From assembly GCA_963920525.1 (NCBI GenBank), contig OY986435.1:263936962-264000961 (forward strand): a stretch of 64,000 nt of DNA, written 5' to 3'. The translations under genes were made by a program, and so were the position numbers. This DNA is from Dichetophora obliterata (lineage: Eukaryota > Arthropoda > Insecta > Diptera > Sciomyzidae). The notes beneath the pieces were generated by a model that had not been told where the DNA came from, did not search any database, and was given only the letters and a program-made list of their open reading frames with translations. Below, in pieces: positions 1 through 64,000 of the stretch (the first letter of the stretch is position 1; every line of letters begins with the position of its first letter).

Positions 1-330
1 TTGAAAGTTGCTTATTTTTTCTTCTACATGTTAACTATCTCCCGTCATTAACAGCTATTAGTGAAACGAAGCGAAAATTAAAGAACAAAAACGAACATAA
101 CAAAAATTCAATGATCGCATTCAGCGGAGTAAACAGTTGGCAAAATAATTAACACAAAATCAGCGCTGCAAATTTGAGTGTGAAACCTTTGCAATTAAAT
201 TATTACCATAATTTAATAATTAAGTTAGATAACTTACAACTTGGTTAGCTATTTTTAGCTACATTTGTTAACAATTTTAGCTAAAGCCTTAAAATTTTTT
301 GGGTAGCACTGTTCACAACAGTTGACTCCA
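1..330. repeat. Dispersed repeat, copy 1
   Basis: The stretch around 160-216 (GCTGCAAATTTGAGTGTGAA and following) and the block near 305-330 (GTAGCACTG...CACAACAGTTG) recur in the same order at about 25530-25710. This suggests two diverged copies of one family of a few hundred bases. No coding sequence and no clear termini were seen. Confidence 0.5.
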
Positions 331-663
331 CCATGTATGCGAATTTACATAATTTCCCCCTACCTATCTTTCTTTAAAATATTTTCTGTGTTATACTGTG
401 TTATTTTGGGAGCCTCCGTGTAGAATCCTTGCGTTAATGCGAAAGTTTTCGCATGTTTTTTATGATTTTTTTTTTTTTTATATATGAAGGTTATATAGAT
501 TTGCAGAAACATTTTAGATTTAAAATTGTGGCCTATGACCCGATATATAGAATGTACCCGAGCGTAGAAATTATTTTTTGCTGCCCGAAAAGTTCTAAGC
601 CATAAGAGATTCAGAAAAATAATGTTCTGCGGAATTTTGGACAGTGCATCTGTAGCACTGTAG
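331..663. other. AT-rich spacer with a degenerate repeat fragment
   Basis: No gene seen. About 540-640 weakly resembles the block found at 6400-6508 and 15366-15474 (shared 'CTAAGCCATA' and '...TTCTGC...GAATTT' pieces). The rest is A/T-rich noncoding sequence. Confidence 0.35.
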
Positions 664-2366
664 CTGTACTTTATTTTAAACCAATTTTTTTTACATTATT
701 AAAGAATAGTTATTTAAGATTTATCGCTGATATTTTGGTGCAAAAATATTCTTCGATAAGGTAGAAAAAAGCAATGCCGCGAAATTCCTTAAATTTGCGG
801 TGAACAAGATATATGGAGACTGGTTCATCTGATTAAAAAAAAATTTTGGTTTAGTCAATAGTTCTTGGGCGTTTGATTTCTTTTTAATACATATTTTTTT
901 TATTTAAAACCTAAAACGACCTCAATTTTGTGCACAAAAGATGAAAATTTTCTTTCTACGTTCGTAATTTTGTCAAACATTAAAATTTTCTAAAATCCAC
1001 GATTAAACGCCCAAGAACTCTTTACTTAAACAAAAAAAAAAATATATTTTTTCAGATGCACCCGTCTCCAGACATCTTGTTTACCACAAATTTAAAGACT
1101 TTTGCGGCAGGCAAAAAACTTTCTTAGCTCAAGAACTCTGATGCAAAATCTTTAATTTCATGGACTTAACATTATAATTTAAATACAATTATAATAAATT
1201 AAAAAAATAATGATTTTTAAAAAATTTAGTCAAATTATTAAAAAAAGTCAGTTTTAACTTTTAAGCTCGAGATGATGGCAAAAGGAACACCATTTTTAAA
1301 TCTGCATTCAAAAATTCATTTATTATAAAAGCATCGCTTTGTTGATGTTTTAAACGAAATTTCCCAAGAAAATTTCTCTAAGAAAATTGACAAGTGGACT
1401 CGAAATGCTGCATATTCGCTATCAAACCAACTCATTTCTGTGGATTTCATTATAAGTCTTGTTTTTATGAAAAATATGCAAGTAAATATGAAACTCCTGA
1501 CTGAATCTCTTGAAGCCGTTGAACTGAATATTTTAGATGCTAAGAAATTTATTTCTTGTGCCCTTAAATCATTAGAAAAAATAAATTCGGACTCTGAAGG
1601 TACGGATAACCTAATAAGTAGTGCTGTTGCATTGTTAAAATCTTTCAATGTTAATGCTGAAAAAAAATTCTCAATTCGTCTCAAATCTCTAAGATTATTA
1701 CCTACAATCATCTATTAAAACCTAAAAATCGAATTTTTAGAGCATTAGAAATGTAAAAATAGGGCAATTTTTCAATTTCTGTTTTGAAAATGGCGCCAAA
1801 AACAGTTATGAGGCTTAGTTGGCTGATTACACGTAATCTTACAGTTTCAAGTATTATCGTTTAGATGAACTAAAAAAATTTTCAGATACCTGTTGTAAAA
1901 GCTGAGAAATCGTTGCCACCTTTTTGGATTCGAAAAATTATGTCCAAATTGCGAAAAGCTTAAGAGATAAAAGGCCAAACCAAAAAAAAAAATTCCAAAC
2001 ATACTTAATTACATGTATTTTGATGTACACAAGTTTTTTTTTCATCATTAAAAAAAGTTTTTAGTAAAAATAATTACAAAGTGTTTTTCTTAGCCGTTTA
2101 AATGAAAAAGACCCCATAAGGTTTATTTATATTGATCGAACGGATGAGAAACTTTATATAATTCAACTATGTTGTATTTAAAAAAGTCGGGACTTAAGTG
2201 TATCCAGTTAGCCGAAATACATTAAATCCCCCAATCAAAATGGCCTCGGTACGCCCCTGTGCGGCATTGCACTTTTCTACCTTATCGAGGACCAAAATAT
2301 CAGGGATTAATCTTAAATAGTTATTTTTTAATAATGTAAAAAAAGTTTGGTCTAAAATAAAGTTCA
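664..2366. repeat. Inverted-repeat element with a nested hairpin
   Basis: Positions 664-780 reappear as the reverse complement at about 2261-2366 (for example CTACCTTATCGA at 2277 against TCGATAAGGTAG near 753). The copies are roughly 80 percent alike, giving ~110-bp arms around a 1.5-kb centre. A second hairpin sits inside: about 783-880 pairs with 1000-1130 (TTCTTGGGCGTTT against its complement). The ends look like those of an old TIR element, but no target duplication was resolved. Confidence 0.55.
1326..1720 (+). pseudogene. hAT-like transposase fragment (DUF4371/ZMYM-type), degenerate
   Basis: A short + strand reading frame, open from about 1440 to 1718, encodes a leucine-rich helical segment with motifs such as FIISLVFMKN, LTESLEAVELNILDA and SLEKINSDSE. 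The upstream frame (1326-1440) continues the similarity (ISLRKLTSGLEM-type sequence) after a frame change. The pattern resembles the helical insertion and C-terminal region of hAT-derived proteins of the ZMYM6/THAP12 (DUF4371) group. No catalytic residues and no complete ORF are present, so this is a relic. It lies between the arms of the 664-2366 inverted repeat, which may be the remains of the same transposon. The family call rests on motif memory only and is moderate at best. Confidence 0.45.
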
Positions 2367-2560
2367 GCTTCAAAAAAAAAAACTTTGAAAAAGTGTCTTG
2401 ATTTTTTTTAAACTCTCGGAGGCCCTTAAAAAATTTTCTATATCTTGAAAACTATTGATTTTCTTAAGGTACGACGCATTTTCTTAAAAAACCTCAGAAT
2501 AAGAAAAAAAAAGTTTTTAAATTTTGATGGTCTCTACCCATTTCTATTTCATATATTGTT

Positions 2561-2646
2561 TTAGTGGCGGTCGTAGCCTACTGGGTAGAGTACGTGGCCC
2601 GTAAGCTCAGACAGAATTTTTTTTCAATAAACATTTCTGCTCGGCT
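2561..2646 (+). repeat. tRNA-derived SINE, copy a (B box deleted)
   Basis: The sequence has a tRNA-like A box (TAGCCTACTGGGTAGAG) followed by ACGTGGCCCGTAAGC, then jumps to CTCAGACAGAATTTT. The copy at 47786-47862 (minus) has the same modules with an intact B box between them. The 3' part ACATTTCTGCTCGGCT also matches the SINE piece at 23748-23770. No mature tRNA fold is possible, so this is a SINE and not a tRNA gene. Confidence 0.6.
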
Positions 2647-2889
2647 GCTACCTCTGTATACCAGGTGTGGCCAAACTTTTATCCCTTATTGGCTACTTAT
2701 TCAGCAAAATATAGTCTGCGGCCGACTAGACTATAATTAAAACAATTTTGGGATTTTTCAAATTTTTTATGTTTTAATAAATAATTTACAAGAATTTCGA
2801 TTAAAAATTTTTTATGGCAAATAAAAAAAACAAATATTTATATTTTTTATATATAAACAACAATAATATTTGTTAAATTTATTAGTAAC

Positions 2890-3265
2890 TTATCAATAAA
2901 AGCACTTCACAAAAATAATTGCAACTGTAGCGTTTGGTTAGCATATCTGTTTTTTATACTTTTGAAAAAAAAAATCTAAAAATTGACTCTTTACTCAAAA
3001 ACAAATTTAAAAGTTATTTTTGTTGTAAATATAATATCAAGTAAAAATTTAATTTCTAATTACCTTTCATATGACATAGCACTTATTTGCAATAATTCTT
3101 CCAGTTTTGCGCAAAAACTATTTTGATGATTTTTTTAGGCGAAATTAATTTTTTTCCAAAATGTGGTTTTTATATATTTTACAAAAAAAAAAAATAAATT
3201 TGAAAAATAGTTTATGTGAAAAAATTACCGCAATATCTCTTTCCAATCAAAAGTTATGGTCATTG
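2890..3265 (+). repeat. Dispersed repeat R-A, copy 1
   Basis: This block contains CACTTCACAAAAATAATTG, CTTTCATATGACATAGCA, TCCAGTTTTGCGCAAAAA and AATATCTCTTTCCAATCAAA. The same sequence occurs inverted at about 61540-61930 and forward at 63220-63440. Here it directly precedes the tandem array at 3.3 kb. Confidence 0.65.
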
Positions 3266-3299
3266 AAATTCTGACAACGGATTTGATTTCAAATATATT

Positions 3300-4235
3300 G
3301 TCACAGTTTTAAAATTTAAGATGGAGGTTAGGGCTGCCACCTAAATTTTTACCACAGTATTGCCACCTAATAATATGTACTTTTAAAAGTTTTAAACATC
3401 ATTTATCAGTGTTAAGGGGTCGCTGATTTCGAATCTAAGGTCAGAATTTTAAAATTCAAGATGGTGGATAGGGTTGCCACCTTTATTTTTTGTAGTTTTA
3501 TGAATTCGGGGCTGGCAAAAAAAAAATGGTACGCAAAAAATAGGTCGCTGAATCCGAATCCGTCGTCAGAATTTCATAATTATAAAATGTTGAAATAATA
3601 GGGTTGCCACCTAATAATATATCTTTTCAAGAGTTTTAAACGTCATTTATTAGTGTTAAGGGGTCGCTGATTTCGAATCTAAAGTCAGAATTTTAAAATT
3701 CAAGATGGTGGATAGGGTTGCCACCTTAATTTTTTTAGTTTTATAAATTCGGGGCTAGCAAAAAAAGGTACACCAAAAATGGGTCGCTGAATCCGAATCC
3801 GTCGTCAGAATATCAAAATTATAAAATTTTGAAATAATAGGGTTGCCACCTAATAATATATCTTTTCAAGAGTTTTAAACGTCATTTATTAGTGTTAAGG
3901 GGTCGCTGATTTCGAATCTTAAGTCAGAATTTTAAATTTCAAGATGGTGGATAGGGTTGCCACCTTTATTTTTTGTAGTTTTATGAATTCGGGGCTAGCA
4001 AAAAAAAGGTACACCAAAAATGGGTCGCTGAATCCGAATCCGTCGTCAGAATATCAAAATTATAAAATTTTGAAATAATAAGGTTGCCACCTAATAATAT
4101 ATCTTTTCAAGAGTTTTAAACGTCATTTATTAGTGTTAAGGGGTCGCTGATTTCGAATCTTAAGTCAGAATTTTAAATTTCAAGATGGTGGATAGGGTTG
4201 CCACCTTTATTTTTTGTAGTTTTATGAATTCGGGT
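3300..4235. repeat. Dimeric ~240-bp tandem repeat array, array 1
   Basis: The module GGGTTGCCACC recurs at 3471, 3601, 3715, 3840, 3954, 4081 (one base changed) and 4195. The spacing alternates 114 with 125-130 bp. The two half-units differ: one carries TGATTTCGAATCTAAAGTC plus AAGATGGTGGATA, the other GAATCCGAATCCGTCGTCAG plus TTGAAATAATA. The true unit is therefore a ~240-bp dimer, present in about 3.5 copies. The same dimer occurs at 55735-56500. Confidence 0.85.
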
Positions 4236-4239
4236 ATGG

Positions 4240-4559
4240 AGGCGAGCATGACTCCTAACCTTAAGTTTTTGTCTCAAAAAATTATTTAATTTGCAATGTC
4301 GATTTTTTTAAACTCTTTCATATGGCAAGTCATTTATTTCATTTTCACACAAAATTTTATAAACATAATCTAGCATTAAAAAAAGGAACCCTCCTGTGAT
4401 TTTTGAATAAAAATTTTTTATGTTTTTATAAAGTTCGGCAGCTTTAAAAATAATTTAGGGAAACAATATCATCTTCATATTGATTTCCAAACATCGAAAT
4501 TTTGTGGTATGCATTTTTATGAGACCGTACTGAGTATGCATTTTATAATAAAAAGCAAA
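4240..4559. other. AT-rich spacer
   Basis: No gene or repeat boundary recognised. The sequence lies between the tandem array and the foldback element and is low-complexity A/T-rich. Confidence 0.4.
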
Positions 4560-6190
4560 AAATAATAATTATCTTGTGACTTTTAAAATTTTGAGCAAAA
4601 AATAATAATTATTTCTGCTTTTTAATTTTTTAAGGCAAAAATAAAAATCAAAATTTGCCCGATATTTTTTTGGTCACAAAATTTCTGGTATGTTTCGATT
4701 TTTATTTTTTAAAGCAAAAATAAAACAGTAAAGTTTGCCCGATATTTTTTTTTTGGTCACAAAATAACTGGTATGTTTTGATTTTTGTTTTTTAAAACAA
4801 AAATTAAAAGTAAAGTTTGCCCGATATTTTTTTGGTCACACAATAGCAGATATGTTTTGATTTTGATTTTTTAAGGCAAGTTAAATTAACAAAATAACTT
4901 GTAAATATTGATTTCTTTTTTTTTATTCAAAAATTAAAAGCATACGTTTGACGCGTGTTTAGTTAATATTTGTTTTACTATTGATCCACTTTCGCTAAAA
5001 TTGAATGGTTTTAAATGCCGTTTCAAATAGACAAATCATAGTTACACCAAAAGTTATTCGAAAGCTTAAAAAATCTCATAAAAATAAAAAAGTACAAAAT
5101 GTACAGAAGTTAGTTAACGAGGACTCTTAACTTGAATTAATATACCAAAATTTAAAATAAGCTTGTTTTGTTCGTTAATATATAATACATTCTAATATAT
5201 ATTATAATAACTAAATACCAAGCCAATAAGATTTGATTAAATTAATATTATGTGCATTAGCTATAATATTCCAAGCCTATTCCTTGCCTATCACATGCCA
5301 ACATATAGATCAAGGCATGAGCACTAACTGTCAAAATATGCTACAGTATTTGCTTGGTGGTCATTCTATGCCATGGCATGTTTGTTGAAATATTTCGATT
5401 CCATTGAAGTTCAGGTATGCAATACAGTTCATGCCATGAGATAGATGTCATGAAAAATATCATGGAATTTATCGCAGGGCATAATATATGCCATGGCATA
5501 GGCGGTCTCCACTAGATTTTTCGATGCCTTGATGTATATGATGGCATGTGCTATGCCTCATGGAGACGGTATGTTACAACTGCTGCTCATGAATCAATCA
5601 ATAAAGAAACCAGAACACACTGAAAAATACATTTACTAATTTTTACGTAAGAATGGGAGGGGGCAAGAGCTTTTCTTACTTTTGCCGACGAGGGGGACGG
5701 GGGTTAAAAATTGCAAGGAATTTGCTTATATAATACTTGGACGGCAACTTATGAAGCTCTTACGAAATGACATAAGTCTCTTTATATAAATATTTCAAAC
5801 GTAAACTGAAATACTAATTTTGCTTTTAATTTTTTAATACAAAAATTTTAAATCAATGTTTACAAGTTATTTTGTGCTCCAAAATATGTTGGGCAAATTT
5901 TGCTTTTTGTTTTTGCCTTAAAAAATAAAAATCAAAACATACCAGCTATTTTGTGACCAAAAAAATATCGGGCAAACTTTACTTTTTATTTTTGCTTAAA
6001 AATATAAAAATCAAAACTTACTATCTGCTTTCTGACCAAAAAATATCTGGCAAACTTTACTTTTTAAAAACAAAAATCAAAACTTACCAGTTATTTTGTG
6101 ACCAAAAGAATATCGGGCGAATTTTGATTTTTATTTTTGTCTCAAAAAAATAAAAAGCAGAAATTATTATTATATTTTGCTCAAAATTGT
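4560..6190. mobile_element. Foldback-like element 1 (arms of ~80-bp subrepeats)
   Basis: The left arm (about 4560-4890) holds three tandem units built on TTTGCCCGATATTTTTTTGG plus GTCACAAAATAACTGGTATG, at about 4654, 4735 and 4815. The right arm (about 5840-6190) holds four units in reverse complement (ATATCGGGCAAACTTTAC at about 5885, 5965, 6043 and 6113). The outermost part, TTTTGAGCAAAAAATAATAA at about 4590, pairs with TATTTTGCTCAAAA at about 6170. Long inverted repeats made of short tandem units are the hallmark of foldback (FB/Galileo-type) elements. The ~950-bp centre (4890-5840) has no transposase frame but a cluster of CCATGGCAT palindromes. Confidence 0.7.
5270..5570. repeat. ATGCCATGGCAT palindrome cluster
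   Basis: Inside the foldback centre, variants of TGCCATGGCAT, ATGCCATGAGAT, ATCATGG and GGCATGTGCTATGCC occur about ten times in 300 bp. Many are self-complementary (CCATGG core). Function unknown. Confidence 0.6.
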
Positions 6191-6399
6191 AAGAATCAAA
6201 ATTTTAAAAATCAATATGGAATCAAGTTCTACAATGTGAGAGCATTCTAATTCTACCTTTAAAACGGCGTTGCGACAATTTTTTTATAATGCTTTTTTTG
6301 TTTAAAAATCTAAAAATAATTATTATTTACAATCTTTGATTTTTATAGCATAGTTGTTATAAAACAAGGGGAATGAATAATTTCTCATTCAAAAAGTAC

Positions 6400-6508
6400 T
6401 GTTACAAAATAAGTGCAGAACATGTTATATTTTCGATTCGTGACTTTTCACCAAAAATATGAGCCCCCAAAGTGGGCAAGAAAATGCTAAGCCATATGGG
6501 ATATAAGA
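6400..6508 (+). repeat. Conserved 108-bp block, copy 1
   Basis: The run from CTGTTACAAAATAAGTGCAG to CATATGGGATATAAG is almost identical to 15366-15474; only a few base differences were seen. Similarity stops abruptly on both sides. The two copies bracket the errantivirus but are not its target duplication. Confidence 0.75.
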
Positions 6509-7160
6509 AAATTATATACGACAGAATTTAGGCAATGAATAAATATACAAAATTTAAGTTTCTTGAACATGTTTACGATAAATAATCTAAAGAAGGCTCG
6601 CTCACAGCCTTTACCCGCGGGTATAGTGCTTTTGTGCTTTAAAGCTCTTCGTAATTGTATCCAACCAACGACGAACGATCTAGTGCTTCAGTCTTTGTTG
6701 AATTGTCAACAAGACTGCGGCTGCACCTGCTTGCTGATTTTTTGCTGCTGTTTCGTGTTTAATTATGACTTTTTGATAATAATTATAATTATAATATCTT
6801 TGAAAAATAATTATATACCTTTGTAAAATGATTGCTTTATAATGGGAATCTGAATTTATATTTTCACAAAATAGTAGGTCTAAAGCTCAATGAATGTTAT
6901 GCTATCAAACTGTATCAGTCAAAAGAAAATATAACATTGAAAGACACTAAGCTGCGTGTCACAGTAAACTTTAGAAACATTTTAATAAAAAAAGCTTATA
7001 TTAAAAAAATATTTTAAAATTTTTTTTCTAAATGACCTTGTTATTTATTATGTTGATTTTATATGATTTAAATACAAATTCTAAATATTTGATAGTTTAA
7101 ATCATACTTGATTTTAAATACAAATTCTAGTTGTTTGATAGATTAAAATCGTTTATTGAG
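6509..7160. other. Spacer upstream of the errantivirus
   Basis: Short open frames (87 and 61 codons at 6563 and 6832) show no recognisable motif and atypical composition. I see no gene. A CCCGCGGG palindrome lies near 6616. Confidence 0.4.
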
Positions 7161-7166
7161 CTTAAG
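7161..7166. repeat. Target site duplication CTTAAG (left)
   Basis: CTTAAG immediately precedes the 5' LTR and recurs immediately after the 3' LTR at 15208-15213. Confidence 0.9.
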
Positions 7167-7640
7167 AGTTATAGCAAACCCCTTCCTTCCCGGCAAAACT
7201 AATGTAATATAAAATTAATTTCGAAATTCTTAATAATGGTTTGCTCCAAATTTCACAAACAATTATTAAGAATTCTGGCTGACCAATTTCCGGTCACACA
7301 GTAAATTTCAGCATAATCGAAATTTTTAATAATTCTTTGCTCCAAATGTCGCAAGTAATTATTGGGAATTCTGGCTAACCAATTTCCGTTCACACAGTGT
7401 TTAGAAAAGCTTTGATTGCACTTTTCGCTTGAACTTATTTTGGCAGCGCTGACAAACGCAGCGCAACACACACATACAAAGATACATGCAGGTACGGTAA
7501 GCACAGAGTTTTAGTTATAAACAAAAAATGTAATAATTTTAAGTTAGTTGATTGACAGCTCGAGAACAATAAAGTTAAAAATTAAAACCATTTAAAATTG
7601 TGTTTTTTTTTTAATCTTCGAACTATTCGAAACATTAATT
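7167..7640 (+). repeat. 5' LTR
   Basis: 474 bp, matching 14734-15207 base for base as far as I can read. It contains an AATAAA poly(A) signal at 7568-7573. U3 carries an internal ~97-bp direct duplication: units from 7221 and 7318, each with TTTGCTCCAAAT and ATTCTGGCT.ACCAATTTCCG. A small minus-strand frame inside (83 codons) is a by-product and occurs in both LTRs. Confidence 0.95.
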
Positions 7641-7657
7641 GGCGACGAGGATGGGAT
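7640..7657 (+). promoter_or_regulatory. Primer-binding site, tRNA-Ser(GCU)
   Basis: TGGCGACGAGGATGGGAT begins with the last base of the LTR. It is complementary to the 3' end (...CCCATCCTCGTCG plus CCA) of insect tRNA-Ser with GCU anticodon. This is where minus-strand cDNA synthesis would be primed. Confidence 0.85.
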
Positions 7658-7726
7658 ACTCGAATGTATTCCCAAAGTAATACAGTGCATTTTAATGTTT
7701 AGTCGGGTATCGCGAACCATAAACGA

Positions 7727-8010
7727 GTGAAATAAATAGAAACTATTTCTATTAAAACTTGTGAAACAATAAAAGAAACTATTTCTTTTAAACCTGTGAA
7801 ATAAATAGAAACAATTTCTATTCAACTTTTGAAATAAGAAAAGAAACTATTTCTTTTAAACTTGTGAAATAAATAGAAACTATTTCTATTTAACTTTGAA
7901 ATCAAAAGAAACTATTTCTTGTGAAATAATAATATAAACTATCCATACGAACTTGTGAAATAATAATTGGAACTATTTAACTTGTGAAATAAATAAATAG
8001 ACAATATCAC
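7727..8010 (+). repeat. Leader tandem repeats, ~33 bp x 9
   Basis: Units starting GTGAAATAAATAGAAACTAT occur from 7727, 7771, 7796, 7829, 7864, 7897, 7921, 7954 and 7984 with drift. Each has a palindromic core AGAAACTATTTCT or close variants. The position, in the untranslated leader between the PBS and gag, matches where gypsy and Idefix carry repeated regulatory or insulator sequence. The units are not the gypsy Su(Hw) motif. Confidence 0.8.
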
Positions 8011-8362
8011 TATTAAACTTGTTGAAAATTACACCCTAATGAACAGTTACCTGTTAAAACAAAAACTTAAAACACTACAAAAAAAAAGATATAGATACAA
8101 ATTTTTTTTTTGTACCAAACCCTGAAAATATATAAGTGAAACTTTAATACAAATCAACAACAAAGAAGAACAACGAAGAATATACTCAAATCTTCAACAT
8201 CAACTACTTCAACACTTTCTACACCAAATCCTGAAAATATCCAAATATACCAGTTCAACATAAACAACACAAATCAACAGTTCAACTAAAAGCGGAAAAA
8301 ATAAGGAGAAGAACAACAACGAAGACAACTTTATTATCATCACCAACAAGGAAAATACCATA

Positions 8363-8368
8363 GTAAGA
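8363..8368 (+). promoter_or_regulatory. Candidate splice donor for env mRNA
   Basis: CATA|GTAAGA at 8362/8363 matches a strong 5' splice site. It lies in the leader upstream of gag, where a donor for the spliced env message is expected. It pairs with the acceptor at 13206-13207. Inferred, not demonstrated. Confidence 0.45.
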
Positions 8369-8444
8369 ATCTACATATTTATATATTTTAAGTTATCAAA
8401 CTGTATGTACAAATTATTTTATGTGATAAAAATATAAGAAATTC

Positions 8445-8612
8445 ATGGACAATTATTATATAACGCAGGCAGAATTATACTCTTATAACACAGAGGCAGA
8501 CATTAATAGAAAATTAGTAGATTTAATAAGACAAATAAAAAAGGAGGCTAAAACTCAGTATAAATTTAGGAAACTCAAAAACTCAGTTACGATTTTTCCT
8601 ATGAGATTTTAA
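8445..8612 (+). CDS. Small leader ORF (55 aa) upstream of gag
   Basis: An ATG at 8445 opens a 55-codon frame ending TAA at 8610-8612, before gag. The product is charged and helix-prone (MDNYYITQAELYSYN..., then K/R-rich) and lacks any motif I recognise. It could be an upstream ORF controlling gag translation or chance. Splicing from 8363 would remove it from env mRNA. Its reality as a protein is doubtful. Confidence 0.3.
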   Translation: MDNYYITQAELYSYNTEADINRKLVDLIRQIKKEAKTQYKFRKLKNSVTIFPMRF

Positions 8613-8620
8613 GGAAATCC

Positions 8621-8626
<6 letters not shown>

Positions 8627-8650
<24 letters not shown>
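8627..8650 (+). repeat. A24 tract just before gag
   Basis: An uninterrupted run of 24 A residues ends 15 bases upstream of the gag ATG at 8666. It may be an unpaired leader segment favouring internal initiation, or simple expansion. It may vary between copies. Confidence 0.8.
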
Positions 8651-8651
<1 letters not shown>

Positions 8652-8665
8652 TTTTATTAAATTAT

Positions 8666-9790
8666 ATGGACGAAAATTTTGACGCATTAGATAGGGCAAT
8701 CGAAGGTGTCCAACAAGCAATAGATAATCAAAGAGATATCCTAACAAGAGAAAACTTAGAAAATACAAACATGACGGCATCATTGACAATTGACCCCCTC
8801 AAATATCTCGACAGACTCCCTGAGTTTAGCGGAAACACTAGCGAACTTCAAACCTTCATTACACTAATAGACAGAATTTACCCCTTACTGACCCGATATG
8901 ATACCTTAGCACAAAGTATCTTCTCAGACATAATTAAATCTAAATTAACAAAAAAAGCAAAGGAAGCTATTGAAATAGATAGTAATGCTATGTCTTGGAA
9001 GGACATAAAAACGATCCTATTAAATAACTTTTCCGACCGAAAATCGATAGAAGAACTCTTCAATGAGTTGAGAGGAACGACCTTTAGAAATAATAGTGTA
9101 GAATTTTACAACGACTTAAAGTTCATACTTAGGAGACTTAATATAAAGACTAAAACAGAACTATCGACCGCTACAACTGAAGAGGAAATTGACCAAACTG
9201 TTAACTTAAACATAAAAGCCGCTCTTCAGACATTTAAAACAAAACTGCCCGAACCGATGAGGTCAATTTTATATTGCAGAGATCCTAAAACTTTGGAAGA
9301 AGCAATAAACATATTACACGAAGCAAATTATGCTTATTATAGCCCATATAAAACAGAAAACAAACCGAATAGAAGAACTAACGACCAGACCTCTAGACCT
9401 ACAGAACGATATAACAACAATCGACAAAACAAGGATGAACACAATCACAAAAATAATACGACTACTCGTAACAACTACAACAATAACTATTCAAACAATC
9501 CTTACAATACAAACACTAATCGCAATAATTATCAAACACATAATAATTATAACCGCAACAATCGTTACAACAATGAACCAGGTAACTCGTATAACTATAA
9601 CCGAAATAGTGCAAGCAGTTACCACAATAACAACAATAATTATTATAACAACGAAAGGAATAGAAACCATGCTAGAATTAATATTCCCCATCAACCAACG
9701 GTAGAACCGATGGAAATCGGAAAAATTGAAATAAATCCAACAGCCCAAAATTTTCCTTTACCGGCCTCAGAAATAACTTACCACATATAG
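8666..9790 (+). CDS. gag: Errantivirus Gag
   Basis: 374 codons, no internal stop. Residues ~45-220 are the capsid-like helical region (DRLPEFSGNTSELQTFITLI, SWKDIKTILLNNF, LPEPMRSILY) typical of Ty3/gypsy Gag. The tail (~225-345) is extremely Asn/Tyr/Arg-rich and probably binds RNA; there is no CCHC zinc knuckle, as usual in errantiviruses. Gag should assemble the intracellular particle that packages the genomic RNA. The start at 8666 is the first good ATG after the leader and the A tract. The frame ends TAG at 9788-9790 and overlaps the pol frame by 61 nt (9730-9790). A heptamer A AAT TTT at 9748-9754 in the gag frame would allow the -1 shift into pol. Confidence 0.93.
   Translation: MDENFDALDRAIEGVQQAIDNQRDILTRENLENTNMTASLTIDPLKYLDRLPEFSGNTSELQTFITLIDRIYPLLTRYDTLAQSIFSDIIKSKLTKKAKEAIEIDSNAMSWKDIKTILLNNFSDRKSIEELFNELRGTTFRNNSVEFYNDLKFILRRLNIKTKTELSTATTEEEIDQTVNLNIKAALQTFKTKLPEPMRSILYCRDPKTLEEAINILHEANYAYYSPYKTENKPNRRTNDQTSRPTERYNNNRQNKDEHNHKNNTTTRNNYNNNYSNNPYNTNTNRNNYQTHNNYNRNNRYNNEPGNSYNYNRNSASSYHNNNNNYYNNERNRNHARINIPHQPTVEPMEIGKIEINPTAQNFPLPASEITYHI
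9748..9754 (+). promoter_or_regulatory. Candidate -1 frameshift site AAATTTT
   Basis: The heptamer fits X XXY YYZ in the gag reading phase (codons AAT TTT). It sits inside the gag/pol overlap, after the last pol-frame stop (TGA 9727-9729) and before the gag stop. A -1 slip there leads directly into the open pol frame. Confidence 0.65.
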
Positions 9791-12700
9791 AAATAAAAGC
9801 TAAGTTAGGAGTGTTAAGATTCATAATAGATTCGGGAGCGACCCAATCTATAATAAACCCTGGATTATGCGATCCAAAGTGGAATGTACCCACAGGGCCA
9901 ATGAATTTACAAACACTAAAACACATAATAGAAGTTAACGAAAGGGTAGCTATCCCTTGCTTCAAAGAATTTGGTAACATAGACAAAAAATTTGAATTTT
10001 TTGTAAGTAAATTTCATAACATGTATGATGGTATAATTGGAAACAACATATTGATCCCTTTAAACGGTGTGATCAATTTTAAAGAAAATAAACTACTTAT
10101 AGGCGAAAAAGAATTAGAACTAAAATTTTTAACAAATATGGAAAACAAATATTGCTTCACAGATAAAGGTACTTACGAAATTGAAGTACCAGTAACAAAT
10201 AAAGAAGGTTTAGTTTATATTGAAGGAAAGTCTTCCCACGACAAGGAAGTAGAATTAATGCAAGGAATATATGAAGCAAATAATCATAAAATAGAAGCCA
10301 AATTACAAATTAAAAACGACGGAGTAAAAGACGTCGTAGTACATAAACAAGAATCCACTCAAGTTACTAACGAAAATTTCTGCATTTATACATTTGATGA
10401 AAACAACGAAAATTTTACGAAAAAAAAGGAAAATGACAAGCCTCTACTAGGACAAATTAGAATGGATCACCTCAATATAGAAGAAAAAGAAAAATTAATA
10501 AATGTAGTGAAGAAATTTAAAAATATTTTTTATAATGACGATTCGAAAAAGGACCTAACGTTTACAAATGCCCATAAACATGAAATTCGGACTATCGAAC
10601 ATGCTCCTATAGTGGCAAAATCTTATAGGTATCCATACGTTCACAAAAACGAAGTAAGAGATCAAATACGGGAAATGCTTAAAAACAAAATAATACGACC
10701 AAGTCACTCTCCTTATTCAGCGCCAGTCTGGGTAGTTCCAAAGAAAATGGATGCGAGTGGAAGAAAAAAATGGCGCCTAGTTATTGACTATCGGAAACTC
10801 AATGAAGTAACAATAGATGACCGATATCCAATTCCTAATATTGACGAAATATTAGAGAAGCTAGGACGTTGTCAATACTTCACCACATTGGACCTTGCAA
10901 AAGGCTTCCATCAAATTGAAATTTCAGAGAAAGATATTCACAAAACAGCGTTCAGTGTTGAAGGAGGGCATTACGAGTTTCTTCGTATGCCTTTTGGTTT
11001 AAAAACAGCACCAGCCACATTTCAACGGCTGATGAACAACGTTTTATCTGAATACATTAATAAGATCTGCTTGGTATATCTCGACGATATTATAATTTTT
11101 TCCACTTCCCTTACAGAACACATAGAGTCGATAACTAAGGTATTTCAAAAACTCAGAGATGTAAACCTTAAAATACAACTAGATAAGAGTGAATTTCTCA
11201 AACACGAAACCGAGTTCCTTGGTCACATTGTAACAAAAGACGGTATTAAACCTAATCCAAGAAAAATAGAATGTGTCCAGAAATTCCCTCTCCCAAAAAA
11301 CCAAAAAGCAATTAAAGAATTTTTAGGACTAACAGGTTATTACCGCAAGTTTATTAAAGACTATGCGCGAATAGCTAAGCCCATGACCAAGTATTTGAAG
11401 AAAGATATAAAAATGAACATAGAAGACCCTGAATATACAAACGCATTCGAAACATTGAAAAAACATTTAGTTAACGATCCAGTCCTTGTTTACCCTGATT
11501 TTAAAAAACAATTTACGTTACAAACCGACGCAAGCAATTATGCTTTAGGGGCCGTGTTATCCCAAGATGGACATCCAACATGCTTTGCAAGCAGAACGCT
11601 CAACGACCACGAGCAAAATTATAGCACAATCGAGAAGGAACTACTTGCCATTGTTTGGGGAACACAATATTTTAGACCTTATTTATTCGGAAATAAATTT
11701 ATAGTGGAAACCGACCATCGTCCTTTGACATGGCTTTTTTCAATGAAGGAGCCCAATTCCAAGCTTATTCGGTGGAGACTTCGTCTAAGCGAATATGATT
11801 TCGAAATAAAATACAAAAAAGGCATACAAAACGGAAACGCCGATGCGCTATCTCGCGCCATGATTAATTTCAACGAATTCGAGACACCAATAATAAATGA
11901 GAGTAAATGCCCATTAAATATGTACAAAAACCAAATCATTTTTAAGAAAACCGACTCAGGATCTTTAAAAATTAAAAATCAAAAAATATTTAGTTCGAAT
12001 AGAAAAATAATTTATATAAGAAATATAGATAGCGACACAATCATAACAATAGTGAAAAACCATTTTAAGCCAACAGGTACAAACGCCGTATACTTCGATG
12101 ATGAAGTAATTTTAGAAAAATTTAAAGAGGTGATAAAAAACAATTTTAATAATAACAATGGTACCTTTAAAATTATGAGATGCACAAAGGTTCTGAGAGA
12201 CATAACAGATGAAAATGAACTTACTAATTGCATAGAAACAGAACATTTGAAGAATAATCATAGGGGCATTAACGAGAACTTTCTAGAACTAAAAGACGTC
12301 ATATATAACCCAAAATTAAAGCAAAGAATTACCCAATTCATCAACAATTGCGAAATTTGTAATGTTGAGAAATACGAAAGGCATCCTGTAAAACAGAAAT
12401 TTAAATTAACGGAAACACCCGAAAAACCAAGAGACACGATCCACATGGACGTTTTCTATAGTTTAAACAAAAACATTTTCTTAACCACGATAGATAAATT
12501 TTCAAAGCATGCTCAAGCCATCAAAATATCCAGTCGATCATGGACAGAATTTAAACGAGCTGTTATGCAATACATAAGTAATGTAGGACATTTTAACAAC
12601 CTAATTGTAGACAACGAACTTGGCTTTAAAGCACTACCCTTGCAAGAATTCCTTAGAGAACAGAATATCAATATCCACTTCACATCAAATAATAATCACA

Positions 12701-13170
12701 CATCGAATTCCGATGTCGAACGTTTGCATAATACCCTAAATGAACATTTGAGACTTTTGAGACACGACCCAAATAAGGATATTGACACAGTAGAAGAAAA
12801 AATTTATAAAGTAATTAATTTTTATAACAATAGCATTCATTCAACAACAGGCCGTAAACCAATTGACTTCAGTAATGGGAATATAAACCAAGATGAATAT
12901 TCCTTAATAAAAGAACGAATTAAAAATATAAAAGAACGTACAATTAATACACAAAATAAAAATAGGGAAGATGTTGAAATACAAACGGGACCAGTATTTC
13001 TAAAAGAAATAAGAGGTGGCAAAAACTATGCCAAATTTAGGAAAATAATCGCAGAACCATTAGATGAAGAACACATTGTCACAACAAAAGGACACAAATA
13101 CTATAAATCCCATTTGAAAAAACCAAAGAAATTTCAAGATAATAATAACCCAACAATAAAAATAATTTAA
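9754..13170 (+). CDS. pol: Errantivirus Pol (protease, RT, RNase H, integrase)
   Basis: The pol frame is open from 9730 to the TAA at 13168-13170. Its first conserved motif follows closely, so I place entry at the slip site and not at the in-frame GTG 9811. Counting residues from 9811: aspartic protease DSGAT at 7-11; reverse transcriptase with LDLAKGFHQIEI and the YLDD active site at ~423-426; RNase H with TDAS at ~571 and ETDHRPLTW at ~633; integrase zinc finger H-x5-H (~812) and C-x2-C (~847); and DD35E at D880, D934, E970 (HMDVF, VDNELGF, SDVERLH). All catalytic residues are present and no stop or frameshift was found, so the enzyme set appears functional. Pol would be made as a Gag-Pol fusion inside the particle. 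Confidence 0.95.
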   Translation, partial: SFTGLRNNLPHIEIKAKLGVLRFIIDSGATQSIINPGLCDPKWNVPTGPMNLQTLKHIIEVNERVAIPCFKEFGNIDKKFEFFVSKFHNMYDGIIGNNILIPLNGVINFKENKLLIGEKELELKFLTNMENKYCFTDKGTYEIEVPVTNKEGLVYIEGKSSHDKEVELMQGIYEANNHKIEAKLQIKNDGVKDVVVHKQESTQVTNENFCIYTFDENNENFTKKKENDKPLLGQIRMDHLNIEEKEKLINVVKKFKNIFYNDDSKKDLTFTNAHKHEIRTIEHAPIVAKSYRYPYVHKNEVRDQIREMLKNKIIRPSHSPYSAPVWVVPKKMDASGRKKWRLVIDYRKLNEVTIDDRYPIPNIDEILEKLGRCQYFTTLDLAKGFHQIEISEKDIHKTAFSVEGGHYEFLRMPFGLKTAPATFQRLMNNVLSEYINKICLVYLDDIIIFSTSLTEHIESITKVFQKLRDVNLKIQLDKSEFLKHETEFLGHIVTKDGIKPNPRKIECVQKFPLPKNQKAIKEFLGLTGYYRKFIKDYARIAKPMTKYLKKDIKMNIEDPEYTNAFETLKKHLVNDPVLVYPDFKKQFTLQTDASNYALGAVLSQDGHPTCFASRTLNDHEQNYSTIEKELLAIVWGTQYFRPYLFGNKFIVETDHRPLTWLFSMKEPNSKLIRWRLRLSEYDFEIKYKKGIQNGNADALSRAMINFNEFETPIINESKCPLNMYKNQIIFKKTDSGSLKIKNQKIFSSNRKIIYIRNIDSDTIITIVKNHFKPTGTNAVYFDDEVILEKFKEVIKNNFNNNNGTFKIMRCTKVLRDITDENELTNCIETEHLKNNHRGINENFLELKDVIYNPKLKQRITQFINNCEICNVEKYERHPVKQKFKLTETPEKPRDTIHMDVFYSLNKNIFLTTIDKFSKHAQAIKISSRSWTEFKRAVMQYISNVGHFNNLIVDNELGFKALPLQEFLREQNINIHFTSNNNHTSNSDVERLHNTLNEHLRLLRHDPNKDIDTVEEKIYKVINFYNNSIHSTTGRKPIDFSNGNINQDEYSLIKERIKNIKERTINTQNKNREDVEIQTGPVFLKEIRGGKNYAKFRKIIAEPLDEEHIVTTKGHKYYKSHLKKPKKFQDNNNPTIKII

Positions 13171-13205
13171 ATATTTTAAGACTTAATATTTCGTATATTT
13201 TTTTT

Positions 13206-13207
13206 AG
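13206..13207 (+). promoter_or_regulatory. Candidate env splice acceptor
   Basis: TATATTTTTTTTAG|GAAATGG is a strong pyrimidine tract plus AG, placing the exon start three bases before the env ATG. Errantiviral env is known to come from a spliced subgenomic RNA. Confidence 0.65.
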
Positions 13208-13210
13208 GAA

Positions 13211-14779
13211 ATGGACGTATCCATGTTAATTTTAATTTCACTAACGACATATGTACCGACGACCTTTTCACAGACGCTGGAGGTTCAAAATCTAAACGAA
13301 AATAACGGTTTTGTCAATATAAAGATGGAAAATATCAAAATAATTATAAACTATGAAAAAGTACTTCACATAATTAACGTGACACAATACGATGAGACGA
13401 AGGAACATATTTGGGACAACATTAAACTAATGACAAACAAATCCAACTTAGAAGGACCAATGCTAAATTCAGTCCTACATAACTACAGAAACCTAGAAGT
13501 AAAATTACACAATCTACTCCCGCAGACAAGAAGCAAACGAGGACTCTTTAACATAGTCGGCAAAGGCCTTAAATACATTACAGGAACTATGGACGCTGAC
13601 GATGAAAAACATATTATTGAACAACTCGAAACTCTAAAGGGAAATAATAAAAATCTCATTACGGAAAATAATAAACAAGTACGCATTAACACGGACATAA
13701 TTAGACAAATCCAAAATATTACGGATCACATTAAAAAACAACAAAAAACCATAAAAGAATATGTAGGAACATGGTCAGACGAAGTTAGCAATAGAATAAT
13801 ATCAATAGAAGATGAAGTAAGATACATGCAATATCTTTATCAAATTAATTATGACATCAGCCTACTCATTAATCACATAGATGATATAGAACAGATTCTT
13901 CTCAATAGCAGACTTGGTGTTCTAGGTAGAAACATTCTGACAAATGACGAATTTAGAAACATAACAGACATTGACACATTAGCAAACATAAAGATTTCAG
14001 TTGCTTCATTTAACAGAAAAATTGTAATAATAGTTTTGATTCCAAGATTCGTAGAAAATAATTACTCAAAAATTCTTATTGAACCCATACCTAACAAAAA
14101 TAAAAAATCCTTATATGTAAAAGAAAATGAAATTATAACAGACAACCACGGCAATTTATATTACGCGGAAGTAAAACAAAATTTACAGAGAAACTTAAGA
14201 AAACTTGAAAACCAATGTTTATATAATATTTTTAAAATAAAGGAAGCAAAATGTACTTTTAAAGAAGATACAACCACTCAACTAAAAGAAATAAGAAATG
14301 GATTAATTATTGTAAAAAATATAAAAAATACTGTAATCTTACATAATTGTAACGAGTTTAATACTATTGTAGAAGGAACATACATAATTAAATTTGAAAA
14401 TTGTTATATTAAAATTAATAATAAAACCTACAAAAATTTTGAAATAAAGGTTAAAGACCATATAATATTACCGAATCTACATGTATCTATCAAGGAAGAC
14501 GTCTTAAACACTAAACTTGAATTCGATAATATTCATCTACAAAATATCGAAAACAATAGAAAAGACATCACGGAAATTAATAAAAATAATTTTCTAAAAA
14601 ATACTTTAAATATAAGCACTTTGCTTATCATAATTTTAATAATTTTTGCTCTTTCAATAAAAACTAAAAATCTTTGTTCAAAGACCACTGTCTTAGAAAT
14701 ATCTTCGTCGGAGCCTCAAGCTAATGGTGGGGGAGTTATAGCAAACCCCTTCCTTCCCGGCAAAACTAATGTAATATAA
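13211..14779 (+). CDS. env: Errantivirus envelope (baculovirus F-like fusion protein)
   Basis: 522 codons, uninterrupted. An N-terminal hydrophobic signal peptide (~1-20) is followed by an extracellular region with N-glycosylation sites. The furin-type site RSKR|G (107-110) directly precedes a glycine- and hydrophobe-rich fusion-peptide-like stretch ending GTMDADD. A long helical/coiled region (~140-230) follows, and a single membrane span lies at ~468-487. This order is that of insect errantivirus Env and the homologous baculovirus F proteins, which mediate membrane fusion. The last 46 bases lie inside the 3' LTR, and the stop is LTR-encoded. All key elements look intact; infectivity cannot be judged from sequence. 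Confidence 0.92.
   Translation: MDVSMLILISLTTYVPTTFSQTLEVQNLNENNGFVNIKMENIKIIINYEKVLHIINVTQYDETKEHIWDNIKLMTNKSNLEGPMLNSVLHNYRNLEVKLHNLLPQTRSKRGLFNIVGKGLKYITGTMDADDEKHIIEQLETLKGNNKNLITENNKQVRINTDIIRQIQNITDHIKKQQKTIKEYVGTWSDEVSNRIISIEDEVRYMQYLYQINYDISLLINHIDDIEQILLNSRLGVLGRNILTNDEFRNITDIDTLANIKISVASFNRKIVIIVLIPRFVENNYSKILIEPIPNKNKKSLYVKENEIITDNHGNLYYAEVKQNLQRNLRKLENQCLYNIFKIKEAKCTFKEDTTTQLKEIRNGLIIVKNIKNTVILHNCNEFNTIVEGTYIIKFENCYIKINNKTYKNFEIKVKDHIILPNLHVSIKEDVLNTKLEFDNIHLQNIENNRKDITEINKNNFLKNTLNISTLLIIILIIFALSIKTKNLCSKTTVLEISSSEPQANGGGVIANPFLPGKTNVI
14723..14733 (+). promoter_or_regulatory. Polypurine tract
   Basis: AATGGTGGGGG ends exactly at the 3' LTR boundary and would prime plus-strand synthesis. 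It is coding: it lies inside env. Confidence 0.7.
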
Positions 14780-15207
14780 AATTAATTTCGAAATTCTTAA
14801 TAATGGTTTGCTCCAAATTTCACAAACAATTATTAAGAATTCTGGCTGACCAATTTCCGGTCACACAGTAAATTTCAGCATAATCGAAATTTTTAATAAT
14901 TCTTTGCTCCAAATGTCGCAAGTAATTATTGGGAATTCTGGCTAACCAATTTCCGTTCACACAGTGTTTAGAAAAGCTTTGATTGCACTTTTCGCTTGAA
15001 CTTATTTTGGCAGCGCTGACAAACGCAGCGCAACACACACATACAAAGATACATGCAGGTACGGTAAGCACAGAGTTTTAGTTATAAACAAAAAATGTAA
15101 TAATTTTAAGTTAGTTGATTGACAGCTCGAGAACAATAAAGTTAAAAATTAAAACCATTTAAAATTGTGTTTTTTTTTTAATCTTCGAACTATTCGAAAC
15201 ATTAATT
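14734..15207 (+). repeat. 3' LTR
   Basis: 474 bp, identical to 7167-7640 on direct reading. Contains AATAAA at 15135-15140 and the end of env. Followed by the CTTAAG duplication at 15208-15213. Confidence 0.95.
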
Positions 15208-15365
15208 CTTAAGGTCAAAGTTGGAATAGTTAATTGTTCTAACGAATCTTTCCAAAGAAACAACAACAACAACAACGTATTTTCAATATGAAAAGGAAAA
15301 AATCACTAGCTGATTTTATTGCAATTTCGGCCATGCTAAAGGCTTCATCAGAAATTTTTGTGAAA

Positions 15366-15474
15366 CTGTTACAAAATAAGTGCAGAACATGTTATTTTTT
15401 CGATTCGTGACTTTTCACCAAAAATATGAGCCCCCAAAGTGGGAAAGAAAATGCTAAGCCATATGGGACATAAG
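15366..15474 (+). repeat. Conserved 108-bp block, copy 2
   Basis: Near-identical to 6400-6508 (CAAAATAAGTGCAGAACATG through GCTAAGCCATATGGGA). The next bases, TTATTGCGCGCATTAGCGCA, are not shared. Confidence 0.75.
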
Positions 15475-15689
15475 ATTATTGCGCGCATTAGCGCACTGCA
15501 CCACAGAGTCGATGAGATTTTAGATGTAAATTTCTCAGTTTTTCTCTTATATTTGCACATTTGTTGTTGTATTTTTGCTTTACTTTAGTCTTTATGCTTA
15601 TGTTATTATTATGGAGTCCAGCAGTCTGCTGGAAGTCTTCCACTAATAAAGCATGGTTACTGAAGTTATTTTTAGATTTTTGCTGATAT

Positions 15690-16860
15690 GTTTTATATAA
15701 CTATGTATATTAAATGTTTTAATATAACTATGGCCAAAGTAGTTCTTGAGCCAATGGAGAGATATCCGCAAAATTTATATAAAAATAATCAGAAAGCATC
15801 TTTTTCCGTAGTTTTGGCTTTGGCAAAGTATTCCAAGATGGAATGTTTCTTAAAGAGTTGTTTTAAAGTTGTTCAAAGCAAAAGTTTCAAACTGTTTCAG
15901 CGAAAAGGGAAAATAATTTGCAGAAATAACTCTATCAATACCCCTATCGCGCCACACAATATGACGACGCAAAATTTTAATCAGTGAGTTTATTTACGCT
16001 GAGTTAAGAATTAAGATTTCTTAATGCATATTTATTATTTTTGCCTAGATGAAAGCACTGACATCAATAACGTTTGTTATCTTATAATTATTAGAAGAAC
16101 TGTAGATCAAAATTATAAAACTAACGAAGGCATACTGTCAGTTGTGTCATACATGTTTCAACACTTCACTGTATTATTGATCAATAAGCTTTATGCTTGG
16201 TTTTCACTATGTCATTTATATGACGACACAAAAGTTTATCACCTGAAATATCACCTTAATAAAACTCTGGAATATTTTCTGCATACCTACATTTAATAAT
16301 CTAATTGTTTTTGATTTTCCAAGATAGTGAAAGTTAAGAAAAATGTCAACATGTTCTTATTTTTAATTTTATTGACAACAACTGACCACTGAAAATGACA
16401 TAGTGAAAACCAAGCATTACTTTCAAAAACTGTTCGCGTGCCTAACGCCATGAATGAAACAATTAAAATTATTAATAAAATAAGGGGTGGTCACAATTTA
16501 CTTAATCACAGATACTTGTTTGAATGCCAAATATTGCGACCTGATACGGAATACGGCGACCTAGTTCTAAATACGGAAGTTCGCTGGTAAAGCTGCAGTA
16601 AACGTTTGCAAAAATTGTTTGATCGAGGAAAAAAGTCTTAATTTTTCTAGAGAACAAATGACCTACCAATTCCAGTGTTTTAATAGCCACCTGAAGGATC
16701 TACAGTTTTTGTCATCACTGAACTGAATCTTCAACTTCAGAATAATAAAAGAGTATTTTCCCAATTGGTTTCAACTCTAGATCCATTTAAAAGAAAATGA
16801 AAAGTTAAAAAGGATGTAACTAAATTTTTTATTTTTTTTAAATCTTCTACTTTAAACAAA
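15690..16860 (+). pseudogene. hAT transposase remnant (GTF2IRD2/ZBED-like)
   Basis: Several + strand frames carry ordered hAT motifs. About 15770-15980 has FSVVLALAKYSKME-like sequence. About 16040-16140 has CLDESTDINNVCYLIIIRR, the DEST(D) motif around a catalytic Asp. About 16470-16800 has IRGGHNLLNHRYLFECQ, DTEYGDLVLNTEVRW and VITELNLQLQNNKRVF, matching the order seen in GTF2IRD2- and SCAND3-type hAT proteins. Stops (including TAA right after EVRW at about 16575) and frame changes break it, and the C-terminal dimerisation region was not found. No TIRs or 8-bp duplication resolved. An old relic of a cut-and-paste transposon. Confidence 0.7.
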
Positions 16861-17063
16861 TAATGTAATTAGAAACTGTTTGAAAATTCTAGCACAGTTT
16901 TTCCTACACTGTTCAGAATAGAATAAAATTATAGTATTTCCACTTCCCACTTTCATGAAAGGAAATTAAAGTAATTTCTAAGTATACTAAAAGAATGCAA
17001 ACGATGTATAGCGCTTTTGTAAAGCATTTAAAAAAGTTATGATCTAATAAAAAATTGTCTTAA

Positions 17064-17280
17064 CCCTATTTGTACTGCCTTAAATCTTTAAGACTCATTT
17101 TGACTTTGATTTTAGGTGTAAATTTTACACTGTAAGAGTAGGTTAAACAAAAATTATCAAAAATTAGTACATATTAGTTATTTATATTTGTTGTTATTAA
17201 ACCTTTTTGTACTTCCTTGAGTCTATGAGAGTAATTTTGACTTTGATTTTAAGCTATAATTTCACCCAGTACTAATAGGG
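17064..17280. mobile_element. piggyBac-type MITE, 217 bp
   Basis: TTAA (17060-17063) precedes CCCTATTTGTACT, and AGTACTAATAGGG is followed by TTAA (17281-17284). The termini are therefore inverted repeats starting CCC and flanked by TTAA, the piggyBac signature. The body contains an imperfect internal duplication around ATTTTGACTTTGATTTTA (at about 17097 and 17234). No coding capacity. Confidence 0.7.
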
Positions 17281-17284
17281 TTAA

Positions 17285-19829
17285 GAATGATAATTTGCGT
17301 CTTAAAACAACTCTTTCGAGTATTTTAAAGCAAACCTTTTGTAAAAAAGCATGTTGTCTAACCCTTTGAGGCAAAATAAATCACCTGACTTCATTGAAAA
17401 CTTACCTTCTGTACTTAGTGCTATCTCGAATAAGATTTAATTATGTTTCAAGCTACTGCAACACAAAAAATAAAATAAAGCAATGAAATTTCCTCTTGTT
17501 GAACTTACAGGCCCATACAGCCATTACGCCATTGTTACTGATTGAAAAAACTGTGTTTTTTTTTTCAAACGTTTACTTTTGAGAAAGATATAAAGTAAAA
17601 CCTGATTCCACTCTTTTTTTCTAATTTTCTACCGCCCCTATGCTATAAAAAACAGAGCTTTTTTTATGCTAAATTATGCAAAATTGAAATGCTAAATCAT
17701 CGACAAAACGTGGCAGTAAGGGAAATGGGGTTGGCTAGGTTTACTCACAAAATTGTTGACCTTTTTTTGGTATTTGTTTGTACCTGTTTTTTGTTTATTA
17801 GAAGCAGTACGAAAAGCTTTATTCACTGAATGTTTCAATTTAATCAGAGTTTCTATGCTCCAGCTATTAAAATAGCTCTTCCAAACATTTTTTTGTTATC
17901 TATCTTACTTGGTTTTTAGCTATTTTTTGCCATCACAGTATTCTATGGAAAACTTTTAGTGCCTGTCTTTGGAATTGTTGCTTTGTTTTTACGCTTCAGA
18001 ATTGGTATCGTAGTTTATTTTTTTTTAAACTCATAGTGAAATAATTCCTGTCAATAATGAAAAAACACAAATACACCGTCGGACACACGTGAGAAGCAAT
18101 GCTATTATTTAAAGATAATTTTTTTGTATAAAATAATTAATAAACTAAATAATTTTTTAATGAAATAACAAAAAAAATAGTAAATTTAAAGCACAAGTTA
18201 AAAAGACTAATCCTTTAAATTTTATTTAATTTTTTGTTATCTATTATAATATTACATGTGACATTCAGTATCACTTTAATTATTATTATTTGAAATTATT
18301 TGTTATATATGAATGAAAGAAAGTATTGGTTTATGGTAACTGAAATAGTAAACATATATTTAAGTTGTTTTGTCATCAAGCTAGATATCTTGATGACATT
18401 ACAACTTACAACAACTCAAACACTACATCAATAGTTGTCTCTAATCGTTTAGTGCAAATATTGTAATCGTCAATCAAAAAGAAACTGTTGAAGCGCCTGT
18501 GAACTTTCATCCCAGTGGTCAAACACAGGGCATCAAAGCGCTACTATCAGGCTTTCATATGAATTTTTTAGCCCTTCCGCACTCATATCCAAACAAATTA
18601 ACTTTTTTATATGAAACGAGCAAATTTTCTGTCCTTCCTCTGTCGCATCTCTAAAGAGGCCTGCTTTAAGCGCTTTTTTGAGAATGCATGTTAAAAAAAT
18701 TTCTGAAAAGAAAAAATTTGTTAACCTTTTTCTGGCGGCTCCTTAACTACCCGGCCAAAATCGATGAAACTTCGTCCAGAGTCTATATATGGCCCTTAAC
18801 TTTATCTGCCAAAATTCAAAATTTTTACCACCACAGGTTTTTTCACGAATGCGGATTCGGTAGTTACTCATGGCGTTGAAGCATTTCGACAACTATCATG
18901 CATTTCTTTGACAGCTCCAACGTTTGACGTTTTGCATAGGCTGAATCGGTTCGGTGTTGTCATTCCAGCGAGCCATTAAAACTTCATGTTTCTTGTCAAA
19001 TGCGTAATCCAATGTACGGCGCGGCTTTTTTTTTATTTTATCAACGCCGAATAGAGCAGCATCGTTGGTTCGATTGGAGCGGACGGTCCCAGTGGCGAAA
19101 TAGTTCAGCGAAGATAAACGAACACATCAATGTATGGAAAGTAGAAAAAATTATCAAACGCAACGCAATGCTGCATTGGATTTTCCAAATTTGCCAACAG
19201 CTTTAGCGCGAAAGTTCCGCCCAAACCATAGGATTCGTATTTCGGTTCCGGTGTTGCGTTGGCACCACTCACACAAATCCCAATACTGGTTCGAGCACAA
19301 ATCCCAATACTTGAATCCAAATCGAATGAGTGAGTTATGATTTCGGTTTCGGCTAGTGGTGCAAAATTGCATCACATACCTTCACAGCCGTACCTGCCCA
19401 GTTTAAAATAGCAAAAGGGCTCTAATTTGTTTTAACATAAAATCTAAAACTTATATTAGTAACTATTGAAAAGAAATTTTCGATATTGCAATTTGAAATA
19501 TTTTTTCGGGATTTTCAAAAATTAAAAAAAAAAATCCAAAAATTGGGACGTGCGGTGGGCGTAAAATCTAAGTAAACGACCGAATCGACTCAAACCAAAA
19601 ATGGTGTATATTGTAAAAGGTCCATACTAACATAATTCCCACAGTGCCAGGTAATATCCTTTTGCGCTCACCTGGAGAAAATTCTAAATTTACTCACTAC
19701 TTCAAGCATATAAACATTTACTTAAAATCAACTTTGACTCTGACCCTCTCCTGATCTCAACCAACTGTCCACTCGTGCGATAATTCGACATTTTATACAC
19801 TCGTCTACCGCAGTTGTTAACAAAATTTC
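17285..19829. other. Noncoding stretch, no gene recognised
   Basis: Mostly A/T-rich. Contains a compact hairpin (18361-18408, listed separately). Around 18900-19400 base composition is more balanced, with a 20-bp direct repeat CACAAATCCCAATACT at 19271 and 19296. Short frames there have no motif. Confidence 0.4.
18361..18408. repeat. Compact hairpin, 20-bp arms
   Basis: TAAGTTGT-TT-TGTCATCAAG pairs with CTTGATGACA-TT-ACAACTTA around an 8-base loop. All arm bases are complementary except the central TT/TT. Could be a MITE tip or a structured RNA; nothing supports a miRNA beyond the fold. Confidence 0.75.
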
Positions 19830-19871
19830 ACTTGCTTTCCGTCATTGCAAATGCAAATAAGCTTTCGGGGA

Positions 19872-19876
19872 CGTAG
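19872..19876. repeat. Transib target duplication CGTAG (left)
   Basis: CGTAG sits just outside the left end and again at 23724-23728. A 5-bp duplication is the size made by Transib and RAG transposition. Confidence 0.85.
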
Positions 19877-19909
19877 CACAGTGTGGCGTTTCATACAAGT
19901 TAGACAGCA
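19877..19909 (+). repeat. Transib left TIR
   Basis: CACAGTGTGGCGTTT, then a divergent stretch, then TTAGACAGCA. With a 23-bp spacer after the heptamer the next nine bases are GCAGAATTT. Confidence 0.85.
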
Positions 19910-20503
19910 GAATTTCTTTTATGATTTTAAACGATAGAGTACGCAAAAACAAGCAAAGAAATGTAAGGCAAGTGGGGATCTATTTTGACCCCTGGGGAGT
20001 TATTGGTTTTTTATTTTTTTTCGGAGGTTGTTTCACTCAAAACACTCCTTCATTTTAAGTTTTCAACGAAGAATTTTTAAAATAGCTTTTTTAAAGAATA
20101 GTTATAATATTTTTTAATAAATAATAAAATATGCAACATTAGAAGAGATTTATGTCTTAAACTTTTTTGCGGTCAAACCAGCAAGTTGAGAAAGAAAATG
20201 CACTATTTTTAAGTTTAAAGTATATTTTTTTAAAAAAAATACCGACTGAACCTGAAGTTTTTATTAAAAATTATAATTTCTCAAAAAATTTACGTGATAA
20301 AAAAATGATATCTTTTTTATTTTACTTGAATTTTTAATAAAATAAAAATAATAAAATATAACCTCCTGAACTTAATTTAAAATTCAATGCAACTTTAGTT
20401 ATATATAAAGCTAAGCTTCAGTCTTTTTGTTCTTGTATTATAAATCCATCTACTCTGATTCGTAATCTAAAGATGTATCAGAAAATGAACTGATTTCTTC
20501 CTA

Positions 20504-22365
20504 CTATATAAGAAATTTTATCATCACTAGGGTAAAAATTTTATGTTTTCTCGAAGGCTTTTTCCAGTATAAATTTATTAATGGGTCTGAAGAAATCAAC
20601 AACATATTGAAAATATCTCTATTTTCAAGAACCCTTGATGATTTCCGCGTATTGCACGTAGGAAAACGTCTGCAATCTTTATTACGGGCTTCCTGAGCCT
20701 CCTCTGATAATTGACCAATAGGTACAACACATTGTTTTATAATTTTTTAGCCATGGCAAAGAATTTTTCGGACACTAACTGGCATGCAATACGAGCCGTA
20801 TAAATTTAAATATAATATCCTGGTTTCTTCAAGAAAATTCTGGAAGGCTTTTATATTAATTTCATTTCCTGACGATATGCAACCAAGGATAATATTAAAT
20901 TTTTTAATTAACGTTACATCAATTCCCAGTATATCAGCCGATTTCTCGGGATTTTTAAAAAATGTTCTTGCTGTATTTCCATCATGGGTTTGGTTTGCAT
21001 AATTCAATTAATATACCCAATTCTTTTTTAAAACGTGATTAAATGATTTTTTTTTCTATAACAAACCTATCCGAAGGTGCTCGTATTGCCCATTTTCTGA
21101 CATCCAAACGATATTCTATGTGCAAAAGGCATTCAAAAGTATTGATCCAGGCGTGCAATGTTAACAAGCCATATCGATAATATTCAACTCTTGGCATTTT
21201 TGAAAGTGTTACATTATTCATCTTACTCGGTTTAGCTCCGTTTTATAGCACGATTGCGTTGGCTTTACAGATTTTAAATAATTTGTTATTTTTCTATCAA
21301 TCATTGTAAGAAGGAAGCTTGTTTTTACCGTAACACTCTTCGAAGCCAATGATAAAGTAAGCGATGTTAAAGCGACGATTTGACTTTCTATATCATTTAA
21401 TTCTGTCACGAATAAGTCCTCAGTCTCTTTTGCTAAAATAAATTTAAAGGGCGACAAACAAATTGTTTTGAACAATTTTGTTTTTATGTCTATGTATATG
21501 TATCGGAGCAAAACAAAAAATGAATAGATATTCATCGGTACTGGATTCATTTTGAAATCGCTGTCTATATCTGCTATAACCTGAGCTTCCATCTCCGCCC
21601 CATTTGCAAACAAGGGTTAATGTGCTACCGTCAGCAAAACATTGATTTGCTATAAACGATGATTGTGATTTAAGCAACCGAAATATTGTTATATCAACAA
21701 TATCTTGCACTTTCACTGCAGCACTAATTTTATTTACAAAAATTGCACTTTCATCTGGATGACATTCTTTTTTCGCTTTTTTCAGCAGATATGTTGATAG
21801 ATATAAGGAATGACAAACTTTCAATGCATCTTTTCTAAGATATTCATAAATACGCATTGTCATTTTGCTATCTATAAAAGAAGCAGAGCTTCCTCGGGTG
21901 TTAACATACGTTGCTTTTTCTTTTCCTGTTCGTTTTCCTGCACGTTGCGACATTTGAGCAGCAAAGCTTAGTTTTTCAGTGGTATATAAGTCCAACAGCT
22001 CTTGCACTTTGCAACGTTTTGTTCGATCACCACAGTTTTCAAGGGATTTTTCTCGTCTGCCTCTTTTAGAACACGTAGATTGGTCCTCCTGAATATCCTC
22101 ATCACCACCCTCCTCTATGATATCAGCCAATTGTAACCAATTCTGACAAGTTTCTACAAACTTGTAACAAACATACATTGAATTTGACCATAATACAAAT
22201 TTAAATGAGTTATACGTCAAGTCTTACCTATCCTTACAACTTCCGGCTTAATAAAATTTATCATTGCAATTTGACAGGTATTTAGAAAGTCTTGTTTTTA
22301 AAATATTCAACATCTTCCAGAGAATAATTTGATTTCTTACAAATATATTGCACCGAAATCTCCAT
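20504..22365 (-). pseudogene. Transib transposase (RAG1 core relative), frameshifted
   Basis: Reading 22365 to 20504, motifs appear in family order: an N-terminal start MEISVQYICKKSNYSLEDVE (ATG 22363-22365); VLWSNSMYVCYKFVETCQNW; a basic linker; CKWGGDGSSGYS with the first catalytic Asp (about 21591); FKFILAKETEDL; LLTMIDRK with the second Asp (about 21297); QSCYK...KMNNV, the damaged zinc-finger strand; YGLLTLHAWINTFECLLH; DGNTARTFF; MPVSVRKILCHG; and PIGQLSEEAQEARNKD with the catalytic Glu (about 20700). The frame switches near 22290, 22228, 21460, 21240 and 21020, and stops interrupt at about 21040 and 20745, so it is inactive. The catalytic D, D and E codons are still readable. The longest open piece is 21444-22220. 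Homology to RAG1 (SEGNES-type Glu motif, FARK-like NTAR motif) is by pattern recognition. Confidence 0.82.
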
Positions 22366-22694
22366 TCTTTGATTTTTAGGAACACAGCAACATACTTAAA
22401 AAACTCATTGCGAGCTAAACAACCCTTTTAGAATCTATTTCAATTCAAATTTGTTTAATAACCACTTAAATAATTTAATGTGTCTCCAAATTAAACTTTT
22501 CACTTCGATTCTAACATTAGCAATAATCATAGACTAATTTGTGTCAATAACCAAAAACATTTGCTTAAAAACAACAACATTTCAGAAAAAAGATATTTTC
22601 AAAAAATGTAAACATAAGCAAAGTTAAACAACCGAGTGACTTTCAATGCATTTTTATTAAAAAAAGCAACAACAAAATCAACAAATGCACTTAA

Positions 22695-22922
22695 CCCTGC
22701 TGTTAGATTAGGACCATTTGGTCCATTTTTTGGCTTGTTTCTTTTATAACTTATGAATGGAGGCATATATTGCCAATAAGATTAGGCTCACGTGACTTTT
22801 TTATAAAACAGTGTTGTTTCCATAAATTCAGCTGTCTGTCATAAAACAAGACTGAGAAAAATTAAAACTTGCTTATCTTGGATTAGGGACCATTCGTACA
22901 TTTTTTTAATCTAACAGCAGGG
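22695..22922. mobile_element. piggyBac-type MITE, 228 bp, nested in Transib
   Basis: TTAA at 22691-22694 and 22923-22926 flank a body whose ends are perfect inverted repeats (CCCTGCTGTTAGATTA). It includes GGACCATTTGGTCC near the left end and GGGACCATTCG near the right. No coding sequence. It is younger than the Transib copy that contains it. Confidence 0.85.
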
Positions 22923-23708
22923 TTAAGCTATGATAACATTAATCTACTATTGTTGTTAGTTTGCTTATTTTTTGATCATTTCTTAAAAGTTAAATAATAT
23001 TTTTATTAGGAATAAAGAGTCATCAATTGTGAAAGGTTAAAAAATATATGGAGGGGGTAGGAATTGGGGTGTGCGAAAAAGGGGACATGGAAGGGAGATG
23101 ATATAGAGTTATATTTGCATTTAAATTTAATTGCATTGCACTAAAATATTGAAGAACAGTATGGAATTCTGGTAGCTTTTTTTTAGTGTGGAAGCTGTAT
23201 TAATGTAAAACAAACTGCATACAATATTCGCGAAAATAAGGGGTTACAACCCAAAACCACTTGAAAAAAAAATAGATGACAAATCTGTGAGTAATAGTAC
23301 ATTAAAATTAAATCTTAGCAAAGCTTGGCAGTAAGTCTAATTTTACATTGAACATGACAAAATTTACAGTTTTCGGAAATTCAACCATATCTTAAAAAAA
23401 AAATACAATTAATGGATACATTATTTCTAAATGTTCAAAGGTATTATAAGACATACCGTTTTCAAAAAGTGGTCTACGGTTCTTGTGCGGCTCTTTGTTC
23501 CGGAGTTATTTAGGGCTGCATTTAATTGTGATGTAGGGAAGCTAAAAGGCAAAGTTTTTCATACAAATTCTGGTAACTTTGGTTTCACTCAGGCTATCTG
23601 ATTGAAATTTACACGTAAGGAAGACATGCCACTCAATAGCTTACATTCTTAATTTCAAATCATTCCGTCTACTCAAACCGGAATTATTTTTTGCCGTCTA
23701 AATAGGCC

Positions 23709-23723
23709 AAACGCCACACTGTG
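23709..23723 (-). repeat. Transib right TIR
   Basis: Reverse complement reads CACAGTGTGGCGTTT, then after a 22-bp spacer counted from the heptamer GCAAAAAAT, an A-rich nonamer-like block. Confidence 0.85.
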
Positions 23724-23775
23724 CGTAGGTTCGACACCCAGCTCCAACAAAAAACATTTTTCTGCTCGTTATTTT
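23724..23775 (+). repeat. SINE copy b, right part (split by Transib)
   Basis: CGTAGGTTCGACACCCAGCT, then AACAAAAAACATTTTTCTGC, corresponds to B box plus tail of the copy at 47786-47862. The left part (AATAAGCTTTCGGGGACGTA) ends at 19876. The Transib insertion thus lies 0-5 bases from the tRNA-like B box. Confidence 0.55.
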
Positions 23776-24179
23776 AAATTTAATTATTTCTTATAAATTT
23801 TTTGTTCATTTAAAGTTTTCCTAAAAATATTTTAACAAATTTCTTCATACAAAATATAAGAAAATACTAGGAATTTTTTCATATAAATGCTTTCATATCG
23901 AGGGCTTATATTCAATAATGGCTATCTACGTTTTGACGAAAACAATTTTGTATGTCGAACGCATCACTGACCCTAGCTGAAAAAACCCATTTTTAGCACT
24001 ATATATCCTGTATTTTATTATATTTCTCTCTACAAAGATAGTTATTTATGAAAGCAAAACTGTCTACTACATCATATTTTCAGAGGCGCGTACCCAGAAA
24101 AAATTTCGGGGGAGGTTTTTAATTTTTTTTTAATTTTTTTAGACTTATTCCAATTTTTTTTTATATAATATATAATAAT
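23776..24179. other. AT-rich spacer
   Basis: No gene or repeat identified in this stretch. Confidence 0.4.
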
Positions 24180-24380
24180 AGTATATATTTTTTTTTTGGG
24201 CTTATGCATTTAAAATTTATTCCGTGGTCACTTCCACATCCCTGTGAACATTTAGAAGAGCTAACCCATTGAGCCTTTCTTCTCCAGTTTTACTTCTCAT
24301 GCATGTTTTGAGTCATCGAAGCAACGAAAACAAGGGGTCCGCTTGAAGCGACTCAAACCGGCAACGTTGCACCAATCTTC
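24180..24380 (-). pseudogene. hAT C-terminal fragment (ZMYM/DUF4371 group)
   Basis: The reverse strand reads SKTCMRSKTGEERLNGLALL followed by NVHRDVEVTTE and then a stop. This matches the very conserved end of the dimerisation domain in hAT transposases of the ZMYM/DUF4371 type (MR.T.GEERLNGLAL..IHRD). Upstream sequence (about 24330-24380) is in another frame. A small relic only. Confidence 0.65.
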
Positions 24381-24390
24381 AGGAATCGAC

Positions 24391-24445
24391 TTATTGATGG
24401 ATATATAACGTATTGATGGATATATAACGTATTGATATATACACG
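24391..24445 (+). repeat. Short tandem repeat, 19-bp unit
   Basis: TATTGATGGATATATAACG is repeated twice, with a third partial unit TATTGATATATACACG. Confidence 0.8.
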
Positions 24446-25126
24446 TTACAGATCAATTTGTCTCATTCAATTAGTGCCTACAAATATGGGGTACAAAATA
24501 TTTGTCAAAATCAATATATACACTGAAAAAATCATCACGCTTTTAAATTCAACACAATGCCTTTAATATCAATGCATGATATTTCACACAAAAATGTTTT
24601 AAGCAATTTTTTAACCAATTTTATACAATATGTTATAAAAAAATGGCATTGAACATATTTCGTCAAATTAGGAACAAATTGTTTTCAATATGTCGCCCAT
24701 TTCGCATTGAAGTGTAATATCAGTTGCTCTGACCATCTCCGATTTGGCTCTTAGATAAGAAAAACTGTTCTGCTTCGACTTTCAAAAGTTGAACAATTGC
24801 TGTTGCTTCGACTTTCAATTTTGTTCACTGTTTCTGTCAATCAAATTAAAAACTGCTGAAACTGCTAAAGTGCTTCGTAGTCTATCAGATTTTTTTTTTT
24901 TTGCTTTTTCTTTGACTGCGACTGTTTGATTTTTAGAAGCTTTAGTTTCAACACCCGCAAAGGAAATGAAAAAGATTAGAAGTTATTAAACGCTGAAAAA
25001 ACAGACCATATATTTGCCATACTACCAGGGGTGAAACTATCAGGGGATTAGGGGGTAAGCTATCCCCTTATTTTAGTATTTATTTTATTGCTGAAATTTG
25101 TTTAAAATATTTATTTGTATTTACAA
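24446..25126. other. Noncoding spacer
   Basis: A TACACTGAAAAAATCATCACG motif at about 24517 resembles the ends at 53424 and 58300 (TACACC.AAAAAAA). Nothing else recognised. Confidence 0.35.
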
Positions 25127-25440
25127 TACTTATGAATTCAATGAACTATACGTTGAATTCAATGAACCTTACATCGAATTCAATGAAATTTACCTTGAAT
25201 TCGATGAACTTTTCATTTAATTCAATGAAAAAATCATAAATTTTGGCTTTTTTTAATGAACGTGTTCATTGAATTCAATGAAGTGTACATTGATATTCAA
25301 GGAACCATTCATTGAAAATCACTAAGTTTAATGAACTATTCATTAAAGTATGAAGAAAATTCATTGAAATTAATGACCACAGTTGATTGGACCAAAATCA
25401 ATGAATAATTCATTGAAATTAATGCACCTTTTTATTAATA
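25127..25440. repeat. Degenerate GAATTCAATGAA repeat tract
   Basis: Fifteen or so variants of (TT)GAATTCAATGAAC.TTACAT, about 24 bp apart, fill this stretch and grade into ATTCATTGAAATTAATG. EcoRI-like GAATTC palindromes are frequent in the left half. Confidence 0.75.
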
Positions 25441-25459
25441 TAATGTAACTTTTTGGTTC

Positions 25460-25710
25460 AGTATGAACACAGCTGTTTAATTAACTGTCAGATGCTGGTA
25501 CTGACGCTCTTAAATTAATAAACACATAAAGAACGCTGCAAATTTAAGTGAGAAACCTTTGCAATTGAGTTAAATTTACATAAAAATTAAATTTAACTAA
25601 ATTAAATCTAACTTCTGACGTGTAGAGGAGCAACACATTCAGAGAAAAACTTCGCGCACTCAGGTAGCACAACCATTACAGTACACAACAGTTGTCTGCG
25701 CTGAATGCGG
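25460..25710. repeat. Dispersed repeat, copy 2 (see 1-330)
   Basis: ACGCTGCAAATTTAAGTGAG and AAACCTTTGCAATTG, plus GGTAGCACAACC...CACAACAGTTG downstream, parallel the left edge of the window. Confidence 0.5.
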
Positions 25711-25872
25711 CCATAGATTATCAAAGATTAAAACGCGCTATCTAACGTCAAATGTGGTGCTCCTTAGCTTATGCCTTGGTGTGCCTTGGTTTTAAACTAA
25801 GCTTATCTACCAGACAAGGAAAGAAAAAATATTTATTAGCTAATCAACAAACAAACAAAATGTGCCTACATA

Positions 25873-26741
25873 CAGTTGCGGTCAAAATATTAGTAGCGCC
25901 CTTATATTCATATATGTTTCGATAAATAATACTAGTATACGAATTTCGGATCCGGTAAGTCCATTTTCATTCCTATATGTACTTTCAACACTCGTTCCAA
26001 CTCCGTACTCAGTTTCCTCCTATATTGTAAAACTTTCAAGATACAGGGTGTTTTACGGTTTTGGTACGTGTTTAGTATTATTGATCTAGAATCTAAACTA
26101 CTCACCATAAAATAAAAAATAATATTTTTTATTTTAGAAAAAATATCAACCTTTCCATCAATATATCAACCACTTTCGTGTCATGTGCTGCAGCTGAGCT
26201 AAAATTTTGTGATTACTCAACGAAATATCAACAAATTTTGTATCTTTTGTTTTAGCGGAGCTGTAATCGTCCAAATTTAAAATGTCTTTTTTTCATGTAA
26301 AAATACACTTAATCAACAGTATTTTTTTAAATTCTAACTTTGCACAGTAACAGCTCCGCTAAAACAAAAGATAGAAAATTTGTAGATATTTTTTTGGATA
26401 ATCTCAAAATTTTTTCTCCGCTACAGCACATGACACGAAAGCGATTGATATACTTATGAAAAATCTGATATTTTTTCTAGAATACAAAATATTATTTTTT
26501 ATTTTATGGTGAGTAGTTTAGATTCTAGATCAATAATACTAAACACGTACCAAAACCGTAAAACACCCTGTATCTTGAAAGTTTTACAATATAGGAGGAA
26601 ACTGAGTACGGAGTTGGAACGAGTGTTGAAAGTACATATAGGAATGAAAATGGACTTACCGGATCCGAAATTCGTATACTAGTATTATTTATCCAAACAT
26701 GTATGAATATAAGGGCGCTACTATTATTTTGACCGCAGCTG
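25873..26741. mobile_element. Tc1-like element that is one long inverted repeat, 869 bp
   Basis: The left end CAGTTGCGGTCAAAATATTA and the right end (complement CAGCTGCGGTCAAAATAATA) are flanked by TA (25871-25872, 26742-26743). The entire length folds back. 25873-26150 matches 26450-26741 with few differences, and the inner parts (about 26180-26280 and 26345-26440) also pair, leaving a ~60-bp loop. No transposase frame; the 75-codon frame at 25862 is a by-product. The CAGT(T/C)G.GGTCAAAA terminus plus TA duplication is typical of Tc1/mariner relatives. Confidence 0.85.
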
Positions 26742-26814
26742 TAACGTAATGGGAAATAATTCCGCCTGACGATCGAGAGGTAGCGAGTTCAATGTTTGTC
26801 AAAAAGATGTAAGT

Positions 26815-28172
26815 CTCTCATGGTGGAACAAATTTCTAATTATCTAAGTCTAAACAAACTCCTATCACAACAATCAGTACTCCGTTCAGGACATAGCTGC
26901 TGTACAGCGATGAATAAAATTATTGATGTTATACGAAGTGAGTATGACTAAGTTTTAATTACTATTCTTTGCCTTTTAGATTTTTCTAAAGCATTTGATG
27001 CGGTCAACCATCATAGTCTTTGTAAAAACTTATCAGTAATCAGTTATCAGTAATAACTATCAGTATTTGTACAAAGTTAAAGGGTTTTCAAATAGTTCTG
27101 TGAGGCTTATGGGGAGTAATTTAACTAATAGATCTCAAAGAACTAAAGTTAGGTCTCACTATTCTGAATTTAAATCTATTAAATCTAGAGTATCACAAGG
27201 CTCTGTTCTTGGTCCCTTACTGTTCAGTTTTTTCATAAATGATATCTTTTTGCTATGTTATAGTGTCACCTTGCAGGCATACGCTGATGATATCCAAGAC
27301 GTGACGTGTTGGTCTTATTGATGATCTGAGTGGCAGGATCATATAAAATCCTACGTTGTGCCAATATCAAAAATGAAAATTTATATGTAAGACATTCCTC
27401 TTATCTACATTTGTAATACTCCACTTAAATTTGTAAGTAAAGTCACCAATCTTGGTTTTGTGTTGAAATCTTCACTTACATATGTTGACGATATTAATAG
27501 TGTAGTTAGTAAGATTTATTGTACATTGCGTAATCTAAGATTATCTTGGCCCTTTTCACCTACTGAAACAAAAAGAAGGTTGGTGATTTAATTGATTGCT
27601 TCTATAATCAGCTACTTTGTAGTAAACTTGACTCCCAATCACTTACTAAAATACAACTCGCTTTCAATAATGCTGCTCGCTATGTTTATGGTCTACGTAA
27701 GTTTTATCATATCTCGTCTTGGAATAAAAGAATTCTGGGTTGTAGCATTGCTTCTTTATGAAAAATTTCAATTTAGCCAATCAAACAGAAGCCGAAATTT
27801 AATATTACCGAAATTTATTCATTTAAATTCAATAAGATTTTTCTTTTTTAATACTATTAGATTATGGAACTCTTTACCTTATAATTTAAAATGTGCTCAA
27901 AAAAAGAGAACTTTAGACTTTTAATTTTTAAGCATTTTCTTGTTTTTACTTTTAAGTATATGTTTGTTAATTTCTGAGATAGCCAAAAATCTATAAGTCA
28001 CATTATTTAGATATCAGATTTAATTCAAATTAAAAAATTAAGATATAAAAAAGTTTGTAATTAATTCTTAGTTATTTAAAGCAGTATGCCACTAATTTCC
28101 AATTAACTATTGTACTATAAAAAATTATTCTTAATGTACTAATAACTATCGCAATAAATCAATCAATCAATT
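26815..28172 (+). pseudogene. Non-LTR retrotransposon fragment (Jockey/CR1-type RT)
   Basis: Starting near 26815 the + strand reads LSLNKLLSQQSVLRSGHSC, then CLLDFSKAFDAVNHHSL (RT motif A with catalytic Asp), then GSVLGPLLFSFFINDIF (motif B) and LQAYADD (motif C) at about 27190-27290. The C-terminal third is open at 27592-27924 (IRLWNSLPYNLKCAQKKRTL). Several frame changes and stops separate these pieces, and the endonuclease is absent (5' truncated). The 3' UTR ends in an AATAAATC(AATC)n tail at 28150-28172. An inactive LINE copy; clade uncertain. Confidence 0.75.
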
Positions 28173-29837
28173 CAAATCTCGATAGCAGCAAGATATTTTT
28201 AAAATTTTTTACTGAAATAGACGTAAGACGAAAGCAATAAAATTCTTAGGAAACCATTCACAAAAATCTCTCGGCATTTTTTTAATTTTCATGATAGCAA
28301 ATCAATAGACGAGCCGAGCCGTAAAAAGCTTCGCTTCAAAAATTTAATTTAAGGTCTTAAGTACAAAATACTTTTTATTTTCCGAAAGACATTCAATAAA
28401 ATTTGGAATATTATCTTTAAACCCACCAAGCATTCAGCTGTATATACGTTACCCTCAAATATTTGTTTTTTTCTCTGCTTATAAGTACTTTTGTGTATTA
28501 AACATAATAAGCATTGTTTTCCATAAAATTTAAATTTAATTGCTGCTATTAAATGCTCTGAATACCTTCAGCATTGCGCTAAATAAAGCCAGTTAATGTT
28601 TTAGTTCTTTGAATTTTAATTTTCATAAAAGCTTTACGAAAAATGACTTCATCCTGCCCACCTACACCGCTCTTAACTATACAATTTTTATTAGCCAATA
28701 ACTTGAAAAAAAAAGAGAAATTGAATGAAAGAACTGCTCCACCGGAAGCCACGTAAAACCAACAAAGCCAGCGTAAAAAAACAGAAGAAGAAGAAACGCA
28801 AAAATTTAAAAATTCTAAAAATTACAGGAACATAATAAAATAAAAAGAAAAAAAATCAAAAATAAACAAAATGCGCTAAAGAAAGAAAAATATATATAAT
28901 GTAAAAATTGCGCCTTTAAATTCCTGCTAGATTTATTGCAAGCGTCGGAGTCTGCAGCGAAAGCAAACTATCACCCAGGTATGCCAAGCTTAACGCATTC
29001 TGGGTTGTCTAGTATTAAAGTGGCAAGGTAGAAGAAGAGCGTTGGTTTTTCTTTCTTCTTCTTTAGTAGCTGGTGATTCCGATGTCTGCAGGTTAGCAGC
29101 GCAGCCTTCTGCGCCAGCCTCTATATGCGCTTATTTAATTTCTCCATTGCTCGTTTTATTGTTTGGCTCTATGTATGTGTGTGTGCGACTGTGTTGGTAT
29201 ATCCCTCGCTGGCTTTGTTGCTTCCGGTCATTATTTCCGTTTTATTATTACTATTTTCTGGTATTTTTTTCCACCAACCAACACTGCAGCACAACATGCA
29301 GCAGCGCATCCTGCCTCAAAGTTTGCGTTAGCGTTTTTTTTTTTTTAATTATTATTTAATTTATTTAACATCAAGAATTTTCTGCGTCAGATAGCTTTTT
29401 TTTGAGGTTTTTTTAATTATGTATATTGCTTGCTTTCTTGTCGTTTCTTGTCGATGTTGCAAGACTTCAATGGCTGCCGCCATTAAATTCCACTTTGATT
29501 TTATGTAGTTGTATGTATTTTTTGCAAAAATTTTCTTATTCCTTAAAAAGGTTATTGCTCAGAAAGTAATGCTTCTTTTTGAAAAGAGAGCTCATAGTTA
29601 ATGGTTTGACTTGGTGGACGAGAGAGATGAGACGAGAGAGGGTAGGAGGTGTTGGTCACCTTATAAGTGCCGTTTCTACTTTAGACAGTTTTTAATTGAA
29701 AATAGTCTATTCATTTATACTGGAATAAAGATGGTTTTAATCTGTGGTGTTCAATTCTAACATTTTCTTTTAGTATGTTAAGTTTTAGCTAATATATAAA
29801 TAGCACACGCTGAAAGAAATGCCTATACCCATACATA
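28173..29837. other. Noncoding stretch
   Basis: No gene recognised. Sequence around 28920-29330 is more GC-rich, with three overlapping + strand frames of 61-105 codons. They lack motifs and end in poly-T, so I do not call them. A GAGAGATGAGACGAGAGAG stretch lies near 29620. Confidence 0.35.
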
Positions 29838-29851
29838 TTTTGCTTCTATTA
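29838..29851. repeat. LINE target duplication, left copy
   Basis: TTTTGCTTCTATTA recurs at 32338-32351 on the other side of the LINE; 14 bp. Confidence 0.8.
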
Positions 29852-32337
29852 TATATAATAAGTTGGGGATTTGCCGAAGCAGACCACAGTAAGTCCCTTT
29901 TCGTCCCCCATTGGACAAAGGGTACTACTGCTCGGAGTACTCGTAAGTGAGCATGCTCCTTGTGTAAGCATCCTTTGTCACCTCAAGCATATCCTTATAG
30001 GTTAGTTGACCAATCTCGGCTTCGCCAATAAATGGGCATCCCAGAGTGGTCAATCTTATGCTTGCCAGCGCCGGACACTGGCACAGAATGTGTGCTGCTG
30101 TTTCCGGCTCCTCTAGGCATAACCTACACGCATCGTCCTCGGTCAGAGTCATCTTCCCGAGATGGTACATGAAGGGACCGTGTCCTGTGACCAGTGCAGT
30201 AAGCCAGCTTAAAGTCCTTCGATTGTATCGGATAACTTTTGCTGCCTCACTACGAGACCACTTCACGGCCGCCTTTGATTGCCTGCAATTAACAGCTTCT
30301 TCCCACCTTGTACTGTGATCCGAGTCCGTCCATTGTTTAACAAGGCCTGCCACCATATTGTCACCTATGGCGATACGTGGTTCTGGTCCACATAATTCTT
30401 CTGCTGATCCTGCTCTTGCTAAAGAATCAGCTTCTTCATTCTGTTCTATGCCAGAGTGTCCTCTCACCCACATAAGTGTGAGCTCATTCGTCTGGGCGCA
30501 CCTATTGAGTTTTGTAAGACATTCTATGGCCAACCTGGAAGTGATGTCTGTCCGTTGCATACACCTAATCACAGACTGATTGTCGAGAGCGATGACAATT
30601 TTCTTGCCACTGATCCGGCCATCTATCAGGTGGTCCAGCGCATGCACTACGCCAAGCATTTCTGCCTGGTATACAGACACAAACCTCCCCAACCTCAGTA
30701 CACAGGATAGGCTTAACTCTTTTGAGTACACGCCTGCCCCGGCCCGGCCATTCATCAGAGAGCCGTCTGTGAATATACTGATATCGCTACCAGCGATTTC
30801 TTCACAAACGGCTTCATCCGTTATAAGAGTTTTATAACATTTTTCTGTTATTTTTACTCTCTGCCTTCCGTCCATAGGCATAAGCACCTCCCTGACATCT
30901 CTCTGTTCAAAATCAAGGATGCGAATATGACCATGTAGGGCCGTTTCCTCATGCCACGTAGCATTTCGCAACATCCTGAGGGCTGACAGCGCCGCTGTTT
31001 TCTTTATTTCTAAATCCAACGGCAGCATACCTAACAGAACCTTCATTGCGCTTGTTGGAGTGGTGCGTATTGCACCTGTTATTCCAACACACGCCAGCCG
31101 TTGGACTCTGTCCAGTCTCTTCTTAATGGTTTTCTGGCTGACTTTTGTTCACCAAATCACCGAAGCATACGTGATGACAGGTCTAACCATCATAGTGTAA
31201 ACCCATTTCATAGCCTCTGGGTTTAGGCCCCATTTGAGAACACAAACGCGTCTGCACTGGAACAGAACCCTCTTGGCTCTTTGAATCCTATCTTCTACAT
31301 GCTCGTTCCAGTTTAGTTTGCTATCAAAGGTTACCCCTAGATATTTAACTTTCGTGGACATGTTGACTTCAACTCCAAAAAGTCTGAGTGGTTCTGTCCT
31401 CAGGCCTAACCTCTTTCTAGTAAAGAGAATATTGTCTGACTTACCTGCGTTTACGGTAAGGCCTTGTTCTCGACACCACTCCTCCACCATTCGGAGTGCT
31501 CCCTTCATGATGTCAGAGATGGTGTCAATGAACTTGCCGCGGACCACCAACGCAATGTCATCTGCATACCCTATCGTGTGTATGCCCGATTCATCCAGTC
31601 TAACCAGTAGTGAGTCCACAGTTATGTTCCACAGGGTTGGCGATAACACCCCGCCCTGGGGACATCCTCTACTTACTCTACCTCTAGTCTTTACTCTACC
31701 ATTCTGCATGTTGACAGCCCTGTGTTTGAGCATATTGTCCACCCAATTTGCTATCATTGGGCTTACATTGCGTTCTGTCAGGGCTTGCCGCAGCCTTCCA
31801 AAGCATATTTTGTCGAAAGCACCCTCGATTTCCATAAATGTGGCCATCGCAATGCCTCCTGAAAATACCTCCTTTTCAGTCACTCTTACTGCTCTATTTG
31901 CATGTTGGCATCTACTCAGAGGATTTTGCATCAGCGAGGTGCTCTCAAGACAGTCAACCATCACTCTTTCCATCGTTTTCAAGAGAAAAGATGTTAGGCT
32001 GATCGGTCTGAACGACTTCGCCTCCGCATAATCTTTTTTTCCGGGCTTCGAAAGAAAGACAACTTTCGCCTCTCTCCAGACTCTCGGAACATACCCAGTC
32101 GCTAGGAAAGTAACGAATATACCCCACAGCCTAGGTGCAATGAGATCTTCCCCCCATTGCATCATAGCAGGGAATATACCGTCCATCCCTGATGTTTTGT
32201 ACGGAGCAAATGAGCGTATAGCACTCCTCACCCCGTCCATAGTGATCAGCCTTTCGACTTCCAGCCTGTCAACCCTGTTCTCTGTCATGTGCAGATTGAA
32301 GGCTTTCCTAACCTTCTTCTTCAGAGATTCGAGTTCC
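29852..32337 (-). mobile_element. 5'-truncated LOA/I-type LINE, 2.5 kb
   Basis: Flanked by a 14-bp duplication (29838-29851, 32338-32351). It runs on the minus strand, is truncated within ORF2 at 32337, and ends with a short 3' UTR and a TATTATATA tail. The clear duplication and near-open frame make it a fairly young insertion. It landed just beyond the 3' end of an older relative (32393-37133) in the same orientation. Confidence 0.85.
29925..32337 (-). pseudogene. LINE ORF2: reverse transcriptase, RNase H, zinc knuckle
   Basis: One frame runs from 32337 to 29925, broken only by TGA at 31146-31148 where WW (TGG TGG) is expected. The RT part (32288-31149) has SGMDGIFPAMMQ, FRPISLTSFLLKTMERV, FMEIEGAFDKI, GGVLSPTLWNI and GYADDIALVV. 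RNase H follows in the second part with all active-site residues in context: FTDGSLM, YQAEM, LDNQSV, RGHSGIE and EADSLA. The C-terminus has a CCHC-like CRLCLEEPETAAHILCQC. The RT plus RNase H plus CCHC order is that of I/LOA-group LINEs. Endonuclease and ORF1 are missing through 5' truncation. The TGG-to-TGA change is the main coding lesion seen. Confidence 0.87.
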
Positions 32338-32392
32338 TTTTGCTTCTATTACTTAAATGATATCAAATAATTCCAATTATATCTGTTTTGAT

Positions 32393-33112
32393 AAGTAATA
32401 AAAGCTTAGGCTTATGCTTTTCCGATTACCTGCTGACGTAGGCTCACATAGACCACTTCTGGTTCTTAGTGGTGCCGGTTATGAGCAAAAAAACCTTTGC
32501 TTTAGTCTGCAAATTTTACGATAATTCAACACAAATATTAGGAGAGACTTCAGAGATATTTTGGCTACATCTTTTATTGACAGGAACGTCGATGAGCCCA
32601 GGTATTTGAGTTTCGATCTAAGAAGGGTGGGCATGTGCATAATAGGTGCTCTAGGATCTCCACAGTGCCTGGTTCCTTGCAATTCCTGCAGTTATCATCC
32701 GTAGTGATGCCAGGTTTCAGCAGTCAGTAACTAAGAAGTATACCCACTAGTGTGCTTAATCTCTGCGCGGGCATACCAAGATGAACATAGTTTGTTTTTC
32801 GCATTGTGCATTACACATTATTATCGAGATTTTGCACCACGTCGTATTTGTCCATCTACAATTTACTGATTGTATGGCTCTGTTTTCGAGGATCCTGTAC
32901 GACTCTTGTAGCGGAGTAGGTACATGTTCTGCGAATTCTGATTCTAGCCCTGAGCCCACCTTTGCTATACCGTCTCGCTAAGCCACCTCGTTCCTCTCAA
33001 TGACCTGGTGGCAAGGGACCAAGTAGATGCGCACTTTCTTGGAAGGCCATAGTGCATTTAGTGCACCTCTGCCAGCCAGGATGCTTTTAGACTTGATGGT
33101 AGCGGAGCACAT
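32393..33112 (-). pseudogene. Older LOA/I-type LINE, 3' part (RNase H end, CCHC)
   Basis: The minus strand reads AIKSMCSATIKSKSILAGRG, then YLVPCHQVIERNE and IAKVGSGLESEFAEHVPTPL (the RNase H C-terminal half, with the catalytic GHxxI changed to CHQVI), then DNCRNCKEPGTVEILEHLLC (zinc knuckle) in another frame. The 3' UTR ends near 32393. Its 5' continuation is at 35507-37133, on the other side of a 2.4-kb insertion. Confidence 0.72.
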
Positions 33113-33309
33113 GGATTTAATCGCCGATGTTTGAAAACATCGATGTTCTCTTGACAATTATCGATGTTTAAAAATATCGCTTATTAGATCGATATATCGA
33201 TGTTTTTACGATGTTTTCATTTTTGTATAAGGCCTAGTACTGGATTCGAAAAATATAAGTATTATTTTTATAGATTACATATTTTTTATTTGCACTCTAT
33301 TATAAAATA

Positions 33310-34519
33310 CAGGGTACGCCATCTGAAGTTTTTTTTTTCAACTAGTGCTTATTTCGTGAATGGTAACACTTAGCTCATGTCTGATTTGACAGATAATTAG
33401 TTTTATCCTTCCGCTAAACAAATATGGTTGTGTATACGCTTGAACAATGCTGGGAAATATTGCGACATTACTTTGAAAATCAAGGTAATGTTGCAGAATG
33501 TGTGCGAAAATTTCGTACGGATTTTGGAAGAAGAGAAGCACCGTCAGCTCCGTATGTTCGTTATCTTGTGAAAAAAGTGAAGGAAACTGGCATCCTCATC
33601 GATAAACCAAAGCGTGAAAAGCCAAAAGCAGTGCGTACACCCGAGAATATTGCTGCTGTGGCAGAAAGTGTGCGTGAAGCGCCATCAACATCAATTCACC
33701 GTCGTTCTCAACAATTCAACATTTCGGAGAAATCATTGAGATGAATTTTGCATAAAGACCTTGGTAGGACGCCATTGGTTCAGGAGTTGAAGCCAACTGA
33801 CCATCCAATGCGTTTTCGCTTCGCTAAGTGGGCCTGCGATCGACTTACAGAAGATGCTGATTTTGCCAAAAAAATCATCTTTTCAAATGAAGCTCATTTT
33901 GATCTTGGCGGGTATGTAAACAAGCAAAATTGTCGCATTTGGGGCACAGAAAACCCGCACGCATACATTGAAAAGCCACTGCACCCAAAACGAGTCATTA
34001 TTTGGTGCGGATTTTGCTACAGAGGCATAATTGGGCCATTTTTCTTCGAAAATGAGCAAGGAGTGGCCGTTACAGTCAATGGCGATCGTTATCGGGCCAT
34101 TTTCAACGATTTTCAACACTCGATGTTTTGCGCCCTGTTTTTGAAGATCGCATTATCAGCCGCAGATCTGATGTCGTTTGGCCACCTCGGAGCTGCGATT
34201 TGACACCGATGGACTATTATTTGCGGGGTGCCCTCAAAGATAAGTGTTACGCCGACAAGCCAGAGACAATTGACGCTTTAAAGGACAATATTCGTGAAGC
34301 CATTGGTGAAATACAGCTACACACAATCGATAATGTGCTTAAAAATTGGACCGATCGTGTAGGCTACTGCATGGCCAGCCGAAGCAGCCATTTGAATGAA
34401 ATTATTTTCCATTATTAACCGAAAGGATTGTACTTTCAAATAAAAAAAGAAATTTGAGAAAATATCCAGTAGTTTTTTTATAGAATTTTCAAAAAAAAAA
34501 AATTATTTGGCGGACCCTT
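33310..34519 (+). mobile_element. mariner element, 1.2 kb
   Basis: TA (33308-33309, 34520-34521) flanks termini CAGGGTACGCCATCTGAAG and (complement) AAGGGTCCGCCAAATAATT, which match in their first dozen bases. It contains a single transposase gene with lesions and is nested in the hAT remnant. Confidence 0.85.
33424..34418 (+). pseudogene. mariner transposase, inactive
   Basis: The N-terminal helix-turn-helix region (MVVYTLEQCWEILRHYFEN...GNVAECVRKF) is open to a TGA at 33742-33744 inside SEKSLR.ILHKDLG, where TGG or CGG is expected. The same frame continues from 33745 with KWACDRLTEDADF and FSNEAHFDLGG; the first catalytic Asp, normally FSDEAHF, reads Asn here. Near 34115 a deletion of a few dozen codons removes the segment with the second Asp and shifts the frame. 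The rest (34128-34418) has RSCDLTPMDYYL, the third Asp, and ends at LNEIIFHY. Stop, active-site change, deletion and frameshift together make it non-functional. Confidence 0.88.
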
Positions 34520-35506
34520 TACAAAAGAAAGACAAATTTCTTACAATGTATGGAGGTAGAAAAATTTACAAAAACAAAATTTGAAAAAAAAGAAATCGAC
34601 AAAATTTCTGTATTTTGTATATAAAATTTCTTTTTTTGTCCTTTTTCTTTCTTACTCAAAAAAACGGGGTTTTTTGTTCATACAAAACACAGTTTTTTTT
34701 TATTTACACAGTTTATTATTATTGTTTTTTTTTTAAATTTTGTGATTTTTTTTTTAAATTTGTCATATTTACCGACCTCAAAATTAGGCTTTAAACAAAA
34801 ATGAGCATTGTTGGCGTCAAACGATGTTTTTCGGTGGTAAACTTCGATAGTTTTGTTTCAAAACTTATCCTTACTTTATAGCACGGGCTATCTGCAGGCA
34901 TCACTTGATTGCAGAGGCAGGATGGTGTTTTATACCTTTAGACCACCTACCAAAATGAAATCTATATCAAATAGAAAACATGTTTTTCCATTTCATAAAT
35001 TGAAAACATTTATTTGTTGGAGTTTTTCAATTTATAAATTGAATTAAGGAACAGAATCTTAGATAACCTCGTCACTAGAAGCCTGTTTCTTTCTTGAGTG
35101 ATGGTTGCTCCAGCTTCAGAGAACAAGTGGGTACAGATATAGCATTACAATCTTCGCAAGTTTTTAAAAAATAGAGATTTCATGTCATCCCAAATTTCGA
35201 TCGCATCTTTTTTTATTGGGGTAATAGGAGACTACAGGAACATCTACACTTCTGTTTTGCTTACATTTGCTATTGAATACGCATCAGAATATTTATTTTT
35301 TGTGTTATTGTGTGTTAGTTTTTTGTGGTATTTCCAGATGTCAAATTGTGAATCGGCTAAAAATGAGCAAACGATATCAATTTTTTTCCTTTTTAGACCG
35401 ATGTATCGACGATGTATCGCTCATAAGAACATAGATGTTGACATCGATATTTATGAACGATATATCATCGATGACGATACTATCGATGCATCGTTTGCAT
35501 CCCTAC

Positions 35507-37133
35507 TTATGCCTTGAAGATGCTGTAGTAATTTGGCCGTTTGTTTGACTACCTTTTCTTAGGCTCTGCACAAAACAGAGCCGCACCTTCCCCCGTAGGC
35601 ATTTTGGAGCCGTCTGTAAATATTTGCACCACTCATTTGGTTCTAGAAGTGTTCTTTTCTTAGAGTTGACTATTGCGTGAGGTATCATGTAGTCCGTATT
35701 ACTAAGTAGATCCTTGCCAATTGTACAGTGGCCGAAATTTTGATAGTGTATTTTGCTTGCCGCCGTCATGCATTCTGCCATTTTCCCGGCTATTTATTTT
35801 GCGTATATGTCCGGGGTGTCCATACATAAAATGGTTTCAAGCTCTTTAGTTGAAGTTGAATTCAGTGCCCCCGTAACGCATAGCGCTGCCTGTCGCTGAG
35901 TTTTCTTCATGTTCCTAAGGTACGTTGATTTATTCACTGACGGCAACCACATAATATTTCCATAGAGAAAAATAGGGCGAACTTCTGTTACAGCGATCCA
36001 GTGCATCGGAAAGGGCGATTGAAGTAATCTAGGTGCTGCCTTGCATCTTATTGGATGTCTATAGCGCGATGCTATCTTTCTTCACCCTTTATTCTACATT
36101 TATTCTCCTAGATATTCAGACTCCTAGATATTTTGTGTGAGTTTTCGGTATGAGACGAATGTCGCTCATTTTTGGTGCTATCCACGGAAATACCTTGTGC
36201 CTTATTGTGAACCGAACAAGATGCAGTTTTCTCTCCGTTAGTACTTAGACCAATTGAATTTGACCATCTAAGTACCTCCTTGAGTGTGGTCTCCATTATG
36301 GAGCTTACTGTTAATAGAAATTTTCCTGCTATATTTATGCTTATGTCGTCCACATAAACTGTTATGTTCAGGGCTCTATCTTCAAAGTTTTTGAGTATTT
36401 CATTGACAACAAGATTCCATAGTAGGGCGAGAGAGCCCTTTCTCTGGAGTGTCCCACTGCGATCTTCTCTTTCCATGGATTTGGTGCCCCACTCAGCTCG
36501 AACCCTCTTGCAGCTAAGCAACTTGTCTAACCATAGGCTTATAGCTGGTGGAGCCTCTATTGCACGTAATCCACTCAAGATTGCCATAGTTGATACTTTA
36601 CTGAATGCACCAGAGATGTCTAGAAAAGCTTTCAATTGGAAGAAAAGTCATACCAATTGGTCCCGGAGATTTTTATTCCGAGACCAAGTTTATAGCCCAC
36701 AGGATTTTGTCCGATATTATTAAGTCGTTTGAAATCTGAAGCGGGTTTGTCCTGTGTCTTCGTATTGCGAATGTGTTTGCAGCTACAGTACAGTCATCAA
36801 AATGTGCCTTTAAAAGAACTTTAAGGAATTTCTGACTGCTTTCCGTCCGTTTATCATTGTCTCTGTGTAGCTGGCTTTGGAGGGCTGCTTAGAGTGTAGA
36901 TTCCTGAGCCTTGCTATGTCTCTAGTTTTTTCTCTGCTTGAGCAGAAGTTCTTCCAAGAGAATTTTTGTCTTTTTACGCTGCTCACGTTTGTTTTAAAAT
37001 GTTTGAGCCTGCATTTGTATTCCCCCCCACATTTCTTCTTCGTAAGCTTTTTTGGTTTCTTTGCCGAAATATAACAGCTTAAGTCTAATTGCAAAGTTTC
37101 GAGAAATCGTGCTTCAAAGTTTTTAATCGCCAT
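35507..37133 (-). pseudogene. Older LOA/I-type LINE, 5' part (RT)
   Basis: The minus strand carries, in order from 37133: a lysine-rich segment with EKTRDIARLRNLHSKQPSKA (about 36810-37133); KSPGPIGMTF; AFLDISGAFSKV (RT motif A); YVDDISINIAG (active-site box, usually YADD); then RPIFLYGNIMW and QRQAALCVTGALNSTS from the thumb region; then the start of RNase H at 35510-35780. Multiple frame changes, and part of the RT between KSPGP and motif A is deleted. It continues at 33112 after the hAT insertion. Clearly older than the neighbouring LINE copy. Confidence 0.72.
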
Positions 37134-37139
37134 ATTAGT

Positions 37140-37790
37140 TATATAAAAGTGTCTTTTATTTTTGCGTTCTATCTTTGGCTAAGGTTATGCTAAAAGCTCC
37201 AAATTGTGTGTTTATAGTGCGCGTGGAACACGGCTCCATTAAAAACTCAGTTCTGTCTTAAGTTGACTGTACTTAACCTAGTGTGCCATACGGATCCGTT
37301 TCGAATCCGAGACAGACTTATTTCTTCGTAAATTTTTTCCAAAATGGATTGCGTTCAGCATCCGGAAGTAATCCTTTTTTGTATGAAATTCCTCTCAATA
37401 ATACAAATGGGTTTTTCCACTTTTTCGGATTCGTTTTGGACTCGGAAGGAACTTTATATACGAATCCGTTTAGAAGTTTTTTTAAAATAATTCAAGTTCG
37501 CAACGTACTCGTTTTTTAAAATAGTTTGGATTAAAAACAAAACAGTAAGGTTAATGATAGAGCATATTCGTAGTAGTAAAAAAAAAATAATAAGCATTTA
37601 CTATTTTCCTTTGAATTTATAAGGAGCGTACGAGTATAATAAAAACACACTAATCCGAGAATAGAATAACATGAATGTATAACATAGAACTATAAAAATT
37701 TCAATTGGGATGCTAAGCTAAGTAATAACATTAAGAAATAACTAGCTTATCCTTTTACTAGTATTAATTACCTCTAAGAGAAATGAATAT
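37140..37790. other. Noncoding stretch with GGATCCG-type words
   Basis: Around 37280-37480 words such as ACGGATCCGTTTCGAATCCG and GGATTCGTTTTGGACTCGG recur. A related inverted cluster lies at 39150-39250 (AACGGGCTCCAAACGGATCC). This may be a diverged inverted repeat. No gene seen. Confidence 0.4.
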
Positions 37791-38664
37791 GCCTATTGTG
37801 TATGGCAACTTTACTCTCAGTTGAGTTGCGGTTGCCAAATTCTTATTATCGATGGCAACACTTTCGAACAGTTGATCAACTCGCTGCTTTCACAGTTGCT
37901 TGTCAAATTTTTGTGTTATTATCGATAGCCACTGTTATTTGGTTTGGTTGCGGAACCTGTCAAAAGTCAGCAACTGCTAATTGCTTGTTGCAAGCTGGTG
38001 GCCTTGTGCAAAAGCGAGAAATGGAGGCAGCGCAAGTTTTGGAAATTTGTGTTATTTGGATTATTAATAGATTATTTATTTTCATAGAAACATAAAAACT
38101 ACAAACAAGCAACAGTTCGAGCGATTGGCAGAGCTTATGCTGGAAAGCGGTATTGGCGTACAACGAACAGGCTGTGTAAAGTTTTTTATTTCGTCCAGTA
38201 CATCACAAAACGCTTCTTTGCCTTATCGGAAATAACTAAGAAACCTGTCAAATTTATTTAAATAAGCAAATTTTTATTCAATGTTTGTATTTAGAGTATT
38301 ATATTACCTTGAATTTGAGAGTTCCAAAGGGTTGAATTTGTCTCTGATTTTCCTTCTTATACGCAACACACAACATCAGTGCATCCGTTTCTGTCATCAA
38401 AATATAAATCACTACTTATATCCATATTTATTTGTTTTCTTTCTATAAATGGCTTTTTCCAAATTTAAACTTATTGAATATATAAAATTTTTAACATGAG
38501 CTGTTTTCTTTTTGACAGCTCGTTATTGTTTTCTTTGGCAACTCGCTGAAAATAGCAACTTGAAATTGGTTGTGATACAAAATACCAGATGGCAGTTCGG
38601 TTGCTTTAAAGTTTGGTTGCTTATTTGGCTACGCAACTCTGTTTGGTTGCCATACGCAATAGGC
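37791..38664. mobile_element. TIR element, 874 bp, GTTGC-rich
   Basis: GCCTATTGTGTATGGCAAC (37791-37809) is matched, with one difference, by its complement at 38646-38664. The interior repeats GGCAAC/GTTGC words near both ends. The 99-codon + frame at 37796 starts inside the TIR and shows no motif. Target duplication not found; superfamily unknown. Confidence 0.65.
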
Positions 38665-40369
38665 CTAGAAGAATAAAGGAAATTGATTGATTGATTTGAA
38701 GATAGATTCAAAATAGTTTTTTAATTTTTTTGTTATTTCATTTCTTGTATTCGAATGTATATTACATTCTAAATAAATAATGAAATAAAAATAAGTTTTT
38801 GTGATTTTTTTAATCATGGTTTTTCGTTTTCTTGGCAATGCGATCATGTGCATAGTGAAAGAACATCTTCGACACGTCCTCCAATGCCCAAGTGCACCTA
38901 AGTAAAAAATTAGAAAATATCTTGCGTACGGATATCTTCTAGTCACATGTAACTTGTTCAATCATCATAATTATTGAAATATTCGGACAAGTAGTTCTAT
39001 TCGATTTGAAGGAGAATAATGTAAGGAAGTCATTTAAAGTAAGAATAAGCATAAAATTATATTTCGTATCCCTCATTGATTGAAAATAAAATAAAAGATT
39101 TCATAACAACTTGAAAACTGAGTTTTATGTTAACGTTCTGACCATTGTTTTGACGGATTTTTAACGGGTTCAAAACGCGTCCATCAAAACATAAAAATGC
39201 GAATTCCGCACTGACGGATTCGTAACGGGCTCCAAACGGATCCGCATGCGTTTTTGTGCACCTTGGGAAGCTATTATTGCTTATCGACACAGATATATAC
39301 AATGCGAAAAAAACTCATTGTAAGAGAAAAGATAAATTGAGAGAGAGAGAGAGAGACAAATGAGAGAAAGAAAGTATTTATTATCAAGAACAATTACTTG
39401 AGTGACTGAAATTAGTTGCATTGTTAAAGAAAACGTAATCAGAACTTTTAAAATGCAAACACGAATTATATACGTATTTTTTTTAATTTGTTGCAACTAA
39501 ACACAGATTATAAATTAGTCAAATTCGTGTACACACATAAAAAAGGGTAATTCACGATCTTGTTGGATCGTTGCAAATGCGATTTTGCTGGGGTAAATTT
39601 TTGTGAGCACACCTTTAATATTTAGTCAAATTTTCTGAAGTGGAAACACTAAAAATCAAATAATTTAACTTTAACTTTTTTTTGTGGAATTTTGAAAAAT
39701 AAGTGATTAAATTTATAAGCAAAGTATTTTTATGCAATTTTTTATATGAATTGCGATATCTCATTAATTATTAAGTGGAAGTTAATGAAATTTTGGTGGT
39801 AGAGCTAGAAATAGTTCGCAAATTAGATAAAATAAAGTCTTCGTTAAAATTATTTTTATATAATATATATTTTAATAAAATAAAATTTGACACATTTTTC
39901 CTCTAGAAAGAAACAACCTTTCACAGTACTTTTCCCTAAAATCTGCTTAAAATTTTTCTAAAAAAGACTTAAGTGTAGTGTATAAACAAAAAGTTACAAC
40001 TGTTTTGATGCCCTCAAACGTGAAGGCGTGAGTCGTACTACTGCTCGAGGAGCATGAGCACGATCAAGCGTGTTTACTTGTTTAGTTTTTTTATTCTTGA
40101 TTGTTTTTTGTTTTGAGCCTACAGCGGGAAATGTGTGAATCCCTTTTAATTCTATTTGATTCGTGGTTAATTAACATGAACTTTAAGTCAATTTTGTATT
40201 TTTCAGTCTTAAACTACTGCTACACTGAAAAAAAATGGTGTCAAAAAATAACAAAAAGTGAGTATATCAATTGTTTAGAACTCCATTTTTATCATGTTTC
40301 CGACTTTAACTTTTGTTATTAAATAACAAATAAAATAAACTTGAGAAAACTTGCAGGTATTTAAGTAAA
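38665..40369. other. Noncoding stretch
   Basis: Contains a (GATT)n tract near 38685, a GA microsatellite at 39339-39356 and long A/T-rich parts. No gene recognised. Confidence 0.4.
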
Positions 40370-40790
40370 TGAATTTTTGTACAGTCGTTATTTTTGGATA
40401 CCTGTGCCTTGTGAGGCAATTCTCCAATTGGTACCGACTGATATTCTTTAATGTCTTTACCATACGCTAGGACTTTATGCAGTGTGTGTGTGAGCTTTAT
40501 TTCAGGATTTTTTCTAAATCAAATCAGCTGTTTTTGTTGCATATATCTCGTTCTTTTCAGCGTTCGCTTTTTTCCTGCAGTTCAAGACATTAAGGATGAA
40601 TTTCAACATTTGATGATCTCTCTGCTTTCTCAGCTGTTATGTCATTTCTATCGAAAAATGTCCTTGGTGTATTTCCATCATTCATATTTCTATATCCTGC
40701 TATCGGTTGGTGAACCCTAACTTTAAGTTTGTTTCGGAATTCATCCTCAATTTTTCCTTTCCTCGCTGCCAATTTATCCTTTTTTGCAGT
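40370..40790 (-). pseudogene. Second Transib transposase fragment
   Basis: The minus strand from about 40775 reads AARKGKIEDEFRNKLKVRVH, NMNDGNTPRTFFDRNDITAE (the DGNTARxFF motif), a stop, then after frame changes LHKVLAYGKDIKEYQSVPIG and a decayed copy of the Glu motif (ELPHKAQVSKNNDC) near 40400. Motif order equals that of the element at 20504-22365, but the sequence is divergent, so this is a different and older Transib family. No TIRs found. Confidence 0.68.
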
Positions 40791-41439
40791 GTTTTCATCA
40801 GAATTAAAATTTTATAATGATGAGAAACGATCTGTTATATGCTTTTTAAAAACTGAAAACTTAATTTCTAAAAGGTTAAAAAATTTGAAAAAAAATAATA
40901 AGGTTTTATGATATAGCCGAAAAAAGGCATTATGAAATTTTCCTACTACCTCCCACACATTTGTAGGTTATGAAATTCTTCAAACTTTTGTACCTGTGTC
41001 AGTTTTTAATATCTCTTTGTTTTGCCTATATTGTTGATACACATGATAGTAAAAATTCAAATTGGTAAGAAAAAAATGGTAAACTAATTTTTTTTTAAAT
41101 CTACTGTGGACATATCTTATTAGAGCTGCCATACCTAGCATCTGCAAGCGGAACATAACAAAAAATCATAGATTTCCTGATATAAATCGTTATGGAAGGC
41201 AGGTATGCAAGTATATGAAGCCAACTCATTTTGCATTGTGTTCGGAAATGTTCAACCTCATTATTTTTTTAAAGCAGAGCCCGCGAAACACTGGGACTTA
41301 TTTTTAAAATTTACCTAAAGTTGGACAAAAACGTAAAAATAGTGTATTAGAAAAACGCAGCCACATAATAACATAAAAATATAACAATTTTTTAATAGTT
41401 TTTGATGCACAGAGACCGCTTATTACATACGTAAACGAA
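40791..41439. other. AT-rich noncoding spacer
   Basis: No gene or repeat recognised. Confidence 0.4.
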
Positions 41440-41815
41440 AAAAGTTACGTTAATTAGTTTTTATGATCTATTGAATAATTACATGAATTAAGATTGTGAG
41501 CTTTAGATCAAGTAAGTTTTCAAGAAGGCAACAACAACAACAACAACTCTGTATAGAGTCAACACTTAGCTGACTAGACAGTCTGTTTTGGAAATCGTTA
41601 CATTTTCCTCTTCAGTAGTCTTTGAGTGATTAAGCTGTGATCAACTCACTGTTTAAACTAGCATATGAATGTGCAGATTTTGGAATTCATTCTTATGAAT
41701 TGTATGGCTGCTAATCATATGACATTTCAAAGCAGTAGGCTATTTATAGATCACCGCCATCAACTCTATCAAGGGTTGCCATCTGTTTTATTTGCTTCTT
41801 CATTTATTTCAATAT
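41440..41815 (+). repeat. Dispersed repeat R-B, copy 1
   Basis: This 375-bp block (GAGCTTTAGATCAAGTAAG, a (CAA)n run, CTCTGTATAGAGTCAACAC, CACCGCCATCAACTCTA, TTGCCATCTGTT) recurs inverted at 52130-52500, roughly 80-85 percent alike over its length. Confidence 0.8.
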
Positions 41816-42345
41816 TCAAAATAAAAAGTTACTTCTATTGATACTTGATACGTTGTACGAAAATTTAAATTTAAAGAAGATTTTTTTAAAAAAAAAAAAC
41901 AAAACTTCACAAAACTCGAAAAAACTCTCAAATTTCACTAGATCTACAAAGCGAAACATTTGTTCAATTGAGTTAAAAAAAAATTCTCGTGAACCTTGAA
42001 AAATTTTTCAACAAACTTTATCATTAGATTTGTCAATTTGAACAACACCAAAATAGATTTTTGAGACCACTTTTGAGAAATCGAGCAACGGTTCGACGGC
42101 TCACCATGATGACTAAATCCACTTTTCTTTTCTCTAGTTTCTAAAAAAATTGCTAATGATTATTTTCAACACGAGCAAAAGCAGCGGACAGAGGATTATT
42201 GATTGCAGGGTTGCATACATATTTGGCCAAAGTACGATTTTTCACAATGAAATAAATAGAGGAAACCTTTTTGTTGGTAAAAAATGTTTTAAACAATTCT
42301 ACAGTTTATCCCAAGTATTAACAAATAGATTTGTATTATTTTAAA
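41816..42345. other. Noncoding spacer
   Basis: No gene seen. A weak open frame at 42150-42344 lacks any motif. Confidence 0.4.
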
Positions 42346-42420
42346 ATTTTATAATATATATATATATGTATGTATATATATATATATATATATCATAATT
42401 TAATATATATATATAAATAC
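42346..42420. repeat. AT/TATG microsatellite
   Basis: Interrupted (AT)n with TATGTATG. It marks the left edge of the following tandem array. Confidence 0.9.
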
Positions 42421-43310
42421 TAGCTTAAGCCCGGCGCGTTGCTGCCGCGGCCTCGTTGCCAAACGCGAATAAAATGTTATCAGTGAAACTACGTATATGT
42501 AAATTGTGGTCGAATTCCATGAATGTGCGATCAATAACTCAAAAGCTGTTGAATTTTTCAAATTTAGGTTGTATGGGAGGTACCACGCCCCCTTGTTCAA
42601 CGCCATACAAAGTTATCAGTAAACCTACATGTGTAAATTGAGTTCGAATACTGAATTCCGAGGCTGTGCGGCCTACAACTCAAAAATTATTCGATATCGG
42701 AAATTTTGGTTTGTATGGGAGGTGCCACTCTCCCTTGTTTAACGCCCATAAAATGTTATTAGTGAAACGGAAGGTGTAAATTGTGGTCGAATTCCGAATT
42801 CTGAGGCTGTGTGGCCTATAACTCCAAAGCTATTCGATATCGCAAATTTTGGTTGTATGGGAGGCTCCACGCCCCTTTCCAACTTCCATAAAATGTTGTC
42901 AGTGAAGCGGCACGTGTAAATTGTGGTCGAATACCGAATTCCGAGGCTGTGCGGCCTATAATTCCAAAGCTATTCGATATCGCAAATTTTGGTTGTATGG
43001 GAGGTGCCACGCCCCCTTGTTCATCTCCCGTAAAATGTTATCAGTAAAGCGGCACGTGTAAATTGTGGTCGAATACCGCATTCCGAGGCTGTTCGACTTA
43101 TAACTTCAAAGCTATTCGATATCGCAAATTTGAGTTGTATGGGTGGTGCCACGCCCACTGGGGGTAGGAGAATAAATAATACTTTACGACCTATTCTCAA
43201 ATCTACCAAATACACATACAAAATTTCGTGAAAATCGGTAGAGCAGTTTCGGAGGAGTTCTACCTCAAACACCGTGACACGAGATTTTTATATGTGTATT
43301 AGATAAAAAG
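42421..43310 (+). repeat. ~140-bp tandem array within an ACTAGC...GTGTATTAGAT element
   Basis: After a start-like ACTAGCTTAAGCCCGGCGCG, five units repeat at about 42471, 42607, 42750, 42890 and 43031. Each has AAAATGTTATCAGTGAA, GTAAATTGTGGTCGAATTCC and TTGTATGGGAGGTGCCACGC. A unique 3' part (AATTTCGTGAAAATCGGTAG, AGCAGTTTCGGAGGAG) ends near ATGTGTATTAGAT. This layout (ACTAGC...CCCGC head, ATCGGT.GAGCAGTTT tail) is a common arthropod repeat type of unsettled class. Related heads or tails occur at about 45920 and 62270. Confidence 0.75.
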
Positions 43311-43883
43311 TTATATGTATTTTAATATTTTAGGAAAAATCAGTAAAAAAAAACTTTTTCTTAAAAAGCCAAAAAATAAAGAATACTAAAACCACAAATA
43401 TACATATTATCTAATGAATTTGCAAAAAAAAAACTTTTAAATGTTTTAGTTAAAACTAAGAACTTTAATAAATGTTTATCTTCAAATGTATTTTTTATGA
43501 ATTTTTGAGTCGATGTACGAAAATTTGTACAGTTACCAGAAATGGGTTAATTCTATTCTTGTTACTAAAGAATACAAAATTTTATCCGTACACAAGCCAA
43601 GTATTTATTTTTCCTAAGAAAAACAAAAACTAAGATATTCACTTACTTTAAGTTGTCATTGAGTTTTCTATCGACGTCAAGAATATACTATTTGAGAAAC
43701 TACTTACTACTATTCTATGCACTCAAGAAAGTTTTATGACAATAAGCTTTTGAGTTGAAATGATGTTCTATTTGACATAACTTTTTTCATTTTATGAGCA
43801 CTTCAAAGTGATAATATTAACCTTGTAAGACACAACAACAAAAATTGTTTAGTAAAATAAATTTTATTGCATTATTTCTCTAG
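43311..43883 (+). other. Intron of the FAM20-type gene (end at AG 43882-43883)
   Basis: A/T-rich intronic sequence ending TTATTTCTCTAG, a good acceptor. The upstream exon was not found in this window, so this intron may be very long. Confidence 0.6.
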
Positions 43884-43964
43884 GTCTGGCGACATCCATG
43901 GCGACGTTCCTATCATAAACGCAGGAAAGCACAATGGGAAACTGATGCCGGTTACTGTGCAATG
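43884..43964 (+). CDS. Fam20: FAM20C-type kinase exon A (81 bp)
   Basis: Between a CTAG acceptor and a GTAAGC donor, 27 codons read [19 protein letters not shown] followed by TDAGYCAM. They align without gaps to the segment just before the catalytic motif of animal FAM20C ([16 protein letters not shown]...YC). FAM20C is the Golgi kinase that phosphorylates secreted proteins at S-x-E sites. The exon is phase 0 at both ends and joins in frame to 44594. Conservation and splice sites make this the strongest host-gene evidence in the window. The N-terminal exons must lie upstream. Confidence 0.92.
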
Positions 43965-44593
43965 GTAAGCAAAATTAGCTTAAGTGCACTTTAAGAACTT
44001 GAATAATTTAATGAAATGAAAGGAAAATCATGAAAAACTTAATTGGATTGTAATGTAATATGCTGTTAGGTTTACTTGTTGCTCTACACAAAGGATAAAG
44101 CAAAACAGTTTAAGCTAGAAATTTCTATTGATAACATTCTACATTTGAAAGCAAAAGTGAAATAAAAATCAGAATTACAACAGTAGTTGTTGCTCTTGTT
44201 GATTTTATTTTTCTTGTAAATGCTGCCTTGGCTAGTGCAAAGCTAGAGTAAAGTAGAGGAAAAAGCAAAGTTTATTAAAAAATTAAGGACCTAAAACGAG
44301 TTAGTCTTAAGTACTTATGCTATGAAAACCAACAAAAAATTACATTTCAAAAGTAGAAAAAAAAAAATTTGTTTGGATCATATTTTAAATTTTTTTCTTT
44401 TGTTTAAGAAAATTTGTACTAAAGAGGTATTTTTATGGATAAAAACTGTTTGGAAGTTTTAACAAAAGCATCTTTGCCTTAAGGATTAAATAACTATTTC
44501 ACACTTAAAAGCTTCTTTATGATTCCTTAAATAATTTTATAATTTCTTTGTTTGTTTTGGCCTTTTTATTGTCTTTCTTCTAACCTCTTCTAG
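43965..44593 (+). other. Intron between the two FAM20 exons
   Basis: 629 bp, GTAAGC...TCTTCTAG, A/T-rich, no repeat recognised. Confidence 0.85.
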
Positions 44594-44706
44594 GTGCGTG
44601 ACATTCCACCTTACGATGAAGGACGCCGCCTGCTGGATCTCATGGATATGTCCGTGTTTGACTTTCTTACCGGCAATATGGACCGCCATCATTATGAGAC
44701 TTTTAA
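44594..44706 (+). CDS. Fam20: FAM20C-type kinase exon B (113 bp)
   Basis: 37 codons plus two bases read [20 protein letters not shown] followed by [17 protein letters not shown], ending at a GTAAGTG donor. [18 protein letters not shown] is the hallmark of the FAM20/Four-jointed kinase fold. The Asp in NMDRHHYE is expected to be the catalytic base. The next exon should encode the metal-binding DNG motif; I did not find it to the right within the window, so the following intron is probably longer than 19 kb or the exon escaped me. Insects usually have one FAM20C-like gene (CG31145 in Drosophila). Confidence 0.93.
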
Positions 44707-46684
44707 GTAAGTGTCTGAAATTTAAAATTATTAATAACAAACTAATTGCGAGTACGTAGCAAATCTTAAGAGCTGCCAAATAAGGCAAAAAGGTTGGTTT
44801 TCATAACTTTTTTGTTTTCATGCTCAGCCTAATTAGAATGCATATTTTAATTGAATTTTTTGATGAAGGACTAAAAGACTCTTGTGCACCAATCCTAACG
44901 CAATTTCTTTTGATATTTTTCCCCTTTTAATTACATAAAATTATGTTGCTGCTCTTAGAATAAATACTTTTCTTAGAATTTATCTTGGCGCATTCTTTAT
45001 AGAGAGGTAGAATGGTTGTGGCCTCAATTTAAACAATATTTTAAGCTAAGAAAGGGGAAAAGGACAGGCAGACAACATCATTTGAAGTTTATAACAAAAA
45101 CATAAAAGAAAAAAATATGTATGTCCTCTAAGCAAATAAATCTTACGAAGTGCGTCTTGCCCGCATTTTGTGCGCAAGAGAGTGTCACAATAATTTAATG
45201 AACTTTAAATGAGCTGCGGTTATGCGGTACATGGGTTACATTCAATTTATTTATTTTATCCATGCCTTTTATTCTCTTCATCTTCCTCTCAGACTTGTCC
45301 TTTTCTACCCGAGTTTATATCCTTTTTATTCGACACAAGATTGCAGAGTTGTTGTTTTTGTCCATCAAGTCTTGTTGCAATTATTTGATGATTTGTACAT
45401 TAATTGTTTTCGGAATAAAGTCGTGCTTGAGAGGTCATTAGTGCTTTTCCAGAACATCTAACAAAAATGTCAAATTCGAACTTAGACCACTTTTATTCAA
45501 GTTCAGCATGTTAACAAGCAATGGTTAAGGAAACACACACGAGGGATCAAAAGAGTTAAAGCTTCAGAGTGAAGGACGTGATAAAGAATAGGTAGAAGTA
45601 ATTTGAATGGAAGAACCAATTTTAAAATGCTTGTATAATTCAATTATGATATTAATCCACCCACACTCGAGCTAATAAAAAACTCCGATCAAAATATTTT
45701 TCTTATCGGTCAGGTTCTTCAACGTAATCGCCAGAATTTCTTGTTAACACTCAAAACTGTAAAATTTCTGCGAATGATATTCGTAAACAAAATATTCGTA
45801 CATTCTACCATTATTCGTAAAATATACAAATAATTTGTATTGTGATATCTTTACGAATTCATTCGTAAAATGATGCTTATACCTGATGTAGTATCTAGGA
45901 ATATATTCGTTTTATGTACTAACTAGCAAATACCCGCTGCCTCGTCTGCGATAAAAATATTAAATACCATGTAAAAATTTTAAATCTTAAAGTATTTTGT
46001 TGTAAATTTATACTTTATCATATATATACCTGAAAAGTTATGAGTACCTATCGTTTTTACTTTGTCTAAAAAACAATAATAAAAGCTGCTGGTTTTTTCT
46101 GTCTGTCTAACCAGAATATACGCTTAGTTTATTGTTTAATACGTTTAATAAAACCTTCAGTTAAATGGGCTATATATTAAAAAAAATGCCATGCCTTTTA
46201 TTCTTCTATAAATTCTTTATTAAAGTTAAAAAGATATATTTACATATACTAACCTAGTTTTTGTAAAAAATCGGTTAATCGGTTTAAGCCGGTTATTTCT
46301 TTATAAATTCGAAAAACCGGTTTTTAAAAATTTTGAATTTTTTGGTTATTCGAGAAACCAGTTTTTACATTTTGTCGAATATTTGACAACACTTTCATTA
46401 TCCCAAATTTTAGTTGAATTCCTTGTCAACAGGAGCCTTCATTCCTGTCAAGGAACCCACAGAACCTGAAGAGTCCCAATGACGCAACCAAATCCCAATC
46501 CCAGTTGAATCTCTTTCCCACAAGAACCATCATTCTTTTCCTTAAAACTCACAGAAGCGTAAAATATCCAAATGACGTACCTAGGAACTGGCCAAATTCC
46601 ACAGAAGCCATAAAAATCATAGAGCAACAGTTGGAAGTCTTCTAAATAACATAGTAATTTTTTTATTCTTAAAAACTCAACAGA
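44707..46684 (+). other. FAM20 intron, left part
   Basis: No gene. Contains ATTCGTAAA-rich sequence at 45770-45900, an ACTAGCAAATACCCGCTGCC head of the 42.4-kb repeat type at 45922, and CCGGTTTT inverted words at 46260-46370. Confidence 0.5.
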
Positions 46685-46800
46685 ACTATTCACGTGAATA
46701 CTATTCACGTGAATGCAACAATCACGTGAATACGAACTTTACGTGTAGTTCGTGAATAAAATATACGTGTAGTTAAAGTTTGAACTTGCGTGAACAAGTG
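46685..46800. promoter_or_regulatory. CACGTG (E-box) cluster
   Basis: TTCACGTGAA-type palindromes lie at 46691, 46706 and 46723, 15 and 17 bp apart, followed by TACGTGTAG repeats at about 46739 and 46764. CACGTG is the bHLH-Zip (Max/Myc/Mitf) site. Whether it is regulatory or just a repeat is unknown. Confidence 0.5.
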
Positions 46801-47092
46801 TAGTTCGAAACACTTATTTGAGCTGAAGCTCTAATTCAATGTAACACTCTCATAATTAAATTTTTGCAATTTCTTAAAGAAACCAGAAGAAAATGATATT
46901 TTCCTAGAAAAGTGAAAAATTGCAACTACTTACAAGTTATTTACATGGTGTTTTCTCGCAAGTTTTATGTTTAATTTCTAATTTATAAAAAAAAATCAAT
47001 AAAAAATAAAAAGTAAACCTTTATTTTTAAATCAAAAACTTTTAAGAGTTTTTGAGTTTTGTTATTGAGTTTTTTATTTAATAGCCCTATTC

Positions 47093-47349
47093 TGGCAAAG
47101 TAACAATTGTTACCCAGTATTTTTAATATTTCTATGTTTTAAATGTAATTTTTGTTTTCAAAACAAAATTTGAAGCTCAAAAAACAATTTTTTAAAGAAA
47201 TTGCCATTATCTAAAAAGCAGGTGACAATTTTTATCAAAATTTATTAATTTTGAGTTTCAAATTTGGTTTTGAAATCAAAAAGTTACAACAAACACATAG
47301 AAATATTAAAAATACTGGTTAGCAATTTTTACATTGCCAGAATAGGGCT
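47093..47349. mobile_element. Hairpin MITE, 257 bp
   Basis: AGCCCTATTCTGGCAA... at the left pairs with ...TTGCCAGAATAGGGCT at the right. Complementarity continues inward almost to the centre (TTGAAGCTCAAAA against TTTTGAGTTTCAA), so the whole element is a near-perfect palindrome. Target duplication unclear (TTAA-like sequence nearby). Confidence 0.8.
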
Positions 47350-47390
47350 TTAAATAGCATTTTTTCTGCAGGGTTATAAATCTCGGGTCT

Positions 47391-48518
47391 CGCACGCAGA
47401 GAAAAAACATAGTTGGAACAACCATGTTTTAAGAGGATCATAGTATGATTCGGATTATGATTGTTGCTAACATGTTCTTAAACATATAATATTTTTTTGA
47501 TCATGATAAAATGATTACAACAACCATATTTAGAAAATAAACTTTTTTGTAGGAACCAAAATATTATTGAAACAATCATTATTCTCTTATTGGGTCAAAA
47601 ATAGAATGATTGCAGCAACTATATTTATAAATTTATTTTTAGGATCCAGAATATTATTAAATATTATTTATTTTCATGCACTCCAATTTCCATAGCTATT
47701 AATTAAGATATCTCCAAATACTTGCCATTGACTAGGCTGAACAGAAATATTAATTCAACTGAAAAATTTTTATCATAAAATTTTCTGTCCGAGCTGGGGT
47801 TTGAACCGCGGCTTTTTCGCTTACGAGCCACGCACACTACCAGTAAGCCACAGCCGCTACTGCGGCTCGCCTGACTAATGCCATTCATAAACATGGTTCA
47901 TTAAGTACATTGTCAAAAATAGCAATATTTGTGATAAACAAAATATGGTCAGAATTGCGAAATATGTTTACGGTAAAAAGAAACATGTTTGCTACAATTA
48001 AAGTCGAAAATATCACTTTTCTGAGTGCTGTTTTTAGGATCAGGCGATTTAAAACAAAACACAATAATTGAACAGTTGACAAACGAAACGGCACATACCC
48101 AAGAATCGATAAAACTTATTGTGTCTGAATGAAGTGAAAGTTTTTCCAGCAAACTGTTCAGACACAATAAATTCTTTCGATTTTTGGTTATGTTCTGCTT
48201 CGTTTGCCAACAATCAAAGAATAGTTCAGACAAACATTCAAGATTCTAATATGTTTGTCTCTATAATAATATTCACATTTATCATGATTGACAGAACTAC
48301 AACGTTTTTGTTGCAACTAATAGTAGAGGCAATCATAGTATGTTGACGATTTCAACTATGTTATGATTTCAACTATAATGTTATTTTTGGTACCACCATT
48401 AGTAAACAATGACTTTATTAAGGCAAACATTTTTGTTTGCAGAAATAATACAATAATTTTAGTAAAAAAATTATTATTGCAGTAATCATGTCTCAACCAT
48501 GTCTTTTCTCTGCGTGCG
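47391..48518. mobile_element. TIR element, 1.13 kb
   Basis: CGCACGCAGAGAAAAAACAT (47391 onwards) matches the complement of 48494-48518 with few changes. The interior is rich in ATGATTGTTGCAAC-like words and carries a SINE copy at 47786-47862. No transposase frame. Target duplication not evident. Confidence 0.7.
47786..47862 (-). repeat. tRNA-derived SINE, copy c (A and B boxes intact)
   Basis: On the minus strand an A box TGGCTTACTGG (47840-47850) and a B box GGTTCAAACCCC (47796-47807) are spaced as in a tRNA gene. The arms do not form a canonical tRNA, and the 3' flank CAGCTCGGACAGAAAATTTT matches the other SINE copies. It could be transcribed by RNA polymerase III. Confidence 0.65.
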
Positions 48519-48529
48519 GAGAGTGCAGC

Positions 48530-49932
48530 CCTGGCAATTGGCAACTGTCAAATGTTAATGTAATTCAAACTTATTTTTGAGCAATTAAAGGTTTGTTATT
48601 TTACAATATGGAACGTTTTACCACCGCACAAGCCATCCAAATTGTTAAATTCTTCTACAGAAATGGTGACTCTGACGTAGCAACGTATAGCGACTTACGA
48701 TAAAATTATGGACGTCGTAATAGTCCTACTGAGCGAACAATTTTTTAATATAGTGGAGAAATTTGAAGAAAGTGGATCGGTCACAGATATTGTAAGACCT
48801 GTGCATCATCGTTATGTACGCCGCACCAAAAATATTGCTACTGTTAGGGAAAGAGTGACTGAAGACCCAAATTTGTAAATTCCACGGCGCGCTCAGCAAT
48901 TGGAGTTGTCTAGTTGTCTTACGGCTCCTTATAGCATATTCTACATTTGGATCTGGATCTTCAGCCAAACAAAGTCCAACTAAAAATAGAGTTGAAGCAA
49001 ACAGCGAGCGGTAAGGCCCATTTCGCGCTGGGTACCTGAAAAACCTAAATTATGGTTTATGGAGCTCTGAAAATACCCTAGCGATTGTGGATACGGCATT
49101 GCATTCGTGACTGTCTGGAGTGCATTATGGTTTGGTCATGGCAGAATTAGAGAAGGTATATGCATTTTGGAGAGGGAGACTGCCGCAACTGTCAAAAAAA
49201 AGTTGACAGCTCATACAAAATCTGAAAACGATGAGAATGCGATAAGAAAGCGAAAATAGGCAAGAATAGCAAAATGCTTGAGTTTGACAATTCTGGCTAT
49301 GAGAAAGAGAGCGCAGTCTGAAATGCATATACCTTCTCTTATTCTGCCATGGGTTTGGTGGTATCATTGGTCCATATATTTTTGAAAACAAACAAGGAGC
49401 AACCCTACAGTCAATTCTGAGCGCTATGGCCGCATGTCAGCCTATTTTTCTCGGCCTGAAATTGAAGATATGGATCTGGACGAAATGTGGTTTCAGAAGG
49501 ATGGTGCCAAAAGCCACATAACAACATCAATTAGAGCTTTGTTGCAACATAAATTTCCAGGAAGTTTTATTTCAACTTTTGTCGATGACAATTGGTCCCC
49601 GAGATCGTGCTATTTGACGCCTCTACCCCTTTTTTGAGGCTACGCAAAAGATCGTGTTTTCAACTCAAACTCTCAAACTCTTGAGTAACTAAAAACCAAC
49701 ATTCGTCAAGTAATGGCCGAGCTAGTGCCCAAGATGTGCGGAAAAGTATTGAAAATTACCTCAAATGGATTGATTTCGGAATAACTCCCGTGGAGGACAT
49801 TTTAATGATATTATATTCCACGTGCAATGGGAAAGTCCAAACATTATAACGAAATAAAAAATTTATCGAAATGTGAATTTTTAGTGTGTTTTTTAATACT
49901 TTTCTTTTCGAAGGAAAAAATGGATAACCTAG
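48530..49932 (+). pseudogene. mariner transposase remnant (second family)
   Basis: The + strand reads MERFTTAQAIQIVKFFYRNG from the ATG at 48608, then GRRNSPTERTIFNIVEKFEE, SGSVTDIVRPVHHRYVRRTK and IPRRAQQLEL with stops between. After an inserted MITE it continues with FSRPEIEDMDLDEMWF and QKDGAKSHITT (catalytic QDGA box, Gln-Asp changed to Lys-Asp) and ends with KVIENYLK-like sequence near 49750. The right end GGATAACCTAG|TA matches mariner termini; the left end is lost. Many stops; inactive. Confidence 0.78.
49137..49351. mobile_element. P-type MITE, 215 bp, 31-bp TIRs, 8-bp TSD
   Basis: The ends are 31-bp inverted repeats with one mismatch, starting CATGGCAGAAT. The 8-bp direct repeat GGTTTGGT flanks both sides (49129-49136, 49352-49359). 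TIR length of 31 bp, CATG start and 8-bp duplication are those of P elements. It is inserted in the mariner remnant. No coding. Confidence 0.7.
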
Positions 49933-50238
49933 TATATAAATTCTGTTTTGCGCTTTAAGTCAAAATCGTGATCATCAAATGTTCTTCAATCGGATGCAAA
50001 TTTTAAATCTACTTGCTACAGACAAAAAAGAATAGAAATCCTGTTAAGGATTATTTAACATTTTAAATTTTTCATGCATATAAAAGTATCTTTAATGTTA
50101 TTCTAAAACATCTTTTATAGCCTAGGCAAAATAAAATGAACTAAAGTGACAAAATGTACGTCTTTTCAATTGAGGTGTACTTTTTTATTGATTTTAATTA
50201 ATTTTTGATCTATTAAATTATTACATGAATTTAATTGC
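49933..50238. other. AT-rich spacer
   Basis: Nothing recognised. Confidence 0.4.
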
Positions 50239-52475
50239 GAGCTTTAGATCAAGTAAGTTTTTTTAGTCATAAGTAATTGAACATTGAACATTTGGTTGTG
50301 AAAATAGCCACCTTTCAGTTAAAACACTAGCTTCTAGCGAGGCAAAAAAACCAGGGACCACAAATAACAATTATTTTCAAACAAATTTCAAAAATAATTA
50401 TTATCAAACATTTCATAACAGTTATTTCTTGGTCATTATTTTTTTTCGATCAGCAATAAAAGTTATTTCTTGGTCGTCATTTTTTTTCAATCAAAAATAA
50501 AAGTTATTTCTTGGTCATTATTTTTTTCAATCAGAAATAAAAGATGCTTCGTGTTAGTTACTTTTTTTTAATTAGAAATTAAAGTTATTTCGTGGTCGTT
50601 ATTTTTTTCAATCAGAAATAAGTTATTTCATTTTGGTTATTTTTTTCAATCAGAAATAAAAGTTATCTCGTGGTCGTTATTTTTTTCGATCAGAAATAAA
50701 AGTAATTTTTTGACCGTTATTTTTTTCGATCAGAAATAAAAGTTATTTTTTATCTATTTTTTTCGAACAGAAGAAAAAAATTATTTTTTGACTGAAATAA
50801 TTTCCATTATAGAAAATATGTTTAAGTTTTATAAGGTGAGAGTTCTGAGAGCTAATCTTTGAGTATTAAAAAAATTTGAGTATTAAAAAAAGTGGCAACA
50901 AAAATAGTGAATGACACTAAAAGGTGGAAAATAGTGACAAAATTTGAAAAATTTGAGCGAAATTTTGAATTTTATAAGTTTAATTAATACTCGTATAATA
51001 CAAAATTTAATTTGGTTTTATTAGTTTTTCTTTTTTTCGGTCCTGAATTACAGTTCACATTTTTTTATAGTTCAATAATATAAAAAACTTACAAAAAGTT
51101 GTACTTTTTTGAAGGAAAAAATCTGTAACAACGTATATTATAGTTAATATACAAAAAACTAAAAAAGATTTTTCAACAAAACAGTTATATTCTTATCATA
51201 TTCATATTCATGCAACAGTATTGCAGATTTAATAAGTTTGAAAAGAAAAAATTCATATATCGTAGGGGTTTTCTCACGTTTTTTCCCTTACACAAAAAAT
51301 AGCTACGGTGCTTGGTTTGTTTTGACAGCAGTTTGACTTTTTCCTTGTTTGTAGTTCGTTTGTTTCCTAATAAGACAATCAGATTCATTTGCTTTGTTTC
51401 GTTGCAATTGCTGCATTGTAATTTCGCCAATAGAGATTATGTTATAAGAAGATTTGAATTGAGAAAAACAGAGAAAAGCCATGAGTCTAATCGAATAAAA
51501 ATCGATCAAAAAATAACTTTTATTTCTAATCGAAAAAAATAACGACAACGAAATAACTTTTTTTTTTATTGAAAAAATATCGACCACGAAATAACTGCTA
51601 TTTCTGATCAAAAAACTAATGACCAAGAAATAACTTTTACTTCTGATTAAAAAAATAACGACCACAAAATAACTTTTATTTCTGATTGAAAAAAATAACG
51701 ACCACGAAATAACTTTAATTTCTGATTGAAAAAAATAACGACCACGAAATAAATTTTATTTCTGATTGAAAAAAATAACAACCACGAAGTAACTTTTATT
51801 TCTGATTGAAGAAAAACTACCAGGAAATAACTTTTACATCTGATTGAAAGAAATAACGACCAAGAAATAACTTTTATTTTTTGATGGAAAAAATATCAAT
51901 CACAAAGCAATTGGTTTGAGGTGATTTTTATCTTAAAAATCATGAAAAAAAAGTATGTAAAACTGGAATCTCTAGCTCCCTAGCGTCACATTGCTATATT
52001 TAAAAGAATTATACAACAACTTTTTACACATGATCTTTTGATCTAAAATTTAAAAAATAATCGTTATTTTGGGTTCCTGAAAAAAAACTCGTTTCATTTC
52101 TATGGTGCATTTCGACAAACTGTCGAACACCAATGAATATTGAAATAAATAAGAAGCAACTAGAACAGATGGCAACCTTGGTAGAGTTGATGGCGGTGAT
52201 TTATAAATAGCCTACGTCTTTAAAATGTCGTATGATCAAGTAGCCAATTTGAACGTTCAATTTGTTCAATATAGTTCAGATGAATGAGTTCGAAAATGTG
52301 CGAAATCATATACGACTTTAAACAGTGAGTTCACTGTTTCACAGCTTTATCACTCAAAGACAACTGAAGAGGAAATGTAGCGATACCGAAACAAGCTGTC
52401 TAGTCAGCATAGTATTTGACTCTATACAGAGTTGTTTGTTGTTGCTTTCTAAAAAACTTACTTGGTCTAAAACTC
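50239..52475. mobile_element. Composite element bounded by inverted GAGCTTTAGATC motifs
   Basis: ATTACATGAATTTAATTGCG, then GAGCTTTAGATCAAGTAAG (50222-50261), is mirrored at 52453-52490. The interval contains the foldback element (50370-51905) and most of repeat R-B (52130-52500). Whether it is one transposon or a chance pairing of R-B copies is undecided. Confidence 0.45.
50370..51905. mobile_element. Foldback-like element 2 (arms of ~40-bp subrepeats)
   Basis: The left arm (50370-50800) has about ten units GAAATAAAAGTTATTTCTTG plus GTCGTTATTTTTTTCAATCA. The right arm (51495-51905) has about ten units in reverse complement (ATAACTTTTATTTCTGATTG, AAAAAAATAACGACCACGAA). The ~690-bp centre is A/T-rich with no transposase. 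The architecture equals that of element 1, but the subrepeat is unrelated. Confidence 0.8.
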
Positions 52476-52500
52476 GCAATTAAATTCATTTTATATTTTT
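52130..52500 (-). repeat. Dispersed repeat R-B, copy 2
   Basis: Reverse-complement match of 41440-41815 including CACCGCCATCAACTCTACCA, CTGACTAGACAG and ACTCTGTATAGAGTCAA. Confidence 0.8.
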
Positions 52501-52510
52501 ATAATAATCT

Positions 52511-53673
52511 TATTATTACACTCTCTTCTTATCTGCCTACTTCTATCGCCCTCCTTCTATCTACTTTACAAATCTCCCAGAACTTTTTATTGGCACTACT
52601 TTTGCTTACTAACTGCAGCGTTACGAACCTCTCTGAACAATCAAGTGTAATAGTTGAACAAACAAACGTTTTAGCCAAGTTGTTGTGCTAAATGCAAACA
52701 AATTTTCCGAGACATCCTAGCCAATAAAATAACATGGTTCGGCTACATCAATGCTGTAGTGCCACCTGGTGATGGTCATCAAAGCTAACTCTGCCGCAAA
52801 CTGTTTAGTTTTCTGCTGCTACTGCTGCTTGCTTTGCTTTATTTTCAAAAGCATTTGCTTGCTTTGCGTGGATTATCAATTTTTGTTTTCCGTATTTTGT
52901 GTAGTTGTCGGGGAAGTGTTCAACAATAACAAAACGTTGCAGACGCAACACGCTTCCAGCCACCTGCCAAGGCCACGCATGTTCGATGAAATTATTTTCA
53001 ATTCTTAACAGTTTCTAGTTGCAGTCAAGCTTAAAGGCACACGCAGAGCCACACTCTCGCATCGATGCCTGCAAAGGTATAAGCACACATATTCAAATAC
53101 ATGCTGAGCTGTCATTTGTTGAGTACAAACACATGCTAAGCTCGTATCTTGTTATCCTGCGGGAGTACAAACAGGCAGCGTAGCCTGCGAAGGAAGAATG
53201 TACGATTATGTTTGCATCTGTACGCTATGCTCTTCACATAAGTGGAAATAATCCGATCGCATAAATCGATGAGTACACCAGAGCATTAGGCGAATGTGGT
53301 AAGTGGGCAGGTTTAAGTGCGGGAACAACGAAGGGCTGGATGAAGACTGCAGCCACTTGGCAAAAAATCTTTAGCATTAAAGTTTAGCTTCAAAGTGTTT
53401 TATGCAGGTTTTATGCAGGTTCTACACCCAAAAAAAAAGCGGAGTAAATAAAGTCATATTTGGAGTCAACTCTTTTCGTGCATGGTATTTTGCCAAAGCT
53501 GTAAAAACTATTTTTAACTCCGTTTGTGTGTTCAATTTACTTCAAAAATTAGATTTGTTTGAAAAGTCGTACTGACTCCGTTTTGAGTTGTTTTAAGGTT
53601 GAGAAATTGAGAATTTTTAAATTTTGAGTCCACTCAAAAAGAACTAGAATCAACTCATTTAGATGTAGCATAA
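52511..53673. other. Mostly unique, less AT-rich noncoding sequence
   Basis: 52700-53340 has balanced composition, few homopolymers and CTGCTGCTACTGCTGCTTGC runs. It may hold conserved intronic regulatory DNA. Frames of 79-91 codons lack motifs. A TIR-like TACACCCAAAAAAAAAGCGG begins at 53424 and is echoed in reverse at 58280-58307. Confidence 0.4.
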
Positions 53674-54185
53674 CTGTCTGACCAGAATCATGTCGTTGTC
53701 GTGTCGGCAGGCAGAGCGCTGACAGAGACAATGCAAACCTTATGGGAGAAAATTGCGGCAGAATACGACAACGAAAACGCCAAGATAGAAATGTTTCTAT
53801 TTCTATTTTGACTTTGTCGTTTATTTGATAGCTCTCTCAGCTTCTCTCTAAAAATGTTGCCATATTTTAACAAAATTTGAAGAATATGTCAACCAATGTA
53901 GCGAGTAAACAGTGTTCCTGCTTGCTCTTATAATGATAGGAGTAGCCTTCAGTTGAAAATGCAGTAAATTTATATGAGGAGTATTGCAAAAAGTAATGTA
54001 TTAAATGGAAGTGGAGTAATTATTAGTTCAATCGGAGTACGATGAGAACTCTGAAGCAAATTCAAGAAAATCAACAATGGCAGATTGGATAAAAGCAAAA
54101 CGACAAAGCCAACGCTACAATTCTGGGCCAACTCTTAGCGATTCTCTCTCACCGACACGACAACGACATGATTCTGGTCAGACAG
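53674..54185. mobile_element. Harbinger-type MITE, copy 1 (512 bp)
   Basis: TIRs of ~34 bp start CTGTCTGACCAGAATCATG and are mirrored at the right end. The 3-bp duplication TAA is at 53671-53673 and 54186-54188. The body shows GTTCCTGCTTGCTCTTATAA and other segments shared with copy 2. No coding. Confidence 0.85.
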
Positions 54186-54421
54186 TAAAGCTTTAAAAAT
54201 AAACAAACTCACCCACAAAAGAGTCAAATAAAGAACCCGTTATTTTTTCTATTATTTTTATTTACATCTTATTTCAATTGAGTACAGAGGAAATTAAAGA
54301 CATGGTTAACGCCGAAAACAGAATCTTTTCTGCATACTCACAGAGCAGTTTATCCACAATTTGCCAATTTTGAATCTCTATAATTTCTTATAAAACAAAA
54401 CTTTTGTACTTTTGAGCTTAA

Positions 54422-54923
54422 CTGTCTGACCAGAATCATGTCGTTGTCGTGTCGGCAGGCAGAGCGCTGGCAGATACAAATCAAACCTTATGGGAGAAAA
54501 TTGCGGCAGAATACGACAACGAAAACGCTAAGATAGAAATGTTTCTATTTCTATTTTGACTTTGTCGTTTATTTGATAGCTCTCTCAGCTTCTCTCTAAA
54601 AATGTTGCCATATTTTAACAAAATTTGAAGAATCTGTCAACCAATGTAGCGAGTAAACAGTGTTCCTGCTTGCTCTTATAATGATAGCAGTTGAAAATGC
54701 AGTAAATTTATATGAAGAGTATTGCAAAAAGTAATGTAATAAATGGAAGTGGAGTAATTATTAGTTCAATCGGAGTACGATGAGATCACTGAAGCAAGTT
54801 CAAGAAAATCAACAATGGCAGATTGAATAAAAGCAAAACGACAAAACCAACGCTACAATTCTGGGCCAACTCTTAGCGATTCTCTCTCACCGACACGACA
54901 ACGACATGATTGTGGTCAGATAG
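54422..54923. mobile_element. Harbinger-type MITE, copy 2 (502 bp)
   Basis: About 95 percent identical to copy 1, same orientation, with its own TAA duplication (54419-54421, 54924-54926). It is an independent insertion and not a local tandem duplication. The right TIR has two changes. Confidence 0.85.
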
Positions 54924-54926
54924 TAA

Positions 54927-55734
54927 ATTGCGCTCTACTCTCAAAATTTGTTCTCTCAAAAGGTGTTTAATTTCTTTGATTTTAAGGGGAATTTTTAAGA
55001 AAAGGGATTTTTGTATATAGCATATTTGAAAAAAGGGATAAATATTTGCATTGATTTTACAATTGATTGCTGTAGTTTGGTTCGTTGAATGAGGGAAAAG
55101 ATATTTTTGAAGCATCCTTACTATTTATTCTATTTACTATTTATTAGTAGTAAGGATTATCCAACAGGATGAACACTAGGTTTATGAATGTTTTTAAAAT
55201 ATGATTTAGTTGTGTTCCTGTAGTAATGCAAAAATGGACGTGGCATTTAATTTAATATGTTTAATTCCGATCAGAGACCTGCAGCGATGAACTGCAACTG
55301 CTTTTACACTCAGTACATACTTGGTTTTTGTATGACTTCAATATCATTAATACCATGCAACATATTCTACGCCATCGAGCTCACTTACAACATCAGGCAT
55401 GTTGCATTAGCCAATTGTACCAAAGTCAAACACTGTGTGATGTGTGCTTCGACTTCAGTGGAAAGTATAGATGTTTGCATAAAATAATTATGTGTATAAA
55501 CCATAGCGCACGAACGGCAATCGTTATAATTATCGTTATTTTGAGCTACTGCCTCGTGTACCATTGCAGGTTGATTTCAACTTCGGCTAAGCAGTGATAC
55601 AAAAGTAAGCTTTAGAACGATGAAATCAGCGCGTACACTGCATTTTTACTCAAGTGTTTGTAGATTACTTCAGTATGAATAGAGTAAATAGTTTTAGGAA
55701 GTTTTAGGGGTAACTTATTTCGAAGATGATGTCA
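54927..55734. other. Noncoding stretch
   Basis: 55255-55600 is richer in GC with two overlapping frames (76 and 89 codons) of Cys-rich, motif-less sequence. No convincing gene. Confidence 0.35.
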
Positions 55735-56500
55735 AACTTTAAAATTTAAGATGGCGGATAGAGTTGCCACCTAGATTTTTTTCATTTATGCGAATTCTTG
55801 TAATTTTGAAATTCTGACAACGGATTTGATTTCGAATATAATGTCACAGTTTTAAAATTTAAGATGGAGGTTAGGGTTGCCACCTAAATTTTTACCACAG
55901 TATTGCCACCTAATAATATGTATTTTTAAGAGTTTTAAACATCATTTACCAGTGTTAAGGGGTCGATGATTTCGAATCTAAAGTCAGAATTTTAAAATTC
56001 AAGATGGTGGATAGGGTTGCCACCTTAATTTTTTGTAGTTTTGTTAATTCGGGGCTGACAAAAAAAAATCGTACGCCAAAAATGGGTCGCTGAATCTGAA
56101 TCCATTGTCAGAATTTCAAAATTATAAAATTTTGAAATAATAGGATTGCCACCTAATAATATGTCTTTTCAAGAGTTTTGAATGTCATTTATCAGTGTTA
56201 AGGGGTTACTGATTTCGAATCTAAAGTTAGAATTTTAAAATTCAAGATGGTGGATAGGGTTTTCACCTTTATTTTTTATAGTTTTATGAATTCGGGGCTG
56301 GCAAAAAAAAATCGTGCACCAAAATTGGGTCGCTGAATCCGAATCCATTGTCAGAATTTCAAAATTATTAAATTTTTAAATAATATGGTTGCCACCTAAT
56401 AATATGTCTTTTCAAGAGTTTTAAACGTCATTTATCAGTTTTAAGCTCTTGAAAAGACATAATATTAGGTGGCGACCCTATTATTTCAAAATTTTGAACA
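55735..56500. repeat. Dimeric ~240-bp tandem repeat array, array 2
   Basis: The same half-units as at 3300-4235 (GATTTCGAATCTAAAGTC with AAGATGGTGGATAGGGTT; GAATCCGAATCCATTGTCAG) appear in about 2.5 dimers. Beyond 56443 the sequence flips: AGCTCTTGAAAAGACATAAT, then ATTAGGTGGCGACCCTA, is the reverse complement of the unit, giving an inverted junction. Confidence 0.85.
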
Positions 56501-56504
56501 ATTG

Positions 56505-59500
56505 AACAAAAGTTGTAGCTTTATTAAAGATCTGCATGTATACAAAATCTTATCAAAATCAGTGATTAAAGGTGTTTTATAGTAAAATGGCGTCTGATAT
56601 AATTTCTTAAAAAACTAAATTTAATAAATATCTTTAAAAATTTACTAAACAAATTTTATTGCTCACTCAATTAAACTTTAGAATTTATTTTAAAAAAGAA
56701 ATCAGTTCAATTGAACCATTAGCTTATGAGCTACAAGCTCTCAAAAGTCACGCAAAGTAACTGCAATGTTACTGCAAATACTTTGTGTTCGGAGAACAAA
56801 ATAAGCGCTGGTTTTTTTATGCAGGAGTTACGCTTTATGTCTTTGTTTTGTTGCTTGTATATGACCATACTTACCATTGCATACCAGAAGTTGAAAAGAC
56901 CCTGCGCTGGTTATCAAACCAACAACTCCAACATGCATTATTGTGGTCTTACGACACGCTCATACACAGTTGGCTTCAATGTTGCAAGTATGTTCGACAC
57001 AACAATCGCAGCGCTTGCGTAATGCGGTCAGACTGTCGCTATATTTGTTGAGGGTAGATTGCAAGTAGCGAAAATGCCATCGCTTGCAGATCACTGATTC
57101 CGATATATATTGATGCTAGAATAATTAAATTTGGTAAAAAAATAGGTAGAATATTCTCAAGGCGATTTGTCGGCAGGGCAGGGTTGCCTTATTGTCGTGA
57201 TACATACATTAAAAATTTGTTTATTAGTGTTTAATGTAGTTTCGTTAATAAAATATGGCAATATGCAACTTTAGTATGTTCCAAAAACTCATAAATTCCT
57301 TTAAAAAATTTATGTATCTTGTCTTCTATTAAAACAACAGTTGTATACCAAATTTAATAAAATTGTTTAGTTTCCCAAAATTTTCTATAAAAAATACATC
57401 GCTGGCTAAAAGAATTACAGTATAGTGTGTATACAGTACAGAAGGGAAACTTCTTAATAAAAAAAAGAATAAGATAGATTTTTGTAAAAAAAAAACAGAG
57501 AGAAAGAAAGAAATAGCATCTCAAACGAAATACAATACAAAATTTTCATAAAAAATATTCTGTTTATTTAATATTTTCATGTCATTGTTTGGTGCTTCAT
57601 TTAGTAATACTGGTCTTAATGGTTTGCGATGTATGCGGAATATGTCCGTGATTTGACGAGATAACGCGAAAAAAATCTATCTGCCACCCTTCTAGGGGTC
57701 CCCATACAAAAAAAAATAGCATTGCTTGTGTACACAATTTTTCGTGACAAGATTTAAAAAACTTTCGTGACGAGACTCGAAAAATATTACCCTCTATATC
57801 AAATAACCGCATAAGAAGTTTCACTTCGATAAAGATATACGAAACATATAACTCGTAATAATAAAAACGGCCCTTTCTTATCATTATGCAACATTTAATT
57901 CTTACAGCACACTTGATTTGCTTGTTAAAATATTTGAGTACTTTCTCTTCATTCAAAGTAAAACGAATAAACGAAAATATTTGCTCTAGCAGACTCTGTT
58001 TCGTGATAAACATAACTCCGTTTCAGCTTTAAAATACAAAGACGTTCTTCATAGATGGTTGCAATAAGTTTTAATGGAGTTAAAAGGACAAATGTTCGGA
58101 GAAGATGCAGAGTTAATTTGAAACTGCTTTTAATTTACTCCAAGCTTTGAAAAAGAGTTGTATCAAGCAAAAAAGTTTTACATTTACAAAAATATATTGA
58201 TGCAATTCATTTTGTGTTTTTCGGCGACAAAAAGTTTTTAACTTCTCAAAAACTCTTGTGACTCATGAAAAAACTTGGGTTAACTCCGCACATTTTTTTC
58301 GGTGTAGAAAAAATAGGGTAAAAGTTTTCCACTGCGAATCACAAGCGCAGGTTCGGCGAATAGTAAGAGTTTTTCGAACGTTTTCAGGTGGTAATATTTC
58401 TTTAATACTTTTGAAATTTTAATTTGATTGCGTTGTATAAAAAAAATTATTGTTCCCACAAAACAATATATCACAAATTTTGTCTGTTTAACATAACTAG
58501 AAAAAATATACACTTGTTATTATTAATTGTGATTATTTCTTTGATTTTATATGACTTTAATTACGAGCTTTAGATTTAAGCAAGTTTTGAAGAAGGCAAC
58601 AACATTTTTGAATTTTTCTCCTATCCGAACAGTATCAAGTAAAACATAAAAAAATTAATCTTAAAATCTTAATATTTTCATATCAGCTTTAGATAGTTTT
58701 CACCAATAATAAGGTTCTTCTCTGAGCAATAGATGAGTAATATGAATTAGATGGATTCAGAAAATTTTTGGGAAATCCTTATTGTGATAAGGTTTCAATT
58801 TCAAACGTGACGCTTTTTAATATTCTTCCAGATAAAGTTCCCGGTCGGTAAGAACTTCTTAATTCTTTTGGTTCAACTTTACCAACTCTAGAAATATCAC
58901 ATTCTATTCTAAATAATAATGTGAATTGCATCTCTCTTACTATTTTACTTTGAAATTTTAGCAGTTTTAGTTTTATAAAAATTTTTCTCGGAAATTTTTC
59001 AAATTATGAATTTTTTAATTTGTTCTTAGTACACTAAGAATAAATTTGCAAAACGTGAAATAAAAATGCATTTTCGATTTTGCGATGTGGTCCTCTTATT
59101 TACCACGTTTCAATCTATTGCTTAAAACTTACTGTTAAAAATCAGATGGTCCCAAAGAAGGAACAGAGGCACAAAGTCGGGTGTTGCCTTACTACAGTTA
59201 GGTAAGATTAGTATTGGAAAAACATCATATCCACCTGATCAGACCTTAAAAAGAGATACGATGTTTTTCTTTAATTTAATGAAGGATTAATTAGTTTTTT
59301 CGCAAGAAAATCGAGTCATTTTCATCTTTTAAAACTTAATAAAGTGTTACAGACTCTTAAATACCCAACAGAAAAAAAAGAACCAATTTAAAATTGAAAT
59401 AAAGCTAATTACGTTAAAATGATTGCGATATCACAACTCAAGTTAGTAGCTTTGTAAAGACTGTAACTTTCATTACACAACACTTCCACTAATTCGATAA

Positions 59501-61343
59501 TCATCTACTTAAGCTTTGAGCTATTCTAACCATAAAAGCTTTTATTGATACCCTTAGCCTAAAAAAACAAAATAATTTCAATTAAAGTTTATTTGTTCTG
59601 TTATAAATTTAAAAAAAAACTGCCTCACGGAGTAGACAAACTTTATGCTACTGAAATACGGGAACAACAAAAATCAAAACAAAACAACAAACGAATTCAA
59701 ATGTTAATTGTATAGCAAAATAACAACAAAATGGCTTCTCTCGGTCTCTAGAGAACGCTTAAAAAATAACATTTTCAATATTATAAACAGCAAATCATTG
59801 CGACTTTTGTTCTAATCAAAATTAAGTGAATATCGATGAAAACTTTTTTGGAAAAAAAAACTTTATTAGTCTGCTAACTTTTTTATGGAGCTTTTTTAAA
59901 AAAACAACTTTGAATTTCATGGGTCGACATTCAAAACAAGTCATGGGAAGGAGGAAAAAACAATGGAAATTAAGGGCAATTGAATAAGCTACTTTAGAAC
60001 GAAGCCAGAGCTTTTATTTAAATTTATTGGTTTTTGACTTTTAACAAGCTGCCAAAGAAATGGGAGGGAAAACCTTAAATTTAGAGCTCATTAAGAGTTC
60101 AGGAAAAAGGTTAATACATTGAAATTTAATTATTTCGAAGAAGTATACTATTTCGTTCGAAGGCTTGTGTAAAATTTTGTAATTTAATGTCCTCCTGTTG
60201 CATTAGTACAATTTATTCAAAAGCCCTAAAATTAACCGAAATTTGTTAATAAGACTTGGTATGCAACATATTGCAGACAATTGTTAAAGGTCTTCATAAA
60301 GGGATTTTAAAAACTCAAAAAAAATTAACGCACTATTTGTATTTCTCTTTACTTCTAATTAAGATAAGATTATATTCAGTTTCACGTTTGTAGCAGAATA
60401 ATCTTGTGATTTAATTTTAATCCATTTTCTTAGTCTGAACATAACTGGGGAAATGTATAACAAAACTTAAAAAAATCGAAAAATCCCTTCAAAAAATATC
60501 CAACTTGGAAAAGTCGTAGTAATTTTTATTATCTTGAAACAATACTTAATCGAACTAGTGATGTCAGTATCACAGCGCAAACATTTTTTCCCAAATTGTT
60601 TACTAGTGTTATCTGAGGAAGTTTTTAATTTTTTCATTCATTGTCCAATTTTTACCTAATAAAAAGCACAGCAGCGAATATTCACAAATTGTTCACAATG
60701 TGCAAAAAACCTTTTAAATGCAGCATACAATTTTTAGATACTTGTTTTTAATACATTATGGAAATACTTAGGTAAATAAACTATTTTATTAAAAAAAAAA
60801 TTTAATAATATTTGGTTGGTAAATCAAGTATTTTTAATATTTAAAATGGAAAAACGTTACATATACAAAACCCATTAGTTTTTAAAACGTCATTCCACAT
60901 GGCCTTCGCAACGTTATTCGCGCAATTAAAGCATAACCATATAAGAAGACTTTTTTTGATTGGATCCTTTTCGATAAATGAAATGTAAAAAAAAGAATTC
61001 AAAAATTTATTTATGAAATAACCCTTAATAGCAAAAACGAAAATGCATGCGAAGAACTTAAAAGAAAATATTTTAAAACCTTCAACAAAATATATATCTG
61101 TTTGCCTTCGAACACAAACTTAATATTTTGGAGCGAGCGAGCGAAGCTCCCATGGAATAGCTTGTTAGAAAAATGTTGGACAGAGCATAACTTCTAAATG
61201 CGATGATTGATTTAGAATTGTTTTTTCTAAACTTTCCTACGCCTCTAATATTATTTCCTAACGAAGCCAAAATTTCGAAATTCTATTTAGTTTATTAGTT
61301 AGTTGAAAAAATATTTCCATATGTTTCGTTGTTGGTGTTGTTC
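56505..61343. other. Long noncoding stretch, AT-rich
   Basis: No gene recognised. 56740-57050 is GC-richer with two overlapping motif-less frames. A copy of the GAGCTTTAGAT motif lies at 58565-58588. A TACACCGAAAAAAATG terminus (reverse) lies at 58290-58307. The 138-codon minus frame at 57597-58013 is composed of low-complexity K/F/I-rich sequence. Confidence 0.4.
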
Positions 61344-61372
61344 GGGAGGGGGAGGGGGAGGGGGTGGGGAGG
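61344..61372 (+). repeat. G-rich tract, G-quadruplex candidate
   Basis: GGGAGGGGGAGGGGGAGGGG followed by GTGGGGAGG: five or more G-runs of 3-5 separated by single bases, in otherwise very AT-rich DNA. It should form a stable G-quadruplex on the + strand. Confidence 0.85.
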
Positions 61373-61539
61373 CAAAATATAAGTAGATCACTATAAAGAA
61401 AATTTTATATAATCCAAAATGTTCGTAGTTACTTTAGACACACAACTGCATTCTTAGAGATATATGGGGACCTTCAAACTATATAAAGAATTTTAACAAA
61501 AAACTAAGTTTTATTAATAGTCTGGTATGAAAAAATAGA

Positions 61540-63440
61540 TTTTTAGCCATAACTTTGGATTGGAAAGAGATATTGGGGTAATTTTTTCACATAAATTATT
61601 TTTGAGACTTGACTTTTTTTGTAAAAAATATAAAACAACATTTTGGAAAAAATAAATTTTGCGAAAGAAATCAAATTGTTGTTGTTTTGATGACAAAAAC
61701 AGTAAAATAATTTTTGCGCTTAGCTGGAAGAATTTTTGCAAATAAATGCTATGTCATATGAAAGGTAGCCAGATGTGCAATTTTTAATTGATTTCGTTTT
61801 TACAACAACAACAATTTTTGAGTCATTTTTTGAGTAAAAAGTCAATTTTTTGGACATTTTTTGACATAATCATAAGACATATATACACTAACTTAACGGT
61901 ACAGTTCAACCTATTTTTGTGAAGTGATTTTATTGAACTTTTGAACAAAAAAAAATTGAATGAAATATATTAATGGACAGCGGAGATATTTGCATCGAAA
62001 GACCAAACTTTGATTTTCAAGTCGTTTTTTTCTCATTCTTAGGCAACGATGTTTTATGAAAAAGTCGTTATACTGAAAATTTCTCCAATTTTAAAGATAT
62101 GTGAATGTTTTTGATGTCAAAATAACTGAAATTTTTTAAATTAAATACAAAAAAAACTCCGATACTAAAAAGTTTTATAATAAAAAAATTACCGTTAGTT
62201 GAAAAATTTTAGAGGGGGCGTGGCAAAAACTAAGTATGTAACATTTTAAGTTGGAATGCACTTAGTATGTATACTTAGTTTGAGCAAAATCCGTTGAGCC
62301 GTTTAGATTTGTATAAAGGTTAAACAAACAATGTGCGATGAATATTGAAGGCTGAAGGTTACGTGGTTTGTGTCAGTTCCTCAAAATAATCCTTGGTTGC
62401 AATAGCATTTAAGAAGATTCGTCAAATATTTCGATTCTAGTGAAAGCCATTCGTGTGATGGAATGGTTTGAAATAGCCTCTAAAAATAAAGTTTTTTGTC
62501 AAAATATTGGTTGGTGTAATAGTTTTAAGAAAAAAACTGCCAGAAATTATTTGGCGAAAAAACTCTTCCTATCTGCATCAAATATTGAAATGTATGCGAT
62601 CGGATAAAAGATAATGCTTTTTTTCATACATATTTTTGATATATTTTATTTCAAAATATTAATACAAAACTTACTTGATCTAAAGCTCGCACTTTAATTC
62701 ATGTGAATTATACAAAACTTTTAAAATTAAAATATCTTCATATGTTGTATGTTTTTTCAATTTCTTACAATATTTTTCAGTATGTGCTTATTTTATTATT
62801 TATGTTTTAGTTTTAATATATATCAATATACGGAATTCTGACCAGGATTCAATCAATAATTGCAGCCACTCAAAACCTTCCCAACGATATCTTGAAAGTG
62901 AGAATAGCATTTGAAATAATTGTGTTTTTTTATGTAATTAAAAATAATTAATAAGTAATTAAATAATTAATAAATGCACGAAAAACAGCATTTTCATTAA
63001 TCCGAATGCAAAAATTTAATATTTGTTGATGCTGGTTGGAAGAACTTTTTCATATCTATTATTTCTGACCATTTATATTTTTTAAACTACCACACCAGCC
63101 AATATTTTTATAAAAAACTTGATTTTTAGAGGTGATTTTAAACCATTCCAGTTCACGGATGGCTATCGCTACAGCCGAAATATTTGGGGAATCATCTATA
63201 CTATTGAATAAAAGTCCTGACTACCTTTATATGACACAGCATTCTTTTGCAAAAAATCGTCCAGTTTTGCGCAAAAATTGTTAAACTGTTTTTGTCTTTA
63301 TTTTTGCCCTATGATTTTTTTGGGCAAATTTATTTATACCAAAATGTTGTTTTTATATTTAATGTCTCAAAAATAATTTACATGAAAAAATAACCCCAAT
63401 ATCTCTTTCCAATCAAAGGTTATGGCTTTAAACAAAGGGT
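61540..63440. repeat. Large inverted repeat built from repeat R-A
   Basis: 61540-61770 pairs with 63220-63440 (CAATATCTCTTTCCAATC, ATATGACA.AGCA, TTTTGCGC). 62390-62610 pairs with 63010-63190 (GGAATGGTTT, CCTCTAAAAAT.AAGTTTTT, ATATTGG). The loop is ~400 bp and the left arm carries an extra ~600 bp. R-A also occurs singly at 2890-3265. At 62215-62340 a GGGGGCGTGGCAAAAACTAA ... AAAATCCGTTGAGCCGTTTA stretch resembles the 3' part of the 42.4-kb repeat type. Confidence 0.7.
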
Positions 63441-63444
63441 ATGG

Positions 63445-64000
63445 CTTCAAACAAATTTTTTTATACCATTGGCTATAATATTGCAATTTTTGTGTCTGGT
63501 AACAACATTCGCAGAATAAAAAAATGCAACACTGCAACTTATATTTTTCTTTTGTGCGAATGAGCATAAAAGCATGAATTTGCCTTGCTTTTGGCGATTG
63601 TTCCTTATGTCTTGCCTTGTTTGACATTCTTGTGTCGCAGACGTTCGTAATCGCTAGCGCTCACACTCTAGGCATTCGTATCAACAGCGATTGGTAACAT
63701 GCATTTGCGCATTAATTTAAATGCAGGAGGCACATTCGGTGCTCATTTATTGACAAGACAATCGAAACGCCATTTGAATGCACTCAAGCTGCTCTCTAGT
63801 ACATATGACACACACGCTGCGATGGTTGCAGCAATCCATTTTGCCATAATCGCTGCAACAACGCAGCAAAAAAGCAGCATTTGCGACCAAAATATTAAAC
63901 AATTTTAATTTTGATGCAACCTGAGTTGCAATCGTCAATGAGTTGTGCAACTTAAACACACACGCTGCGACTTCATCGCGATAGCTGTCAAAAACTTCCA
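63445..64000. other. Noncoding end of window, GC-richer
   Basis: 63640-64000 has many GCAGC/GCTGCGA words and two opposite overlapping frames (69 and 70 codons) with no motif. No gene supported. Confidence 0.35.

Follow-up and report, generated by a model that had tools for sequence, protein, structure and literature searches.

An old, broken Transib transposon whose ends open with the RSS heptamer

The element and its boundaries

Positions 19877-23723 of the window (the whole stretch of DNA analysed, 64 kb long) almost certainly hold an old, broken copy of a cut-and-paste DNA transposon of the Transib superfamily. Its membership follows from a transposase homologous to that of HzTransib, a DDE triad, a 5-bp GC-rich target-site duplication (TSD) and TIRs that start with CAC. 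The reading of its ends as V(D)J signals (RSS) is right for seven bases and unsupported beyond them, an ordinary result for a Transib. The element is delimited by the following features:

19877..23723, transposase on the - strand: Transib element, 3847 bp (~3615 bp once the nested insert and one TTAA are subtracted)
19872..19876, + strand: left TSD, CGTAG, from sequence reading
23724..23728, + strand: right TSD, CGTAG, from sequence reading
19877..19891, + strand: left TIR, 15 bp, CACAGTGTGGCGTTT; the first 7 bp are the RSS heptamer consensus given in PMC8289069
23709..23723, - strand: right TIR, the identical 15 bp CACAGTGTGGCGTTT, from sequence comparison

CACAGTG opens both termini, at 19877 on the + strand and at 23723 on the - strand. 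The original prediction had placed the boundaries to the base, with the exact consensus RSS heptamer at each end and a 5-bp CGTAG duplication around them. All three statements hold: the 15-bp ends are identical, both start with CACAGTG, and CGTAG lies on either side at 19872-19876 and 23724-23728.

Related copies in the genome

The host genome (1.31 Gb in 76 contigs) was searched with the exact 15-mer CACAGTGTGGCGTTT as seed. It occurs 17 times, two of which are the window's own ends, against a single occurrence of the reversed control. The other 15 exact 15-mers are covered by 14 stretches that were examined and are designated below by their locus numbers. Note that this seeding biases the conservation of the seeded ends upward and that the sample is one of copies with a perfect 15-mer. 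DNA alignment (E<1e-10) relates twelve of the 14 stretches to the element, at 73.7-85.2% identity. L020 contributes no more than 31 bp, the far end of the copy found in L019. L021, whose DNA match is limited to the first ~27 bp and in which two encoded pieces are 43% and 52% identical, is a more distant, divergent Transib lineage that shares the 15-bp end. Its right end was not found within 16.9 kb and the locus is counted as single-ended; the partner ends of L011, L014, L015, L017 and L018 were likewise not found within the stretches examined. A match to the end with 2 mismatches inside L016 (position 2033) has no CG flank and was dropped as chance. Copies ending elsewhere were looked for in the 14 stretches and the predicted termini stood, the copies having themselves been found by their exact end.

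Among 22 ends, CAC is lost from one, the left end of L010; the remaining TIRs start with CAC and are heptamer-like. No intact copy was seen among the 14 stretches, where the longest stop-free frame holding a whole transposase match is 211 aa (L018), against 489 aa for HzTransib, an element of 3518 bp with a 5-bp TSD according to PMC1852546. Viral contigs gave 0 matches for the end pattern and 35 word matches, with no relative among them.

Two copies, L012 and L016, are shortened to ~2.3 and 2.0 kb, have both ends present and carry flanks one base apart; they are internally deleted derivatives of the window element's family. In L019/L020 (G000:C4:104923878-104942415) an identical CGCCG stands on both sides of 18.5 kb, apparently one copy spread over this distance by further insertions.

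The relatives also date an insertion inside the window copy:

22691..22926, no strand assigned: nested insert, TTAA + 228 bp with inverted ends CCCTGCTGTTAGATTA + TTAA

From its sequence this insert is probably a piggyBac-like MITE, the name being suggested by the TTAA. It is missing from all six relatives whose alignment covers the sequence to the left and right of the site (L009, L012, L013, L016, L019 and L022), in which at most 26 bp lie between the flanking matches, these matches abutting in L012 and L019. The insert sequence finds no match in any of the 14 stretches, and its arrival in this copy thus probably postdates the spread of the family.

Flanking duplications and target sites

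Both ends are present in eight copies, the window's included. Four of these (the window, L010, L013 and L019/L020) carry the same 5 bp on either side, and in the other four (L009, L012, L016 and L022) the two flanks differ by one mismatch. When the left and right flanks of the eight copies are re-paired, 4 of the 40320 arrangements agree as well as the observed one. Absence of a 5-bp duplication at other sites, which would have spoken against the original prediction, was looked for and is not the case, the flanks agreeing with 0-1 mismatch.

Target preference was read on the + strand from 14 sites, taking the right flank of the eight copies and, for six loci with a single end (L021 among them), their sole flank. 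C is found at position 1 in 14/14 sites, G at position 2 in 12/14, C at position 4 in 8/14 and G at position 5 in 14/14. If the eight copies are represented by their left flanks, position 1 goes to 13/14 and position 5 to 12/14. The preference is close to CGNCG and fits a known Transib preference, CGNCG being named as such in PMC4735498.

Transposase remains

The transposase fragments were compared with solved structures (HzTransib is PDB 6pqn) and with Pfam. The reading frame of the window transposase is broken and its matches are distributed over five fragments in broken frames:

21444..22223, - strand: transposase fragment 1, HzTransib chain 22-140, E 2.1e-11
21218..21616, - strand: transposase fragment 2, HzTransib chain 158-226, E 0.0011
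21039..21242, - strand: transposase fragment 3, HzTransib chain 229-288, E 3.5e-11
20747..21007, - strand: transposase fragment 4, HzTransib chain 317-398, E 2.5e-16
20504..20746, - strand: transposase fragment 5, HzTransib chain 403-463, E 1.7e-16
21591-21593, - strand: first catalytic Asp, within transposase fragment 1
21296-21298, - strand: second catalytic Asp, within transposase fragment 2
20690-20692, - strand: catalytic Glu, within transposase fragment 5

The HzTransib transposase is the best or sole match of every fragment (5/5) among solved structures. The five fragments are colinear with it over their readable parts; the C-terminus of the window copy is not readable. A RAG1-like transposase relic had been put forward as confirming the family, and the five minus-strand fragments bear this out by matching HzTransib with E from 1e-3 to 2e-16. 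A better match to a non-Transib family was looked for in solved structures and Pfam, the two collections searched, and HzTransib stayed the best or sole match. On the opposing side, Pfam gave the six fragments compared with it no match with an E of up to 1, save for a single sub-threshold DUF.

The catalytic residues of HzTransib are reported in PMC6941560 as D126, D225 and E436. By hand count in the printed alignments, the chain numbering of this triad runs 17 lower throughout (109, 208 and 419), and the alignment makes D, D and E readable in the window copy at the positions of D126, D225 and E436.

Upstream of the first catalytic Asp, fragment 1 of the window copy has a GRRE stretch where relatives have [G/D/S]RP. 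Four relatives can be read at the window's GRR position, with GRP in L018 and L013, DRP in L009 and SRP in L019; the RP motif is absent from a second, overlapping alignment of L013 in another frame. A conserved DRTKRCKVQELL stretch follows the RP position in the window, L009 and L018. A GRP-bearing equivalent of the NBD is described in Transibs (PMC9435367). Compared with RAG1 structures, the N-terminal region matched no RAG1 chain in single-sequence searches or in searches with a three-member profile, and RAG1 NBD homology of the RP stretch was rejected on this result. The stretch is a motif-level lead, a hint in which any role assigned to the region would rest on a short motif.

The inner block of the ends and the nonamer

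The RSS consensus combines the heptamer CACAGTG and the nonamer ACAAAAACC, as given in PMC8289069. Inward of the TIRs the two ends of the element share a second block, TTAGAC(A/G)GCA(G/A)AA, one base out of register, and the nonamers of the original prediction overlap it:

19900..19912, + strand: inner end block, left, TTAGACAGCAGAA; near-register match between the ends, similar block in relatives
23689..23701, - strand: inner end block, right, TTAGACGGCAAAA; near-register match between the ends, similar block in relatives
19907..19915, + strand: predicted left 'nonamer' GCAGAATTT; 23-bp spacer, 4/9 to the consensus
23686..23694, - strand: predicted right 'nonamer' GCAAAAAAT; 22-bp spacer, 6/9 to the consensus

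The match between the blocks in register (within 1 base) is equalled by 100 of 20000 random window pairs. An unrestricted local alignment is less telling, its score being reached by 791/5000 random window pairs and 353/5000 shuffled pairs.

Likeness to the nonamer was assessed against random 60-mers from the window, which has 32% GC, with six spacers (11-13 and 22-24). Against ACAAAAACC, the window ends score at best 4/9 on the left and 6/9 on the right over these six spacers. The chance that one end reaches at least 6 with the other at least 4 is ~14%, and that of a summed score of at least 10 is ~21%. Among random places, one spacer gives a score of at least 5 in 9%, at least 6 in 2.4% and at least 7 in 0.4%; six spacers give these scores in 35%, 12% and 2.2%, respectively. 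Of the 22 ends (all ends listed, with the one chance match in L016 dropped), two score 7/9 at their own spacer, two score 6, ten score 5 and eight at most 4.

Could the ends be true bipartite RSS-like signals (heptamer and nonamer, 22/23 spacer) that keep an ancestral RSS architecture? This is unlikely. The heptamer is exact and an A-rich second block lies at 22-23 bp in both ends and in relatives, 14 of the 22 ends reaching at least 5/9 at their own spacer; the ends share descent, however, and cannot be counted as 22 separate tests. The commonest family blocks, GCAGAAATT on the left and GCAGAAAAT on the right, are at 5/9 to the nonamer consensus, a score found at 9% (one spacer) or 35% (six spacers) of random places, and the window's own pair has the 14-21% chance given above. 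Higher likeness is found at two ends, both at 7/9 and thus two bases short of a full RSS, a level that 0.4% of random places reach at one spacer: the left end of L021 (L021:296-340), which reads CACAGTG-23 bp-ACAAAAATA, and the right end of L022 (L022:3434-3480), a main-family copy, which reads CACAGTG-22 bp-ACAGAAACT and whose left end is at 5/9. The four relatives with [G/D/S]RP and the GRP-bearing NBD equivalent described in Transibs (PMC9435367) also speak for bipartite signals. Against them stand the HzTransib TIRs, which according to PMC8289069 resemble the heptamer and have little or no similarity to the nonamer, and the spacers, which are almost symmetric (23 bp left, 22 bp right) and lack the 12/23 asymmetry.

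The relatives weigh further against the nonamer in the window copy. The block is kept in five of eight other right ends (L009, L010, L012, L013 and L022), all of which have G, not the window's A, as fourth base; it is altered in L016 and L017 and interrupted in L020. Two left ends (L012 and L018) carry A at that fourth place. Since the other kept right ends have G, one base of the nonamer likeness of the window's right end is probably a change in this copy. Nonamer similarity was rejected as evidence after the chance tests and this comparison. The original claim that the ends read like V(D)J signals is thereby retained for the 7-base heptamer, and for the spacers of 23 bp before GCAGAATTT and 22 bp before GCAAAAAAT, which are as it stated; it is unsupported for the nonamer, and the spacers form no 12/23 pair. 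A nonamer spotted by eye in a genome of 32% GC is often chance.

It is quite doubtful that a small group of Transib lineages in this genome, sharing CACAGTGTGGCGTTT, uses the second block (22-23 bp) as a working nonamer read by an RP-bearing N-terminal domain. If it did, bipartite heptamer-nonamer recognition would belong to these Transibs too and not only to RAG.

Relation to other Transibs and to RAG

HzTransib (Helicoverpa zea; PDB 6pqn) and the window element have in common the superfamily, the transposase with its DDE residues, a 5-bp TSD and a size of ~3.5 kb. They belong to distant families, with similarity at the protein level in fragments only, and the window copy is broken. The TSD is GCTCG in the described copy of HzTransib and C(G/A)NNG in the window family. 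The Drosophila elements hopper and transib2 are likewise Transibs with a 5-bp TSD, although the target motif reported for them is CCANTGG (PMC3276498) and that of the window family is CGNCG-like. Published Transib TIRs are described as having symmetric spacers of 20-22 bp, plus a few of 12/23 (PMC8355894). Transib Subgroup I is placed nearer to RAG1L than Subgroup II, which comprises most previously known Transibs (PMC9435367). Membership of Subgroup II would show in loss of the alpha11-alpha12 RAG2-binding region and in the CTT2 tail.

The likeness to RAG1 and the V(D)J RSS consists of the first 7 bp, CACAGTG, which equal the consensus heptamer of PMC8289069. The window nonamer, in contrast, is not above chance, there is no 12/23 pair and RAG1 gives no sequence match: at E up to 10, none of the RAG1 chains among solved structures was matched by the five fragments.

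It is highly improbable that the element is a RAG-like transposon (RAG1L-RAG2L, ProtoRAG type) instead of a Transib. A CAC start and a 5-bp TSD are common to both kinds, RAGL transposons such as ProtoRAG included (PMC7204232), but the fragments match HzTransib and no RAG1 chain, and the size of the element is near that of a one-gene Transib. No ORF of at least 130 aa is present in it besides two transposase fragments, and no RAG2-like gene was seen, a decayed copy being a weak test for such a gene. ProtoRAG differs moreover in its heptamer, CACTATG, and in its spacers of 27/31 bp (PMC8289069). That an unrelated relic lies within an inverted repeat formed by chance can be dismissed: CACAGTG alone occurs seven times in the window, which is also rich in other inverted repeats of at least 15 bases (mostly A/T-rich or within repeats), but relatives at other loci carry the same ends with matching flanks.

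The Transib assignment agrees with the original prediction of a fossil Transib. Its further description as a fossil of the proposed ancestor of RAG is loose, the element being rather a relative of that proposed ancestor. Publications have noted the likeness between Transib and the RSS since 2005 (cited in PMC8355894). The superfamily is already accepted as a relative of RAG1, and the picture of RAG origin is unchanged. To this superfamily the analysis adds one decayed Transib family with clear boundaries, for which several copies supply data on ends and target sites.

Proposed transposition and decay

In vitro, HzTransib is described as generating a hairpin and a blunt signal end (PMC6941560). 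By homology with HzTransib, an intact DDE transposase would have bound both ends of the window element and nicked 5' of CAC. Cutting would have gone through a hairpin on the flanking DNA, leaving a blunt transposon end, and the CGTAG duplication would have arisen when the released ends were joined with a stagger of 5 bp. The CAC heptamer would then be the mark of the cut site. The inner block TTAGACGGCAGAA may serve as a further point of contact, perhaps with the N-terminal region, where relatives have the RP motif. Later the copy would have accumulated frame breaks and stops as it decayed, and would also have received the TTAA-flanked MITE.

Other elements in the window

Scans of the 64-kb window for tRNA genes and Rfam families found none. 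Positions 8570-14779 code for three successive frames: one without a Pfam match, a pol and a Gypsy-family envelope. In pol, reverse transcriptase and RNase H are strong, protease and H2C2 are above the cut-off and the integrase core is below it; in the envelope, Baculo_F is just below the cut-off. This is an errantivirus-like LTR element. Together with the closest matches, its Gypsy-family envelope suggests an insect-type genome. Frames with reverse transcriptase and RNase H lie on the minus strand at 29925-32345 and 36108-36647, which we infer to be of LINE type. A long inverted repeat at 25873-26741, with ends CAGTTGCGGTCAAAAT / CAGCTGCGGTCAAAAT, TA flanks and a matching arm of ~208 bp (from a rough merge), looks like a foldback element of the Tc1/mariner type.
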